This document shows, in pieces, positions 1-34,973 of a stretch of DNA of 34,973 nucleotides. The notes below the pieces were generated by a model. That model was not told the DNA's origin and did no database searches. It saw nothing but the letters and a program-made list of their open reading frames with translations. A program made the translations under genes and the position numbers. The DNA is from Candidatus Thermoplasmatota archaeon (lineage in GTDB: Archaea; Thermoplasmatota; SW-10-69-26; JACQPN01; JAIVGT01). Each line of letters opens with the position of its first letter. The first letter of the stretch is position 1. The stretch lies in contig DATLFM010000105.1 in NCBI GenBank assembly GCA_035541015.1, positions 1 to 34,973 of the forward strand. Reading direction: 5' to 3'.

Positions 1-405
1 GCGCTTTCCAAGCAATCGTGGGGCAACTGGGCCAAGAGCTTCCACGTGCCCGCGGGAAGCAAGGTCGTCTTCAAGGCGACGGCAAGCGGCGGCGCCACGG
101 CCACCTCGCAAGAGTTCACGTGGCTTGGAGGGGGCGGAGGCGGCGGCGACGGGGACTCGTTCTCGGCGACGTTCCAACCCGTCACGACCACGAACAACTG
201 GTGGGTCGAGGTGAAGGTGACGTCGTCGCAGACCGTGACGGCCGTCTGCGCCAAAGTGAACGGCGGCTCGTGCACCGCGCTTGCCAAGCAATCCTGGGGC
301 AGCTGGGCCAAGAGCTTCTTAGTGCCCGACGGCGCGAAGGTCGTCTTCGAGGCGACAAGCTCGACCGGCGCCAAGGCGACGTCGGGAACGTACACGTGGG
401 GCTAG
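1..405 (+). CDS. Secreted multi-module protein, C-terminal fragment (WW beta modules)
   Basis: The reading frame is open from the first base of the window and ends at a TAG at 403-405, so the start of the gene lies outside. The visible 134 residues hold the end of one module (SWGNWAKSFHVPAGSKVVF at the start), a Gly-rich linker, and one complete module with NNWWVEV, NGG, SWGSWAKS and a final TYTWG. The same module occurs three times in the gene at 718 and once in the gene at 3588. Its paired Trp residues followed by a short beta pattern resemble, by eye, the C-terminal carbohydrate-binding domain of expansins (CBM63-like), but this is a weak comparison. The protein is probably secreted and carbohydrate-binding. 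Whatever catalytic domain it carries is not in the window. Confidence 0.8.
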   Translation, partial: ALSKQSWGNWAKSFHVPAGSKVVFKATASGGATATSQEFTWLGGGGGGGDGDSFSATFQPVTTTNNWWVEVKVTSSQTVTAVCAKVNGGSCTALAKQSWGSWAKSFLVPDGAKVVFEATSSTGAKATSGTYTWG

Positions 406-407
406 AC

Positions 408-459
408 GGCCAAGCGGGCGGGCGGCTGCGTCCGCCCGCGCGGCCATTTTGCTGTTTTT
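408..459 (+). terminator. Hairpin followed by T-rich tract
   Basis: Immediately after the TAG at 405, the arms GGCC-aa-GCGGGCGG (408-421) pair with CCGCCCGC-gc-GGCC (432-445). A T-rich stretch, attttgctgttttt, follows at 446-459. This is a plausible transcript end for the upstream gene. Most archaeal terminators need only the T-rich part. Confidence 0.5.
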
Positions 460-665
460 CTGCGTCGCCGTGCCCTGCCGTCCGCCCGCCTTCTCGGAAT
501 ACTCCCCGGCCGCCCGCCCGCTTCGCGCCGCCGGTGTCGTCGTTTTTGCTTGATTTCTCGGCCAAGGCGCGGCGTTTGCGCAACCAGATTACCGCCGCCT
601 ACCGAGGTGCACCGTGACCACCGGGCAAGCTTGATGTAGGTCGCCTGCCAACCTCATCGCCGCTT
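460..665. other. Intergenic region, no gene seen
   Basis: This stretch holds no convincing gene. A relatively AT-rich patch lies at 541-556, and a weak TATA-like TTGATGTA lies at 631-638. The second one is about 30 nt before the first leader hairpin at 666 and could be the promoter of the hydrolase gene at 718. Confidence 0.3.
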
Positions 666-717
666 GGGACGACGCGAATCGTCCCGGCGACCGCAGGATT
701 CCTGCGGGGGTGACAGG
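666..717 (+). promoter_or_regulatory. Structured 5' leader: two stem-loops then GGGGTGACAG
   Basis: Stem-loop 1 pairs GGGACGA (666-672) with TCGTCCC (679-685). Stem-loop 2 pairs CCGCAGG (691-697) with CCTGCGG (701-707) around a 3-nt loop. It runs straight into GGGTGACAGG and the ATG at 718, so the ribosome-binding purines sit at the 3' foot of the second stem. The paralogous gene at 3588 has the same arrangement with different stem sequences (3536-3587), which suggests that the structure itself is kept. Confidence 0.5.
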
Positions 718-3396
718 ATGGCCAAGATCATTGTAGCAGCGGCAGCTCTGGCGCTCGTCGTCTCTGCGATGCCCCTTGCGGGCTCGCAGGCGGCGGCAAG
801 CGCGGAGCCGATGCGTTTTGGAATGCACGCCAACGCGGTCCCCGACCAGATCGCCGCCGGGCAGCGCCCGGACTACGGCACCTTCTGGGTCGGCCCGTGG
901 ACGCTCAAGCACGGCTGGGGCGGCCCCGATCAACAGATGCGCGACATGGTCAAGGCGGGCGTCACGCCGGCGATCCACTTCTACTACTGGGGCGACGACA
1001 TCTCGCCCTCGTGCGTGGAGAACGGCTGCTGGTCGGATCTCCACGGCGCGTGGAAGGACAAGGCCGGATGGCAGCGGCTTGCCAACGAGCTTGTCGACCG
1101 GCTGAAGGCCGTCATGGGCGGAAAGCCCGTCCTCATCTTCCTTGAGACGGAGTTCAACAAAGGCGGCATCTCGACCTACGAGCCCTTCGACGGCTACCTT
1201 GCCGAGAAGGCCCGCTTCCTCAAGCAAGGATACCCGGCGGCGCAGACCGTCATGGCGCTTGGGAACTGGAACCAGGCCGCCTGGGGCACCTTCGACCGCA
1301 CCGCGGCCGCCTCCGACTACACCGGCATCCAGGGCATGCGCGGGTCGACGCGCGACCCGCTGTCGAGCTACAAGCAGCTCTACGAATCGACGCTTGCCGG
1401 CGCGCGCAAGCTCCAAGAACTCTTTGGCAAGCCGGTGGTGATCCAGGACCTCGCGCTCTCGACCTACCCGGAGCCCGAGTACCTCGAGCACCAGCGCACG
1501 GAGCTCAAGGAGTTCTTCGACAACCTGGGCACGCTCAAGGAGGCCGGCGTGAAGGCCCTCCTCTACCGGACGTGGCGCGACAACCCCAACATGGATCTCA
1601 AGAACTACTACGGCTACGCCGAGCGCCACTGGGGCGTCGCCTACCCCGACGGCGCGCGGAAGCCCTCCGCGCGCGTCTGGCTCGACGGCGTCGCCGCCGA
1701 GCGCGCGAACCCCGCCGGAGGCTCCGGCCCCGCGGCCCTTCCGGTGGGCGCGGGACTCCTGCGCGAGGCCGAGCATTTCACCACGAAGACAGCGGGTGCT
1801 GCGTTCTCGGACGCTTTGGCGTCCGGGAACGCAGCGTGGAACCTCTGGGCCAACGGCCACCTCGCCGAGTCGCTCGACTTCGGATCGGGCGGCCAGTTCG
1901 ACCTCTCCATCCACGCGCGCGGCACGACCCTCTCGGGCGTGGGGCCCCGCATGGTCGTGAGCCTCGCCGGCCAGACGATCCTGTCGGCCGACCCCGGCAC
2001 GTCCTGGGGAGAGCACCGGATCCGCGCGGCAGCCGCCGGCGTCGTCGAGCTCCGGATCGCCTTCACGAACGACGCGCGCTCGTCGACGGAGGACCGCAAC
2101 CTGCTGCTCGACCGCGTGACGATCGCGCCGGTGCCGCAGAACCGCGCGCCGGAGGCGAGCTTCGTCTCCTCGGCCGAGCACCTGCGGCTCTCCGTGGACG
2201 CCACGGGCTCGAGCGACCCCGACGGGGATCCGCTCACGTACGCGTGGAGCTTCGGCGACGGCGCGACCTCGACGGGCGCGCGGGCGATTCACGAGTACGC
2301 GCGCGCCGGATCGTACGTCGTGCGGCTCACGGTCTCCGACGGCAAGGCCCAAAGCGCCGCCGAGCGGACGGTCGCCGTCGAGGCGCCGCCGCTGTCGGCG
2401 TCGTTCCGCCTCTCGCCCAACGTGAACGAATGGTGGGTCGAGGTGTTCGTGGACGCAAGCGCCCCGCTCTCGGGCGTGCAGGCGCGCGTTGCCGACGGCC
2501 CCTGGAGCCCGCTTTCGCTGCGGAGCTGGGGCGCGTGGGCCGCAAGCCTGCGCGTGCCGCCGGGAAGCGAGGTCGTCTTCCGCGCGCAGACCGACGCGGG
2601 AGCCGAGGCGGTCTCGCAGCCGTTCCCGTGGCCGCAGCCCAACCGGGCGCCGACGGCGTCCTTTGCGGTATCGGCAAGCGGGCTTGCGCTTGCGGTCGAC
2701 GCCTCGGCGTCGAGCGATCCGGACGGCGATCCGCTCACGTACGCGTGGAGCTTCGGTGACGGCGCGACGGCGACGGGCGTCCGCGCAAGCCACACCTACG
2801 CGGCCTCGGGCACCTACGCCGTGCGCCTCACCGTCTCGGACGGAAAGGCGAGCGCGACCGTGGAGCGCAACGTGAGCGTGAAGCCGCCGTTTGCGGCCTC
2901 GTTCCGCATCTCGCCCAACGTGAACGAGTGGTGGGTCGAGGTGTTCGTGGACGCAAACGAGGCCGTCCGCGGCGTCGAGGTGCGCGTGAACGACGGGCCT
3001 TGGGCGGCGCTGTCGCTTCGGAGCTGGGGCGCGTGGGCGGCAAGCCTTCACGTCCCGCAGGGAAGCACGGTGACCTTCCGCGCGACAAGCCAGGGCGGCG
3101 AGTTTGCCGTCTCGGCGCCGGCGCAGTGGCTGGGCCCGGCCAAGCTCGACGCGACCTTCGAGCCCAAGACGCAGAAGAACAAGTGGTGGATCGAGGTCGT
3201 GGTGAAGGCGCCCGAGCGCGTCGGGTCCGTCGAGTACCGCGCCAACGGCGGCGCGTGGATCGCGATGGACGCCACGAAGTGGGGCTCGTGGGCCAAGCGC
3301 GCCGACGCGGGCTTGCCGGCCGGCACGAGGATCGAGTTCCGCGCGACGGGCGTCTCCGGAGCGGTCGCCGTGAGCGCGCCCTTTGCCTGGGGCTAG
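718..3396 (+). CDS. Secreted glycoside-hydrolase-like protein with CBM, PKD and WW modules
   Basis: The product is 892 residues. The ATG at 718 is chosen because GGGGTGA lies just before it and a signal peptide begins there (hydrophobic core at residues 4-25, ending near ASA). Domains by eye: TIM-barrel hydrolase-like region at 31-329; a CBM36/60-type (xylan-binding-like) module at 342-475, with GPRMVVSLAG and TNDARSSTEDRNL; PKD at 475-557 and 642-722 (SSDPDGDPLTYAWSFGDG); WW modules at 560-640, 724-804 and 811-892. In the barrel, E143 and E145 of FLETEFNK end a predicted strand and are candidate catalytic acids. The likely role is binding and cleaving an extracellular polysaccharide, but I cannot name the GH family or the substrate. 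The barrel is closely paralogous to that of the next gene. It has no transmembrane anchor. Confidence 0.85.
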   Translation: MAKIIVAAAALALVVSAMPLAGSQAAASAEPMRFGMHANAVPDQIAAGQRPDYGTFWVGPWTLKHGWGGPDQQMRDMVKAGVTPAIHFYYWGDDISPSCVENGCWSDLHGAWKDKAGWQRLANELVDRLKAVMGGKPVLIFLETEFNKGGISTYEPFDGYLAEKARFLKQGYPAAQTVMALGNWNQAAWGTFDRTAAASDYTGIQGMRGSTRDPLSSYKQLYESTLAGARKLQELFGKPVVIQDLALSTYPEPEYLEHQRTELKEFFDNLGTLKEAGVKALLYRTWRDNPNMDLKNYYGYAERHWGVAYPDGARKPSARVWLDGVAAERANPAGGSGPAALPVGAGLLREAEHFTTKTAGAAFSDALASGNAAWNLWANGHLAESLDFGSGGQFDLSIHARGTTLSGVGPRMVVSLAGQTILSADPGTSWGEHRIRAAAAGVVELRIAFTNDARSSTEDRNLLLDRVTIAPVPQNRAPEASFVSSAEHLRLSVDATGSSDPDGDPLTYAWSFGDGATSTGARAIHEYARAGSYVVRLTVSDGKAQSAAERTVAVEAPPLSASFRLSPNVNEWWVEVFVDASAPLSGVQARVADGPWSPLSLRSWGAWAASLRVPPGSEVVFRAQTDAGAEAVSQPFPWPQPNRAPTASFAVSASGLALAVDASASSDPDGDPLTYAWSFGDGATATGVRASHTYAASGTYAVRLTVSDGKASATVERNVSVKPPFAASFRISPNVNEWWVEVFVDANEAVRGVEVRVNDGPWAALSLRSWGAWAASLHVPQGSTVTFRATSQGGEFAVSAPAQWLGPAKLDATFEPKTQKNKWWIEVVVKAPERVGSVEYRANGGAWIAMDATKWGSWAKRADAGLPAGTRIEFRATGVSGAVAVSAPFAWG

Positions 3397-3408
3397 CGCG
3401 ACGGCCGG

Positions 3409-3436
3409 CCGGGCAGGCGCTGCCCCGCCTGCCCGG
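3409..3436 (+). terminator. GC-rich perfect hairpin after the hydrolase gene
   Basis: CCGGGCAGGCG (3409-3419) pairs perfectly with CGCCTGCCCGG (3426-3436), 12 nt after the TAG at 3396. No T tract follows directly, so it may be an RNA end-stabilising stem rather than a terminator. Confidence 0.35.
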
Positions 3437-3504
3437 TCCTCGCACCCGCCGGGCGCAAATCTCCACGGCCCGGCGGTCTTTCCCCTCGTCCGTTCCGTTC
3501 CGGT

Positions 3505-3587
3505 TTTTTGTACGATGTCGTCGTGGTCATCCCGCCGGTTCCTTCGGAACCGTCCAATTCCGCCGCATCGGCGGAGGGGTGACAGAC
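3505..3587 (+). promoter_or_regulatory. T6 promoter-like element and structured leader
   Basis: A T6 run (3505-3510) in GC-rich surroundings could act as the TATA element, placing the transcript start near 3535. The leader would then begin with stem-loop 1, CGGTTCC (3536-3542) with GGAACCG (3546-3552). Stem-loop 2 follows, CCGCCG (3560-3565) with CGGCGG (3569-3574). Then comes AGGGGTGACAGAC and the ATG at 3588. The order and spacing match the leader before the gene at 718. Confidence 0.5.
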
Positions 3588-4841
3588 ATGAACCGAACCG
3601 TCCTGCTAGCCTTGGCTCTCCTTGCAATGCTCCTGCCGGCCCTCGTCGTCGTCCCGACGGCGGGCGGACAGTCCGCAGCGCCCATGCGCTTTGGAATGGA
3701 CGCCGGGTCCACCGCCGCGCAGGCAAACGCCGGCGCCAAGCCCGACTACGGCACGATCTGGATCGGCCCCTGGACGCTCTCGTCCGGCTGGGGCGGGCCC
3801 AACGCGGCGATGGACCGCATGGTCGCGGCGGGCATCACGCCGGCCATCCACTTCTACTACTGGGGCGACGACATCTCGCGATCCTGCGTGGAGAACGGCT
3901 GCTGGTCGAACCTCCACAACACGTGGAAGGACAAGAACGGCTGGCAGCGCCTGGCGCGCGAGCTTGGCGACGCGCTCAACGCCCGCATGAAGGGAAAGCC
4001 AGTCCTCGTCCTCGTGGAGACCGAGTTCAACAAGAACGGGATCGGCGACTACGAGGCCTTCGACGGCTACCTGCGCGACAAGATCCGCTACCTCGACATG
4101 CGGTACCCGGCGGCGCAGTTCGTCCTCGCGTTTGGCAACTGGGCGTCCCACCAGTGGGGAACCTACGACCGCGCCGCCGGCGCGTCCGACTACGTCGGCG
4201 TGCAAGGCATGCGCGGATCGACCCGCGACTCGCTCGACCGGTACCGCAGCCTGTACGAGTCCACGCTCGCCGGCGTCCAGCGGGCGCACGCGCTCTTTGG
4301 CAAGGCCACGTTCATCACGGACATCGCGCTGAGCTCGTACCCCGAGCCCGGATACCTCGAGCCCCAGCGCGCCGAGCTTCGCGAGTTCTTCGCGAACCTC
4401 GCCACGCTCAAGTCCGCGGGCGTCCGCGGCATGCTGTACCGGGCGTGGTTCGACAATCCCAACATGGACACGAAGAACTACTACGGCGTCGCCGAGCGTC
4501 ACTGGGGACTCGCGTATCCGGGCGGCTCGTGGAAGCCTGCGGCCAAGGTGTGGGTGGACGGCGTGCGCGCCGAGCGATCGGCGTCGTCGTCCGGCTTCTC
4601 GCCCGTCTTCGAGCCGCGCGGGATGTCGAATCCCTGGTGGGTCGAGGTCAAGATCACGGCGAACGAGCCTGTGGTCAAGGCCGAGGCGCGACTCAACGGC
4701 GGCGCCTGGACGGACCTTCCAAAAACGTCTTGGGGGACCTTCGCCAAGAGCATGCATGCGCCCGCGGGAACGAAAATCGAGTTCCGCGCGACGGGCGCCT
4801 CGGGTGCGACGGCCGTGAGCAAGGTCTTCGTGGCAGGATGA
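3588..4841 (+). CDS. Secreted glycoside-hydrolase-like protein with one WW module
   Basis: The product is 417 residues. Start at the ATG 3588, after AGGGGTGA and at the head of a signal peptide (hydrophobic residues 5-24). The barrel at residues 32-330 is a clear paralogue of the one in the preceding gene: GTIWIGPWTL, TPAIHFYYWGDDIS, ENGCWS, LVETEFNK, QGMRGSTRD, YPEPGYLE and DNPNMDTKNYYG all match. One WW module (337-417, NPWWVEV to SWGTFAKS) closes the protein. The CBM and PKD domains of the neighbour are absent, so this is the minimal catalytic-plus-binding form. It probably acts outside the cell on a polysaccharide; the family is not identified. The pair looks like a tandem duplication. 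Confidence 0.85.
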   Translation: MNRTVLLALALLAMLLPALVVVPTAGGQSAAPMRFGMDAGSTAAQANAGAKPDYGTIWIGPWTLSSGWGGPNAAMDRMVAAGITPAIHFYYWGDDISRSCVENGCWSNLHNTWKDKNGWQRLARELGDALNARMKGKPVLVLVETEFNKNGIGDYEAFDGYLRDKIRYLDMRYPAAQFVLAFGNWASHQWGTYDRAAGASDYVGVQGMRGSTRDSLDRYRSLYESTLAGVQRAHALFGKATFITDIALSSYPEPGYLEPQRAELREFFANLATLKSAGVRGMLYRAWFDNPNMDTKNYYGVAERHWGLAYPGGSWKPAAKVWVDGVRAERSASSSGFSPVFEPRGMSNPWWVEVKITANEPVVKAEARLNGGAWTDLPKTSWGTFAKSMHAPAGTKIEFRATGASGATAVSKVFVAG

Positions 4842-4845
4842 CGAC

Positions 4846-5088
4846 GTGACCCAGGCAAGCGACGGGAACGGGAACGGAGCCGGACACGCGACGGCGGCCG
4901 TGGAGGCGAAGACCTCCCGGCGCCGTCGCAAGAAGGCGGCCGATCACGAGCACGAGGGGCCCATGCTCTGCAGCCGCTGCGCCTGTCCCCGGTGCTCGTC
5001 CCAGGTCTTCATCGACGGGCGGCAGATGAACAAGGACGCGTTGGACCGCATCGAGCGCGAGTGGCTCGACCGCGGTCTCATCGTGTAG
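4846..5088 (+). CDS. Small Cys-rich (zinc-ribbon-like) protein
   Basis: The product is 80 residues from a GTG at 4846, four bases after the preceding stop, so it is probably co-transcribed with the hydrolase gene. The first 38 residues are polar and basic (RRRRKKAADHEHE). Residues 41-49 hold a tight CSRCACPRC cluster of four cysteines, suited to one zinc ion. The end, MNKDALDRIEREWLDRGLIV, looks helical. No signal peptide is visible, so it should be cytoplasmic. Translation could instead begin at the later Met before LCSRC. I do not recognise a family; a role in DNA or protein binding is only a guess. Confidence 0.6.
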   Translation: MTQASDGNGNGAGHATAAVEAKTSRRRRKKAADHEHEGPMLCSRCACPRCSSQVFIDGRQMNKDALDRIEREWLDRGLIV

Positions 5089-5174
5089 GACGTTTCTCGT
5101 CGGCCGCCCGCCAACCCTGTTCCCCCGGTTTGTGCCGGATGCCTTTTCGGCCCGCCCGCCCAACGGGGCCTGGG

Positions 5175-6365
5175 ATGCGCGTCACGCTCGTTTCTCCGTT
5201 CGATCCTTTGCCCGAACACGAGCCCTCCGCCGGCGCGCACGTCGGCGGCGTGGAGCGCGTGCTCGCGCACTTCGCGCTCGACCTTGCCCGCCGCGGGCAC
5301 GACGTCACGCTCGTCTGCTCGACCGCCGGAGCGCGCGACGACCGTTTCGACGGCGGCGTCCGCGTGCTAAGGGAGCCCCGCCGCGGGATGCTGCTCCGCG
5401 CGCCCTATGTGGATCTTGCCGCGCGCATCCCCCCCGAATCGGACCTCGTCCACGTCCCGGCCACCTACCCGTTCACGACGCCTCCGGTCCTCCGGCGCGC
5501 GCGGGCGCTTGGCATCCCCGCCGTGCTGGACTTCCACTTCGAGCCCGACCCGGGCGACCCCCTGGGTCGCCTGGCCGCGCGCGCCTACCGCTCGTTGGGT
5601 CCCCGCGCCTACCCGCTTGCGGAGCTCGCGCTCGTGCGATCGTACGAATACGGCCGCAGCGCCCCCTCGCTTTCTTGCGTCCCCGAGTCGCGCTGGCGCG
5701 TCGTGCCCAACGGCGTGGACACGCGCCGCTTCTCGCCTCAGGGGCCCCGACGCGAGGGGGACTACGTGCTGTGCGTCGGCCGTCTCGTGCGCTACAAGGG
5801 AGTGGAGGTCCTGTTGCGGGCCCTCTCGCTCCTGCGGCCCGACGTTCCGCTCCTTTTGGCCGGGGACGGGCCCCAACGAGCCCACCTGCAGTCGCTCGCG
5901 CGGCGGTTGGGCGTGGACGCGCGCTTCCTCGGACGCGTGCCCGACGCCGAATTGCCGTCCCTCTACCGCGGCGCGCGCGTGACCGTGCTGCCCAGCGTGA
6001 ACCGGCAGGAGGCCTTTGGCATCTCGCTCCTCGAGAGCATGGCCTGCGGCACGCCCGTCGTCGCCTCGGGCCTTCCGGGCGTTGCCGAGATCGCCCGCAT
6101 CGGCGGTCTTGTCGCCCGCCCCGGCGATCCCGAGTCGCTCTCCACGCAGCTCCTTCGCGCCCTGCACTTCGACCTTCTCCCGCGCGGACAGGCGCTCGCC
6201 GAGCGCGTCCAGGCGCGCTACTCGTGGTCGGCCGTGACGGACCGGCTCCTCTCCGCCTACCACGAGGCGCTGGGCCTTGGCGCCCCCGCGCCCGACGCGC
6301 CGCCGCGCACGCTTGCGCCGGAGGTGGCCACGCCTGCGGATCCTCGCGGTCACGCCGTACTATGA
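5175..6365 (+). CDS. Glycosyltransferase family 4 (GT-B)
   Basis: The product is 396 residues. Start at ATG 5175, where MRVTLVSPFDP gives the usual first beta strand; the reading frame stays open upstream but that part is not GT-like. The N-terminal Rossmann half carries AGAHVGGVERVLAHFALDLARRGHDVTLVCS, an acceptor-side GG loop. The linker VVPNGVDTRRFSP and the C-terminal half VGRLVRYKGVEVLLRAL, LLLAGDGPQR and EAFGISLLESMACGTPVVAS (the E-x7-E sugar-nucleotide motif) are typical of family 4. It would transfer a sugar from a nucleotide sugar to a lipid-linked or surface glycan at the inner membrane face. CCTTTTCGG near 5140 may be its promoter. It overlaps the next glycosyltransferase gene. Confidence 0.88.
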   Translation: MRVTLVSPFDPLPEHEPSAGAHVGGVERVLAHFALDLARRGHDVTLVCSTAGARDDRFDGGVRVLREPRRGMLLRAPYVDLAARIPPESDLVHVPATYPFTTPPVLRRARALGIPAVLDFHFEPDPGDPLGRLAARAYRSLGPRAYPLAELALVRSYEYGRSAPSLSCVPESRWRVVPNGVDTRRFSPQGPRREGDYVLCVGRLVRYKGVEVLLRALSLLRPDVPLLLAGDGPQRAHLQSLARRLGVDARFLGRVPDAELPSLYRGARVTVLPSVNRQEAFGISLLESMACGTPVVASGLPGVAEIARIGGLVARPGDPESLSTQLLRALHFDLLPRGQALAERVQARYSWSAVTDRLLSAYHEALGLGAPAPDAPPRTLAPEVATPADPRGHAVL

Positions 6366-7461
6366 GCCCGAGGGCGGGGGGCTCGAGCGCTACGCGCACG
6401 CGGTCCTCTCCCGTCTCGGGCGCGCCGGGCACGACGTCGAGGTCGCCTGCTTTGCCCAAAACGGCGCCGTCTCCGGCGAGCGCGACGGCGTCCGCGTGAG
6501 CCGCCTCCCGCCGGCGGTGCGCCTCAGCAACACGCCGCTCGACTGGCGGTTCCCCGGGCGCCTGCGCGAGCGCATCCGTCGGCTTTCACCCGACGTCGTC
6601 GTGGGCCACGGTCCCGTGCCGTTTCCCGCCGAGTGTGCCGCGCGCGCGGCCGCCGCCGAGGGCGTCCCGTTCGTTCTCACCTACCACGCCGGCCGGCTCC
6701 TCGGGGGCTCGCCGCTTCTTGCCCTTGCCGCGCGCGCGCACGCGGCGACGCTCGAGCGGCGCATGTTCGGCCGCGCCGCGCGCCTCGTTGCCGTGTCGCG
6801 CTACGTCCGCGACGGCGTGCTTGCATCCTACGCCTCGCGCACGCGCGTCATCCCGCCGGGCGTGGACGCACGCGCGTTCCGCCCTTCGCCGCTTCCCGAC
6901 GCGCCGCGCATCCTCTTTGCCGCGCCGCTTGCCAACGCGTACCGTTGGAAGGGCGTCGACGTCCTGTGGGAGGCCTTCGCCCGCGTTCGGCGCGAGCTTC
7001 CGTCGGCGCGCCTCACGCTCGTGGGCGGCGGCGACCGTCTGGCGGAGTTCCGCGCCCGCGCGATGTGCGAGGACGGGGCCGTGGAGATCCGAGGCCGGCT
7101 GAGCGACGAGGAGTACCGTCGCGCGGTCGCCGAGGCGCGGGTCGTGGCGCTGCCCAGCGTCACGGAAGCCGAGAGCTTCGGCATGGTCCTCGCGGAGGCC
7201 AACGCGTGCGGACGGCCCGTGGTGGGATCGCGGATCGGGGGCATCCCCTGCTTCGTCCGCGACGGGGAGAACGGGCTTCTGGCCCGCCCGGGCGATCCGC
7301 GGGACTTGGCCGAGAAGCTCCTGTCGCTCCTGCGCGACCGCCCGCTCGCCGAGCGCATGGGCCGCGCCGGCCGCGCGATCGTCGAGCGCGAGCACGACTG
7401 GGGCGCGCTTGCCATCGAGACCCAGCGGGTGCTCGTGGAAGCCGTCGACCAAGACTTTTAG
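6277..7461 (+). CDS. Glycosyltransferase family 4 (GT-B), second copy
   Basis: Conserved sequence starts at LRILAVTPYYEPEGGGLERYAHAVL, which lies inside the end of the preceding gene. No ATG or GTG is available there. TTG codons at 6277 and 6313 are the candidates; I give the outer one (394 residues). VIPPGVDARAFRP, YRWKGVDVLWEAF, LVGGGDRLAEF and ESFGMVLAEANACGRPVVGS are the family 4 landmarks. The gene overlaps its partner by about 50-90 nt, so the two are co-translated and probably add consecutive sugars to the same glycan. It ends convergently 21 nt from the nucleotidyltransferase gene. Confidence 0.85.
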   Translation: MAPPRPTRRRARLRRRWPRLRILAVTPYYEPEGGGLERYAHAVLSRLGRAGHDVEVACFAQNGAVSGERDGVRVSRLPPAVRLSNTPLDWRFPGRLRERIRRLSPDVVVGHGPVPFPAECAARAAAAEGVPFVLTYHAGRLLGGSPLLALAARAHAATLERRMFGRAARLVAVSRYVRDGVLASYASRTRVIPPGVDARAFRPSPLPDAPRILFAAPLANAYRWKGVDVLWEAFARVRRELPSARLTLVGGGDRLAEFRARAMCEDGAVEIRGRLSDEEYRRAVAEARVVALPSVTEAESFGMVLAEANACGRPVVGSRIGGIPCFVRDGENGLLARPGDPRDLAEKLLSLLRDRPLAERMGRAGRAIVEREHDWGALAIETQRVLVEAVDQDF

Positions 7462-7472
7462 GGTCATAAAAG
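7455..7472. terminator. Possible bidirectional terminator
   Basis: CTTTTA (7455-7460) and TAAAAG (7467-7472) are perfect inverted copies around a 6-nt centre. They lie exactly between two convergent stop codons (7461 on + and 7483 on -). Each strand therefore reads a T4 run at its gene end, as archaeal termination prefers. Confidence 0.45.
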
Positions 7473-7482
7473 AACGGCGAGG

Positions 7483-8550
7483 CTACTGGAGCGTCGCGCG
7501 GCGAAGCGCCGCAAGGAGGGAGACGGGGTCCTGCGGCACGGGCGCGAACCGCGCGAGATCTTGCCGCGCCGACGCTCCCGCCGTCCCGCCGACGGCCTCC
7601 TCGAGGAGGCGCAGCGTGGCCACGCGCACGCGGCCGGTCGGGTGGAGCAGGAGCCGCCGCGCGCCGGGCACCTCGCGGGCGCCCTTGTAATAGTAAAGGT
7701 GGTCGAGGAGGCCGTCCCGGCGGGCGTAGGCGTCGAGCGAGGAAAGGCGGGCGTGCGCAAGCGCGGCGGGGATGGCCGCGAGGATGGTCCGGGCGGCGAG
7801 ATCCCAAGCTTCCCTGGGATGGCGCGGCGGCGCGCGGTCGGGGTCGACCTTGTACCGGTAGGCCCAGGCGTAGGCCGCCGGGTCCCCGCGGACGGCGCGG
7901 TGGCAGCCCGCCGACCACCGGGACCGGTAGATCGCCCAACGCTCGGTCTGGCTGGGTGCGAACTCGCCGAGCGCCAGGAGCTGCGCGTCGAGGGCGGCAA
8001 GCATTCCCTTGGCGGCCTGGATGCGCAGGAGTTCGGTGTCCGAGCTTCCCTTCGAAAGGAGGAGTCCGGCGGCCCGGTTCACGAGAAGGCGCAAGCCCTC
8101 GGCCGGGTGCAGCTCGCGCGCATCGCGGACGCGGATGGGCTTGAGCGCATCGCCGTCTCCCCAGACGACGCGGCCGCGCAGCGCCGTCTCGTACCAGAAG
8201 ATCGACGGGGCGGCCCAACGCAGGCGCAAGCCCCAGACCGGCTGAAGATCGACGTGGATGCGAAGCTCCTCCTCGAGCGTCTCTCGCATGCGCTCGTACG
8301 GAACGGAGGGGCGCCCGAGGCCCCGGAGGGCGACGAAGTCGTAGTCGTTCTGCGGGCGTCCGCCGGAGACGGCGCCCTCGCCGCGCGCAAACGCGCCCGT
8401 GAGGACGAGCGCGCAAAGACGCGGGTCGCCTCGCCGCACCGTGTCGGCGACGCGCCGGAGGTCGGCGTCGATGCGGGCGACCACGGCGGGCGTGTCGCGC
8501 ACGGTGTAGCGTGGCGGGGGGACGGCCGCCGCGCGCTCAGCGGCGGGCAA
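7483..8550 (-). CDS. Nucleotidyltransferase-fold protein
   Basis: The product is 355 residues from a TTG at 8550 that overlaps the upstream stop at 8539-8537. A longer reading from 8640 would run far into the neighbour and is rejected. Residues 52-58 (GAFARGEG) and the acidic pair D69/D71 (NDYDF), followed by D101 (HVDLQPVW), match the G-S/x-G, DxD and third carboxylate of the pol-beta-like nucleotidyltransferase fold. The remaining 240 residues are mostly helical and unassigned (KGSSDTELLRIQAAKGMLAAL, YRYKVDPDRAPP, LYYYKGAREVPG). It is the last gene of a flippase, GT2 and phosphatase operon, so I infer a role in modifying or activating a glycan precursor. A nucleotide-transferring toxin-like enzyme is an alternative. 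Confidence 0.72.
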   Translation of the reverse strand: MPAAERAAAVPPPRYTVRDTPAVVARIDADLRRVADTVRRGDPRLCALVLTGAFARGEGAVSGGRPQNDYDFVALRGLGRPSVPYERMRETLEEELRIHVDLQPVWGLRLRWAAPSIFWYETALRGRVVWGDGDALKPIRVRDARELHPAEGLRLLVNRAAGLLLSKGSSDTELLRIQAAKGMLAALDAQLLALGEFAPSQTERWAIYRSRWSAGCHRAVRGDPAAYAWAYRYKVDPDRAPPRHPREAWDLAARTILAAIPAALAHARLSSLDAYARRDGLLDHLYYYKGAREVPGARRLLLHPTGRVRVATLRLLEEAVGGTAGASARQDLARFAPVPQDPVSLLAALRRATLQ

Positions 8551-9784
8551 GGACGCTTTCCCCCTCGTGGCTTGCCGGCGCGGGCACCGAGAGGAGGTCG
8601 CACAGCGTGGGGAAGACGTCGACGAGCGGCCGCGGCGCAAACGTGCCGGGGCTCGTGCTGCCGTCCGACGAGGCCAGGACCGCCATGCCGTAGCGCTCCT
8701 GGGACTTGTCGAGGTACCCGTGCATGCCGCGGATCGTCGAATCGATCACGTGGAAGTAGTCCGGCCAGAAGAGCGTGCCCGGCTGCGCCGCGAGCATGCG
8801 GTCGCCCCACCGGCGGTCGGTGGGGATGCGTCGCGATTGCCGCTCCTCGTCGGAGAGGACGGTTGCGCCCTCGATGCGCGGCAGCGCCTCCTCGATCGTG
8901 CGCCGCCCGTGTTCGGTGAGGTACCAGAAGACGGCTAGCGTGCTGTTGACGAAGACGACGTAGTCGCGCGCAGGCTTGATGGGCAGGCGCTTCAACGCGG
9001 CAAGCACGTTCACGCGCCGCTCGACGGGGGCCATGCCGTGGTCGGCGCACACGAAGAGGTTCCAGTCGCGGTAGCCGGCCGACAGCGCGGCGTGCACGGC
9101 GGCAAGCTTGCGGTCGAGGATGGTGAGGCACTCCTTCTGGATGCGGCGCGAGCCGGGGCCGTGGATGTGGCCTTCCTGGTCGAGGATGCTGAACTGGGCG
9201 GCGTAGAAGTCGTACGGCGCGCCGCGGCGGAGGTCGCGCACGAGGCCCGCGAACACCTTGTCGTCGTCGCCGGAGACCGGGTGCGCGCGGTACGTGTACG
9301 AGAGGCGGTGCGTGCGGGCGAGGTCGAAGACGCTCGTGGCGCCAAGCGCGCCCGGATCGTGCACGGGCTTTGCGTCCTCGCAGGGGCGGAAGAACGGGGC
9401 AAAGCGCGGCGGGATCCAGCCGGGGTCCGTGTGGTAGCAGTCGCTCGTCCATCGCGAGACGTGCTTGATGAGCCGCCGCGCGGGGACGAACACCTTGTAG
9501 GGCCGGACGAGGTTCGGAAGCGGGCCCAACCGCTTGAGCCACCGGAACGGCGAGCCGTCCGGGTCGAAGACGAAGGCGGAGAGGTTGCCGGAGGTGTCCG
9601 GGTAGCGCCCCGTGAAGAACGCGGTGCGCTGCGCGAAGCCCGGCGGGCTCACGAAGGAGCCGCGCAGAGAGCGCTCCGCGAGACCCGAGAGGAAGGGCAT
9701 GGTCTCCGGACGGACGTAGTCGTCGCGTCCGGCGTCGATGATCAGGAACAGCGTCGCGCGGGTTCCGGGTGCGTGGTCGCTCAA
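8537..9784 (-). CDS. Alkaline-phosphatase-superfamily phosphodiesterase or phosphatase
   Basis: The product is 415 residues. The TTG start at 9784 overlaps the preceding TGA as TTGA. LFLIIDAGRDDY (D17), TMPFLSGLAERS and GFAQRTAFFTGRYPDTSG match the N-terminal half of type I phosphodiesterase/nucleotide pyrophosphatase relatives. SILDQEGHIHGPGS and FVCADHGMAPVE are the metal-binding D..GH.HGP and DHGM motifs. In a hand alignment the usual Thr/Ser nucleophile position, nine residues before the TG of FFTG, is occupied by Gly49, with Ser46 and Thr54 nearby. No signal peptide is seen, so it should work in the cytoplasm, presumably on a lipid- or nucleotide-linked glycan intermediate handled by the neighbouring GT2 and flippase. 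Confidence 0.8.
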   Translation of the reverse strand: MSDHAPGTRATLFLIIDAGRDDYVRPETMPFLSGLAERSLRGSFVSPPGFAQRTAFFTGRYPDTSGNLSAFVFDPDGSPFRWLKRLGPLPNLVRPYKVFVPARRLIKHVSRWTSDCYHTDPGWIPPRFAPFFRPCEDAKPVHDPGALGATSVFDLARTHRLSYTYRAHPVSGDDDKVFAGLVRDLRRGAPYDFYAAQFSILDQEGHIHGPGSRRIQKECLTILDRKLAAVHAALSAGYRDWNLFVCADHGMAPVERRVNVLAALKRLPIKPARDYVVFVNSTLAVFWYLTEHGRRTIEEALPRIEGATVLSDEERQSRRIPTDRRWGDRMLAAQPGTLFWPDYFHVIDSTIRGMHGYLDKSQERYGMAVLASSDGSTSPGTFAPRPLVDVFPTLCDLLSVPAPASHEGESVLARR

Positions 9785-10767
9785 GCTTCGATCCCCCCGT
9801 CGTCGCGCCGCACCGCCCGTCGGCGCAGGCCCGCGAGGAGCCCGCGCGCGTAGGCGGCAAGGAACGCGAGGTCGAACGGTGGCGTTGCAACGGCTCCCAA
9901 GACGAGGCTTTTGAGGGGCATTCCTCGGCGGCGCTTCCACGCGCGGCGCAGCGCGGGCGCCCACGCGACGGCGGCAAGCGCGAGAATCGTTCCCAATGCG
10001 GGGACCACGAGGAATGCTCCGAGGGCAGCGACGAGCGCGGCCCCCCACAGGAGCACCGGACGGTGGAAACCCAGTTCGTCCGCATGCGCGCCCCAACCGT
10101 ACCCTTCGCGCCGGTTCTTGCGCAGCTCCGCGCGGACGCTGTCGACGTCGGAGTGGTGCACGAGGAGATGGGGATCGTACGCGAGGCGGTACCCGCCGCG
10201 CTTGGCCCGTCGGGCAAGGAGAAGATCGTCAACGGCCGACTCGGAGGCGCTCGTGCCGAAGGGAAACTCGTCGAGGAGCCGCTTGGCAAACGCGGCGTTC
10301 ACGTTCGAGGCAAACCGCTCGGCGTCGGCCTCCGCCGCCGGCGCGAAGTGATACCGCAGCCCGCGCACGCTTTGCGCCACGCCGAAGTCCCGCGGGTCGT
10401 GCAGCTGCCGCCCGAACACGGCGTCGGCGCGTTGGAGCCCATCGAGCGCGCGCGCGACCCAATCGGCAGCGCACGTCGCGTCGGCCGAGAGGAACGCGAC
10501 GGCCGGGGCCTGCGCAAGCGCGGCGCCGCGGTTGCGCGCCTCTCCCACGCTGATCCGCGTTTCGGCCACGTGCAGCCGCAGCGGAACCGGAAACGACGCC
10601 TGCGCGCGCCGAACGAGCTCCACCGTGCGGTCGGTGCTCGCCGCATCCACCACGATCGCCTCGAACTCGCGCGAGCTCTGGCGCGCGAGGGCCAAGAGCG
10701 CGTCGGCGACGTTGGCTTCCTCATTCCACGTGAGCAGGACGACCGAGATTCGCGGGGAGCTCGACAT
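9781..10767 (-). CDS. Glycosyltransferase family 2, membrane-associated
   Basis: The product is 328 residues from ATG 10767, preceded by an ideal Shine-Dalgarno sequence. The GT-A fold is shown by ISVVLLTWNEEANVADALLAL, EAIVVDAASTDRTVELV and GEARNRGAALAQAPAVAFLSADAT (SADAT stands where the DxD metal site is expected). The acceptor-side loop is SASESAVDDLLLARRAKRGG. Two or three hydrophobic segments follow (ALVAALGAFLVVPALGTILALAAVAW and the region after PLKSLVL). It would add a sugar to a lipid-linked carrier at the cytoplasmic membrane face. Its start overlaps the end of the flippase gene by 47 nt and its stop overlaps the phosphatase start, so all three are translationally coupled. Confidence 0.88.
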   Translation of the reverse strand: MSSSPRISVVLLTWNEEANVADALLALARQSSREFEAIVVDAASTDRTVELVRRAQASFPVPLRLHVAETRISVGEARNRGAALAQAPAVAFLSADATCAADWVARALDGLQRADAVFGRQLHDPRDFGVAQSVRGLRYHFAPAAEADAERFASNVNAAFAKRLLDEFPFGTSASESAVDDLLLARRAKRGGYRLAYDPHLLVHHSDVDSVRAELRKNRREGYGWGAHADELGFHRPVLLWGAALVAALGAFLVVPALGTILALAAVAWAPALRRAWKRRRGMPLKSLVLGAVATPPFDLAFLAAYARGLLAGLRRRAVRRDDGGIEA

Positions 10768-12037
10768 CGAGGATCACCTCCTTTGTCTCCTGTCGCAGCC
10801 GCCAGGCGGCAAACGCGCCCACGGGCACGTTTGCCAGGACCCAAGCGATGGCCACGCCCTCGATGCCGTGCTCGGCGGCAAGCGGCGGCGCAAGCGCGAG
10901 GAGCGCGACGATCATGACGGCGGGGAACGCAAGGAGCGGGACGGTGCGCTCGCGCGCGCGAAGGAGCGCGAGGTACAGGTAGGTCGGCGCGACGAACAAC
11001 GCGCTTGCCGACAGGAGCGCGAGCACCGGCCCGCCGTGGTGCGCGTAGTCGTCTCCGAAGGGCAGCAGCACCCAAGGCGCAAGGATCAATCCGCCCACCG
11101 CCGCCGGCGCGACCACGAGCAGGTGGTGCCGCGCCGCCTTGCGCAGAAGCGGCGCCGCCGGCGCCTGGCCGGAGCGGGTGATCTCGGCCATGGCCGAGCG
11201 GCCGATCGCAGACGACAGCAGGAACAGCCCCGCCGCGGCCGTCCAGGCGATGCCAAAGTACGCCGCAGCCTCGGGGCCCTCGGTGGCAAGCACAAGCGGC
11301 GGAAGGAGGAACCCCGGCAGGAACTCGGCAAATCCCCCGGGCGTGTTGCGTCCCGCGCTTCGGAAGAAGGCGCGACGGTCCGCGCGCGTGGCCCCCTTGG
11401 GCCGCGACGGCAGGCGACGGAGGAAGGCGAAGGCGACAAGCGCGCTTGCGGCGATCGCAAGGGCCCACGCGACGGGGATCGGCGCGGGGAGCGCAAGCGC
11501 GACGATCGGCACGGGCGCCACCAAGCGCCCGGCGTGGAGAACGGTGTTGCGGCGGAAGCTCCACCGCGCGTCGCCTTCGGCAAGGAAGTGGGCGTCCTGC
11601 ATCCAGGTGACGCACAGCAGCGCGCCGATTGCGCCCGTCAGCAGGAACGCTTCGGGAGGGAGGCCTTCGAGCCCAAGCGGCGCGGCGGCCGCAAAGCACG
11701 CGCCCGCAAGCGCAAGCGCCACGAGCGCCCCCACGGCCGACGAGATCCCAAGCAGCCGCACGCCTTCCTCGCGGGCAAGGCCGGGAACGTGCCGCACAAG
11801 CGCCGTGTCGAACCCGCCCTTGGCCACAAGCCCGGCCGCCGTCCCGAGCGAGACGATCGCGACGCCCGCGCCCACCTCGGCGGGCGAAAGGCCCAGGAAG
11901 CGCGCGACAAGCACCCAGAACGCAAGCCCGGAGACGGCGCCAAGCACGTTGTTGAGCATGAGCCACCAGGCGTTGCGGTACTGAGGCTCCTGCCAGTGCG
12001 CGGCCAGGCGCAAGCCAAGCCGCATGCGCGCGAACAT
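10721..12037 (-). CDS. Polysaccharide (oligosaccharide) flippase
   Basis: The product is 438 residues. ATG at 12037 follows AAGGAGAT. It has about twelve hydrophobic segments beginning at WWLMLNNVLGAVSGLAFWVLVARFLG, the usual first helix pair of the Wzx/RfbX (MOP) family, and including FLPGFLLPPLVLATEGPEAAAYFGIAW in the middle. It would flip a lipid-linked glycan to the outer face of the membrane. It is the first gene of the operon that continues with GT2, phosphatase and nucleotidyltransferase, so those products probably build or process the exported unit. The 223 nt between this start and the regulator stop at 12261 hold no gene and no clear TATA box. Confidence 0.85.
   Translation of the reverse strand: MFARMRLGLRLAAHWQEPQYRNAWWLMLNNVLGAVSGLAFWVLVARFLGLSPAEVGAGVAIVSLGTAAGLVAKGGFDTALVRHVPGLAREEGVRLLGISSAVGALVALALAGACFAAAAPLGLEGLPPEAFLLTGAIGALLCVTWMQDAHFLAEGDARWSFRRNTVLHAGRLVAPVPIVALALPAPIPVAWALAIAASALVAFAFLRRLPSRPKGATRADRRAFFRSAGRNTPGGFAEFLPGFLLPPLVLATEGPEAAAYFGIAWTAAAGLFLLSSAIGRSAMAEITRSGQAPAAPLLRKAARHHLLVVAPAAVGGLILAPWVLLPFGDDYAHHGGPVLALLSASALFVAPTYLYLALLRARERTVPLLAFPAVMIVALLALAPPLAAEHGIEGVAIAWVLANVPVGAFAAWRLRQETKEVILDVELPANLGRPAHVE
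10771..10783 (-). promoter_or_regulatory. Full-length Shine-Dalgarno site of the GT2 gene
   Basis: On the minus strand the sequence reads AAGGAGGTGATCC, 3 nt before the ATG at 10767. It is complementary to the whole conserved 3' tail of 16S rRNA (GGAUCACCUCCUU). It lies inside the 3' end of the flippase coding sequence. Confidence 0.75.
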
Positions 12038-12260
12038 TGGGCAATCTCCTTGGAGAGGCAAGCCGGAGGGCGAGGGATCGTTGGAGCGTGCCAACGAGAG
12101 GGGCGGGTCGCGTGGGGCTGGAAAACCCTTCGCCCTCCGGCGCGGAAGGTCGGGAGCGCGCGGGGCGCCCGCCGGCTTCGAGCTACGATGGCGGCCGGAC
12201 GGGAAGAGCCCTGCGCCAAGTTCGTCCGCTTGCCACCGCACGGCGGGTTGCCGTCCGCCG

Positions 12261-12827
12261 CTACGCGCTCGCCTCGCCCCGCCCGTCCTGCGAGAGGGCG
12301 GGGGCGTGCGGCGCAAACGCACCGTACGCCGTGCCGACGCGAAGCGGCGGTTCGACGCGCACCACGGGGGCGGGCGCCGCAAACGCCGGCCGCCGCGCGC
12401 GGATCGAAAGGGCCTGGCGCACGAGGTCCGGCGAGAGGAGCTCGTACCGGCAGCCCGAGCGGTCCCGGCGCTTGCCGACGACCGAGAGCTGCACCATGCG
12501 CGAAAGGTGGAACCCAAGCGTGGAGTCCGCGCAGCCGAGCGAACGCCGAAGCTCCGTGCGCGTCATGGCTCGCACGAGAAGGAGCGTGGCGATCCGCCGC
12601 GGAACGCGGCGCGAGAAGAGCGCAAGCGACGGGCGCAGGCGCGGATCGTGGTCGCCCACGAGGAAGTAGCGCTTGTACCCGCCGTCGCCCACCTCGGCCA
12701 CGACGCCCCGGCGCGTCAGCCGGTCGACGTGGTGGCGAAGTTGCCCCACGCTCGAGAGATTGGCCGCGCGAGCCAGCGCCCGGAAGTGGATGCCCGGCTG
12801 CTCGCGGACGATGTCGTAGATGCGCAT
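12261..12827 (-). CDS. Tandem winged-helix transcription regulator
   Basis: The product is 188 residues from ATG 12827 (MRIYDIVREQPGIHFR). Upstream in-frame starts such as the TTG at 12923 would add a tail with no counterpart in the paralogue. The first winged helix is at about 1-65 (HFRALARAANLSSVGQLRHHVDRLTRRG, then a wing with GGYKRYFLVG). The second is at about 80-140 (RRVPRRIATLLL, TRTELRRSLGCADSTLGFHLSRM). The protein is nearly collinear with the one at 20287-21054, apart from the C-terminal tail. It is cytoplasmic and without a visible ligand domain. It lies between the glycan operon and the end of the pilus operon and could regulate either one. Confidence 0.85.
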   Translation of the reverse strand: MRIYDIVREQPGIHFRALARAANLSSVGQLRHHVDRLTRRGVVAEVGDGGYKRYFLVGDHDPRLRPSLALFSRRVPRRIATLLLVRAMTRTELRRSLGCADSTLGFHLSRMVQLSVVGKRRDRSGCRYELLSPDLVRQALSIRARRPAFAAPAPVVRVEPPLRVGTAYGAFAPHAPALSQDGRGEASA

Positions 12828-13139
12828 GCTCGTTCCCGCAAGTTCATGGTGATCCCGCAACGACGACCGCCCCCGGCGGGCCGACGGACCCGCGCAGACG
12901 AGCAATGGTCCATCCACGCGCAAGACCGTTCCGCTGGGATTGTCCTAGCGCGTTCGGTCGTTTGCCCATACGCGTCGAACGGTTGCGGGGTCGGCCCCGC
13001 GCGAACCCTTACCGCAGGCGCGCGGGGAGCAAGCGGGCGCGGGACTTCGTCTGCTCGGCCGCCCATCGCCGGCCCTGCGCCCCGCGTAGCAGAGTTACTG
13101 CGCAGATGCGCAGGAAAACGATCGCCGGGCGAACGGGTC
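12828..13139. other. Intergenic region upstream of the regulator
   Basis: No gene is seen. The region carries the palindromic element at 13094-13119. No strong TATA box was found for the regulator gene; CGTATGGG (minus strand, near 12965) is the only weak candidate. Confidence 0.4.
13094..13119. promoter_or_regulatory. Palindromic operator-like element, copy 1
   Basis: The core CTGCGCAGATGCGCAG (13098-13113) has 7-nt inverted arms, CTGCGCA and TGCGCAG, around a 2-nt centre. It is flanked by GTTA on the left and GAAAAC on the right. The identical arms and flanks recur at 28821-28846, with only the two central bases different. The site lies 21 nt beyond the last stop of the pilus operon and about 270 nt before the regulator start. 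Confidence 0.6.
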
Positions 13140-14873
13140 TCACGGCGGCGGCACGAGGAGCCCGAAGCAGGCGAGCGCGACAAAGCCCATGACGACGGCG
13201 TGCTTGAGGCCCGTTCCGACGCGGCCGGTGCTCATGACGCCCGCCACGACGCCGTCGCCTACGCCCTGGACCCACGCCGCCACAAGGAAGAGCGTGCGGA
13301 AGGCCGCGAGGTCCACCTGCCCAAAGGAGAGTCCCGACGCGCCGGCGCCGGCGGCAACGGCCTCCTGGCCGGCTCCGGCCAAGGCGGGCAGGAGCGTCGC
13401 GTTCAAGACGAGCAGGATGGCAAGGAAGACGCCGAAGGCGACGTACACGATGGCGATGTACAACGACATGGCCCGCCGGCGCTCGGCCTCGAGCTCGCGC
13501 GCTTCCCGCCGCTGCTCGGAGACGACCTGCAGCACGTCGTGAACGGGGCCACCGCTCGTGGAGGCCTCCTGCACCACGGCGGCCACGGCGCGGATGCCGA
13601 CGGTTCCGACGCGGTCGGCCATGCGGTCGAGCGCCGCCTCGAACGGAACGCCCCAGCTCACCTGGTCGGCCATCTTGCGGACCTCGGGCGAGAGGGCGTC
13701 GTAGTCGGCCGACGCGGCGGCAAGGGTGGCCTTGGGAAGCGTGAGCCCGCTCTTGCGGGAGGCGGCAAGATCCCGCAGGAGGTCCGGCACGCGGTCCTCG
13801 AGACGGATGCGCTTTCGCTCCTGGAGATGGTCGTGCAGCGCCACGGGCGCCAGGGCGACAAGCGGCGCGGCAAGCGCAAGGTCGAGCCAGCGGCTGGACG
13901 GGATCTCCGACACGAGGCCCGCGCCCACCAGCGCCGCAAGGAGGGCGATGCCGATGGACGCGCCAACGCCGCCGGCGAGCAGGGCCAGGCGCCTTCGGCG
14001 CTCGGGCTCCATGCGGACGACCCAGAGGGGAGGCGGGGGCTTCTCGCGCGGGCGGACGGCCGCCGCAAGGGTGGCGGCGACGACGAAAAGGAGCACGAAC
14101 CCAAGGAGCGGCGGAAGCACGCGGGACGCGGCGGCCGCAAGGCCGGCGGACGCGAGCACGGCGACGACGCCGAACACGACGACGACGGCCAGGAGGACCG
14201 GCTGCAGAACGGCCGCCGAAAGCGCGAGACGGGCCGGCGGCGAAAGGGGCGTCGGAAGCCCGGTTGCAAGCAGGACCGCGCAGAGCGCGCCCGCGGCCGC
14301 GAGGTTGAGCCCGAAGACGGCTTCCTGCGGGCCCACGAACCGGCCGGCAAGCTCCGTGAGGAGGCCAAGGCTGATGGCGGCGGCCAGCAGGAGGCCAAAG
14401 AGCGATACGGCGACGAACGCCCCCGCGGCGGCCTTGGCACCAAGCCCCCGCCGGGGCAGGGGGTAGGCAAGCGCGACGACAAGCCCTAGGTTGGCCGCAA
14501 GAAGCCCGGCCGCCGCGGCGGCGGACAACTGCGGCACGAGCCCCTCGGCGATCCCGGAGAGGTCCAAGTGCCCGAAGCGGTGGAGCGCGGCGAGGGTCTC
14601 GACCGCAAGCGCGGCGACGAGAAGCGCCGTGCACAGGAACCCGGCCGCGATCGTGCCGGCGCGCACGGGAGCCTCGCGCGCGGCGCCCGCGCCCGGGACG
14701 GAGGCGGCGGCCAGGATCCACACGAGCGTGGCGCCAAGCAGGGCCGCCACGTAGGCCGTGAGAAGCCCCTGGCCGGGAGCGGTCTGCGCCACGAGGAACC
14801 CGGCCAGGCAGACGGCGATCGTGAGAAGCGGACCCCACAGGAGGCGGCTTTGCGTCTCCGCGACGTGGGCCAT
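13140..14873 (-). CDS. Type IV pilus platform protein, TadC/FlaJ-like, with membrane extension
   Basis: The product is 577 residues. ATG 14873 overlaps the previous TGA as TGATG. The first ~320 residues are an array of roughly eight to ten hydrophobic segments without a recognised domain. After RMEPERRRRLALL and two more helices comes one T2SSF domain at about residues 365-500: IRLEDRVPDLLRDLAASRKSGLTLPKATL, VPFEAALDRMADRVGT and VVQEASTSGGPVHDVL. The closing membrane helices begin at YIAIVYVAFGVFLAILLVL. Archaellar FlaJ normally carries two T2SSF domains in one chain; here the other copy is in the preceding gene. The protein should anchor and drive pilus assembly with the ATPase at 15765. Confidence 0.85.
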   Translation of the reverse strand: MAHVAETQSRLLWGPLLTIAVCLAGFLVAQTAPGQGLLTAYVAALLGATLVWILAAASVPGAGAAREAPVRAGTIAAGFLCTALLVAALAVETLAALHRFGHLDLSGIAEGLVPQLSAAAAAGLLAANLGLVVALAYPLPRRGLGAKAAAGAFVAVSLFGLLLAAAISLGLLTELAGRFVGPQEAVFGLNLAAAGALCAVLLATGLPTPLSPPARLALSAAVLQPVLLAVVVVFGVVAVLASAGLAAAASRVLPPLLGFVLLFVVAATLAAAVRPREKPPPPLWVVRMEPERRRRLALLAGGVGASIGIALLAALVGAGLVSEIPSSRWLDLALAAPLVALAPVALHDHLQERKRIRLEDRVPDLLRDLAASRKSGLTLPKATLAAASADYDALSPEVRKMADQVSWGVPFEAALDRMADRVGTVGIRAVAAVVQEASTSGGPVHDVLQVVSEQRREARELEAERRRAMSLYIAIVYVAFGVFLAILLVLNATLLPALAGAGQEAVAAGAGASGLSFGQVDLAAFRTLFLVAAWVQGVGDGVVAGVMSTGRVGTGLKHAVVMGFVALACFGLLVPPP

Positions 14874-15760
14874 CACCACACCCTCCCGCGAAGCGACCGC
14901 ACGGCAAGCGCGAAGAACGCCTGCGTGAGCGGGATCATGACGAGGATGAGGAGCCAGAAGACGAGGAAGGTCGACTGCTGCGAGGGCCCGGAGGAGCCCA
15001 TGACCGTGAGCATGATGATGAGGAAGATGGGGGCCGCGACGGCGACGACGAGAAAGCTTTCCGCCAGCACGCCAAGCGACTCGAGGTTGCGGCGTTGGAG
15101 GGAGGCCATGTCGCGGTGCATCTGCTCGGCCTTCGACAGAAGGTACGTGCGAAGGTCCGCTCCGCTTTGGATCGTGGCCCGCATGCCCTGCCACACGTCG
15201 GCAAGGCGCGCCGAAGCGGTACGGGGCACGGCGTCGGAGAGGGCCGTCGTGAGGTCCTTGCCCAGCCACCGCACCTCCGTCGCGATCCATCGGGCCTCGT
15301 CGGCCGCCTCGTCGTAGATGGGCTGCCGCGAGAGGCTTGCGACCATGCGGTCGGGCGTCATGCCCGAGTTTGCCATCACGGCCATGTAGTTGAGCGCGCC
15401 CGGAAGCGCGATGTCGGTCTTGGCCGCGCGCTCGCCGGCGAGGATCCGCGGCCAGGCGTAGCCGATTCCCAGCACGACGCCAGGCAGAAGCGCGGGCGCG
15501 GCAAGGGCAAGCACGGAGAGGAGCAGCGGCACCTCCACGGCCAGAAGCGGCAGCAGCACGGCGACCACGAGGAGCGCGACGAGCCCCTCCAGCGCGGCGA
15601 GCAAGGCCAGCAAGTGCACGTACGCCAGGTAGACCTCGGGCGCGCGGGGGGAATGGGCCTTGGCAAGCGCCGCCGCCAGGGAAGGATCCCGCGCGAGCTG
15701 CCGACGGGCGCCTGCGCCCAGGAGCCGGTAAGCGGCCCTTTCAAGCGGCGAGAGCGTCAC
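14873..15760 (-). CDS. Type IV pilus platform protein, TadB/FlaJ-like
   Basis: The product is 295 residues from GTG 15760, 4 nt after the ATPase stop. Two hydrophobic segments (48-70 and 76-100) precede one T2SSF domain: ALPGALNYMAVMANSGMTP, GKDLTTALSDAVPRT and MRATIQSGADLRTYLLSKAEQMHRD. Two C-terminal membrane helices follow, LVVAVAAPIFLIIMLTVMG and FWLLILVMIPLTQAFFALAV. With the next gene it makes the two-part integral-membrane platform that in archaella is a single FlaJ chain. Gene order ATPase, platform 1, platform 2 fits Tad and archaeal pilus operons. Confidence 0.88.
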   Translation of the reverse strand: MTLSPLERAAYRLLGAGARRQLARDPSLAAALAKAHSPRAPEVYLAYVHLLALLAALEGLVALLVVAVLLPLLAVEVPLLLSVLALAAPALLPGVVLGIGYAWPRILAGERAAKTDIALPGALNYMAVMANSGMTPDRMVASLSRQPIYDEAADEARWIATEVRWLGKDLTTALSDAVPRTASARLADVWQGMRATIQSGADLRTYLLSKAEQMHRDMASLQRRNLESLGVLAESFLVVAVAAPIFLIIMLTVMGSSGPSQQSTFLVFWLLILVMIPLTQAFFALAVRSLRGRVW

Positions 15761-15764
15761 GCCG

Positions 15765-17360
15765 CTAGCCTCCGACGCGCGCGATGGACACGACCGGCGT
15801 CTCGCGACGAGCGCGGGCCACGAGCTCGTCGGGCTCCCGCGTGTAGCGCTGGACGACCTTCGCCACGTCCACGTAGTTGAGGACGCCCGTGTGCACCATC
15901 CAGCGCACCACGTCGGCGCGACGGGCGAGCTCCTCGCGCATGCGCGTTTGGGTCATCTGCAATCGCTCGCCGATGGCGTCGAGGACGTAGGAACGCGGCG
16001 AGAAGCGGAAGGAATCCGTCGCGGGATCCCAGCGGAAGACCGTGTTCGTGACGATCTCGCCGACGGCCATGTCGATGCCCTTGATCTCGGAGACCTCCCG
16101 CACGCGGCGGACGAGCTTGCCGCCGACGCGTACCTGCGCCTGGATGGCCATGGCGCGGAGGTTCTCCAGCATGACGCGCGGCACGAGGATGGGCTCGTTC
16201 TCGAGGCGGTGGATGGCGCCGGCCACGCTGTCGGCGTGCATGGTGCTGAAGGTCGCGTGCCCGGTGGCCATGGCCTGGAAAAGGGTCATGGCCTCGCGGC
16301 CGCGAACCTCGCCCACGAGAAGGTACTCGGGGCGCTGGCGGAGCGCGGCGGCGAGAAGATCGTACATGTCGACGTCGCCTTCGGCCTTGAGCGCGGCCAC
16401 CTGCGCGCCGGCGCCGCGGGTGACGCCGGAGATCCAGTTGTCGTGCGGCAGGTTGAGCTCGCGCGTGTCCTCGATGGAGACGATCTTGCGCTCGCCGGGA
16501 ATGAAGAGCGAGCAGGCGTTGAGCGTGGTGGTCTTCCCGCTTGCCGTGCCGCCGACCACAAGCGCGCTCTGTCCGTGCTCGATGGCAAGCCAGAACCAGG
16601 CGGCCATCTCGGCGTCCATCGTCCCGAGCTTGACAAGAAGCGGCGGCGTGATGGGGTCGGTGCGGAACTTTCGGATCGTAAACGACGAGCCGCGGGGCGT
16701 CACCTCGCCCCCGAAGGTCGTCTGAAGGCGACTCTTGTCCGGAAGCGTCGCGTCCAGAAGCGGCTTGGCGACGCTCACGTGCTTGCCCGCGCGCTGCGCA
16801 AGGAGGAGCACGAAGGCGTCGAGCTCCGAGGCGTCGGCGAACACGATCGTCGTGCGCATGGCCTCGTGCTTGCGATGGAACAGGAAGACGGGGATCCCCG
16901 GACCGTCGCAGGAGATGTCCTCGATGTTGGGGTCGCTCATGAGCGGGTCGATGCGGCCGTAGCCTGCAAAGTCCCGCACGACGTAGTACAGGACGCGCTC
17001 CCGCCCGCCCGGATCCAACCGCACGTCGTGGTCCCGCATGAGATCCGTTGCGCGCGCGAGGAGGACTTCCTCCACCCCGTGGCCATCCTCGGGCCGTGTG
17101 GCAAGCGATCGCAGGAGGCCGTCCCGCAGGAAGGCGAGGATGCTCGTCTCGGAAGGCGAAAGCTCGGGCTCGAACACCTCGTAGAGGTAGCGGCCTTCGA
17201 CGCGGTCGTACGACAGGCGCGTGACGCAGCGGCCCTGCCGCAGGACGCGCTCCTCGATCGCCTCCCGGGAGCCGGTGAGGCCCGGCACGGCAAGCACGGG
17301 GCGGTCAGACGCCGGAGCGTCGGTCGCGGCGGATTCTCCGCGAAGCAGGCGGAAGCTCAT
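15765..17360 (-). CDS. Type II/IV secretion (pilus assembly) ATPase, TadA/FlaI-like
   Basis: The product is 531 residues. ATG 17360 overlaps the preceding stop as ATGA. The N-terminal domain contains YVVRDFAGYGRIDPLMSDPNIEDISCDG, typical of archaeal VirB11/FlaI-type ATPases. The C-terminal motor domain has Walker A VGGTASGKTT (about 268-277), the Asp box SIEDTRELNLP, Walker B YLLVGEVRGRE (about 345-355) and the His box HATFSTMHADS (about 370). All key residues are intact, so it should be an active cytoplasmic hexameric ATPase that powers pilin insertion through the two platform proteins. Confidence 0.93.
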   Translation of the reverse strand: MSFRLLRGESAATDAPASDRPVLAVPGLTGSREAIEERVLRQGRCVTRLSYDRVEGRYLYEVFEPELSPSETSILAFLRDGLLRSLATRPEDGHGVEEVLLARATDLMRDHDVRLDPGGRERVLYYVVRDFAGYGRIDPLMSDPNIEDISCDGPGIPVFLFHRKHEAMRTTIVFADASELDAFVLLLAQRAGKHVSVAKPLLDATLPDKSRLQTTFGGEVTPRGSSFTIRKFRTDPITPPLLVKLGTMDAEMAAWFWLAIEHGQSALVVGGTASGKTTTLNACSLFIPGERKIVSIEDTRELNLPHDNWISGVTRGAGAQVAALKAEGDVDMYDLLAAALRQRPEYLLVGEVRGREAMTLFQAMATGHATFSTMHADSVAGAIHRLENEPILVPRVMLENLRAMAIQAQVRVGGKLVRRVREVSEIKGIDMAVGEIVTNTVFRWDPATDSFRFSPRSYVLDAIGERLQMTQTRMREELARRADVVRWMVHTGVLNYVDVAKVVQRYTREPDELVARARRETPVVSIARVGG

Positions 17361-18733
17361 CCTCGGGTCACCTCGAACAGGACATCGACTTGCACGAGCG
17401 AGAGGGACACATCGAAGGTGGAGGGCGACGGGGAGCGGCCCAGGACCGTGACGGACGCCTGTCGGCCGCCCTTCGAAAGCGTGTACCCTTCGTCCTCGAC
17501 GAGCCCGGCGGCCGACAGCGCGCCCCTCCAGGCGGCGATCCAAAGGTCCGGCTCGTCGGTGGTGACCGACAGCGTGACCGAGGGAGCGTGCGCCGTAAGC
17601 CCGAACTCGCCGACGGCTGTGGAGCGGGCCACCGCGACGCCGTCGACGGAGAACGAGAAGCCGGGACCGCGGAGCGTCGGCACGGCAAGCGTGACGGCCG
17701 TCCAGTCCACGCCGCCGGCGTGGAGCGTTTGGACGGCAAAGGGCGGCGGCGCCTTGAGCACGGCCCCGTCGCCCTGGCGCAGGAGGAGCGCCCCGTTCTC
17801 CAGCACGTACTCGGATCCGGGGACGTAGCGCACGCCCGCGGCAAGCGAGAAGGCGCCCCCGGCGAGGGTGCGCGAGTAGTTCTGGACGAGGACGCCCGAG
17901 CCGGCGGGCGATCCGTCCGTATGCCGCGACGCGCCGGCCGCGTCGGTCCACACGGCCGCGTACTGCCCCGCGAATCCCGACGTGGCCCACTCGATCCGGA
18001 TCGGCGGAGCCGCCGCCGCGAGGACGCGATCGAACCGGTAATCCGGATGCAGCAGGTTCACGCGGTAGTTCGACTGCGAAGTGGACCCGGGCTGGCCGAC
18101 GCCTTGGTCGTAGAGCAAGCCCTCGCCGCCGCATCCGGCTGCGGAGCAGACCTTCGCGCGAAGGACGTAGCTTGGCGGCGATCCGGCCTGGCGGAGCTCG
18201 AACGAGCCCGCGAAGGCGTTGGCCCCGTCGCGGACGGTGGCGCGGATCCAATGGTCGTCGTGCCCCGCGCCGACCTGGTTCACGTTGAGACGCAGGCTTT
18301 CGAAGCCGTACGCGCCGGAGAGCGACGTGCCCGTCGAGCGCCAGACCTCGGAGGGCCCGGGCGCATCGACGAGCCGGACCGACGGCGCGGAGATCGTGAA
18401 CGGCCGGTTCCCCGGCCCAAACGAAAGAACGTGCCCGCCGGACGCGGGGCCGGTAAGCCCGAGGAAGCTTGCGCGCACCTGGCTTACCGGGAGCGCGACG
18501 GAGACGGGCGTCGGCGTGCCGTCCTCGGTCAGGCGGTCGATGGACGCCTTCAGATCGGCCATGGCCGTTCCCAGGATCCGCACGCGGGCGCCCTCGGCGC
18601 TTTTCTGCGCCGCCGGGATCTGGTACACGTGCGCCATGGACAGCGTGGCCACGAGCATGGCCACGAGGAGGATCGTGCCGACGACGACGGTCACGCCGCG
18701 CTCGTCGTCGCGTCGGCGCGAAACGGACCTCAC
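17357..18733 (-). CDS. Pilin-like secreted protein with archaeal type IV N-terminus
   Basis: The product is 458 residues from GTG 18733, overlapping the previous stop as GTGA. Residues 5-12 are charged (RRRDDERG). They are followed by the hydrophobic helix VTVVVGTILLVAMLVATLSMAHVY, the pattern of archaeal type III signal peptides cut before the hydrophobic stretch. About 420 residues of beta-rich sequence follow, with a probable disulfide pair (KVCSAAGCGG). It is far larger than a typical pilin, so it may be a minor or tip pilin or an adhesin. It sits directly before the motor genes in an operon with another pilin-like gene. Confidence 0.78.
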   Translation of the reverse strand: MRSVSRRRDDERGVTVVVGTILLVAMLVATLSMAHVYQIPAAQKSAEGARVRILGTAMADLKASIDRLTEDGTPTPVSVALPVSQVRASFLGLTGPASGGHVLSFGPGNRPFTISAPSVRLVDAPGPSEVWRSTGTSLSGAYGFESLRLNVNQVGAGHDDHWIRATVRDGANAFAGSFELRQAGSPPSYVLRAKVCSAAGCGGEGLLYDQGVGQPGSTSQSNYRVNLLHPDYRFDRVLAAAAPPIRIEWATSGFAGQYAAVWTDAAGASRHTDGSPAGSGVLVQNYSRTLAGGAFSLAAGVRYVPGSEYVLENGALLLRQGDGAVLKAPPPFAVQTLHAGGVDWTAVTLAVPTLRGPGFSFSVDGVAVARSTAVGEFGLTAHAPSVTLSVTTDEPDLWIAAWRGALSAAGLVEDEGYTLSKGGRQASVTVLGRSPSPSTFDVSLSLVQVDVLFEVTRG

Positions 18734-19482
18734 GATCCCCCTCCTCTTGCAAAGGAAACGGCTGCGGAGCGGGCGCCTTGTCCCACGTCGTTGAGCGAGG
18801 CCACGCGGTAGAAGTATGTCACGCCTTCCTCGGCCGCCTCGTCGTGGAACGTCCAATCCTGCGCCCGGCTGCTGCCCAGGTACGTTTCGTTGCCTTCGGA
18901 GGTGCCGCGGAAGACGTTGTACGCGATGATGGGAGATCCGGACCACGAGGGCGCCGTCCACGTGAGGCGCGTGGCGTTTCCGTCCTGCGAGGCCCGAAGC
19001 CCCGTGGGCGGGGGCGGCACGAGGTTCGCCGGAGGAACGCCGACGTGGATCGTCCGAAGGGCGACCACGGAGGTGCCCGAGACGATGACGACGTCGACGG
19101 TGTCGTTGACCTCGACGGTGAACTCGTTGAGGTTGCATCCCTTGCCGATCCGAAGCGCGCCGTCGACGAATCCGCCCTTGCAGGCGTCGACGAGGCCGTC
19201 GCCCGTCCAGGAACGGGGAACGCCCGAGATCGTGACGTGCACGGTCGTGCGGAAGGCCAGGAGCGGCTCGCCGCCGCGGTGGGCAAGCGCGACCCCTTCG
19301 TCGCCGGTCCCCCAGTAGTAACGGCCGGGGTGCACCGAGAGCGAAAGGTCGGCCACGACCGCGTCCGAGGGCGCGGGCATCGCGTTCATGAACAGGCCAA
19401 AGGCGGCGCCCATGAGGGCCACCGTGACGCCGAGCATGAGCACGGTCGCCACCACCTCGTTCACCGCCGCGTCGCCGGACAC
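18730..19482 (-). CDS. Type IV pilin with fibronectin type III domain
   Basis: The product is 250 residues from GTG 19482; AGGAGG lies 10 nt upstream, overlapping the stop of the preceding gene. GDAAVNEVVATVLMLGVTVALMGAAFGLF is an archaeal pilin N-terminal domain. The middle (about 40-150) is beta-rich and ends in VSGTSVVALRTIHVGVPP. Residues about 155-245 form a fibronectin III domain: PPPPTGLRASQDGNATRLTWTAP, IIAYNVFRGTSEGNETYLG and TYFYRVASLNDVGQGARS. A pilin with an FN3 head suggests an exposed binding function. It is likely cut by an archaeal prepilin peptidase, which is not in this window. Confidence 0.83.
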   Translation of the reverse strand: MSGDAAVNEVVATVLMLGVTVALMGAAFGLFMNAMPAPSDAVVADLSLSVHPGRYYWGTGDEGVALAHRGGEPLLAFRTTVHVTISGVPRSWTGDGLVDACKGGFVDGALRIGKGCNLNEFTVEVNDTVDVVIVSGTSVVALRTIHVGVPPANLVPPPPTGLRASQDGNATRLTWTAPSWSGSPIIAYNVFRGTSEGNETYLGSSRAQDWTFHDEAAEEGVTYFYRVASLNDVGQGARSAAVSFARGGGS

Positions 19483-19494
19483 CGTCGCTTCCTC

Positions 19495-20277
19495 CTACCG
19501 GATCTTGCGTTCGAGCAGGCCGCCGACGATCTCGAGCGAGCCGCCGCGCAAGCGGTACTCGATCCAGTCGCGCGTGGCCGTGCCCTCCAGGCCCCGGACG
19601 CGGAGGAACGTGCGCGCGTCCTCGCTCTCGCGGAACTCGATGGCGCCCTGCGTGAGACGTAGGAAGAGCCCGAGCTCCCGCTGCCCGTGCACGTCCGAGT
19701 CCATGGACAGCACGGCCGTGGCGCCCCAGCGGCGCGCCAGTGCGAGGCAACGTTGGAGCCACGCGTGGCCGTCCTCGGCCGCGCGCGAGCCCGCGCGAAG
19801 GGCAAGGTCCGTGAGGCCGAGCACGAGAAGTCGAAACGCGGGTGGTTCGCCCAGGCGCTTGCGCGCGGCGTCCATGGCCTCCAGCAGGCTTCCGGGATCG
19901 CTTGGATCCTTCACGCGCACGGCCAGCGGGTCGGTCGCGTCGTCGCCAAGCAGGCTTCCGTAACCGTCCACGTAGGCCACGTGGCCCTTGGCCTCGTGCG
20001 CCGCAAAGTGCGGCCCAAACGTGGAGACGAGCGCGCGGAACTCGCCGGGGAACATGCTCGTCAGGCAGACGACGAGCGGTTCCCCCGAGAGGGCGGACGC
20101 GTGGGCGTATCCCGCGGCCACGAGCTCCTTTCCAGAGTAGGGCGGGCCCATGAGCAGGCACGCGACGCCGCGGGAGAGCCCGCCGCCCAGAAGCTCGTCG
20201 AGGACCGGATGGCCGGTGGGGATGCGGGATCCGCCCGCGGCCGGGAGGTCCGAAGGCTTTGCCGCTTGCGGGTCCAT
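19495..20277 (-). CDS. RecA-superfamily (KaiC/FlaH-like) ATPase with altered P-loop
   Basis: The product is 260 residues from ATG 20277, which has AGGGG suitably upstream; the ATG at 20283 is also possible. IPTGHPVLDELLGGGLSRGVACLLMGPPYSGKE is the KaiC/RadA-like opening. The P-loop GPPYSGKE has Glu where Ser or Thr normally binds magnesium. The Walker B strand FRLLVLGLTDL has no acidic residue at its end. FlaH, a KaiC-like nucleotide-binding partner of FlaI, sits in archaellum operons, and this gene has the corresponding place. I infer a nucleotide-binding or purely structural regulator of the pilus motor rather than an active ATPase. Confidence 0.8.
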   Translation of the reverse strand: MDPQAAKPSDLPAAGGSRIPTGHPVLDELLGGGLSRGVACLLMGPPYSGKELVAAGYAHASALSGEPLVVCLTSMFPGEFRALVSTFGPHFAAHEAKGHVAYVDGYGSLLGDDATDPLAVRVKDPSDPGSLLEAMDAARKRLGEPPAFRLLVLGLTDLALRAGSRAAEDGHAWLQRCLALARRWGATAVLSMDSDVHGQRELGLFLRLTQGAIEFRESEDARTFLRVRGLEGTATRDWIEYRLRGGSLEIVGGLLERKIR

Positions 20278-20286
20278 GGGCATCCC

Positions 20287-21054
20287 CTAGGCCGGTCCGG
20301 TCGCGGGTTTGGCGGAGGCGCCCGCCAGCGGTCGATCAACGGCGGCCGGGCCTTCGACGAGAGGATCGTCGGGTGCGGCCGGCAAGCCTTCCACGGGGCT
20401 CGGTTCGGGAGCTTGATCCACGGTTTCGTCGCGCGGAGCGTCGGAGCCGTTGCCGTTGCCGTTTCCATTGCCGTTGGCGTGCACGTGGAACTCCGAGTGG
20501 CCGTTGCCGCCGTTGGCGGCCGCGGCAAGATCGGGGACCGGCACCTCCTGCGCAAGCGGCACCGTGGGCTCCTTCACCCCGCCGCTTCGCATGAGCATGA
20601 CCTTGCGGACGGTCTCGGCGTCGGCGAGCGCGTACTTGGAGCCGTTGCGCTCGCGGAGCTTCACAACCACCTGCGCCTGCACCATGCGCGAGAGATGGAA
20701 GCCAAGCGTGGAGTCGGCGCAGCCCAGGGAGCGCCGGAGCTCCGTGCGGCTCATGGGCCGGACAAGGAGAAGCGTCCCGATGCGCCGCGGCACGCGCCGC
20801 GCGAAGAGCGCAAGCGCCGGCCGAAGGCCGGGCTCGTGGTTTCCGGCGAGGAAGAAGCGCTTGTAGCCTCCGTCCTCGAGCTCGACGAGAATCCCCCGCC
20901 GCACGAGGCGGTCGAGGTGGTGTCGCAGCTGGCCCACCGACGAGAGGTTGGCCGCGCGCGCAAGCCCCCGGAAATGGATGCCGGGCTGCTCCTGCACGAC
21001 GCGGCAGACGCGAAGGCTCACCTCGCTCCACGGGTGGTCGTCGTAGTGTCCCAT
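20287..21054 (-). CDS. Tandem winged-helix regulator with polar C-terminal tail
   Basis: The product is 255 residues from ATG 21054, overlapping the previous stop as TGATG. The first winged helix is at about 17-75 (VQEQPGIHFRGLARAANLSSVGQLRHHLDRL, GGYKRFFLAG). The second is at about 90-150 (RRVPRRIGTLLLVRPMSRTELRRSLGCADSTLGFHLSRM). Most of this matches the regulator at 12261. The last ~80 residues are low-complexity and polar, including NGNGNGNGNGSD and many Pro and Glu. It is cytoplasmic. Its place inside the pilus operon suggests that it controls that operon, but no target site is proven. Confidence 0.86.
   Translation of the reverse strand: MGHYDDHPWSEVSLRVCRVVQEQPGIHFRGLARAANLSSVGQLRHHLDRLVRRGILVELEDGGYKRFFLAGNHEPGLRPALALFARRVPRRIGTLLLVRPMSRTELRRSLGCADSTLGFHLSRMVQAQVVVKLRERNGSKYALADAETVRKVMLMRSGGVKEPTVPLAQEVPVPDLAAAANGGNGHSEFHVHANGNGNGNGNGSDAPRDETVDQAPEPSPVEGLPAAPDDPLVEGPAAVDRPLAGASAKPATGPA
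20445..20478 (-). repeat. Short tandem repeat coding for Asn-Gly pairs
   Basis: Six-base units, gccgtt with variants, are repeated about five times and encode NGNGNGNGNG in the tail of the regulator. Such a tract can vary in length by slippage. Confidence 0.6.
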
Positions 21055-21785
21055 CAGGCATCCCTCCGGAGGCGCGAGGCGACAAGCGCCGCCGCGCCAA
21101 GGCCGCCGGCAAGCGCGACAAGCTCGGGGCCGGGCAGCTTCTTGCCCGAGAGCAAGCCGCCGCCGAAGCCGCCGTTTGAGCCGGGGCCGCCGCCGGAGCT
21201 CACGCTTGCGCTCGCCTGATTCACGCCAAGGAGCGTGAACGAGAACAGGCTCGCCTCGCTGCCGTCGTCCTGGCGGACGGGCGTGTACCCCCGGTCGAAG
21301 GCCATGACGAGCGTCTCGAGGCGGAAGGCGCCCCGCTCCGAGACGCCCACGCGCAAGCCGATCTCGATGGGCGCGCCAACGGGCGCGTCGAGCACGTGCA
21401 CCCACAGGTTCGCCTCGTTGGGCCTCTCGTGGTCCACCTTCGTGGTGACCACGGGCCCGGACGAGGTCGCAAAGCGCGTGACGGCAAGAGACACCGGGCT
21501 TCCCCCGTCGTCCGTCACGTTGCGGACCGAGAACAGCAACCAGCGGGTGTCGCGGTCGGAGAAGCTCGTGTGGAGCGTCACCGACACGACAAGATCGATG
21601 GGAGCGCCGCGGACGTCCCGCTGGCTCTCCATGGCGATCGTTCCAAACTGGTTGCATTGTGTGTTCCATCCGGCCACGGAGCAGCCCTGCGCCGCCGCGG
21701 GAAGGCTCCCGACGGCGACGATCAGAACGACGATGACGGACCCCATACGGCCGGCGCGACGGAGCGCGCGATGGTGCGTGTACAT
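21054..21785 (-). CDS. Secreted, C-terminally anchored surface protein
   Basis: The product is 243 residues from ATG 21785, preceded by AGGGGGAACC. A signal peptide (MGSVIVVLIVAVGSLPAAAQ) ends near residue 34, and Cys residues follow at CSVAGWNTQC. A single beta-rich domain has an Ig-like pattern (IDLVVSVTLHTSFSDRDTRWLLFSVRNV, ANLWVHVLDAPVGAPIEIGLRV). A Gly/Ser linker leads to a C-terminal membrane helix (LVALAGGLGAAALVASRL) with an RRDA tail inside. It is the first gene of the pilus operon and is coupled to the regulator by TGATG, so it may be a membrane-bound accessory or sensing partner. I do not recognise the family. Confidence 0.72.
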   Translation of the reverse strand: MYTHHRALRRAGRMGSVIVVLIVAVGSLPAAAQGCSVAGWNTQCNQFGTIAMESQRDVRGAPIDLVVSVTLHTSFSDRDTRWLLFSVRNVTDDGGSPVSLAVTRFATSSGPVVTTKVDHERPNEANLWVHVLDAPVGAPIEIGLRVGVSERGAFRLETLVMAFDRGYTPVRQDDGSEASLFSFTLLGVNQASASVSSGGGPGSNGGFGGGLLSGKKLPGPELVALAGGLGAAALVASRLRRDA

Positions 21786-22203
21786 CCTGGTTCCCCCTAG
21801 CGAGGCCATCGACGCGGCCGCGCACGGGGTGCCGCAAGGGCCCCCCGCGTCGTCGTGCGCCGGGCATCCCGGACCGGCGCAAGACGCGTGGTCGCGTCGT
21901 CGACGTGCGATCCCGGTGGGCGCCGATAAGGGTTGGCGGACAACCGTCGAACGCAGCGCGTGTCCGTTGCGCGGCGACGCACGGGAGGGGTCGTGTCGCC
22001 GGGACAAACGCCGGGAACGCCGGCCGCCACGGACGTACGACGGCGCGTGGAGTTCGACGATCTTTGGTTTTCATGTACGACGCCGCGCGCTGGCGCGCCC
22101 GCGCGAGGACTCCTTCGCGGATGGATCGCGCGAACGCGCGGACGAGGTGTCACGGACGCGCGCGCCGGATACCGTTTTATACCGGGAGGCGACTCGGACC
22201 CCC
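21786..22203. other. Divergent intergenic region
   Basis: 418 nt lie between the pilus operon and the endonuclease IV-like gene. The TATA box for the + strand is at 22175. For the - strand, CCTTATCGG near 21930 is the only TATA-like stretch and is about 140 nt from the ATG, so the pilus operon may have a long leader. No gene is supported here. Confidence 0.4.
22175..22181 (+). promoter_or_regulatory. TATA box of the endonuclease IV-like gene
   Basis: TTTTATA is centred 26 nt before the ATG at 22204. At the normal archaeal spacing, transcription would begin at the start codon, giving a leaderless mRNA. Confidence 0.65.
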
Positions 22204-23076
22204 ATGATCCACATCGGCCCCGCGGGGGTCCCGCTCTCCTGCAAGGGCCGCACGCCCCTCGAAGGCGTCCAGCACTGCCAGGAGCTGGGCTTGAACGCCA
22301 TGGAGGTGCAGTTCGTCCGCGGCATCCGGATGGACGAGGAATACGCGCGCGAGGTCGGTCGGCTGGCCCGCGAGCTTTCCATCCAGCTCTCGGTCCACGC
22401 GCCGTACTACACGAACCTGGCAAGCGACGACGACAAGACCATCCAAAAGTCGATCGACAAGATCACGCTCACCGCCAAGCTCGCCGACGCGATGGGTGCC
22501 ACCGTGGTCGTGTGCCACCCCGGCTTCTACACGAGCCTCACCCGCAAGGAGACCCTGCGCAAGGCCATCGCCACGCTCACGACGATCCAGGACTACCTGC
22601 GCGACGGGAAGCTCGGCTGCAAGCTTGGCCTTGAGGTCATGGGCAAGCAGCAGACCTTCGGCGACCTCGAGGAGGTCGTCCAGATGTGCCAGGCCGTGCC
22701 CGCGTGCGTGCCCGTCATCGACTTCGCGCACATCCACGCGCGCTCGAACGGCGGGCTCAAGAGCACGAAGGACTTCGAGGACGTGTTCAAGCGCGTGGAC
22801 GCCGGACTCTCGCCCGAGACCTACTACTGCTACTTCACGGGCGTGAAGTACGCGAACAACTCCGAGATCAACCACGTCCCGATCAAGAAGGGCGACATGG
22901 ACTTCGACCACCTCGTCGAGGTCATCCTCGACCGCGACCTCGACATCACCCTCGTCTCCAACAGCCCCATCGTCGAGCACGACGCGATGTTCATGAAGAT
23001 CCACATCGAGCGCATGCTCGAGAAGCGCGGGGCGCTGGGCGAGGGCGGGCGCAAGGCCGTCTTCGGAGAGGATTGA
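22204..23076 (+). CDS. Endonuclease IV-like TIM-barrel protein (AP endonuclease family 2)
   Basis: The product is 290 residues from ATG 22204. MIHIGPAGVPLSCKGRTPLEGVQHCQELGLNAMEVQFVRG is the characteristic opening of the archaeal endonuclease IV-like group. Metal-ligand-type residues are present in SVHAPYYTNLAS, VVCHPGFYTS, LGLEVMGKQQTFG, VIDFAHIHAR and INHVPIKKGDMDF. The family cleaves DNA at abasic sites in base-excision repair; some relatives with the same barrel are sugar isomerases, and the hexuloisomerase 3 nt downstream makes that alternative worth keeping. Length is normal for the family and no motif appears broken. It is the first gene of a two-gene operon. Confidence 0.88.
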   Translation: MIHIGPAGVPLSCKGRTPLEGVQHCQELGLNAMEVQFVRGIRMDEEYAREVGRLARELSIQLSVHAPYYTNLASDDDKTIQKSIDKITLTAKLADAMGATVVVCHPGFYTSLTRKETLRKAIATLTTIQDYLRDGKLGCKLGLEVMGKQQTFGDLEEVVQMCQAVPACVPVIDFAHIHARSNGGLKSTKDFEDVFKRVDAGLSPETYYCYFTGVKYANNSEINHVPIKKGDMDFDHLVEVILDRDLDITLVSNSPIVEHDAMFMKIHIERMLEKRGALGEGGRKAVFGED

Positions 23077-23079
23077 AGG

Positions 23080-23670
23080 GTGCGCGGGTCCAGCCGAGGC
23101 ACCGGCGCGCGCGCACGCCCATCGTCGCCCGCCTTCGAGGCGATCGCCCACAACCAGCAGCGGATCGCCGAGATCCTCGCGGGCGTCGACGCGCGCGCCG
23201 TCTCCGACCTCGTGGCGCGCCTGGCCGCCGCGCGCAAGATCATCCTCTTTGGGCGCGGCCGCTCGGGCCTCGTGGGGCGCGGCTTTGCCATGCGCCTCTA
23301 CCATCTCGGAAAGAACGCGTTCTACGTGGGCGAGACGGTGACGCCGCCCGTCGACCGGGAGACGCTCGTCGTCGTGCTGTCGGGAAGCGGCGAAACGTTC
23401 GCCGTCGCGCTCACCGCGCAGCTTGCCAAGGAGAGCGGAGCCTCCGTCGTGGCCCTCACCGCCCGTCGCCAGTCGCGCGTGGCCAGGCACGCGGACCTCA
23501 TCGTCGAGATCCCGGTGCCCGCCCGCAACCCTCGGCCCGATCTCGCCCCGCTCGGAACGCTCTTCGAGCAGGCCGCCATGCAGCTTGTCGACGGCGTCGT
23601 GGCCGAGCTCGCCTCGCGCCTGGGACAGAACGAAGCGGACATGCGCAAGCGCCACGCGACGCTCGAATGA
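23080..23670 (+). CDS. hxlB: 6-phospho-3-hexuloisomerase (SIS domain)
   Basis: The product is 196 residues from GTG 23080, 3 nt after the upstream stop. The SIS fold is shown by ARKIILFGRGRSGLVGRGFAMRLYHLG, YVGETVTPPV, DRETLVVVLSGSGETFAVALTAQLAKESGASVVALTA and the helix FEQAAMQLVDGVVAELASRLGQ. It should interconvert 3-hexulose 6-phosphate and fructose 6-phosphate in the ribulose monophosphate pathway. In archaea this pathway run in reverse supplies ribulose 5-phosphate. The partner hexulose-6-phosphate synthase is not in the window. The N-terminal ~20 residues are Arg/Ser-rich and may not all be translated. Confidence 0.88.
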   Translation: MRGSSRGTGARARPSSPAFEAIAHNQQRIAEILAGVDARAVSDLVARLAAARKIILFGRGRSGLVGRGFAMRLYHLGKNAFYVGETVTPPVDRETLVVVLSGSGETFAVALTAQLAKESGASVVALTARRQSRVARHADLIVEIPVPARNPRPDLAPLGTLFEQAAMQLVDGVVAELASRLGQNEADMRKRHATLE

Positions 23671-23687
23671 TTCCCCGTTCGCAAACG

Positions 23688-23695
23688 CTTATGTA
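23688..23695 (+). promoter_or_regulatory. TATA-like element CTTATGTA
   Basis: CTTATGTA lies just after the hexuloisomerase stop and before the small gene at 23708-24034. It predicts transcription from about 23716. The same CTTATG core appears in the promoters at 27052 and 28893. Confidence 0.45.
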
Positions 23696-23707
23696 GCCCC
23701 CCCGCCC

Positions 23708-24034
23708 GTGCGAACCTCTGGAGAAGACGACCGCTTGGTGTTGAAACCCGGAGGACCCCCGCGGCGCGGACCGGATCGCACGACCCGGCAACGGATGCTC
23801 GACGTCCGGCGGGAGCCGCATTTCAAGTACGATTTCAAGGAGGTCCTCGCGGAAAGCAAGCTTCCGCCCGAACAGATGAACTCCTTGTACGCGAGCACCC
23901 GCTCGAAGGGACAAAACCAGGACGTCGACGCCGCGAAGGCCTTCCTTCGGTCCAAGGTGGACGAGGGCGTCCTCACGCGCGACCTGTGCGACCGGCTCAC
24001 GTCGCTTCTCGACCGCTACTCGCGCTGGCGCTAG
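23708..24034 (+). CDS. Small conserved-looking protein of unknown function
   Basis: The product is 108 residues if the GTG at 23708 is used. The TATA-like element at 23688 would place the transcript start after that codon, so TTG 23735 or GTG 23738, preceded by GGAG, may be the true start (about 99 residues). The sequence is polar and basic early (PGGPPRRGPDRTTRQRM), then helical and mixed-charge: FKYDFKEVLAESKLPPEQMNSLYAST, DVDAAKAFLRSKVDEGVLTRDLCDRLTSLLDRYS. There is no signal peptide, membrane segment or Cys cluster. Its last 38 nt overlap the convergent large gene. I do not recognise a family. Confidence 0.6.
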   Translation: MRTSGEDDRLVLKPGGPPRRGPDRTTRQRMLDVRREPHFKYDFKEVLAESKLPPEQMNSLYASTRSKGQNQDVDAAKAFLRSKVDEGVLTRDLCDRLTSLLDRYSRWR

Positions 24035-27026
24035 GCTCGGCGTTTCCGGCGCGCGGCCCTCGCGCCCACGCGAGGGCGCGTCGAACGGGCCTTTTCCGCC
24101 AGGCCCACCACGCCATCCCCGCGATGCCTCCGTACACGAGGACACCCAAGACCGGGTGGATCTCGAAGAGGACCCACGGGTTGAGCGCGTAGACAAGGGA
24201 ACGCTCGCTGCCGTCGAGCGCAAGCTCGGCGCCGTTCCAACGCGCCGCCGGAGCGTGGCCGGGCGCGCCCTCGACGAGAAGGACGTTGCCCGCCGGCCCC
24301 GCCGGCTCGTGCGCGACGCGGGCCGACCCCGTCGAGCCGGCGACCGTTACAGCGGGAAAGCCGGCGCGCAGCCCAACGTCGCGGACGTCCCGAAGCTCCG
24401 CCACGATCGATTTCGACGGGAACCGAAGCCCAAGGCCCACGGGCACGCGCGCCTCCGACAGACGGAGGCTTGACGACATGGGCTCGTCGGCCGCCATGCG
24501 CAGTCCGCCGAGCGTCTCCAGCGAGAACGCGGAGGGAAGCCTCGCCTCGAAGGCGATGCGGGCGTCGGGACCCAAGGCCTCGTCGTCGAGGACCGAGAGC
24601 GCACCCTGCAAGGAGAGCCGCGCGCCCGGCGCGCTGCCGGCGTACCGCACGACGCCCGATCCCGCCTCCAGCGAGAATTCCGAAGGAAGATCCTCCGCCG
24701 CAAAGCGAAGCGACGGTCCGCCCGCGCGGTCCATCTCAACGGCGACGGAGGCAGGACCGTCGCCCGCGTGGCGCAGGCGCACCGCGCCGCCGCCGGCCGA
24801 GGCTTCCAGGACCGAACCGCCCGGAAGCGTCGCCTGCCCGCGCACGCGAAGCCCGTCTGCGTCGAGGGCAAGGTGGAAGGCGCCCTCGGGAAGCCCGGCA
24901 AGACGAAACGAGCTTGTCCCCTGCTCCTTGGCGAACCGGACCTCCTGCGGGAAACCTCGCACGTCCGCGTGCGCGGCCCAGACGGGCCCGCGCACGACGG
25001 CTCCCACGCCCTGCTTGGGGCGAGGCGGCATGAGGGGATTTTCAACGGCCAAAGGCCCCGCCGCAAGGTCGACGACGGCGTCCAGGGGACCCGGGAACGA
25101 CAGCGCAAGCGAATCCTCGCCATAGACGACGGAAGCGTCGCGAGGGAAGACCGCGATCCGGGCAGCCGCGTGCATCCGCCGATCGCGCGCGCGGTCCTCC
25201 GAGCGATACTCCACGGTGAGGTCGCTCGTGTCGGACGAACCGGCGTACGACGTCCGCGATTCGAGGCCGTTTCGCGTCGTCGCGCGGACGACCTCGATGG
25301 AGACGTCGTCGGGCAGGGCCGCGGCCCGGAACTCCGTGCGGCTGGCGACGTTCCGCGCCTTGGCGACGCTTGCCGCCGGCGCTTCCTCGAAGACCTCGCG
25401 GACGACCGACCGGACCGAGCGTGGGATGGCGTCCACGTTCACGGCCCATCCGGAACCAAACGCATCGCCAAAGCGCGACACGACGTACGCGATGCCCGCC
25501 GCGGGCAGCGCGTCGGCGAAGGCGGGCTTCACGCTTCCGCGCCAAATCGTGCCGGCGAGGCCCGGGCGGGACGAGGCCTCGTAGGAGAACGCGCTCTCCG
25601 CGTCGGAACCCCACGCGGCCAGGCGCAGGCGGGCGGGAAGGGCATCGAGCCGCAGGTCGGCCTCCGTGGGGATCGCTCCCGCGGAGGACAGGAGCACTCG
25701 AAGGGGCGCGCCGCCCGAAGCGTCCATCGCGAGCGACCAGCCGCCCTCTCCCTGCTCGTAGACGAGCGCGGAAAGCCCCGACAGCCGGCCCGCGAGGCTC
25801 CACTGCCCGGCGCTTGCAAGGTAGGCCACGTAGTCGCCCGCGACGTGCGCGTACTCGGGAACGTTGCCGAAGGCAAAGGTCGCGCTTGCGATCGGACCGT
25901 CGCCCCGGTAGGACACACCGTCCTCGCCGTAGGCGAAGGCCAGCCGCGCGGGAACGCCCCGAAGGTCAAACGCAAAGTAGCGCTCGCCGCCGCTTTCGAC
26001 GGCAAGGGCAACCAACGGGGAGGCGGCATCGAGCAGGAAGCTCGCGCGGCCCCGCGTGGCGATTGCGGCCTCCAGCCGCGCGGGCACGCCGGAGGCGGCG
26101 CCGGAGAGGAACCCGCCGGGAAACGTATGGGCAAACTCCACCGACGCAAGCGCGCGGTCGGCGCGAAGGGAGAGCAAGGAACCCTCGCCCCTTGGCGCAA
26201 GGGAAAGCGCCAGCGAAGGCGGCAAGTCCGCGCGCACGGCAAGCGTCCGCGCGGCGGAAGCCTCGCCCCAACGCGCGCCCAACGAAGCGAGGGTGGACTC
26301 GGAAGCTTCCCATGCCACGCGCGCGTGGTCGACGCTTGCCGACAGGCGCGCCGGCGGCGGGGAGAGCGACAGCGCGAGGCTTGCGGCGTCGCGCCCGCCG
26401 GCCTCGCCCAGGATCGTGAGCTCGGCCGGAGCGCCGCCGATCTCCGCCGACAGCTCGTAGCCGGTGGCCGCGGCGGCGCGCCGAAGCGAGAGCACGAAGG
26501 AGTCGGGCGCCTCGGCCGCGCGGTAGCCGACGGCCACGCGCGCCTGCACGCCGTGCAAGACCGTCTCCTTGATGAGCAGCACTTCCAGCGGACCCGTGGA
26601 CGCAAAGCCCACCTTCGCGATCGAGACGCGCGCCGCAAGCGGCACGACGCCGACGTCGGGGACGGCAAGCGCGGTGATTGCAAGATCGGGAAGGTTCCCC
26701 GCAAGCCCGCCTGCGGGGCGCGAGCCGGGGACGTCCACGAGTGCCGGCACGCCCACGAGCGCCGCCGTCCGGAAGGTTTGGGTGCCTGCGCGGATCTGGA
26801 TCCAGTAGCCCGCTCCGCCCGACCAGCCGACGGAGGAAGGTCGGCCAAGCGCAGCCGGCGCGGGCGCCTCCACGTCGCGCGGCTGGACGATCCGGTGGTC
26901 GACCGGATCGGGGGCTGCGACGGCAGGCGGCGGCGCGAGGGAATCGACGGGGCCAGGGGAGGAGGCCCCGGGGAAGGGCACGGCCAGGATGGCCAGGACC
27001 ACGGCTGCCGCCCGCACCGCCCGCAT
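23997..27026 (-). CDS. Very large secreted, membrane-anchored repeat protein
   Basis: The product is 1009 residues. ATG 27026 is chosen over TTG 27047 because it starts the signal peptide (MRAVRAAAVVLAILAVPFPGASS) and lies 27 nt from a TATA-like element. The body is one long beta-rich chain of repeated units opening with an LP- or VP-type turn: DLPPSLALSLA, GVPARLEAAIA, GVPARLAFAYG, ALPARLRLAAWG, GLPEGAFHLALD and DLPSEFSLEAG, each followed by a short Gly/Tyr-containing hairpin. The C-terminus is a single membrane helix (VLGVLVYGGIAGMAWWAW) with an Arg-rich tail inside. No Cys-based or catalytic motif was found. The topology suggests a rod-like exported structure or a lipid- or glycan-contacting surface protein. 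The function is unknown. Confidence 0.82.
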   Translation of the reverse strand: MRAVRAAAVVLAILAVPFPGASSPGPVDSLAPPPAVAAPDPVDHRIVQPRDVEAPAPAALGRPSSVGWSGGAGYWIQIRAGTQTFRTAALVGVPALVDVPGSRPAGGLAGNLPDLAITALAVPDVGVVPLAARVSIAKVGFASTGPLEVLLIKETVLHGVQARVAVGYRAAEAPDSFVLSLRRAAAATGYELSAEIGGAPAELTILGEAGGRDAASLALSLSPPPARLSASVDHARVAWEASESTLASLGARWGEASAARTLAVRADLPPSLALSLAPRGEGSLLSLRADRALASVEFAHTFPGGFLSGAASGVPARLEAAIATRGRASFLLDAASPLVALAVESGGERYFAFDLRGVPARLAFAYGEDGVSYRGDGPIASATFAFGNVPEYAHVAGDYVAYLASAGQWSLAGRLSGLSALVYEQGEGGWSLAMDASGGAPLRVLLSSAGAIPTEADLRLDALPARLRLAAWGSDAESAFSYEASSRPGLAGTIWRGSVKPAFADALPAAGIAYVVSRFGDAFGSGWAVNVDAIPRSVRSVVREVFEEAPAASVAKARNVASRTEFRAAALPDDVSIEVVRATTRNGLESRTSYAGSSDTSDLTVEYRSEDRARDRRMHAAARIAVFPRDASVVYGEDSLALSFPGPLDAVVDLAAGPLAVENPLMPPRPKQGVGAVVRGPVWAAHADVRGFPQEVRFAKEQGTSSFRLAGLPEGAFHLALDADGLRVRGQATLPGGSVLEASAGGGAVRLRHAGDGPASVAVEMDRAGGPSLRFAAEDLPSEFSLEAGSGVVRYAGSAPGARLSLQGALSVLDDEALGPDARIAFEARLPSAFSLETLGGLRMAADEPMSSSLRLSEARVPVGLGLRFPSKSIVAELRDVRDVGLRAGFPAVTVAGSTGSARVAHEPAGPAGNVLLVEGAPGHAPAARWNGAELALDGSERSLVYALNPWVLFEIHPVLGVLVYGGIAGMAWWAWRKRPVRRALAWARGPRAGNAEPSASASSGREAT

Positions 27027-27051
27027 GCCCCTTCCTTTCGCGCGCAACGAA

Positions 27052-27057
27052 CATAAG
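27052..27057 (-). promoter_or_regulatory. TATA-like element of the large repeat-protein gene
   Basis: On the minus strand TTTCTTATGT is centred about 27 nt before the ATG at 27026, consistent with a leaderless transcript. The purine run AAGGAAGGGG lies between the element and the ATG and would then not be in the mRNA. Confidence 0.5.
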
Positions 27058-27153
27058 AAAGAGAGCGAGGCGCGAGGTCCCCCGCGCGCCGCCCGGGACT
27101 TCGGGCAATCGCCCCAGGGCCCCCGACGTAGGGTTCATCGTTCGATTCCGGCG

Positions 27154-27168
27154 GGAAAAGACGTTTCC
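27154..27168 (+). promoter_or_regulatory. Short palindrome before the regulator gene
   Basis: GGAAA (27154-27158) and TTTCC (27164-27168) flank a 5-nt centre, 22 nt before the ATG at 27191. It may be an operator used for autoregulation or simply the AT-rich promoter core. Confidence 0.3.
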
Positions 27169-27190
27169 GGCCCCAACGGCACGAGAAACC

Positions 27191-28171
27191 ATGGCCGGAA
27201 CGGCTACCTCCCCCACCGCCTCGCGCTTCCTCCGGCTTGCAAACGAGATGCCCGGCGCCTCCCTGTCCGCGCTCGCGCGCGCCCTTGGAGTGGACCCCTC
27301 CACGGCCGCCTACCACGCGCGCCGCCTCTGCCACGAGGGCCACGTCGTCCTCGTGCGGGGCGGCCGCGAGCTGTGCGCGTTCCCAGCCAACGCGGGCTAC
27401 TGCCCATGGCAGCGCCGGGCGCTCCCGCTCCTGCGCGCCGCCTCCGCCCGACGACTGGCCGCCGAGATCGTTCACGAGCCCGCGACGCTTCCCGAAGTCG
27501 CTCTGCGCGCGCGGGTCTCCATCGCCGCCGCGCGGTGGGCATTGCGTCAACTGCGGCGCCTCGACGCGATCGAGGCGTGCCACGGACAATGGCGCGTCGT
27601 TCCCTCGCGCCGCGCCTGCCTTGCGCGCGCGCTTGCCGGACTTCCCTGCGGGCGCTGCGACGAGGCGCTAGCCGCACCCGTCGGCGCCGCGGGAATCCGC
27701 AAGCGCCCGGAGCCGCTTTTCGATCCGCGCGGCGTGGGTCCCTCTCCAATAGACCTTCCCGCACGCCTGGCAGCGCCAGAATTCCGCGACCCGCCGCAGG
27801 ACGGCTTCGGGAACCGCGTCTTGGACCGCGGGAGCGTCGACCTTGTGGAGGACCCCGTTGCACGTCGTGCAGCGGGACAGGAAGCGATCCTCCCGAACCC
27901 CGAGCGCAAGACCCGCCACGACCTCGGCCAACTGCTCGCCCGGATCCAGCGACCGCACGAGGAAGCCACGGCCGCCGGCCCGGCGCGCAAGCGCCGCGTC
28001 CCGCGTCAGCAGCACGCGGTCCTCCGCCGCGGCCTGCGCGAGCAGCGCCTCGTCGGCGCGGTCCTTGGCGTAGGCGGCGTCCTCGCCCAAAAGCCGCAGC
28101 CACCGCGACAAGGCGCCGAGCATCTCGTCGCACAGGAACCGCACGCTCTCACCGCAGCACGCGATGCTTGA
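27191..28171 (+). CDS. Tandem winged-helix regulator; 3' end doubtful
   Basis: ATG 27191. Two HTH units are clear in the first 160 residues: ASRFLRLANEMPGASLSALARALGVDPSTAAYHARRLCHEGHVVLV and ATLPEVALRARVSIAAARWALRQLRRLDAIEA. The frame then runs on to 28171 (326 residues), but everything after about 27668 is antisense to the well-supported Mut7-C RNase gene and has shadow-like composition. In the next frame a TAG at 27669-27671 would end the protein right at the stop of that gene. A lost stop or single-base frameshift in this sequence is therefore likely, with a true product of about 160 residues. It is cytoplasmic with no visible sensor domain. Confidence 0.6.
   Translation: MAGTATSPTASRFLRLANEMPGASLSALARALGVDPSTAAYHARRLCHEGHVVLVRGGRELCAFPANAGYCPWQRRALPLLRAASARRLAAEIVHEPATLPEVALRARVSIAAARWALRQLRRLDAIEACHGQWRVVPSRRACLARALAGLPCGRCDEALAAPVGAAGIRKRPEPLFDPRGVGPSPIDLPARLAAPEFRDPPQDGFGNRVLDRGSVDLVEDPVARRAAGQEAILPNPERKTRHDLGQLLARIQRPHEEATAAGPARKRRVPRQQHAVLRRGLREQRLVGAVLGVGGVLAQKPQPPRQGAEHLVAQEPHALTAARDA
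27668..28144 (-). CDS. Mut7-C family RNase with zinc ribbon
   Basis: The product is 158 residues from GTG 28144, 4 nt after the reductase stop. VRFLCDEMLGALSRWLRLLGEDAAYA, EDRVLLTRDAALARRAG and DPGEQLAEVVAGL form the PIN-like domain, with acidic residues at DE, D (of KDRAD) and TRD. FLSRCTTCNGVL and FWRCQACGKVYWRGTHAARIEKRL form the C-terminal zinc ribbon (two CxxC pairs) and the family signature YWxGTH. The family is predicted to have RNase activity. Length is normal. It is co-transcribed with the riboflavin-pathway reductase. Confidence 0.9.
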   Translation of the reverse strand: MRFLCDEMLGALSRWLRLLGEDAAYAKDRADEALLAQAAAEDRVLLTRDAALARRAGGRGFLVRSLDPGEQLAEVVAGLALGVREDRFLSRCTTCNGVLHKVDAPAVQDAVPEAVLRRVAEFWRCQACGKVYWRGTHAARIEKRLRALADSRGADGCG

Positions 28172-28778
28172 GCAGGATGCCCTCGCCCAGGCGGATCGTC
28201 TCGTGAAGCTCGAGGCGCACCACGTCCTCCGGCGAAAGCGCCCCCTCGCCGTCCGCGGGCGTCGGCGCGCCCCCGCCCACGACGGTGGGCGCGACGTACA
28301 CGAGGAACTCGTCCGCCAGCCGCTGCCGCAGGAAGGAGGCGAGCACGCGGCCGCCGCCCTCCACGAGAAGCCACCCGACGCCGCGGGCCGCAAGCTCCGC
28401 GAGCACGAGGGGAAGCTCCACGCGCTCGCTTCCCGCCTCCACGACCTCGGCGCCGGCCAGCGGCCGCGCGCGCCCCTTGGCGCAAAAGACAAGCGTCTTG
28501 GCCGGTCCGCGCAGGACGCGAGCGGATGGCGGCGTGCGAAGGTTCGAGTCGAGGACGACGCGCAGCGGGTGATGCGGGCGCGGCACGAGCTCCTCGTCGA
28601 CGAGAAGCTCGGGATCGTCGCGCAGCACGGTCCCGGCGCCCACGAGGATCGCGTCCACGCGCGCGCGAAGCTCGTGCACGCGCTTCTTGTCCTGCGGCGA
28701 GGAGAGGCGAAGCCGGGCGCCGCCCGACAGGGCGATCTTGCCGTCGGCGCTCATGGCGCAGTTGAGCGTGACGCGCAT
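28149..28778 (-). CDS. 2,5-diamino-6-ribosylamino-pyrimidinone 5'-phosphate reductase (RibD C-terminal family)
   Basis: The product is 209 residues from ATG 28778. RVTLNCAMSADGKIAL, SSPQDKKRVHELRARVDAILVGAGTVLRDDPEL, HPLRVVLDSNLRTPP, GWLLVEGGGRVLASFL and VYVAPTVVGGG are the conserved blocks of the dihydrofolate-reductase-like RibD reductase family. Archaeal single-domain members reduce the ribosyl side chain in riboflavin and F420 precursor synthesis using NAD(P)H. It is probably leaderless: a TATA-like CTTTTGG on the minus strand lies about 27 nt upstream. A palindromic element (28821-28846) lies just upstream of that promoter. Confidence 0.9.
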   Translation of the reverse strand: MRVTLNCAMSADGKIALSGGARLRLSSPQDKKRVHELRARVDAILVGAGTVLRDDPELLVDEELVPRPHHPLRVVLDSNLRTPPSARVLRGPAKTLVFCAKGRARPLAGAEVVEAGSERVELPLVLAELAARGVGWLLVEGGGRVLASFLRQRLADEFLVYVAPTVVGGGAPTPADGEGALSPEDVVRLELHETIRLGEGILLKHRVLR

Positions 28779-28801
28779 CGCCGGCCATGGCGCGTTCCCG
28801 G

Positions 28802-28808
28802 CCAAAAG
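28802..28808 (-). promoter_or_regulatory. TATA-like element of the reductase gene
   Basis: On the minus strand GGCTTTTGG is centred about 27 nt before the ATG at 28778. The palindromic element begins 13 nt upstream of it. Confidence 0.4.
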
Positions 28809-28820
28809 CCTGCCGGACGG

Positions 28821-28846
28821 GTTACTGCGCAATTGCGCAGGAAAAC
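28821..28846. promoter_or_regulatory. Palindromic operator-like element, copy 2
   Basis: The core CTGCGCAATTGCGCAG (28825-28840) is a perfect 16-bp palindrome flanked by GTTA and GAAAAC. It equals the element at 13094-13119 except for the two central bases. It lies between the divergent promoters of the reductase and the membrane-anchored regulator, adjoining the reductase TATA element. Confidence 0.65.
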
Positions 28847-28851
28847 CGGCC

Positions 28852-28868
28852 GTGCAAATTTCTTGCAC
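28852..28868. promoter_or_regulatory. Second palindrome in the divergent promoter
   Basis: GTGCAA (28852-28857) and TTGCAC (28863-28868) are perfect inverted arms around ATTTC. It lies 6 nt from the larger palindrome and about 25 nt before the CTTATG element of the + gene. Confidence 0.45.
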
Positions 28869-28892
28869 AAGCCGCCGTCGGTCCCGAAAAGG

Positions 28893-28898
28893 CTTATG
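28893..28898 (+). promoter_or_regulatory. TATA-like element CTTATG of the membrane-anchored regulator
   Basis: AAAAGGCTTATGGC predicts transcription from about 28920. This excludes the ATG at 28901 and favours the GTG at 28931, which has GGGGAG 4 nt upstream. Confidence 0.5.
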
Positions 28899-28930
28899 GC
28901 ATGCCAAGACGACGGCGCACGGGGAGAACC

Positions 28931-30079
28931 GTGTCGACCGGGGCTACCATCGCGGCGACGCTTGCCCTCGTGGCGTTCCTGTGCCTTGCGTCTGCCGGAA
29001 GCGCGAAGCTTCCCGACCCGCCCACCAAGACCCCCGACGACGTACGCCAGCATGCCGCCGACGCCCAGGGGTACCTTCGCGATCGCGCCGAGGACCTGGA
29101 GCCGTGGGAGCGCGTGGGCCACGCGCGCGACGCCGCCGAGGAGGCGATCCCGGCCGCGCCGCAGCCGGACGAAGCGACGCTTCCGCTCGACGAGCTCCGA
29201 AGCGAGGCGAGCGCGGCGCTTGCCGTCTTGGACCAGGAGGTCCCCGCCTTCGAGCCCGACGTCTCCCGTGAAGACGTCTGCAGCACGGAAGCGCTGCTGG
29301 TCGATCCGCTTCGCGGGCTCACCCATGCGCCCCCACCGGCGCTCGCCTGCGGAGCGGGCGAGGAGACGGCGACGTCCCGTCTGACCGACGACGACCGCGC
29401 CGACACGGCTCGCCTTCGCGAGCATATACTCCGTGCGGCGGGCGAGCAGGCCGCGCGCGCGATCGAGCGCGCGGCCGCGGACGACGCAGCGCCGCCCGCC
29501 GCGCGGGCGCCTGCGCGCTCCGTCCACGCAGCCGACGCGCTGCGCGCGGAGACCGCGCCTGGCGCCTCGTTGCCGCTGTGGCTTGCGGTGGGCCTCGCCC
29601 TTGCGCTTGCTCCCCTTGCCCGTCTCTACCGGCGCCTCACGCGCGACGACACACTTGCGAACCCGACGCGCCGCGCGGTGCTCGACCACGTAGCCGCTCG
29701 GCCCGGCGCCACCGCGCACGAGGTCGCGCGCGCATGCTCGATCAACTACCGCACGGCCGCCCACCACCTCGGCGTCCTTCACGAGTTCGGAGCGCTGGAG
29801 GCACGCGAGGTGGGCGCGCGGCTGCGGTACTTCGGCAACGGACGCCTCTCGGACGCTGGCAAGCGCGCGGCGCTTGCGCTGCGGCACCCGCAGGCGGCCC
29901 GCGTGGTCCGCGCGCTTGCGCGCGATCCGCGGGGCTCGCTGTCGGCGCTCGCCGCTCGCGCGGGGCTTCCCAAGAGCACGGCCAAGTGGCACGTGGACCG
30001 CCTCCGGCGCTTGGGCCTTGTTCTGCCCGACGGGCGGCCCGCCGCCGAGGCGATCGACGGGGCCCTCACGGGGCCTTGA
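28931..30079 (+). CDS. Membrane-anchored tandem winged-helix regulator
   Basis: The product is 382 residues from GTG 28931 (RBS GGGGAG). The ATG at 28901 would add MPRRRRTGRT but lies too close to the TATA-like element. A signal peptide or first helix (ATIAATLALVAFLCLASAGSA) leads to a ~180-residue outside domain, acidic and helical with two Cys (DVCSTEALL, ALACGAG). A membrane helix at about 212-236 (LPLWLAVGLALALAPLARL) is followed by two cytoplasmic winged helices: NPTRRAVLDHVAARPGATAHEVARACSINYRTAAHHLGVL and SLSALAARAGLPKSTAKWHVDRLRRLG. The layout is that of a one-component sensor that carries an outside signal directly to DNA. Its target is unknown; the adjacent palindromes are candidates. 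Confidence 0.82.
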   Translation: MSTGATIAATLALVAFLCLASAGSAKLPDPPTKTPDDVRQHAADAQGYLRDRAEDLEPWERVGHARDAAEEAIPAAPQPDEATLPLDELRSEASAALAVLDQEVPAFEPDVSREDVCSTEALLVDPLRGLTHAPPPALACGAGEETATSRLTDDDRADTARLREHILRAAGEQAARAIERAAADDAAPPAARAPARSVHAADALRAETAPGASLPLWLAVGLALALAPLARLYRRLTRDDTLANPTRRAVLDHVAARPGATAHEVARACSINYRTAAHHLGVLHEFGALEAREVGARLRYFGNGRLSDAGKRAALALRHPQAARVVRALARDPRGSLSALAARAGLPKSTAKWHVDRLRRLGLVLPDGRPAAEAIDGALTGP

Positions 30080-30098
30080 CCGGAAGCGCATGCCAAAC

Positions 30099-30106
30099 CT
30101 TTATGG
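30099..30106 (+). promoter_or_regulatory. TATA-like element of the transketolase genes
   Basis: CTTTATGG is centred about 28 nt before the ATG at 30131, giving a leaderless or almost leaderless transcript. Confidence 0.55.
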
Positions 30107-30130
30107 TGCCACGCCCGTGCTGACGCGTCC

Positions 30131-30961
30131 ATGGCCTCGCCGTCGGATCTCACGGAGATCGCTCGCCGCATCCGCGTGTCCGCGCTCGACATGATCTACC
30201 GGGCGCAAAGCGGGCACCCGGGCGGAAGCTTCTCCGAGACGGAGATCCTCGTCGCGCTGTACTTCGGCGGCGTCCTGCGCGTCGATCCCAAGAACCCGTC
30301 GTGGCCCGACCGCGACCGGTTCATCGTGAGCAAGGGCCACGCAAGCCCGGGCGTCTACGCCGCCCTTGCCGAGAAAGGTTTCTTTCCCAAGGACGAGACG
30401 AAGGGCTTCCGCGCGATCGACTCCCTCCTGCAGGGCCACGTGGACACGAAGGTCCCCGGCGTGGAGTTCTCCGCGGGGTCGCTTGGGCAGGGCCTCTCGT
30501 TTGGCGTCGGCTGCGCGCTTGCCGCGCGCATGGACGGAAAGTCCTGGCGCACGTTCGTGCTCCTGGGCGACGGCGAGCTCCAGGAGGGCCAATGCTGGGA
30601 GGCGGCCATGACGGCCGCCCACTTCAAGCTCGACAACCTCACCGCGATCGTCGACCGCAACGGCATCCAGAACGATTGGTTCGTCAAGGAGACGAAGGAC
30701 CTCGGCAACGTGGCCGCCAAGTTCGCCTCGTTCGGATGGCACGCGGTCGAGTGCGAAGGGCACGACGTCGGAGCGCTCGTCGCGACGCTGCAAGCCGTGG
30801 ACCGCGTGAAGGGCAAGCCCCGCGTCGTGGTCGCAAACACGGTGAAGGGCAAGGGCGTCTCGTACATGGAGAACAACCCCGACTACCACGGCAAGAGCCC
30901 CAACGAGGCCGACTACCGGAAGGCGCTCGTGGAGCTTGGAGCGGCCGGGGGTGGCCGCTGA
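30131..30961 (+). CDS. tktA: Transketolase, N-terminal subunit
   Basis: The product is 276 residues from ATG 30131. SALDMIYRAQSGHPGGSFSETEILVALYFGGVL, KGHASPGVYAALAEKGFF and GSLGQGLSFGVGCALAARM are thiamine-diphosphate-domain blocks. The cofactor motif is GDGELQEGQCWEAAMTAAHFKLDNLTAIVDRN, and KGKGVSYMENNPDYHG closes the domain. It binds thiamine diphosphate and magnesium and pairs with the C-terminal subunit to move two-carbon units between sugar phosphates. Archaea commonly split this enzyme. All key residues are present. Confidence 0.95.
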   Translation: MASPSDLTEIARRIRVSALDMIYRAQSGHPGGSFSETEILVALYFGGVLRVDPKNPSWPDRDRFIVSKGHASPGVYAALAEKGFFPKDETKGFRAIDSLLQGHVDTKVPGVEFSAGSLGQGLSFGVGCALAARMDGKSWRTFVLLGDGELQEGQCWEAAMTAAHFKLDNLTAIVDRNGIQNDWFVKETKDLGNVAAKFASFGWHAVECEGHDVGALVATLQAVDRVKGKPRVVVANTVKGKGVSYMENNPDYHGKSPNEADYRKALVELGAAGGGR

Positions 30962-31917
30962 TGTCCGCGCCTGTCGTCGCCACGAAGGGAAGCGCCGCCA
31001 CGCGCGAGGGGTACGGGCAGGGCCTCCTCGAGGCCGGCGACCGGTACGGCGACGTCGTCGTCTGCGGAGCGGACCTCAACGTGTCGCTCCTGCAGACGGG
31101 CTTTCGCGACAAGTTCCCGGACCGGTTCTTCAACTTCGGCATCAGCGAAGGCGACATGGTGTGCGCCGCTGCAGGGCTTGCGGCGTGCGGCAAGGTCGTG
31201 TTCGCCGGCACGTTTGCGATCTTCACGGAGCGGGCCTTCGAGCCCATCCGGAACACGATCTGCCGGCAGAAGCTCGACGTGAAGATCGCCGGCTCGCACG
31301 CGGGACTCATGACCGGCGAGGACGGCTCGTCGGCGCAGGCGATCGAGGACATCGCCATCTACCGGGCGCTTCCCAACATGCGGGTGCTCGTGCCGGCCGA
31401 CGCCACGGAAGCGCGCATGGCCACCGTGGCGCTCGCCCGGAACCCGGGCCCCACGTACATCCGCCTCACGCGGGGCAAGGTGCCCGTCCTCTTCGGGGAC
31501 GACCACCGCTTCGAGCTTGGAAAGGGCCAGATCCTCCGCGACGGCACGGACGCCACGATCCTCGCCTGCGGCCCGCTCGTGCACGAGGCGCTGAAGGCCC
31601 ACGACGAGCTTGCGGCGCAGGGCACGCGGGCGCGCGTCGTCAACCTGCACACGGTGAAGCCGCTGGACACGGAGCTCGTCGTCCGGTGCGCCAAGGAGAC
31701 GGGCGCGATCGTGACGGCCGAGGACCACAGCGTGATCGGCGGACTTGGCGGCGCCGTCGCCGAGGTGCTCGCCGAGACGCGGCCCACGCCGCTTGTCCGC
31801 GTGGGCGTCAAAGACACCTTCGGCGAGAGCGGCAAGCCTTCCGACCTGTTCCAAAAGTACGGCCTCACGGCCAAGCACGTGGCCGCCGCGGCGCGCGCCG
31901 CGATCGCGCGCAAGTAG
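30961..31917 (+). CDS. tktB: Transketolase, C-terminal subunit
   Basis: The product is 318 residues. ATG 30961 shares a base with the previous stop (TGATG). The pyrimidine-binding domain shows VVCGADLNVSLLQTGFRDKFPDRFFNFGISEGDMVCAAAGLA, with the catalytic Glu in ISEGDM, then GSHAGLMTGEDGSSAQAIEDIAIYRALPNMRVLVPAD. The C-terminal regulatory domain follows (GTDATILACGPLVHEAL, VVNLHTVKPLDTE, AEDHSVIGGLGGAVAEVL). Together with the upstream gene it forms a complete transketolase for pentose-phosphate rearrangement. Confidence 0.95.
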   Translation: MSAPVVATKGSAATREGYGQGLLEAGDRYGDVVVCGADLNVSLLQTGFRDKFPDRFFNFGISEGDMVCAAAGLAACGKVVFAGTFAIFTERAFEPIRNTICRQKLDVKIAGSHAGLMTGEDGSSAQAIEDIAIYRALPNMRVLVPADATEARMATVALARNPGPTYIRLTRGKVPVLFGDDHRFELGKGQILRDGTDATILACGPLVHEALKAHDELAAQGTRARVVNLHTVKPLDTELVVRCAKETGAIVTAEDHSVIGGLGGAVAEVLAETRPTPLVRVGVKDTFGESGKPSDLFQKYGLTAKHVAAAARAAIARK

Positions 31918-31932
31918 CCGGACGACGCAGGG

Positions 31933-31939
31933 CTAATAA
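31933..31939 (+). promoter_or_regulatory. TATA box of the Nudix operon
   Basis: CTAATAA is centred about 31 nt before the ATG at 31967 and directly follows the transketolase stop. It implies separate, nearly leaderless transcription of the next three genes. Confidence 0.5.
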
Positions 31940-31966
31940 GCGCGGGCGGCGCTAGGCGGCGCGACG

Positions 31967-32638
31967 ATGACGCAAGCGCGAATGCACATCGAGTACGACG
32001 GGCGCCTCTACCTCGTGCCCGACGGAAACGGCCGCCTGCGCCTGCCCATCGAGGGGGAATCGCTGCCGTTTCCCGTGAAGGAGAGCCGCCGCGGCCTCGT
32101 CGAGGGAACGCCCGTCGTCTTTGCCCACCCAGTGCTCGACCGCGCGCCCGAATCCTGGCCCTGGAAGGACGACGTGCACGGCCGCACGGACGTGGAGGAG
32201 CTGGCCAAGGCGACCGTGCACCGCACGATGATCCGCGTCGTTGCGAAGGTCGCGCTCACGAAAGGGCCCGCCAACGCGCCCGACGTCCTCCTCGTGGAGC
32301 CGCGGCAAGGGTTCTTCGAAGGGCGCTGGAGCCTTCCGGGCGGCTACGTCGACTACGGCGAGAGCCCCGCCGAGTGCATCGTCCGCGAGATCGAGGAGGA
32401 GCTTGGCGTGCCGTGCGAGGTGGAGCGCTACGTTTCGATGGAGTCGGGCGTCGTGCCCAGCGGGGTGCATTTCCTCTCCGTCCTGTTCCGCGGCAGGCTG
32501 CATTCGGAGGACTTCCGGCTGAAGGAGGACGAGATCGCTCGCGTGGCCTGGTTCCCGCTCGAAGACGCCGTCCGGCACGTGGGGGGAAGCCTCACGGGCC
32601 GCGGGCTTGCGCGCCTGAGCGAGCCGCCGGCCCACTGA
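31967..32638 (+). CDS. Nudix hydrolase
   Basis: The product is 223 residues from ATG 31967. The complete Nudix box, GGYVDYGESPAECIVREIEEELG, fits G-x5-E-x7-RE-U-x-EE-x-G, with the metal-binding EExxE-type helix intact. It lies within a domain at about 85-215. The first ~80 residues (DGRLYLVPDGNGRLRLPIEGESLPFPV) are an extra beta-rich part that I cannot assign. The family hydrolyses nucleoside diphosphates linked to another group; the substrate cannot be told from sequence alone. It heads an operon with a HAD phosphatase (7-nt gap) and a thioesterase. Confidence 0.9.
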   Translation: MTQARMHIEYDGRLYLVPDGNGRLRLPIEGESLPFPVKESRRGLVEGTPVVFAHPVLDRAPESWPWKDDVHGRTDVEELAKATVHRTMIRVVAKVALTKGPANAPDVLLVEPRQGFFEGRWSLPGGYVDYGESPAECIVREIEEELGVPCEVERYVSMESGVVPSGVHFLSVLFRGRLHSEDFRLKEDEIARVAWFPLEDAVRHVGGSLTGRGLARLSEPPAH

Positions 32639-32645
32639 GGTTGCC

Positions 32646-33233
32646 ATGACCGACGGAGCCGTGTTCCTCGACCGTGACGGCGTCCTCAACGAGGACGTCT
32701 TCCCCACGCCGCTGCGCTGGTCGCAGGTTCGCTTCCTGCCCGGCGCGCTCGCCGCCGTCGCGCGCCTCACGCGCGCGGGGCTTCGCGTCTTTGTCGTGAC
32801 GAACAAGACCGCGATGGGGTGGAAGGTCCTCTCGCCCGCGCGCAACGACGAGATCAACCGCGGCATCCTCGCGGCGATCGAGGAGGCCGGCGGACGCGTC
32901 ACGAAGCTCTACTTCTGCGGCCATCACCCGTGGGCCGGGTGCGAGTGCCGCAAGCCCAAGCCGGGCATGCTGGTGGCGGCGCAGCGGGAGTTTGGCGTCG
33001 AACCGGGGGCCTCGTGGATGGTGGGCGACAACCTCACCGACGTGCTGGCCGGTCGCGCCTTTGGCGCGCGCACGGCGCTCGTCTACGGGAGCGAGGCGCG
33101 AAGGCGGCGACTGGCCCGAGGGATCGCGCGGGCGCGACCGGATCTCGTGGCCCCCGACCTTTCCTCGGCGGTGGACCGCATCCTCGCCGACGGCAAGGTT
33201 CTTGCGCCCGGGCGCGATGCCTCGCCGCCATGA
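32646..33233 (+). CDS. HAD-superfamily phosphatase (GmhB/HisB-N type)
   Basis: The product is 195 residues from ATG 32646. VFLDRDGVLNED is HAD motif I, with nucleophile Asp and acid Asp. FVVTNKTAMG is motif II. CGHHPWAGCECRKPKPGM combines the Cys/His zinc loop of the GmhB/HisB-N group with the motif III Lys. MVGDNLTDVLAGRAFGART is motif IV. The group dephosphorylates sugar bisphosphates (heptose 1,7-bisphosphate) or histidinol phosphate. With the many glycan genes nearby a sugar-phosphate role is plausible but unproven. It overlaps the next gene by ATGA. Confidence 0.9.
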   Translation: MTDGAVFLDRDGVLNEDVFPTPLRWSQVRFLPGALAAVARLTRAGLRVFVVTNKTAMGWKVLSPARNDEINRGILAAIEEAGGRVTKLYFCGHHPWAGCECRKPKPGMLVAAQREFGVEPGASWMVGDNLTDVLAGRAFGARTALVYGSEARRRRLARGIARARPDLVAPDLSSAVDRILADGKVLAPGRDASPP

Positions 33234-33664
33234 CCGACGCGTGGCCCTTCTCCGTCGAGGTGCCGATCCGCTTCCGCGACTGCGACCCCATGCGCCACCT
33301 CAACAACGCAGTCGTGGCGACGTATCTCGAGATTGCGCGCACCGACTACTACTGGTCCCGTCGCGGCATCGATTCGCTCGACGCGATGGACTTCATCCTG
33401 GCGCGCGTGGAGATCGACTTCAAGAGCCAGGCCACCTTCGGCGAGACCCTCGTCGTTCGGTTGCGGCCCAGCTCCGTCGGCACATCGAGCTTCGTGCTCG
33501 ACTACGAGGTGCGCGAGGCGAGGACGCAGCGCCCGGTCGCGGCGGCAAAGACGGTTCAAGTTTGCTACGACTACGCGTCGGGCCGGAAGACGCCCGTGCC
33601 AGCCACGCTGCGGGCGGCTCTGATCGCCGACGGGGCGACCCTTCGCGAAGCGCCGGCGGCCTAG
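33230..33664 (+). CDS. Acyl-CoA thioesterase (hotdog fold, 4HBT-like)
   Basis: The product is 144 residues from ATG 33230, overlapping the previous stop as ATGA. IRFRDCDPMRHLNNAVVATYLEIARTDYY is the 4-hydroxybenzoyl-CoA thioesterase-type signature, with the catalytic Asp of DCDPMRHLNN. LARVEIDFKSQATFGETLVVRLRPSSVGTSSFVLDYEV provides the central strands. It would hydrolyse acyl-CoA thioesters in the cytoplasm. Length is normal for the family. Its TAG shares the tetranucleotide CTAG with the stop of the convergent small gene. Confidence 0.9.
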   Translation: MTDAWPFSVEVPIRFRDCDPMRHLNNAVVATYLEIARTDYYWSRRGIDSLDAMDFILARVEIDFKSQATFGETLVVRLRPSSVGTSSFVLDYEVREARTQRPVAAAKTVQVCYDYASGRKTPVPATLRAALIADGATLREAPAA

Positions 33665-33864
33665 CCCGTCGGGGCGCACGCCGGGCACGCGGTGGACCGC
33701 CGCGCGGCAAGGTCGCCGATCCGAAGCACGAACCCGCAGCGGGGGCACGCCCACGCGCGAACGTGAGGATGCAACGTCACGCGCCCATCGTTTCCCGCGA
33801 GGCTCGCGACGCTTGGCGAGCGGCAGGACTCGTCCAGGCAGACGGTGAGGTCGGGGCGGCTCAT
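33661..33864 (-). CDS. Small zinc-ribbon protein
   Basis: The product is 67 residues from ATG 33864; an in-frame start at 33891 would add nine residues. Six Cys are present: CLDESC, then CPRCGFVLRIGDLAARRSTACPAC. Two CxxC pairs about 20 residues apart make a classic zinc ribbon. The first Cys pair is part of a short separate loop. It is cytoplasmic, with a DNA-, RNA- or protein-binding role possible. It is transcribed divergently from the lipoprotein gene. Confidence 0.65.
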   Translation of the reverse strand: MSRPDLTVCLDESCRSPSVASLAGNDGRVTLHPHVRAWACPRCGFVLRIGDLAARRSTACPACAPTG

Positions 33865-33942
33865 CGCGAATCGTTGGGGCGGTCGCGGCAACGACCTTCC
33901 GCCAAGGCTGCACCGGATTTCGACGTCGCAACCAAAATCAGG

Positions 33943-33947
33943 ATATA
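33943..33947 (+). promoter_or_regulatory. TATA box of the lipoprotein gene
   Basis: GGATATACC is centred 25 nt before the ATG at 33970, with the purine-rich ACCAAAATC just upstream as a possible BRE. The spacing predicts a leaderless mRNA. Confidence 0.65.
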
Positions 33948-33969
33948 CCCACCGCCCGGTAGCCGGGCC

Positions 33970-34656
33970 ATGCGACGGCTTCTGCGCGCCTCCACGCTTG
34001 CGCTTGCGATCGCTCCCCTTCTCCTAGCGGGCTGCCTGGGGTCGGCCGCGGCCGGCACGGCGCAGGCCAACCTCCCCCCGGCCGAGTCGAGGGCCAAGGA
34101 ATGGCACTCGGGCGCAACCCTGTATATGATCGTGGGCGCGGAGGGAACATGGATCGGCGCGTTCGCCGGCGGGGGCGGCTTCGGGCTCTCCTCCGGCGAG
34201 CGCTCGCGGGTGCAAAGCGACGGCACCGTCGGCGACGGGCGCACGGAGGTCTGGGTCTACGTGTTCAAGGCGGCGGGCAAATCGAAGGCCTTCGTCGTGG
34301 TCACGGACAAGGACGGAAAGGTCCTGCGCGCCGAGGAGACGGACGCCTCGGACACAAACGAGCTTCTGCCGGTGGGCGAATGGAAGATCAACAGCGACGA
34401 AGCCCTGCGACGCGCCAAGGACGCAAACGAGGGCTTGCGGCGAGGCGTGGAGTCGTCCAACTTCGGCATCGCCGAGATCCTCCGCCGCGAGCAGGGAGAG
34501 ACGCGCGCCCAATGGCACATCGCCGGCGGCGGCGGGGACGCAAGCGGTGGCGGCGGCGGGTACGTCAAGCTCGACGCGGTGACGGGGCAGGTCCTCGAGA
34601 GCCAGGGCGGCTACGGCTCCGCCTCCGGTTTCGGCGGCTGGACGGGATACCCCTAG
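33970..34656 (+). CDS. Lipoprotein of unknown function
   Basis: The product is 228 residues from ATG 33970. The signal sequence MRRLLRASTLALAIAPLLLAGC ends in a clear lipobox (LLAGC), so the protein should be lipid-anchored outside the membrane. The mature part contains two beta-rich segments (LYMIVGAEGTWIGAFAGGGGFGLSS; TEVWVYVFKAAGKSKAFVVVTDKDGKVLRAEET). A helical stretch (NSDEALRRAKDANEGLRR) and a Gly-rich region before YVKLDAVTGQVLESQGG follow, recalling PepSY-like repeats. That resemblance is only a hint. No catalytic motif is seen. Confidence 0.8.
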   Translation: MRRLLRASTLALAIAPLLLAGCLGSAAAGTAQANLPPAESRAKEWHSGATLYMIVGAEGTWIGAFAGGGGFGLSSGERSRVQSDGTVGDGRTEVWVYVFKAAGKSKAFVVVTDKDGKVLRAEETDASDTNELLPVGEWKINSDEALRRAKDANEGLRRGVESSNFGIAEILRREQGETRAQWHIAGGGGDASGGGGGYVKLDAVTGQVLESQGGYGSASGFGGWTGYP

Positions 34657-34725
34657 ATCATTCCTCGCGGGCATCCAATCGCCTCAAATGCGGCGCCCGG
34701 CCAAGGGAAGGTCAGGTGCTGCAAC

Positions 34726-34973
34726 ATGAAATGGCGCGCAACCTGGTTGGGAATGGGAACGATCGCCCTCGTGGCGCTGGCTCTGGCCGCGCCCGGCGCC
34801 GCGGCGCTCTCCGGAGCGCTCGGAGCCGGCGGCGGCGGTGGCGCCACGGGGAAACTGGACGTCGCCGACGTGGGCAGCGTCCGTGGGATGGCCGGAGGCG
34901 GCGGCTCCCTCAACGCCGCGCTCGCTTCCGACGACATGGCCGCGACCGGGGACGGCAACGCCGACGCTTCGGC
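34726..34973 (+). CDS. Secreted Gly-rich protein, N-terminal fragment
   Basis: The frame is open from ATG 34726 to the end of the window (82 codons), so the 3' part is missing. MKWRATWLGMGTIALVALALAAPGAAAL is a signal peptide. The mature start is small-residue-rich with Gly runs (GAGGGGGATG, GMAGGGGSL). It may be an exported structural or surface protein; nothing more can be said from this part. It lies 70 nt after the lipoprotein gene on the same strand, possibly in one operon. Confidence 0.65.
   Translation, partial: MKWRATWLGMGTIALVALALAAPGAAALSGALGAGGGGGATGKLDVADVGSVRGMAGGGGSLNAALASDDMAATGDGNADAS

Follow-up and report, generated by a model that had tools for sequence, protein, structure and literature searches.

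A probable euryarchaeal clade 2 type IV pilus operon with a degenerate KaiC-like protein in a Thermoplasmatota genome, and a candidate control cassette beside related pilus genes

We describe here an operon of eight closely packed minus-strand genes (13140..21785) in a 34,973-nucleotide stretch of DNA (the window) from contig C105, part of an archaeal draft genome of 2.2 Mb that is 96% complete and whose named relatives belong mostly to the Thermoplasmatota. An open reading frame check confirmed all eight at the positions earlier noted, with neighbours either overlapping by 1-4 bases or separated by 3-12 bases, and the domains assigned with Pfam and NCBIfam profiles agree with the products that the first-pass annotation had listed for these overlapping or nearly touching genes, and with its view that a KaiC-superfamily protein and a dedicated regulator are part of a pilus operon. 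The first gene, P0001 (21054..21785, minus strand, 243 residues), overlaps the next and encodes a secreted or surface protein in which a signal peptide, a glycine-rich linker, and a C-terminal transmembrane helix or anchor can be recognized by eye; it matches no Pfam or NCBIfam profile and has no homologue in the 40 related loci searched. The second, P0002 (20287..21054, minus strand, 255 residues), is a regulator with two helix-turn-helix domains, HTH_HVO_0163_N (PF24266, 7.7e-14) and HTH_20 (PF12840, 4.5e-7), which has about 20 paralogous matches within the genome and for which no counterpart was found in the related pilus loci examined. One paralogue, P0009 (12261..12830, minus strand, start position approximate; PF24266, 1.1e-13), was overlooked in the first-pass annotation; it too is a two-HTH regulator, encoded about 290 bases past the operon on its downstream side, and is 69% identical to P0002 over 147 residues. 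P0002 may control its own operon, although the operator search lends this no support because no shared operator sequence was found: the regions upstream of the two HTH genes have no word of 10 or more bases in common, and contain no inverted repeats with arms of seven or more bases.

The remaining six genes encode a KaiC-fold protein, two pilin-like proteins, a motor ATPase, and two platform proteins. P0003 (19495..20283, minus strand, 262 residues; PF06745, 3e-11) belongs to a family that we refer to as KaiC_GKE. P0004 (18730..19482, minus strand, 250 residues, GTG start) combines a Pilin_N domain (PF07790, 5.4e-7) with a fibronectin III domain (PF00041, 1.1e-6). P0005 (17357..18733, minus strand, 458 residues, GTG start) is a long pilin-like protein in whose sequence a class III signal peptide, ERG|VTVVVGTILLVAM, can be recognized, and its homologues immediately precede the ATPase gene in many relatives; it may be one of the long Ig-like minor pilins of the arCOG02911 kind, as its length, signal peptide and position would fit, with a borderline match to DUF7289 (PF23960, 4.1e-6) that at 26.9 bits is just below the cut-off of 27.

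The motor ATPase P0006 (15765..17360, minus strand, 531 residues; PF00437, 4.9e-33) has intact Walker motifs. Its best structural match is the Archaeoglobus GspE2 structure 2oap at 441 bits, compared with 281 for FlaI and 135 for CpaF/TadA. Among NCBIfam models the FlaI model scores highest at 408 bits, below its cut-off of 550, and the TadA model gives 147 bits against a cut-off of 373. The first-pass annotation saw in this gene set a mixture of archaellum and Tad components and named an ATPase phylogeny as a check, and the tree runs against that claim. In a 40-sequence tree, from which EpdA was left out, a branch with 100/100 support divides the FlaI proteins, including two from this same genome, from the pilus ATPases, and P0006 is one of eight Thermoplasmatota pilus ATPases that form a clade with 100/99 support; Methanomicrobia and the A. 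fulgidus GspE2 belong to the same large group. The clade includes relatives with a shared gene order, and holds the ATPases of genomes G003, G213, G002 and G128, all of which carry the Roadblock-KaiC-GTPase cassette described below. As judged from its sequence, P0006 is a member of the euryarchaeal pilus (GspE2/clade 2) group and is neither FlaI nor TadA.

The platform is encoded by two genes, each with a single T2SSF domain. P0007 (14873..15760, minus strand, 295 residues, GTG start; PF00482, 3e-13) aligns to positions 18-245 of the FlaJ model NF004704 (NCBIfam), and P0008 (13140..14873, minus strand, 577 residues; PF00482, 1.9e-17), in which the domain follows a long hydrophobic N-terminal part, aligns to positions 228-539, so the two correspond to the N and C halves of one split platform. 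We considered the split as a novelty and rejected it. The halves are separate genes in 99/99 loci that have a clade 2-type ATPase and both halves complete, with no fused platform seen among these comparable pilus loci, whereas the archaellum FlaJ proteins in the comparison set, which serve as a control, are fused. That clade 2 loci can contain two TadC genes was already noted in 2016 (Makarova 2016, PMC4858521), a similar platform split is known in Tad and Epd systems (Denise et al. 2019, PMC6668835), and for the same phylum a split platform has been published in Cuniculiplasma, with CdiPFa and CdiPFb as its halves (PMC12448462).

P0003 is the most unusual of the eight proteins. Its P-loop reads GPPYSGKE, and the family alignment indicates that the Walker B aspartate is replaced by leucine; the first-pass annotation had called the protein odd, and these two features, which were not visible to it, justify the word. 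Across KaiC_GKE the P-loop is GPPFxGK/R followed by glutamate, or less often by aspartate, glutamine or alanine, with serine or threonine in 0/34 distinct members, while the Walker B aspartate is retained in most members and is arginine in a Methanomassiliicoccales group. P0003 forms a long branch, is the fastest-evolving of the family with 23-30% identity to other members, and retains the family C-terminus in the alignment. Its nucleotide site appears degenerate, the details of lost function being read from the alignment. The AlphaFold2 model (pLDDT 87) predicts a KaiC/RecA core fold, with 2dr3 as the best PDB match followed by 2zts and KaiC, that is, archaeal KaiC-like proteins and KaiC itself. 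The earlier label of KaiC/FlaH-like is correct as to the KaiC superfamily but not as to FlaH, and P0003 as a FlaH is rejected: the GKS P-loop is missing, FlaH structures are absent from the top 50 fold matches of the model, and a real FlaH with an intact P-loop (GEYGAGKS) is encoded on contig C94.

These observations bear on which system the operon encodes. A derived or ancestral archaellum, with a FlaI-like ATPase, a FlaH-like KaiC protein, a split FlaJ and no archaellins, would account for the leading score of the FlaI model with P0006 and for the matches of P0007 and P0008 to the two halves of FlaJ. We regard it as highly improbable, because P0006 scores below the FlaI cut-off and is separated from FlaI in the tree, because P0003 departs from FlaH in both P-loop and fold, and because searches across the contigs of the genome, on which all our genome-wide statements rest, reveal a separate and canonical archaellum locus on C94 with several archaellins, a FlaC/D/E-like gene, FlaH, two tandem FlaI genes and a two-domain FlaJ. 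Unlike the archaellum, whose ArlH-ArlI-ArlJ set likewise groups a motor ATPase, a platform and a KaiC-fold protein within an operon, the locus has an ATPase and a KaiC-like protein from other families and a split platform, and by Pfam none of its eight genes encodes an archaellin, ArlC/D/E or ArlF/G, the counterparts of which are on C94. The reported lack of an archaellin and a prepilin peptidase holds for the window but not for the genome, and it is unremarkable since these are encoded elsewhere, on C94 and C110 respectively. A Tad/Epd-type pilus (TadA, TadB, TadC) to which a KaiC protein has been added is scarcely credible: two single-T2SSF platform proteins are indeed found in both Tad and Epd (PMC6668835), but such splitting is the rule among euryarchaeal pili of this group and is not diagnostic, the TadA model and the CpaF/TadA structure fall far behind FlaI and GspE2 respectively in the scores given above, and genes for TadZ, a secretin-type protein or a Flp pilin are missing from the operon. 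The proposed mixture of archaellum and Tad is rejected by the ATPase trees, the structure matches, the split platform as the norm, and the separate archaellum; KaiC ATPases in clade 2 loci and diverse type IV pilus regulators had moreover been described by 2016 (PMC4858521).

We consider it probable that this is instead a euryarchaeal clade 2 type IV pilus assembly operon, with a GspE2-type motor, a two-part platform, two large pilin-like proteins and a degenerate KaiC-fold protein that would cap or tune the motor. The clade 2 identity follows from the tree placement and structure matches of P0006, the split platform as the norm, and a gene order common to relatives; pilus assembly by the operon is a prediction, and the interaction between the KaiC-like protein and the motor is suggested by ArlH and by gene order. 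Described clade 2 pili (PilB3/PilB4, GspE2 type; PMC4858521) have in common with this locus the ATPase group, a platform that many members encode in two genes, and KaiC ATPases and regulators within the loci, and their major pilins are often encoded in trans. Differences are the KaiC-like family with a degenerate P-loop, and the HTH regulator and secreted protein at the head of the operon. The CdiP pilus of Cuniculiplasma divulgatum shares the phylum and the division of the platform into N-half and C-half genes, but it has two ATPases, and the portion of its description on which we rely mentions no KaiC-like gene or built-in regulator (PMC12448462).

The gene order was also proposed earlier as something to seek in other genomes, and the core order does recur. 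On contig C31 of G003, a receiver-domain gene is followed by Roadblock, KaiC-GTPase, KaiC_GKE, pilN, pil2, ATPase, FJ_N and FJ_C, and contig C121 of G213 has the same order from Roadblock through FJ_N, where the contig ends. The core of the window operon, KaiC_GKE-pilN-pil2-ATPase-FJ_N, is thus found in two other genomes and is in each case headed by cassette genes. Seven more genomes have the cassette next to the ATPase and platform genes, except that in one, G002, the distance is 8 kb. KaiC-GTPase joins a KaiC domain that is degenerate to a Ras/Arf-like GTPase whose P-loop is intact, and is present in 35/293 genomes, two or three of these matches spanning the GTPase part only. In the 24 distinct loci that we read, a KaiC_GKE gene adjoins or is near KaiC-GTPase, directly downstream in most, and a Roadblock/LC7 gene lies beside it in 23, usually less than 30 bases upstream. 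KaiC_GKE itself occurs in 94/293 sampled Thermoplasmatota genomes. In at least 22 of the 94, from about 13 families, a clade 2 ATPase lies no more than 10 kb away; the pairing was done by hand, and 22 is a minimum. A rough calculation, which is not a true probability because many of the linked genomes are related, predicts about 2.4. The gene is also present in the pilus locus of a cultured Methanomassiliicoccus.

The window operon retains only the last gene of the cassette, KaiC_GKE, and the regulator and the secreted protein occupy the freed place. Searches found no KaiC-GTPase fusion in the window or the genome and no Roadblock gene in the window or near the operon, and there is one weak Roadblock match on contig C97. 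The simplest history consistent with these sequences is that the lineage once had the cassette and then lost the Roadblock and KaiC-GTPase genes. Alternatively, P0003 could stand apart from the pilus and only share a transcript with its genes, as a free regulator or a remnant in decay, in keeping with its rapid evolution, the loss of the Walker B residue and the P-loop serine or threonine, and a GTPase partner gone from the genome. The family, too, is often unlinked from pilus ATPases; in most of the 94 genomes it was not seen near one, and it may therefore have other roles. We nonetheless think this reading of P0003 unlikely, given that its uninterrupted reading frame is closely packed against the pilin genes, that its fold is confidently predicted and the family C-terminus is kept, and that it has an identical operon position in G003 and G213.

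Taking P0003 as a pilus component, the observed gene content, gene order, family membership and missing P-loop and Walker B residues suggest, by comparison with known systems, how the parts could work together. Hydrolysis by a P0006 ATPase ring would drive the FJ_N/FJ_C platform to lift pilins from the membrane into a filament, the subunits of which would be P0004 and P0005 and probably also the products of three short pilin genes in tandem on contig C33. P0003, as other KaiC_GKE proteins, would dock under the motor ring as ArlH does on ArlI, and cap or tune it without ATP hydrolysis. In the relatives, the Roadblock-GTPase pair would set the state of KaiC_GKE, as MglB and MglA govern the pili of Myxococcus, and would likely act as an on-off or place-setting switch. 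In the window lineage this GTPase control would have been lost, and the first genes of the operon are instead those for a secreted protein and a regulator with two HTH domains.

We therefore put forward, tentatively and as one plausible reading by analogy, an undescribed Thermoplasmatota module in which Roadblock, KaiC-GTPase and KaiC_GKE would act on the clade 2 pilus motor much as MglB/MglA act on myxobacterial pili, with the window representing a branch without the GTPase half, where a transcription regulator would stand instead and a pseudo-ATPase KaiC ring would be left on the motor. Both the relatives' cassette and MglB-MglA(-RomR) combine a Roadblock protein with a Ras-like GTPase, the cassette lies beside type IV pilus genes, and G003 has a receiver-domain gene upstream as a further likeness; the comparison holds for the relatives' cassette only, and the set is absent from the window. 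Unlike the Myxococcus system, the cassette has its GTPase joined to a degenerate KaiC domain, with a second KaiC protein encoded after the fusion. KaiC ATPases, Roadblock proteins and diverse regulators were each noted near archaeal pilus loci in 2016 (PMC4858521), and on KaiC fused to a GTPase, or on archaeal pili controlled by Roadblock proteins, the open-access literature gave only the general remarks of Makarova 2016; we found in it no description of the Roadblock/KaiC-GTPase/KaiC_GKE set or of a P-loop family with glutamate for serine or threonine.

The pilus appears, then, to be of a known type, with a putative control module for which we found no prior description and whose function is suggested by its genes. 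The operon itself, from a little-known archaeal group, is unexceptional and chiefly adds to an archaeal pilus type already known. Its KaiC-like gene leads to a conserved Roadblock, GTPase and KaiC gene set beside archaeal pili, which hints at on/off switching and offers a testable handle on archaeal pilus control, on the use of small GTPases outside the Asgard archaea, and on the origin of ArlH, the source of which is described as unknown (PMC9087265); if the proposal is correct, the module would supply a pilus-side relative for ArlH. We also note that the genome has a second clade 2 pilus operon, on contig C65, with a KaiC-like gene of its own.

A short distance downstream of the pilus operon, at 12261-12830, lies a further copy of the two-HTH regulator encoded within it, and paralogous regulators are therefore found both near the operon's head and past its end. 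The C-half platform protein ranges from about 290 to 835 residues (13140-14873 in the window; comparison loci L041, L044 and L060), and this range is due to an N-terminal extension that is long and hydrophobic. In many pilus loci of Thermoplasmatota the split platform has an ATPase gene on either side, giving the order ATPase, N-half protein, C-half protein, ATPase (L051, L054, L066, L071, L088, L094 and others).

The second pilus operon of the same genome, on contig C65, encodes a KaiC-like protein (L041:11208-11924) in which the P-loop is fully erased (ADPSNALS). It represents a family of its own that is kept in the gene order, and it is also present at L044, L046 and L060. In several Thermoplasmatota families, pilus operons are adjoined by a cassette in which a Roadblock/LC7 gene is followed by a degenerate KaiC fused to a Ras-like GTPase and then by a KaiC with the GKE P-loop (L052:12118-15255, L206:1-2236, and also L050, L059, L175, L209, L211, L221, L222 and others); at L052 a receiver-domain gene lies upstream of it.

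The archaellum locus of the window's genome (contig C94, L042:7604-10893) encodes several archaellins and two FlaI-type ATPases in tandem, which is unusual because known archaella are reported to have one motor ATPase (PMC12448462). We also note that JAJPHT010000022.1 (L098), titled 'Proteobacteria bacterium isolate Centralia_MAG_189', holds a contig that archaeal genome G004 also contains, and its proteobacterial label is probably wrong.

Follow-up and report, generated by a model that had tools for sequence, protein, structure and literature searches.

The window, a 34,973-nucleotide stretch of contig DATLFM010000105.1 from a Candidatus Thermoplasmatota archaeon (assembly GCA_035541015.1), carries an open frame that runs on the forward strand from GTG 28931 to the stop at 30079 and encodes a putative regulator of 382 residues, beginning MSTGATIAATLALVAFLCLASAGSA. 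Two palindromes lie between this frame and a divergent gene of the riboflavin pathway (Table 1). There is uncertainty over the start codon. GTG 28931 stands at a plausible distance downstream of a TATA-like element, and the same-frame ATG at 28901, only a few bases downstream of that element, would add MPRRRRTGRT, a basic n-region. Hydropathy peaks at residues 5-23 (Kyte-Doolittle mean 2.06) and again at residues 212-230 (mean 1.91), and the roughly 186 residues between the N-terminal segment and the transmembrane helix contain two cysteines. We take the G-S-A before Lys26 to fit a signal peptidase site; cleavage there would leave the proposed topology unchanged. By the positive-inside rule, the basic RLYRRL that follows the transmembrane helix presumably fits a cytoplasmic C-terminal half.

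Table 1. Features of the regulator gene and its upstream region, in window coordinates.
Feature	Position	Strand	Detail or basis
CDS, transmembrane regulator with tandem winged helices	28931..30079	+	382 aa; GTG start; ATG 28901 possible
N-terminal hydrophobic segment, probable signal peptide	28931..29005	+	residues 1-25, AGSA before K26
Outside domain (residues 26-211) without known family	29006..29563	+	Pfam, PDB, six other class genomes
Cys117, outside	29279..29281	+	sequence; cysteine parity tests
Cys140, outside	29348..29350	+	sequence; cysteine parity tests
Transmembrane helix, about residues 212-233, then basic RLYRRL	29564..29629	+	hydropathy, family conservation, AlphaFold2
Winged helix 1 (residues 242-302), ArsR/SmtB-like, beta wing	29654..29836	+	Pfam, sequence matches, AlphaFold2, CzrA 1r1u
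Winged helix 2 (residues 308-367), IclR/MarR/Lrp-like	29852..30031	+	Pfam, sequence matches, AlphaFold2
TATA-like CTTATGG upstream of regulator	28893..28899	+	compare CTTTATGG at 30099 before transketolase gene
Palindrome 1, TTACTGCGCAATTGCGCAGGAA, copy of a dispersed 51-copy motif	28822..28843		22 bp; inner 16 bp perfect
Palindrome 2, GTGCAA-N5-TTGCAC, candidate operator	28852..28868		6-bp arms, 5-bp gap; single genome copy
Divergent gene for an archaeal reductase of the riboflavin pathway (RibD C-terminal domain)	28149..28778	-	TIGR01508 over cut-off

The C-terminal half matched the Pfam models HTH_20 (residues 242-289, E 2e-17) and HTH_IclR/HTH_24 (residues 322-367, E 2.5e-11 and 2.3e-10) over their cut-offs, and the sequence matches of both winged helices were DNA-binding factors of the ArsR/SmtB and Lrp/MarR groups. 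In an AlphaFold2 model built from a 19-row alignment (mean pLDDT 76.1; a poor single-sequence model, pLDDT 52.5, was set aside), a transmembrane helix at residues 216-241 continued into the first winged helix (245-302, with a beta wing), which was followed by a second (308-360) whose wing was almost absent, and 10-residue pLDDT means ranged from 89 to 98 across residues 241-370. Because it has almost no wing in this model, the second winged helix may not contact DNA. The best structural match was CzrA (1r1u; Z 11.1, rmsd 1.6, 78 aligned residues, model range 228-306), and this alignment starts inside the transmembrane helix, so the first helix of the ArsR-type fold would be the inner end of the membrane helix. 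Other structural matches included winged helices of a Pol III subunit and of ESCRT-II; the match lists were dominated by the first winged helix and have no bearing on the fold of the outside part. The hydropathy, Pfam and modelling results bear out the single membrane helix and the two cytoplasmic winged helices that the earlier note had proposed from sequence. Its outside helical domain with two cysteines is borne out as well: Cys117 and Cys140 are present and the outside part is predicted to be helical, but residues 105-149, which include both cysteines, have pLDDT values below 50.

The regulator belongs to a large family. A search of its own genome (2.21 Mb in 114 contigs, 96% complete) returned 52 matches with E values of 0.01 or lower, spread over 51 places. 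In 43 of these places a transmembrane segment (hydrophobic segments being called at a Kyte-Doolittle mean of at least 1.4) directly precedes the winged-helix pair, 38 of the 51 have both this segment and an N-terminal hydrophobic segment near a start codon, and a basic LYxRL directly after the transmembrane segment is conserved. The genome thus encodes about 40 such receptors, each with its own outside part, and both their number and their diversity are unusual. With the same query, six other genomes of the class gave 9-36 matches each at E 1e-5 and the rest of the phylum sample 0-12 matches per genome, with 31 of 41 genomes matched. A separate search across the whole phylum scored about 17 candidates in most large genomes, and its counts are left out of this census. 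Stretches around the matches in two of the class relatives (G001 and G003) contained 44 winged-helix frames, 36 with a transmembrane segment and 29 with both segments. By comparison, domain searches of the 2.2-Mb home genome found 14 response-regulator matches and 11 HATPase matches, the latter possibly including non-kinase ATPases. Elsewhere in the window, two soluble proteins (12261-12827 and 20287-21054) closely resemble each other in their N-terminal halves (EQPGIHFR-LARAANLSSVGQLRHH onwards) and each look like a winged-helix pair. The start of a forward-strand frame at 27191-27580 also reads like a winged-helix pair without a transmembrane segment; the frame continues across a Mut7-C-like gene of the opposite strand.

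The outside domains share little sequence. That of the regulator had no match in Pfam, no sequence match in the PDB and, with a best E value of 0.024, no convincing match or orthologue in the other six class genomes. An all-against-all BLAST of the 38 outside domains (703 pairs) gave one weak pair (p20/p22, 4e-4), no probability exceeded 4.3% when the regulator's outside domain was compared with the 37 others by hhalign, and none of the 21 (of 38) scanned against Pfam had a match with an E value of 0.01 or lower. Among the closest paralogues, the six whose outside part can be read (the regulator included) have 72-80 residues between the last outside cysteine and the transmembrane segment; this similar spacing is a hint of a common but fast-changing outside module, which sequence methods do not confirm.

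Cysteine counts provide independent information about these domains. The number of outside cysteines is even in 37 of 38 paralogues, and in 25 of the 26 with at least one outside cysteine. When the 97 outside cysteines were redistributed by length in 20,000 trials, an average of 18.4 outside domains had odd numbers, and never fewer than seven. By contrast, cytoplasmic halves with cysteines in the same proteins had even numbers in only 10 of 30 cases. The result was replicated in G001 and G003, where outside cysteines were even in all 29 proteins (8/8 among those with any), an outcome reached in none of 20,000 trials; 4 of 20 cysteine-containing cytoplasmic halves were even. A further check in 400-kb stretches and single loci yielded seven proteins, none with outside cysteines. 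The simplest reading of this parity suggests that the outside domains do lie outside and that their cysteines are paired in disulfides; given the parity across the family, Cys117 and Cys140 probably form one disulfide. Together with the basic RLYRRL after the membrane helix, parity upholds the outside-to-DNA one-component architecture of the earlier note. Cysteine parity is also a cheap and reusable way to assign the membrane side of an unknown domain.

Both palindromes that the earlier note had placed beside the gene exist, but palindrome 1 is no private site. Its motif, TTMCTGCGCANNTGCGCAGKAA, occurs 51 times in the 2.2-Mb genome (control pattern, 0), which led us to reject it as the regulator's own operator, and it is absent from six class relatives (G001-G006); the 22-bp palindrome is genus-specific. 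A second copy in the window lies at 13095-13116, and further copies are found at L077-L124. Comparison of 50 copies gave TT[AC]C-TGCGCA-NN-TGCGCA-G[GT]AA, in which, beyond the searched core, six letters are invariant and two take either of two letters. Intergenic positions account for 47 of the 50 copies, compared with 13% of the surrounding stretches; 23 of 42 flanking 3' ends lie within 0-6 bp of a copy, and 45 of 48 flanking 5' ends lie at least 38 bp away. The free centre and invariant flanks speak for a putative site that is strictly read by a protein rather than a decaying copied repeat, and it could be a terminator-like roadblock, a chromosome-organising site or another strictly recognised site. 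An RNA hairpin finds no support: the one variable stem pair is complementary in 33 of 50 copies, near the 28 that a hand calculation gives without covariation. A DNA-uptake-like half-site was rejected, as half-sites occur almost exclusively in pairs, with about 102 of 115 half-site matches falling within palindromes (control, 17). Two viral contigs have one copy each; the two look like a single phage type with 54-55% GC and were taken as unrelated.

Palindrome 2 is a candidate operator of the regulator. In Markov shuffles of the intergenic gap, a perfect 16-bp palindrome arose in 2.4% of cases and at least two 6-bp inverted repeats in 22%; taken by itself, palindrome 2 could therefore have arisen by chance. 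Two other repeated palindromes were observed. In one relative (G004; L162-L179) a hairpin palindrome, TCAGGGGG-loop-CCCCCTGA, is present in 78 copies; quite unlike palindrome 1, it frequently forms inverted pairs spaced by about 50 bp, in the manner of bacterial REP/BIME elements, and is similar to the CGTC-tagged REPs of PMC3733652. A further palindrome, TGCGATGATCATTCATCGCA, occurs at two places in the home genome (L015:2889, a place also covered by L076, and L073:1036).

The earlier note had also suggested that the flavin-pathway reductase may be part of the regulator's response, but comparison with relatives does not support this link. The ribD gene was found in six of seven class genomes, and none of the four relatives in which its surroundings can be read (G002, G003, G004 and G005) has a transmembrane winged-helix gene beside it; there it is flanked by a subtilase-like gene or by other genes, the gene upstream in G005 encoding a secreted protein without a winged helix. 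The G001 match, which covers 60 residues at the end of a contig, was left out. The adjacency in the window may be accidental. A gene that we call Mut7-C-like from the look of its sequence follows ribD in G002, G003 and G005, as in the window, where the copy has no Pfam match. The reverse strand at 23997-27017 encodes a secreted protein of about 1000 residues with a C-terminal membrane anchor and no Pfam match.

On the computed domain order, winged-helix folds, topology evidence and family size, the regulator is probably a one-component receptor of the transmembrane transcription regulator (TTR) type, with an outside domain, a single transmembrane helix and a cytoplasmic tandem of winged helices. 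We infer its dimerisation, signal, DNA binding and targets. The N-terminal signal would take a small helical domain, probably closed by a disulfide, outside the cell; one transmembrane helix would anchor the protein and continue as the first helix of the cytoplasmic ArsR/SmtB-like winged helix, with the second winged helix following in the cytoplasm. An outside event, such as the binding of a ligand or a change in the envelope or in redox state, would most likely alter dimer geometry through the transmembrane helix, and the membrane-anchored dimer would then bind or leave DNA near promoters.

The same topology would also serve regulated proteolysis, in which cleavage in or near the membrane, under the control of the outside domain, releases the tandem of winged helices to act in the cytoplasm; a helix continuous from the membrane into the first winged helix is compatible with such cleavage. 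We regard this alternative as unlikely, as no protease gene turned up next to the regulator in the window, and the conserved LYxRL after the membrane segment and a transmembrane helix that supplies the first ArsR-like helix fit a tethered form better. Less probable again is that the winged-helix pair is a protein-contact module, for example for the transcription machinery, and that the protein is no classical regulator. The nearly wingless second domain and the structural matches to Pol III and ESCRT-II winged helices are in keeping with this reading, but by sequence both domains match DNA-binding factors.

It is very doubtful that the regulator or a close paralogue is a global factor that binds palindrome 1 and its 50 other copies. 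Palindrome 1 adjoins the regulator gene, and eight copies lie in 46 stretches around other paralogues compared with about five expected from the genome average (221,686 bp, some stretches overlapping), which is no clear excess. Moreover, the copies prefer gene ends and mostly keep their distance from gene starts, and the relatives that lack the motif nevertheless have the regulator family.

The interest of this locus stems from the repertoire and not from the single gene. We tentatively propose that the lineage's receptors combine one conserved module, a transmembrane segment, LYxRL and tandem winged helices, with dozens of unrelated or very fast-changing, disulfide-paired outside domains, and that this repertoire, outnumbering two-component systems, may be the chief means by which the lineage senses its surroundings. 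Some 40 regulators with a shared DNA-binding module and differing outside parts form a natural set for studying how membrane-held proteins find their operators and how new sensors are acquired. Our literature searches, with coverage light on subscription journals, found no paper naming COG3398, no dedicated study of one-component regulators of Thermoplasmata among the matches listed, and no paper joining Thermoplasmatota, winged-helix transcriptional regulators, membrane and expansion.

Regulators of the ToxR/CadC type have a single transmembrane segment, an outside sensor and a cytoplasmic, N-terminal OmpR-like winged helix. Our regulator shares the single membrane segment, the outside sensor and a cytoplasmic location of the winged-helix part, but it has no OmpR-type domain in Pfam, and its two winged helices, of ArsR and IclR/Lrp type, are both C-terminal. 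The first of these has the ArsR-type fold of the repressors CzrA and SmtB; unlike them, the regulator is membrane-anchored, has a second winged helix and scores below the cut-off of the metalloregulator model (NF033788, 47.9 bits against 55). Archaeal membrane-bound one-component regulators with helix-turn-helix domains are represented by ArnR and ArnR1 of Sulfolobus, described as having an N-terminal HTH, a putative HAMP and sensor region and two C-terminal transmembrane segments (PMC6396743). The order is reversed here, a long outside domain and one transmembrane helix preceding two C-terminal winged helices, so the regulator is not of the ArnR type. Membrane-tethered regulators have been reported as few per archaeal genome: TTRs average 4 (±2), according to a study whose main text has no word beginning with Thermoplasm (Demey et al., 2023; PMC10269533). 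The 43 places found here are about tenfold above that mean, a rough comparison as the methods differ. The same study reports lineage-specific expansion, with 158 TTRs in one bacterial genome, and no recognisable further domain in about 57% of TTRs. Like TTRs as described there, the regulator joins a predicted DNA-binding domain (HTH_20, HTH_IclR/HTH_24, AlphaFold2 model) and at least one predicted transmembrane region (hydropathy, helix 216-241, 43 of 51 paralogous places) in one protein. On these predicted features, it qualifies as a TTR under the definition given in that study, a kind already known, with an unusual domain order and a tandem of winged helices.
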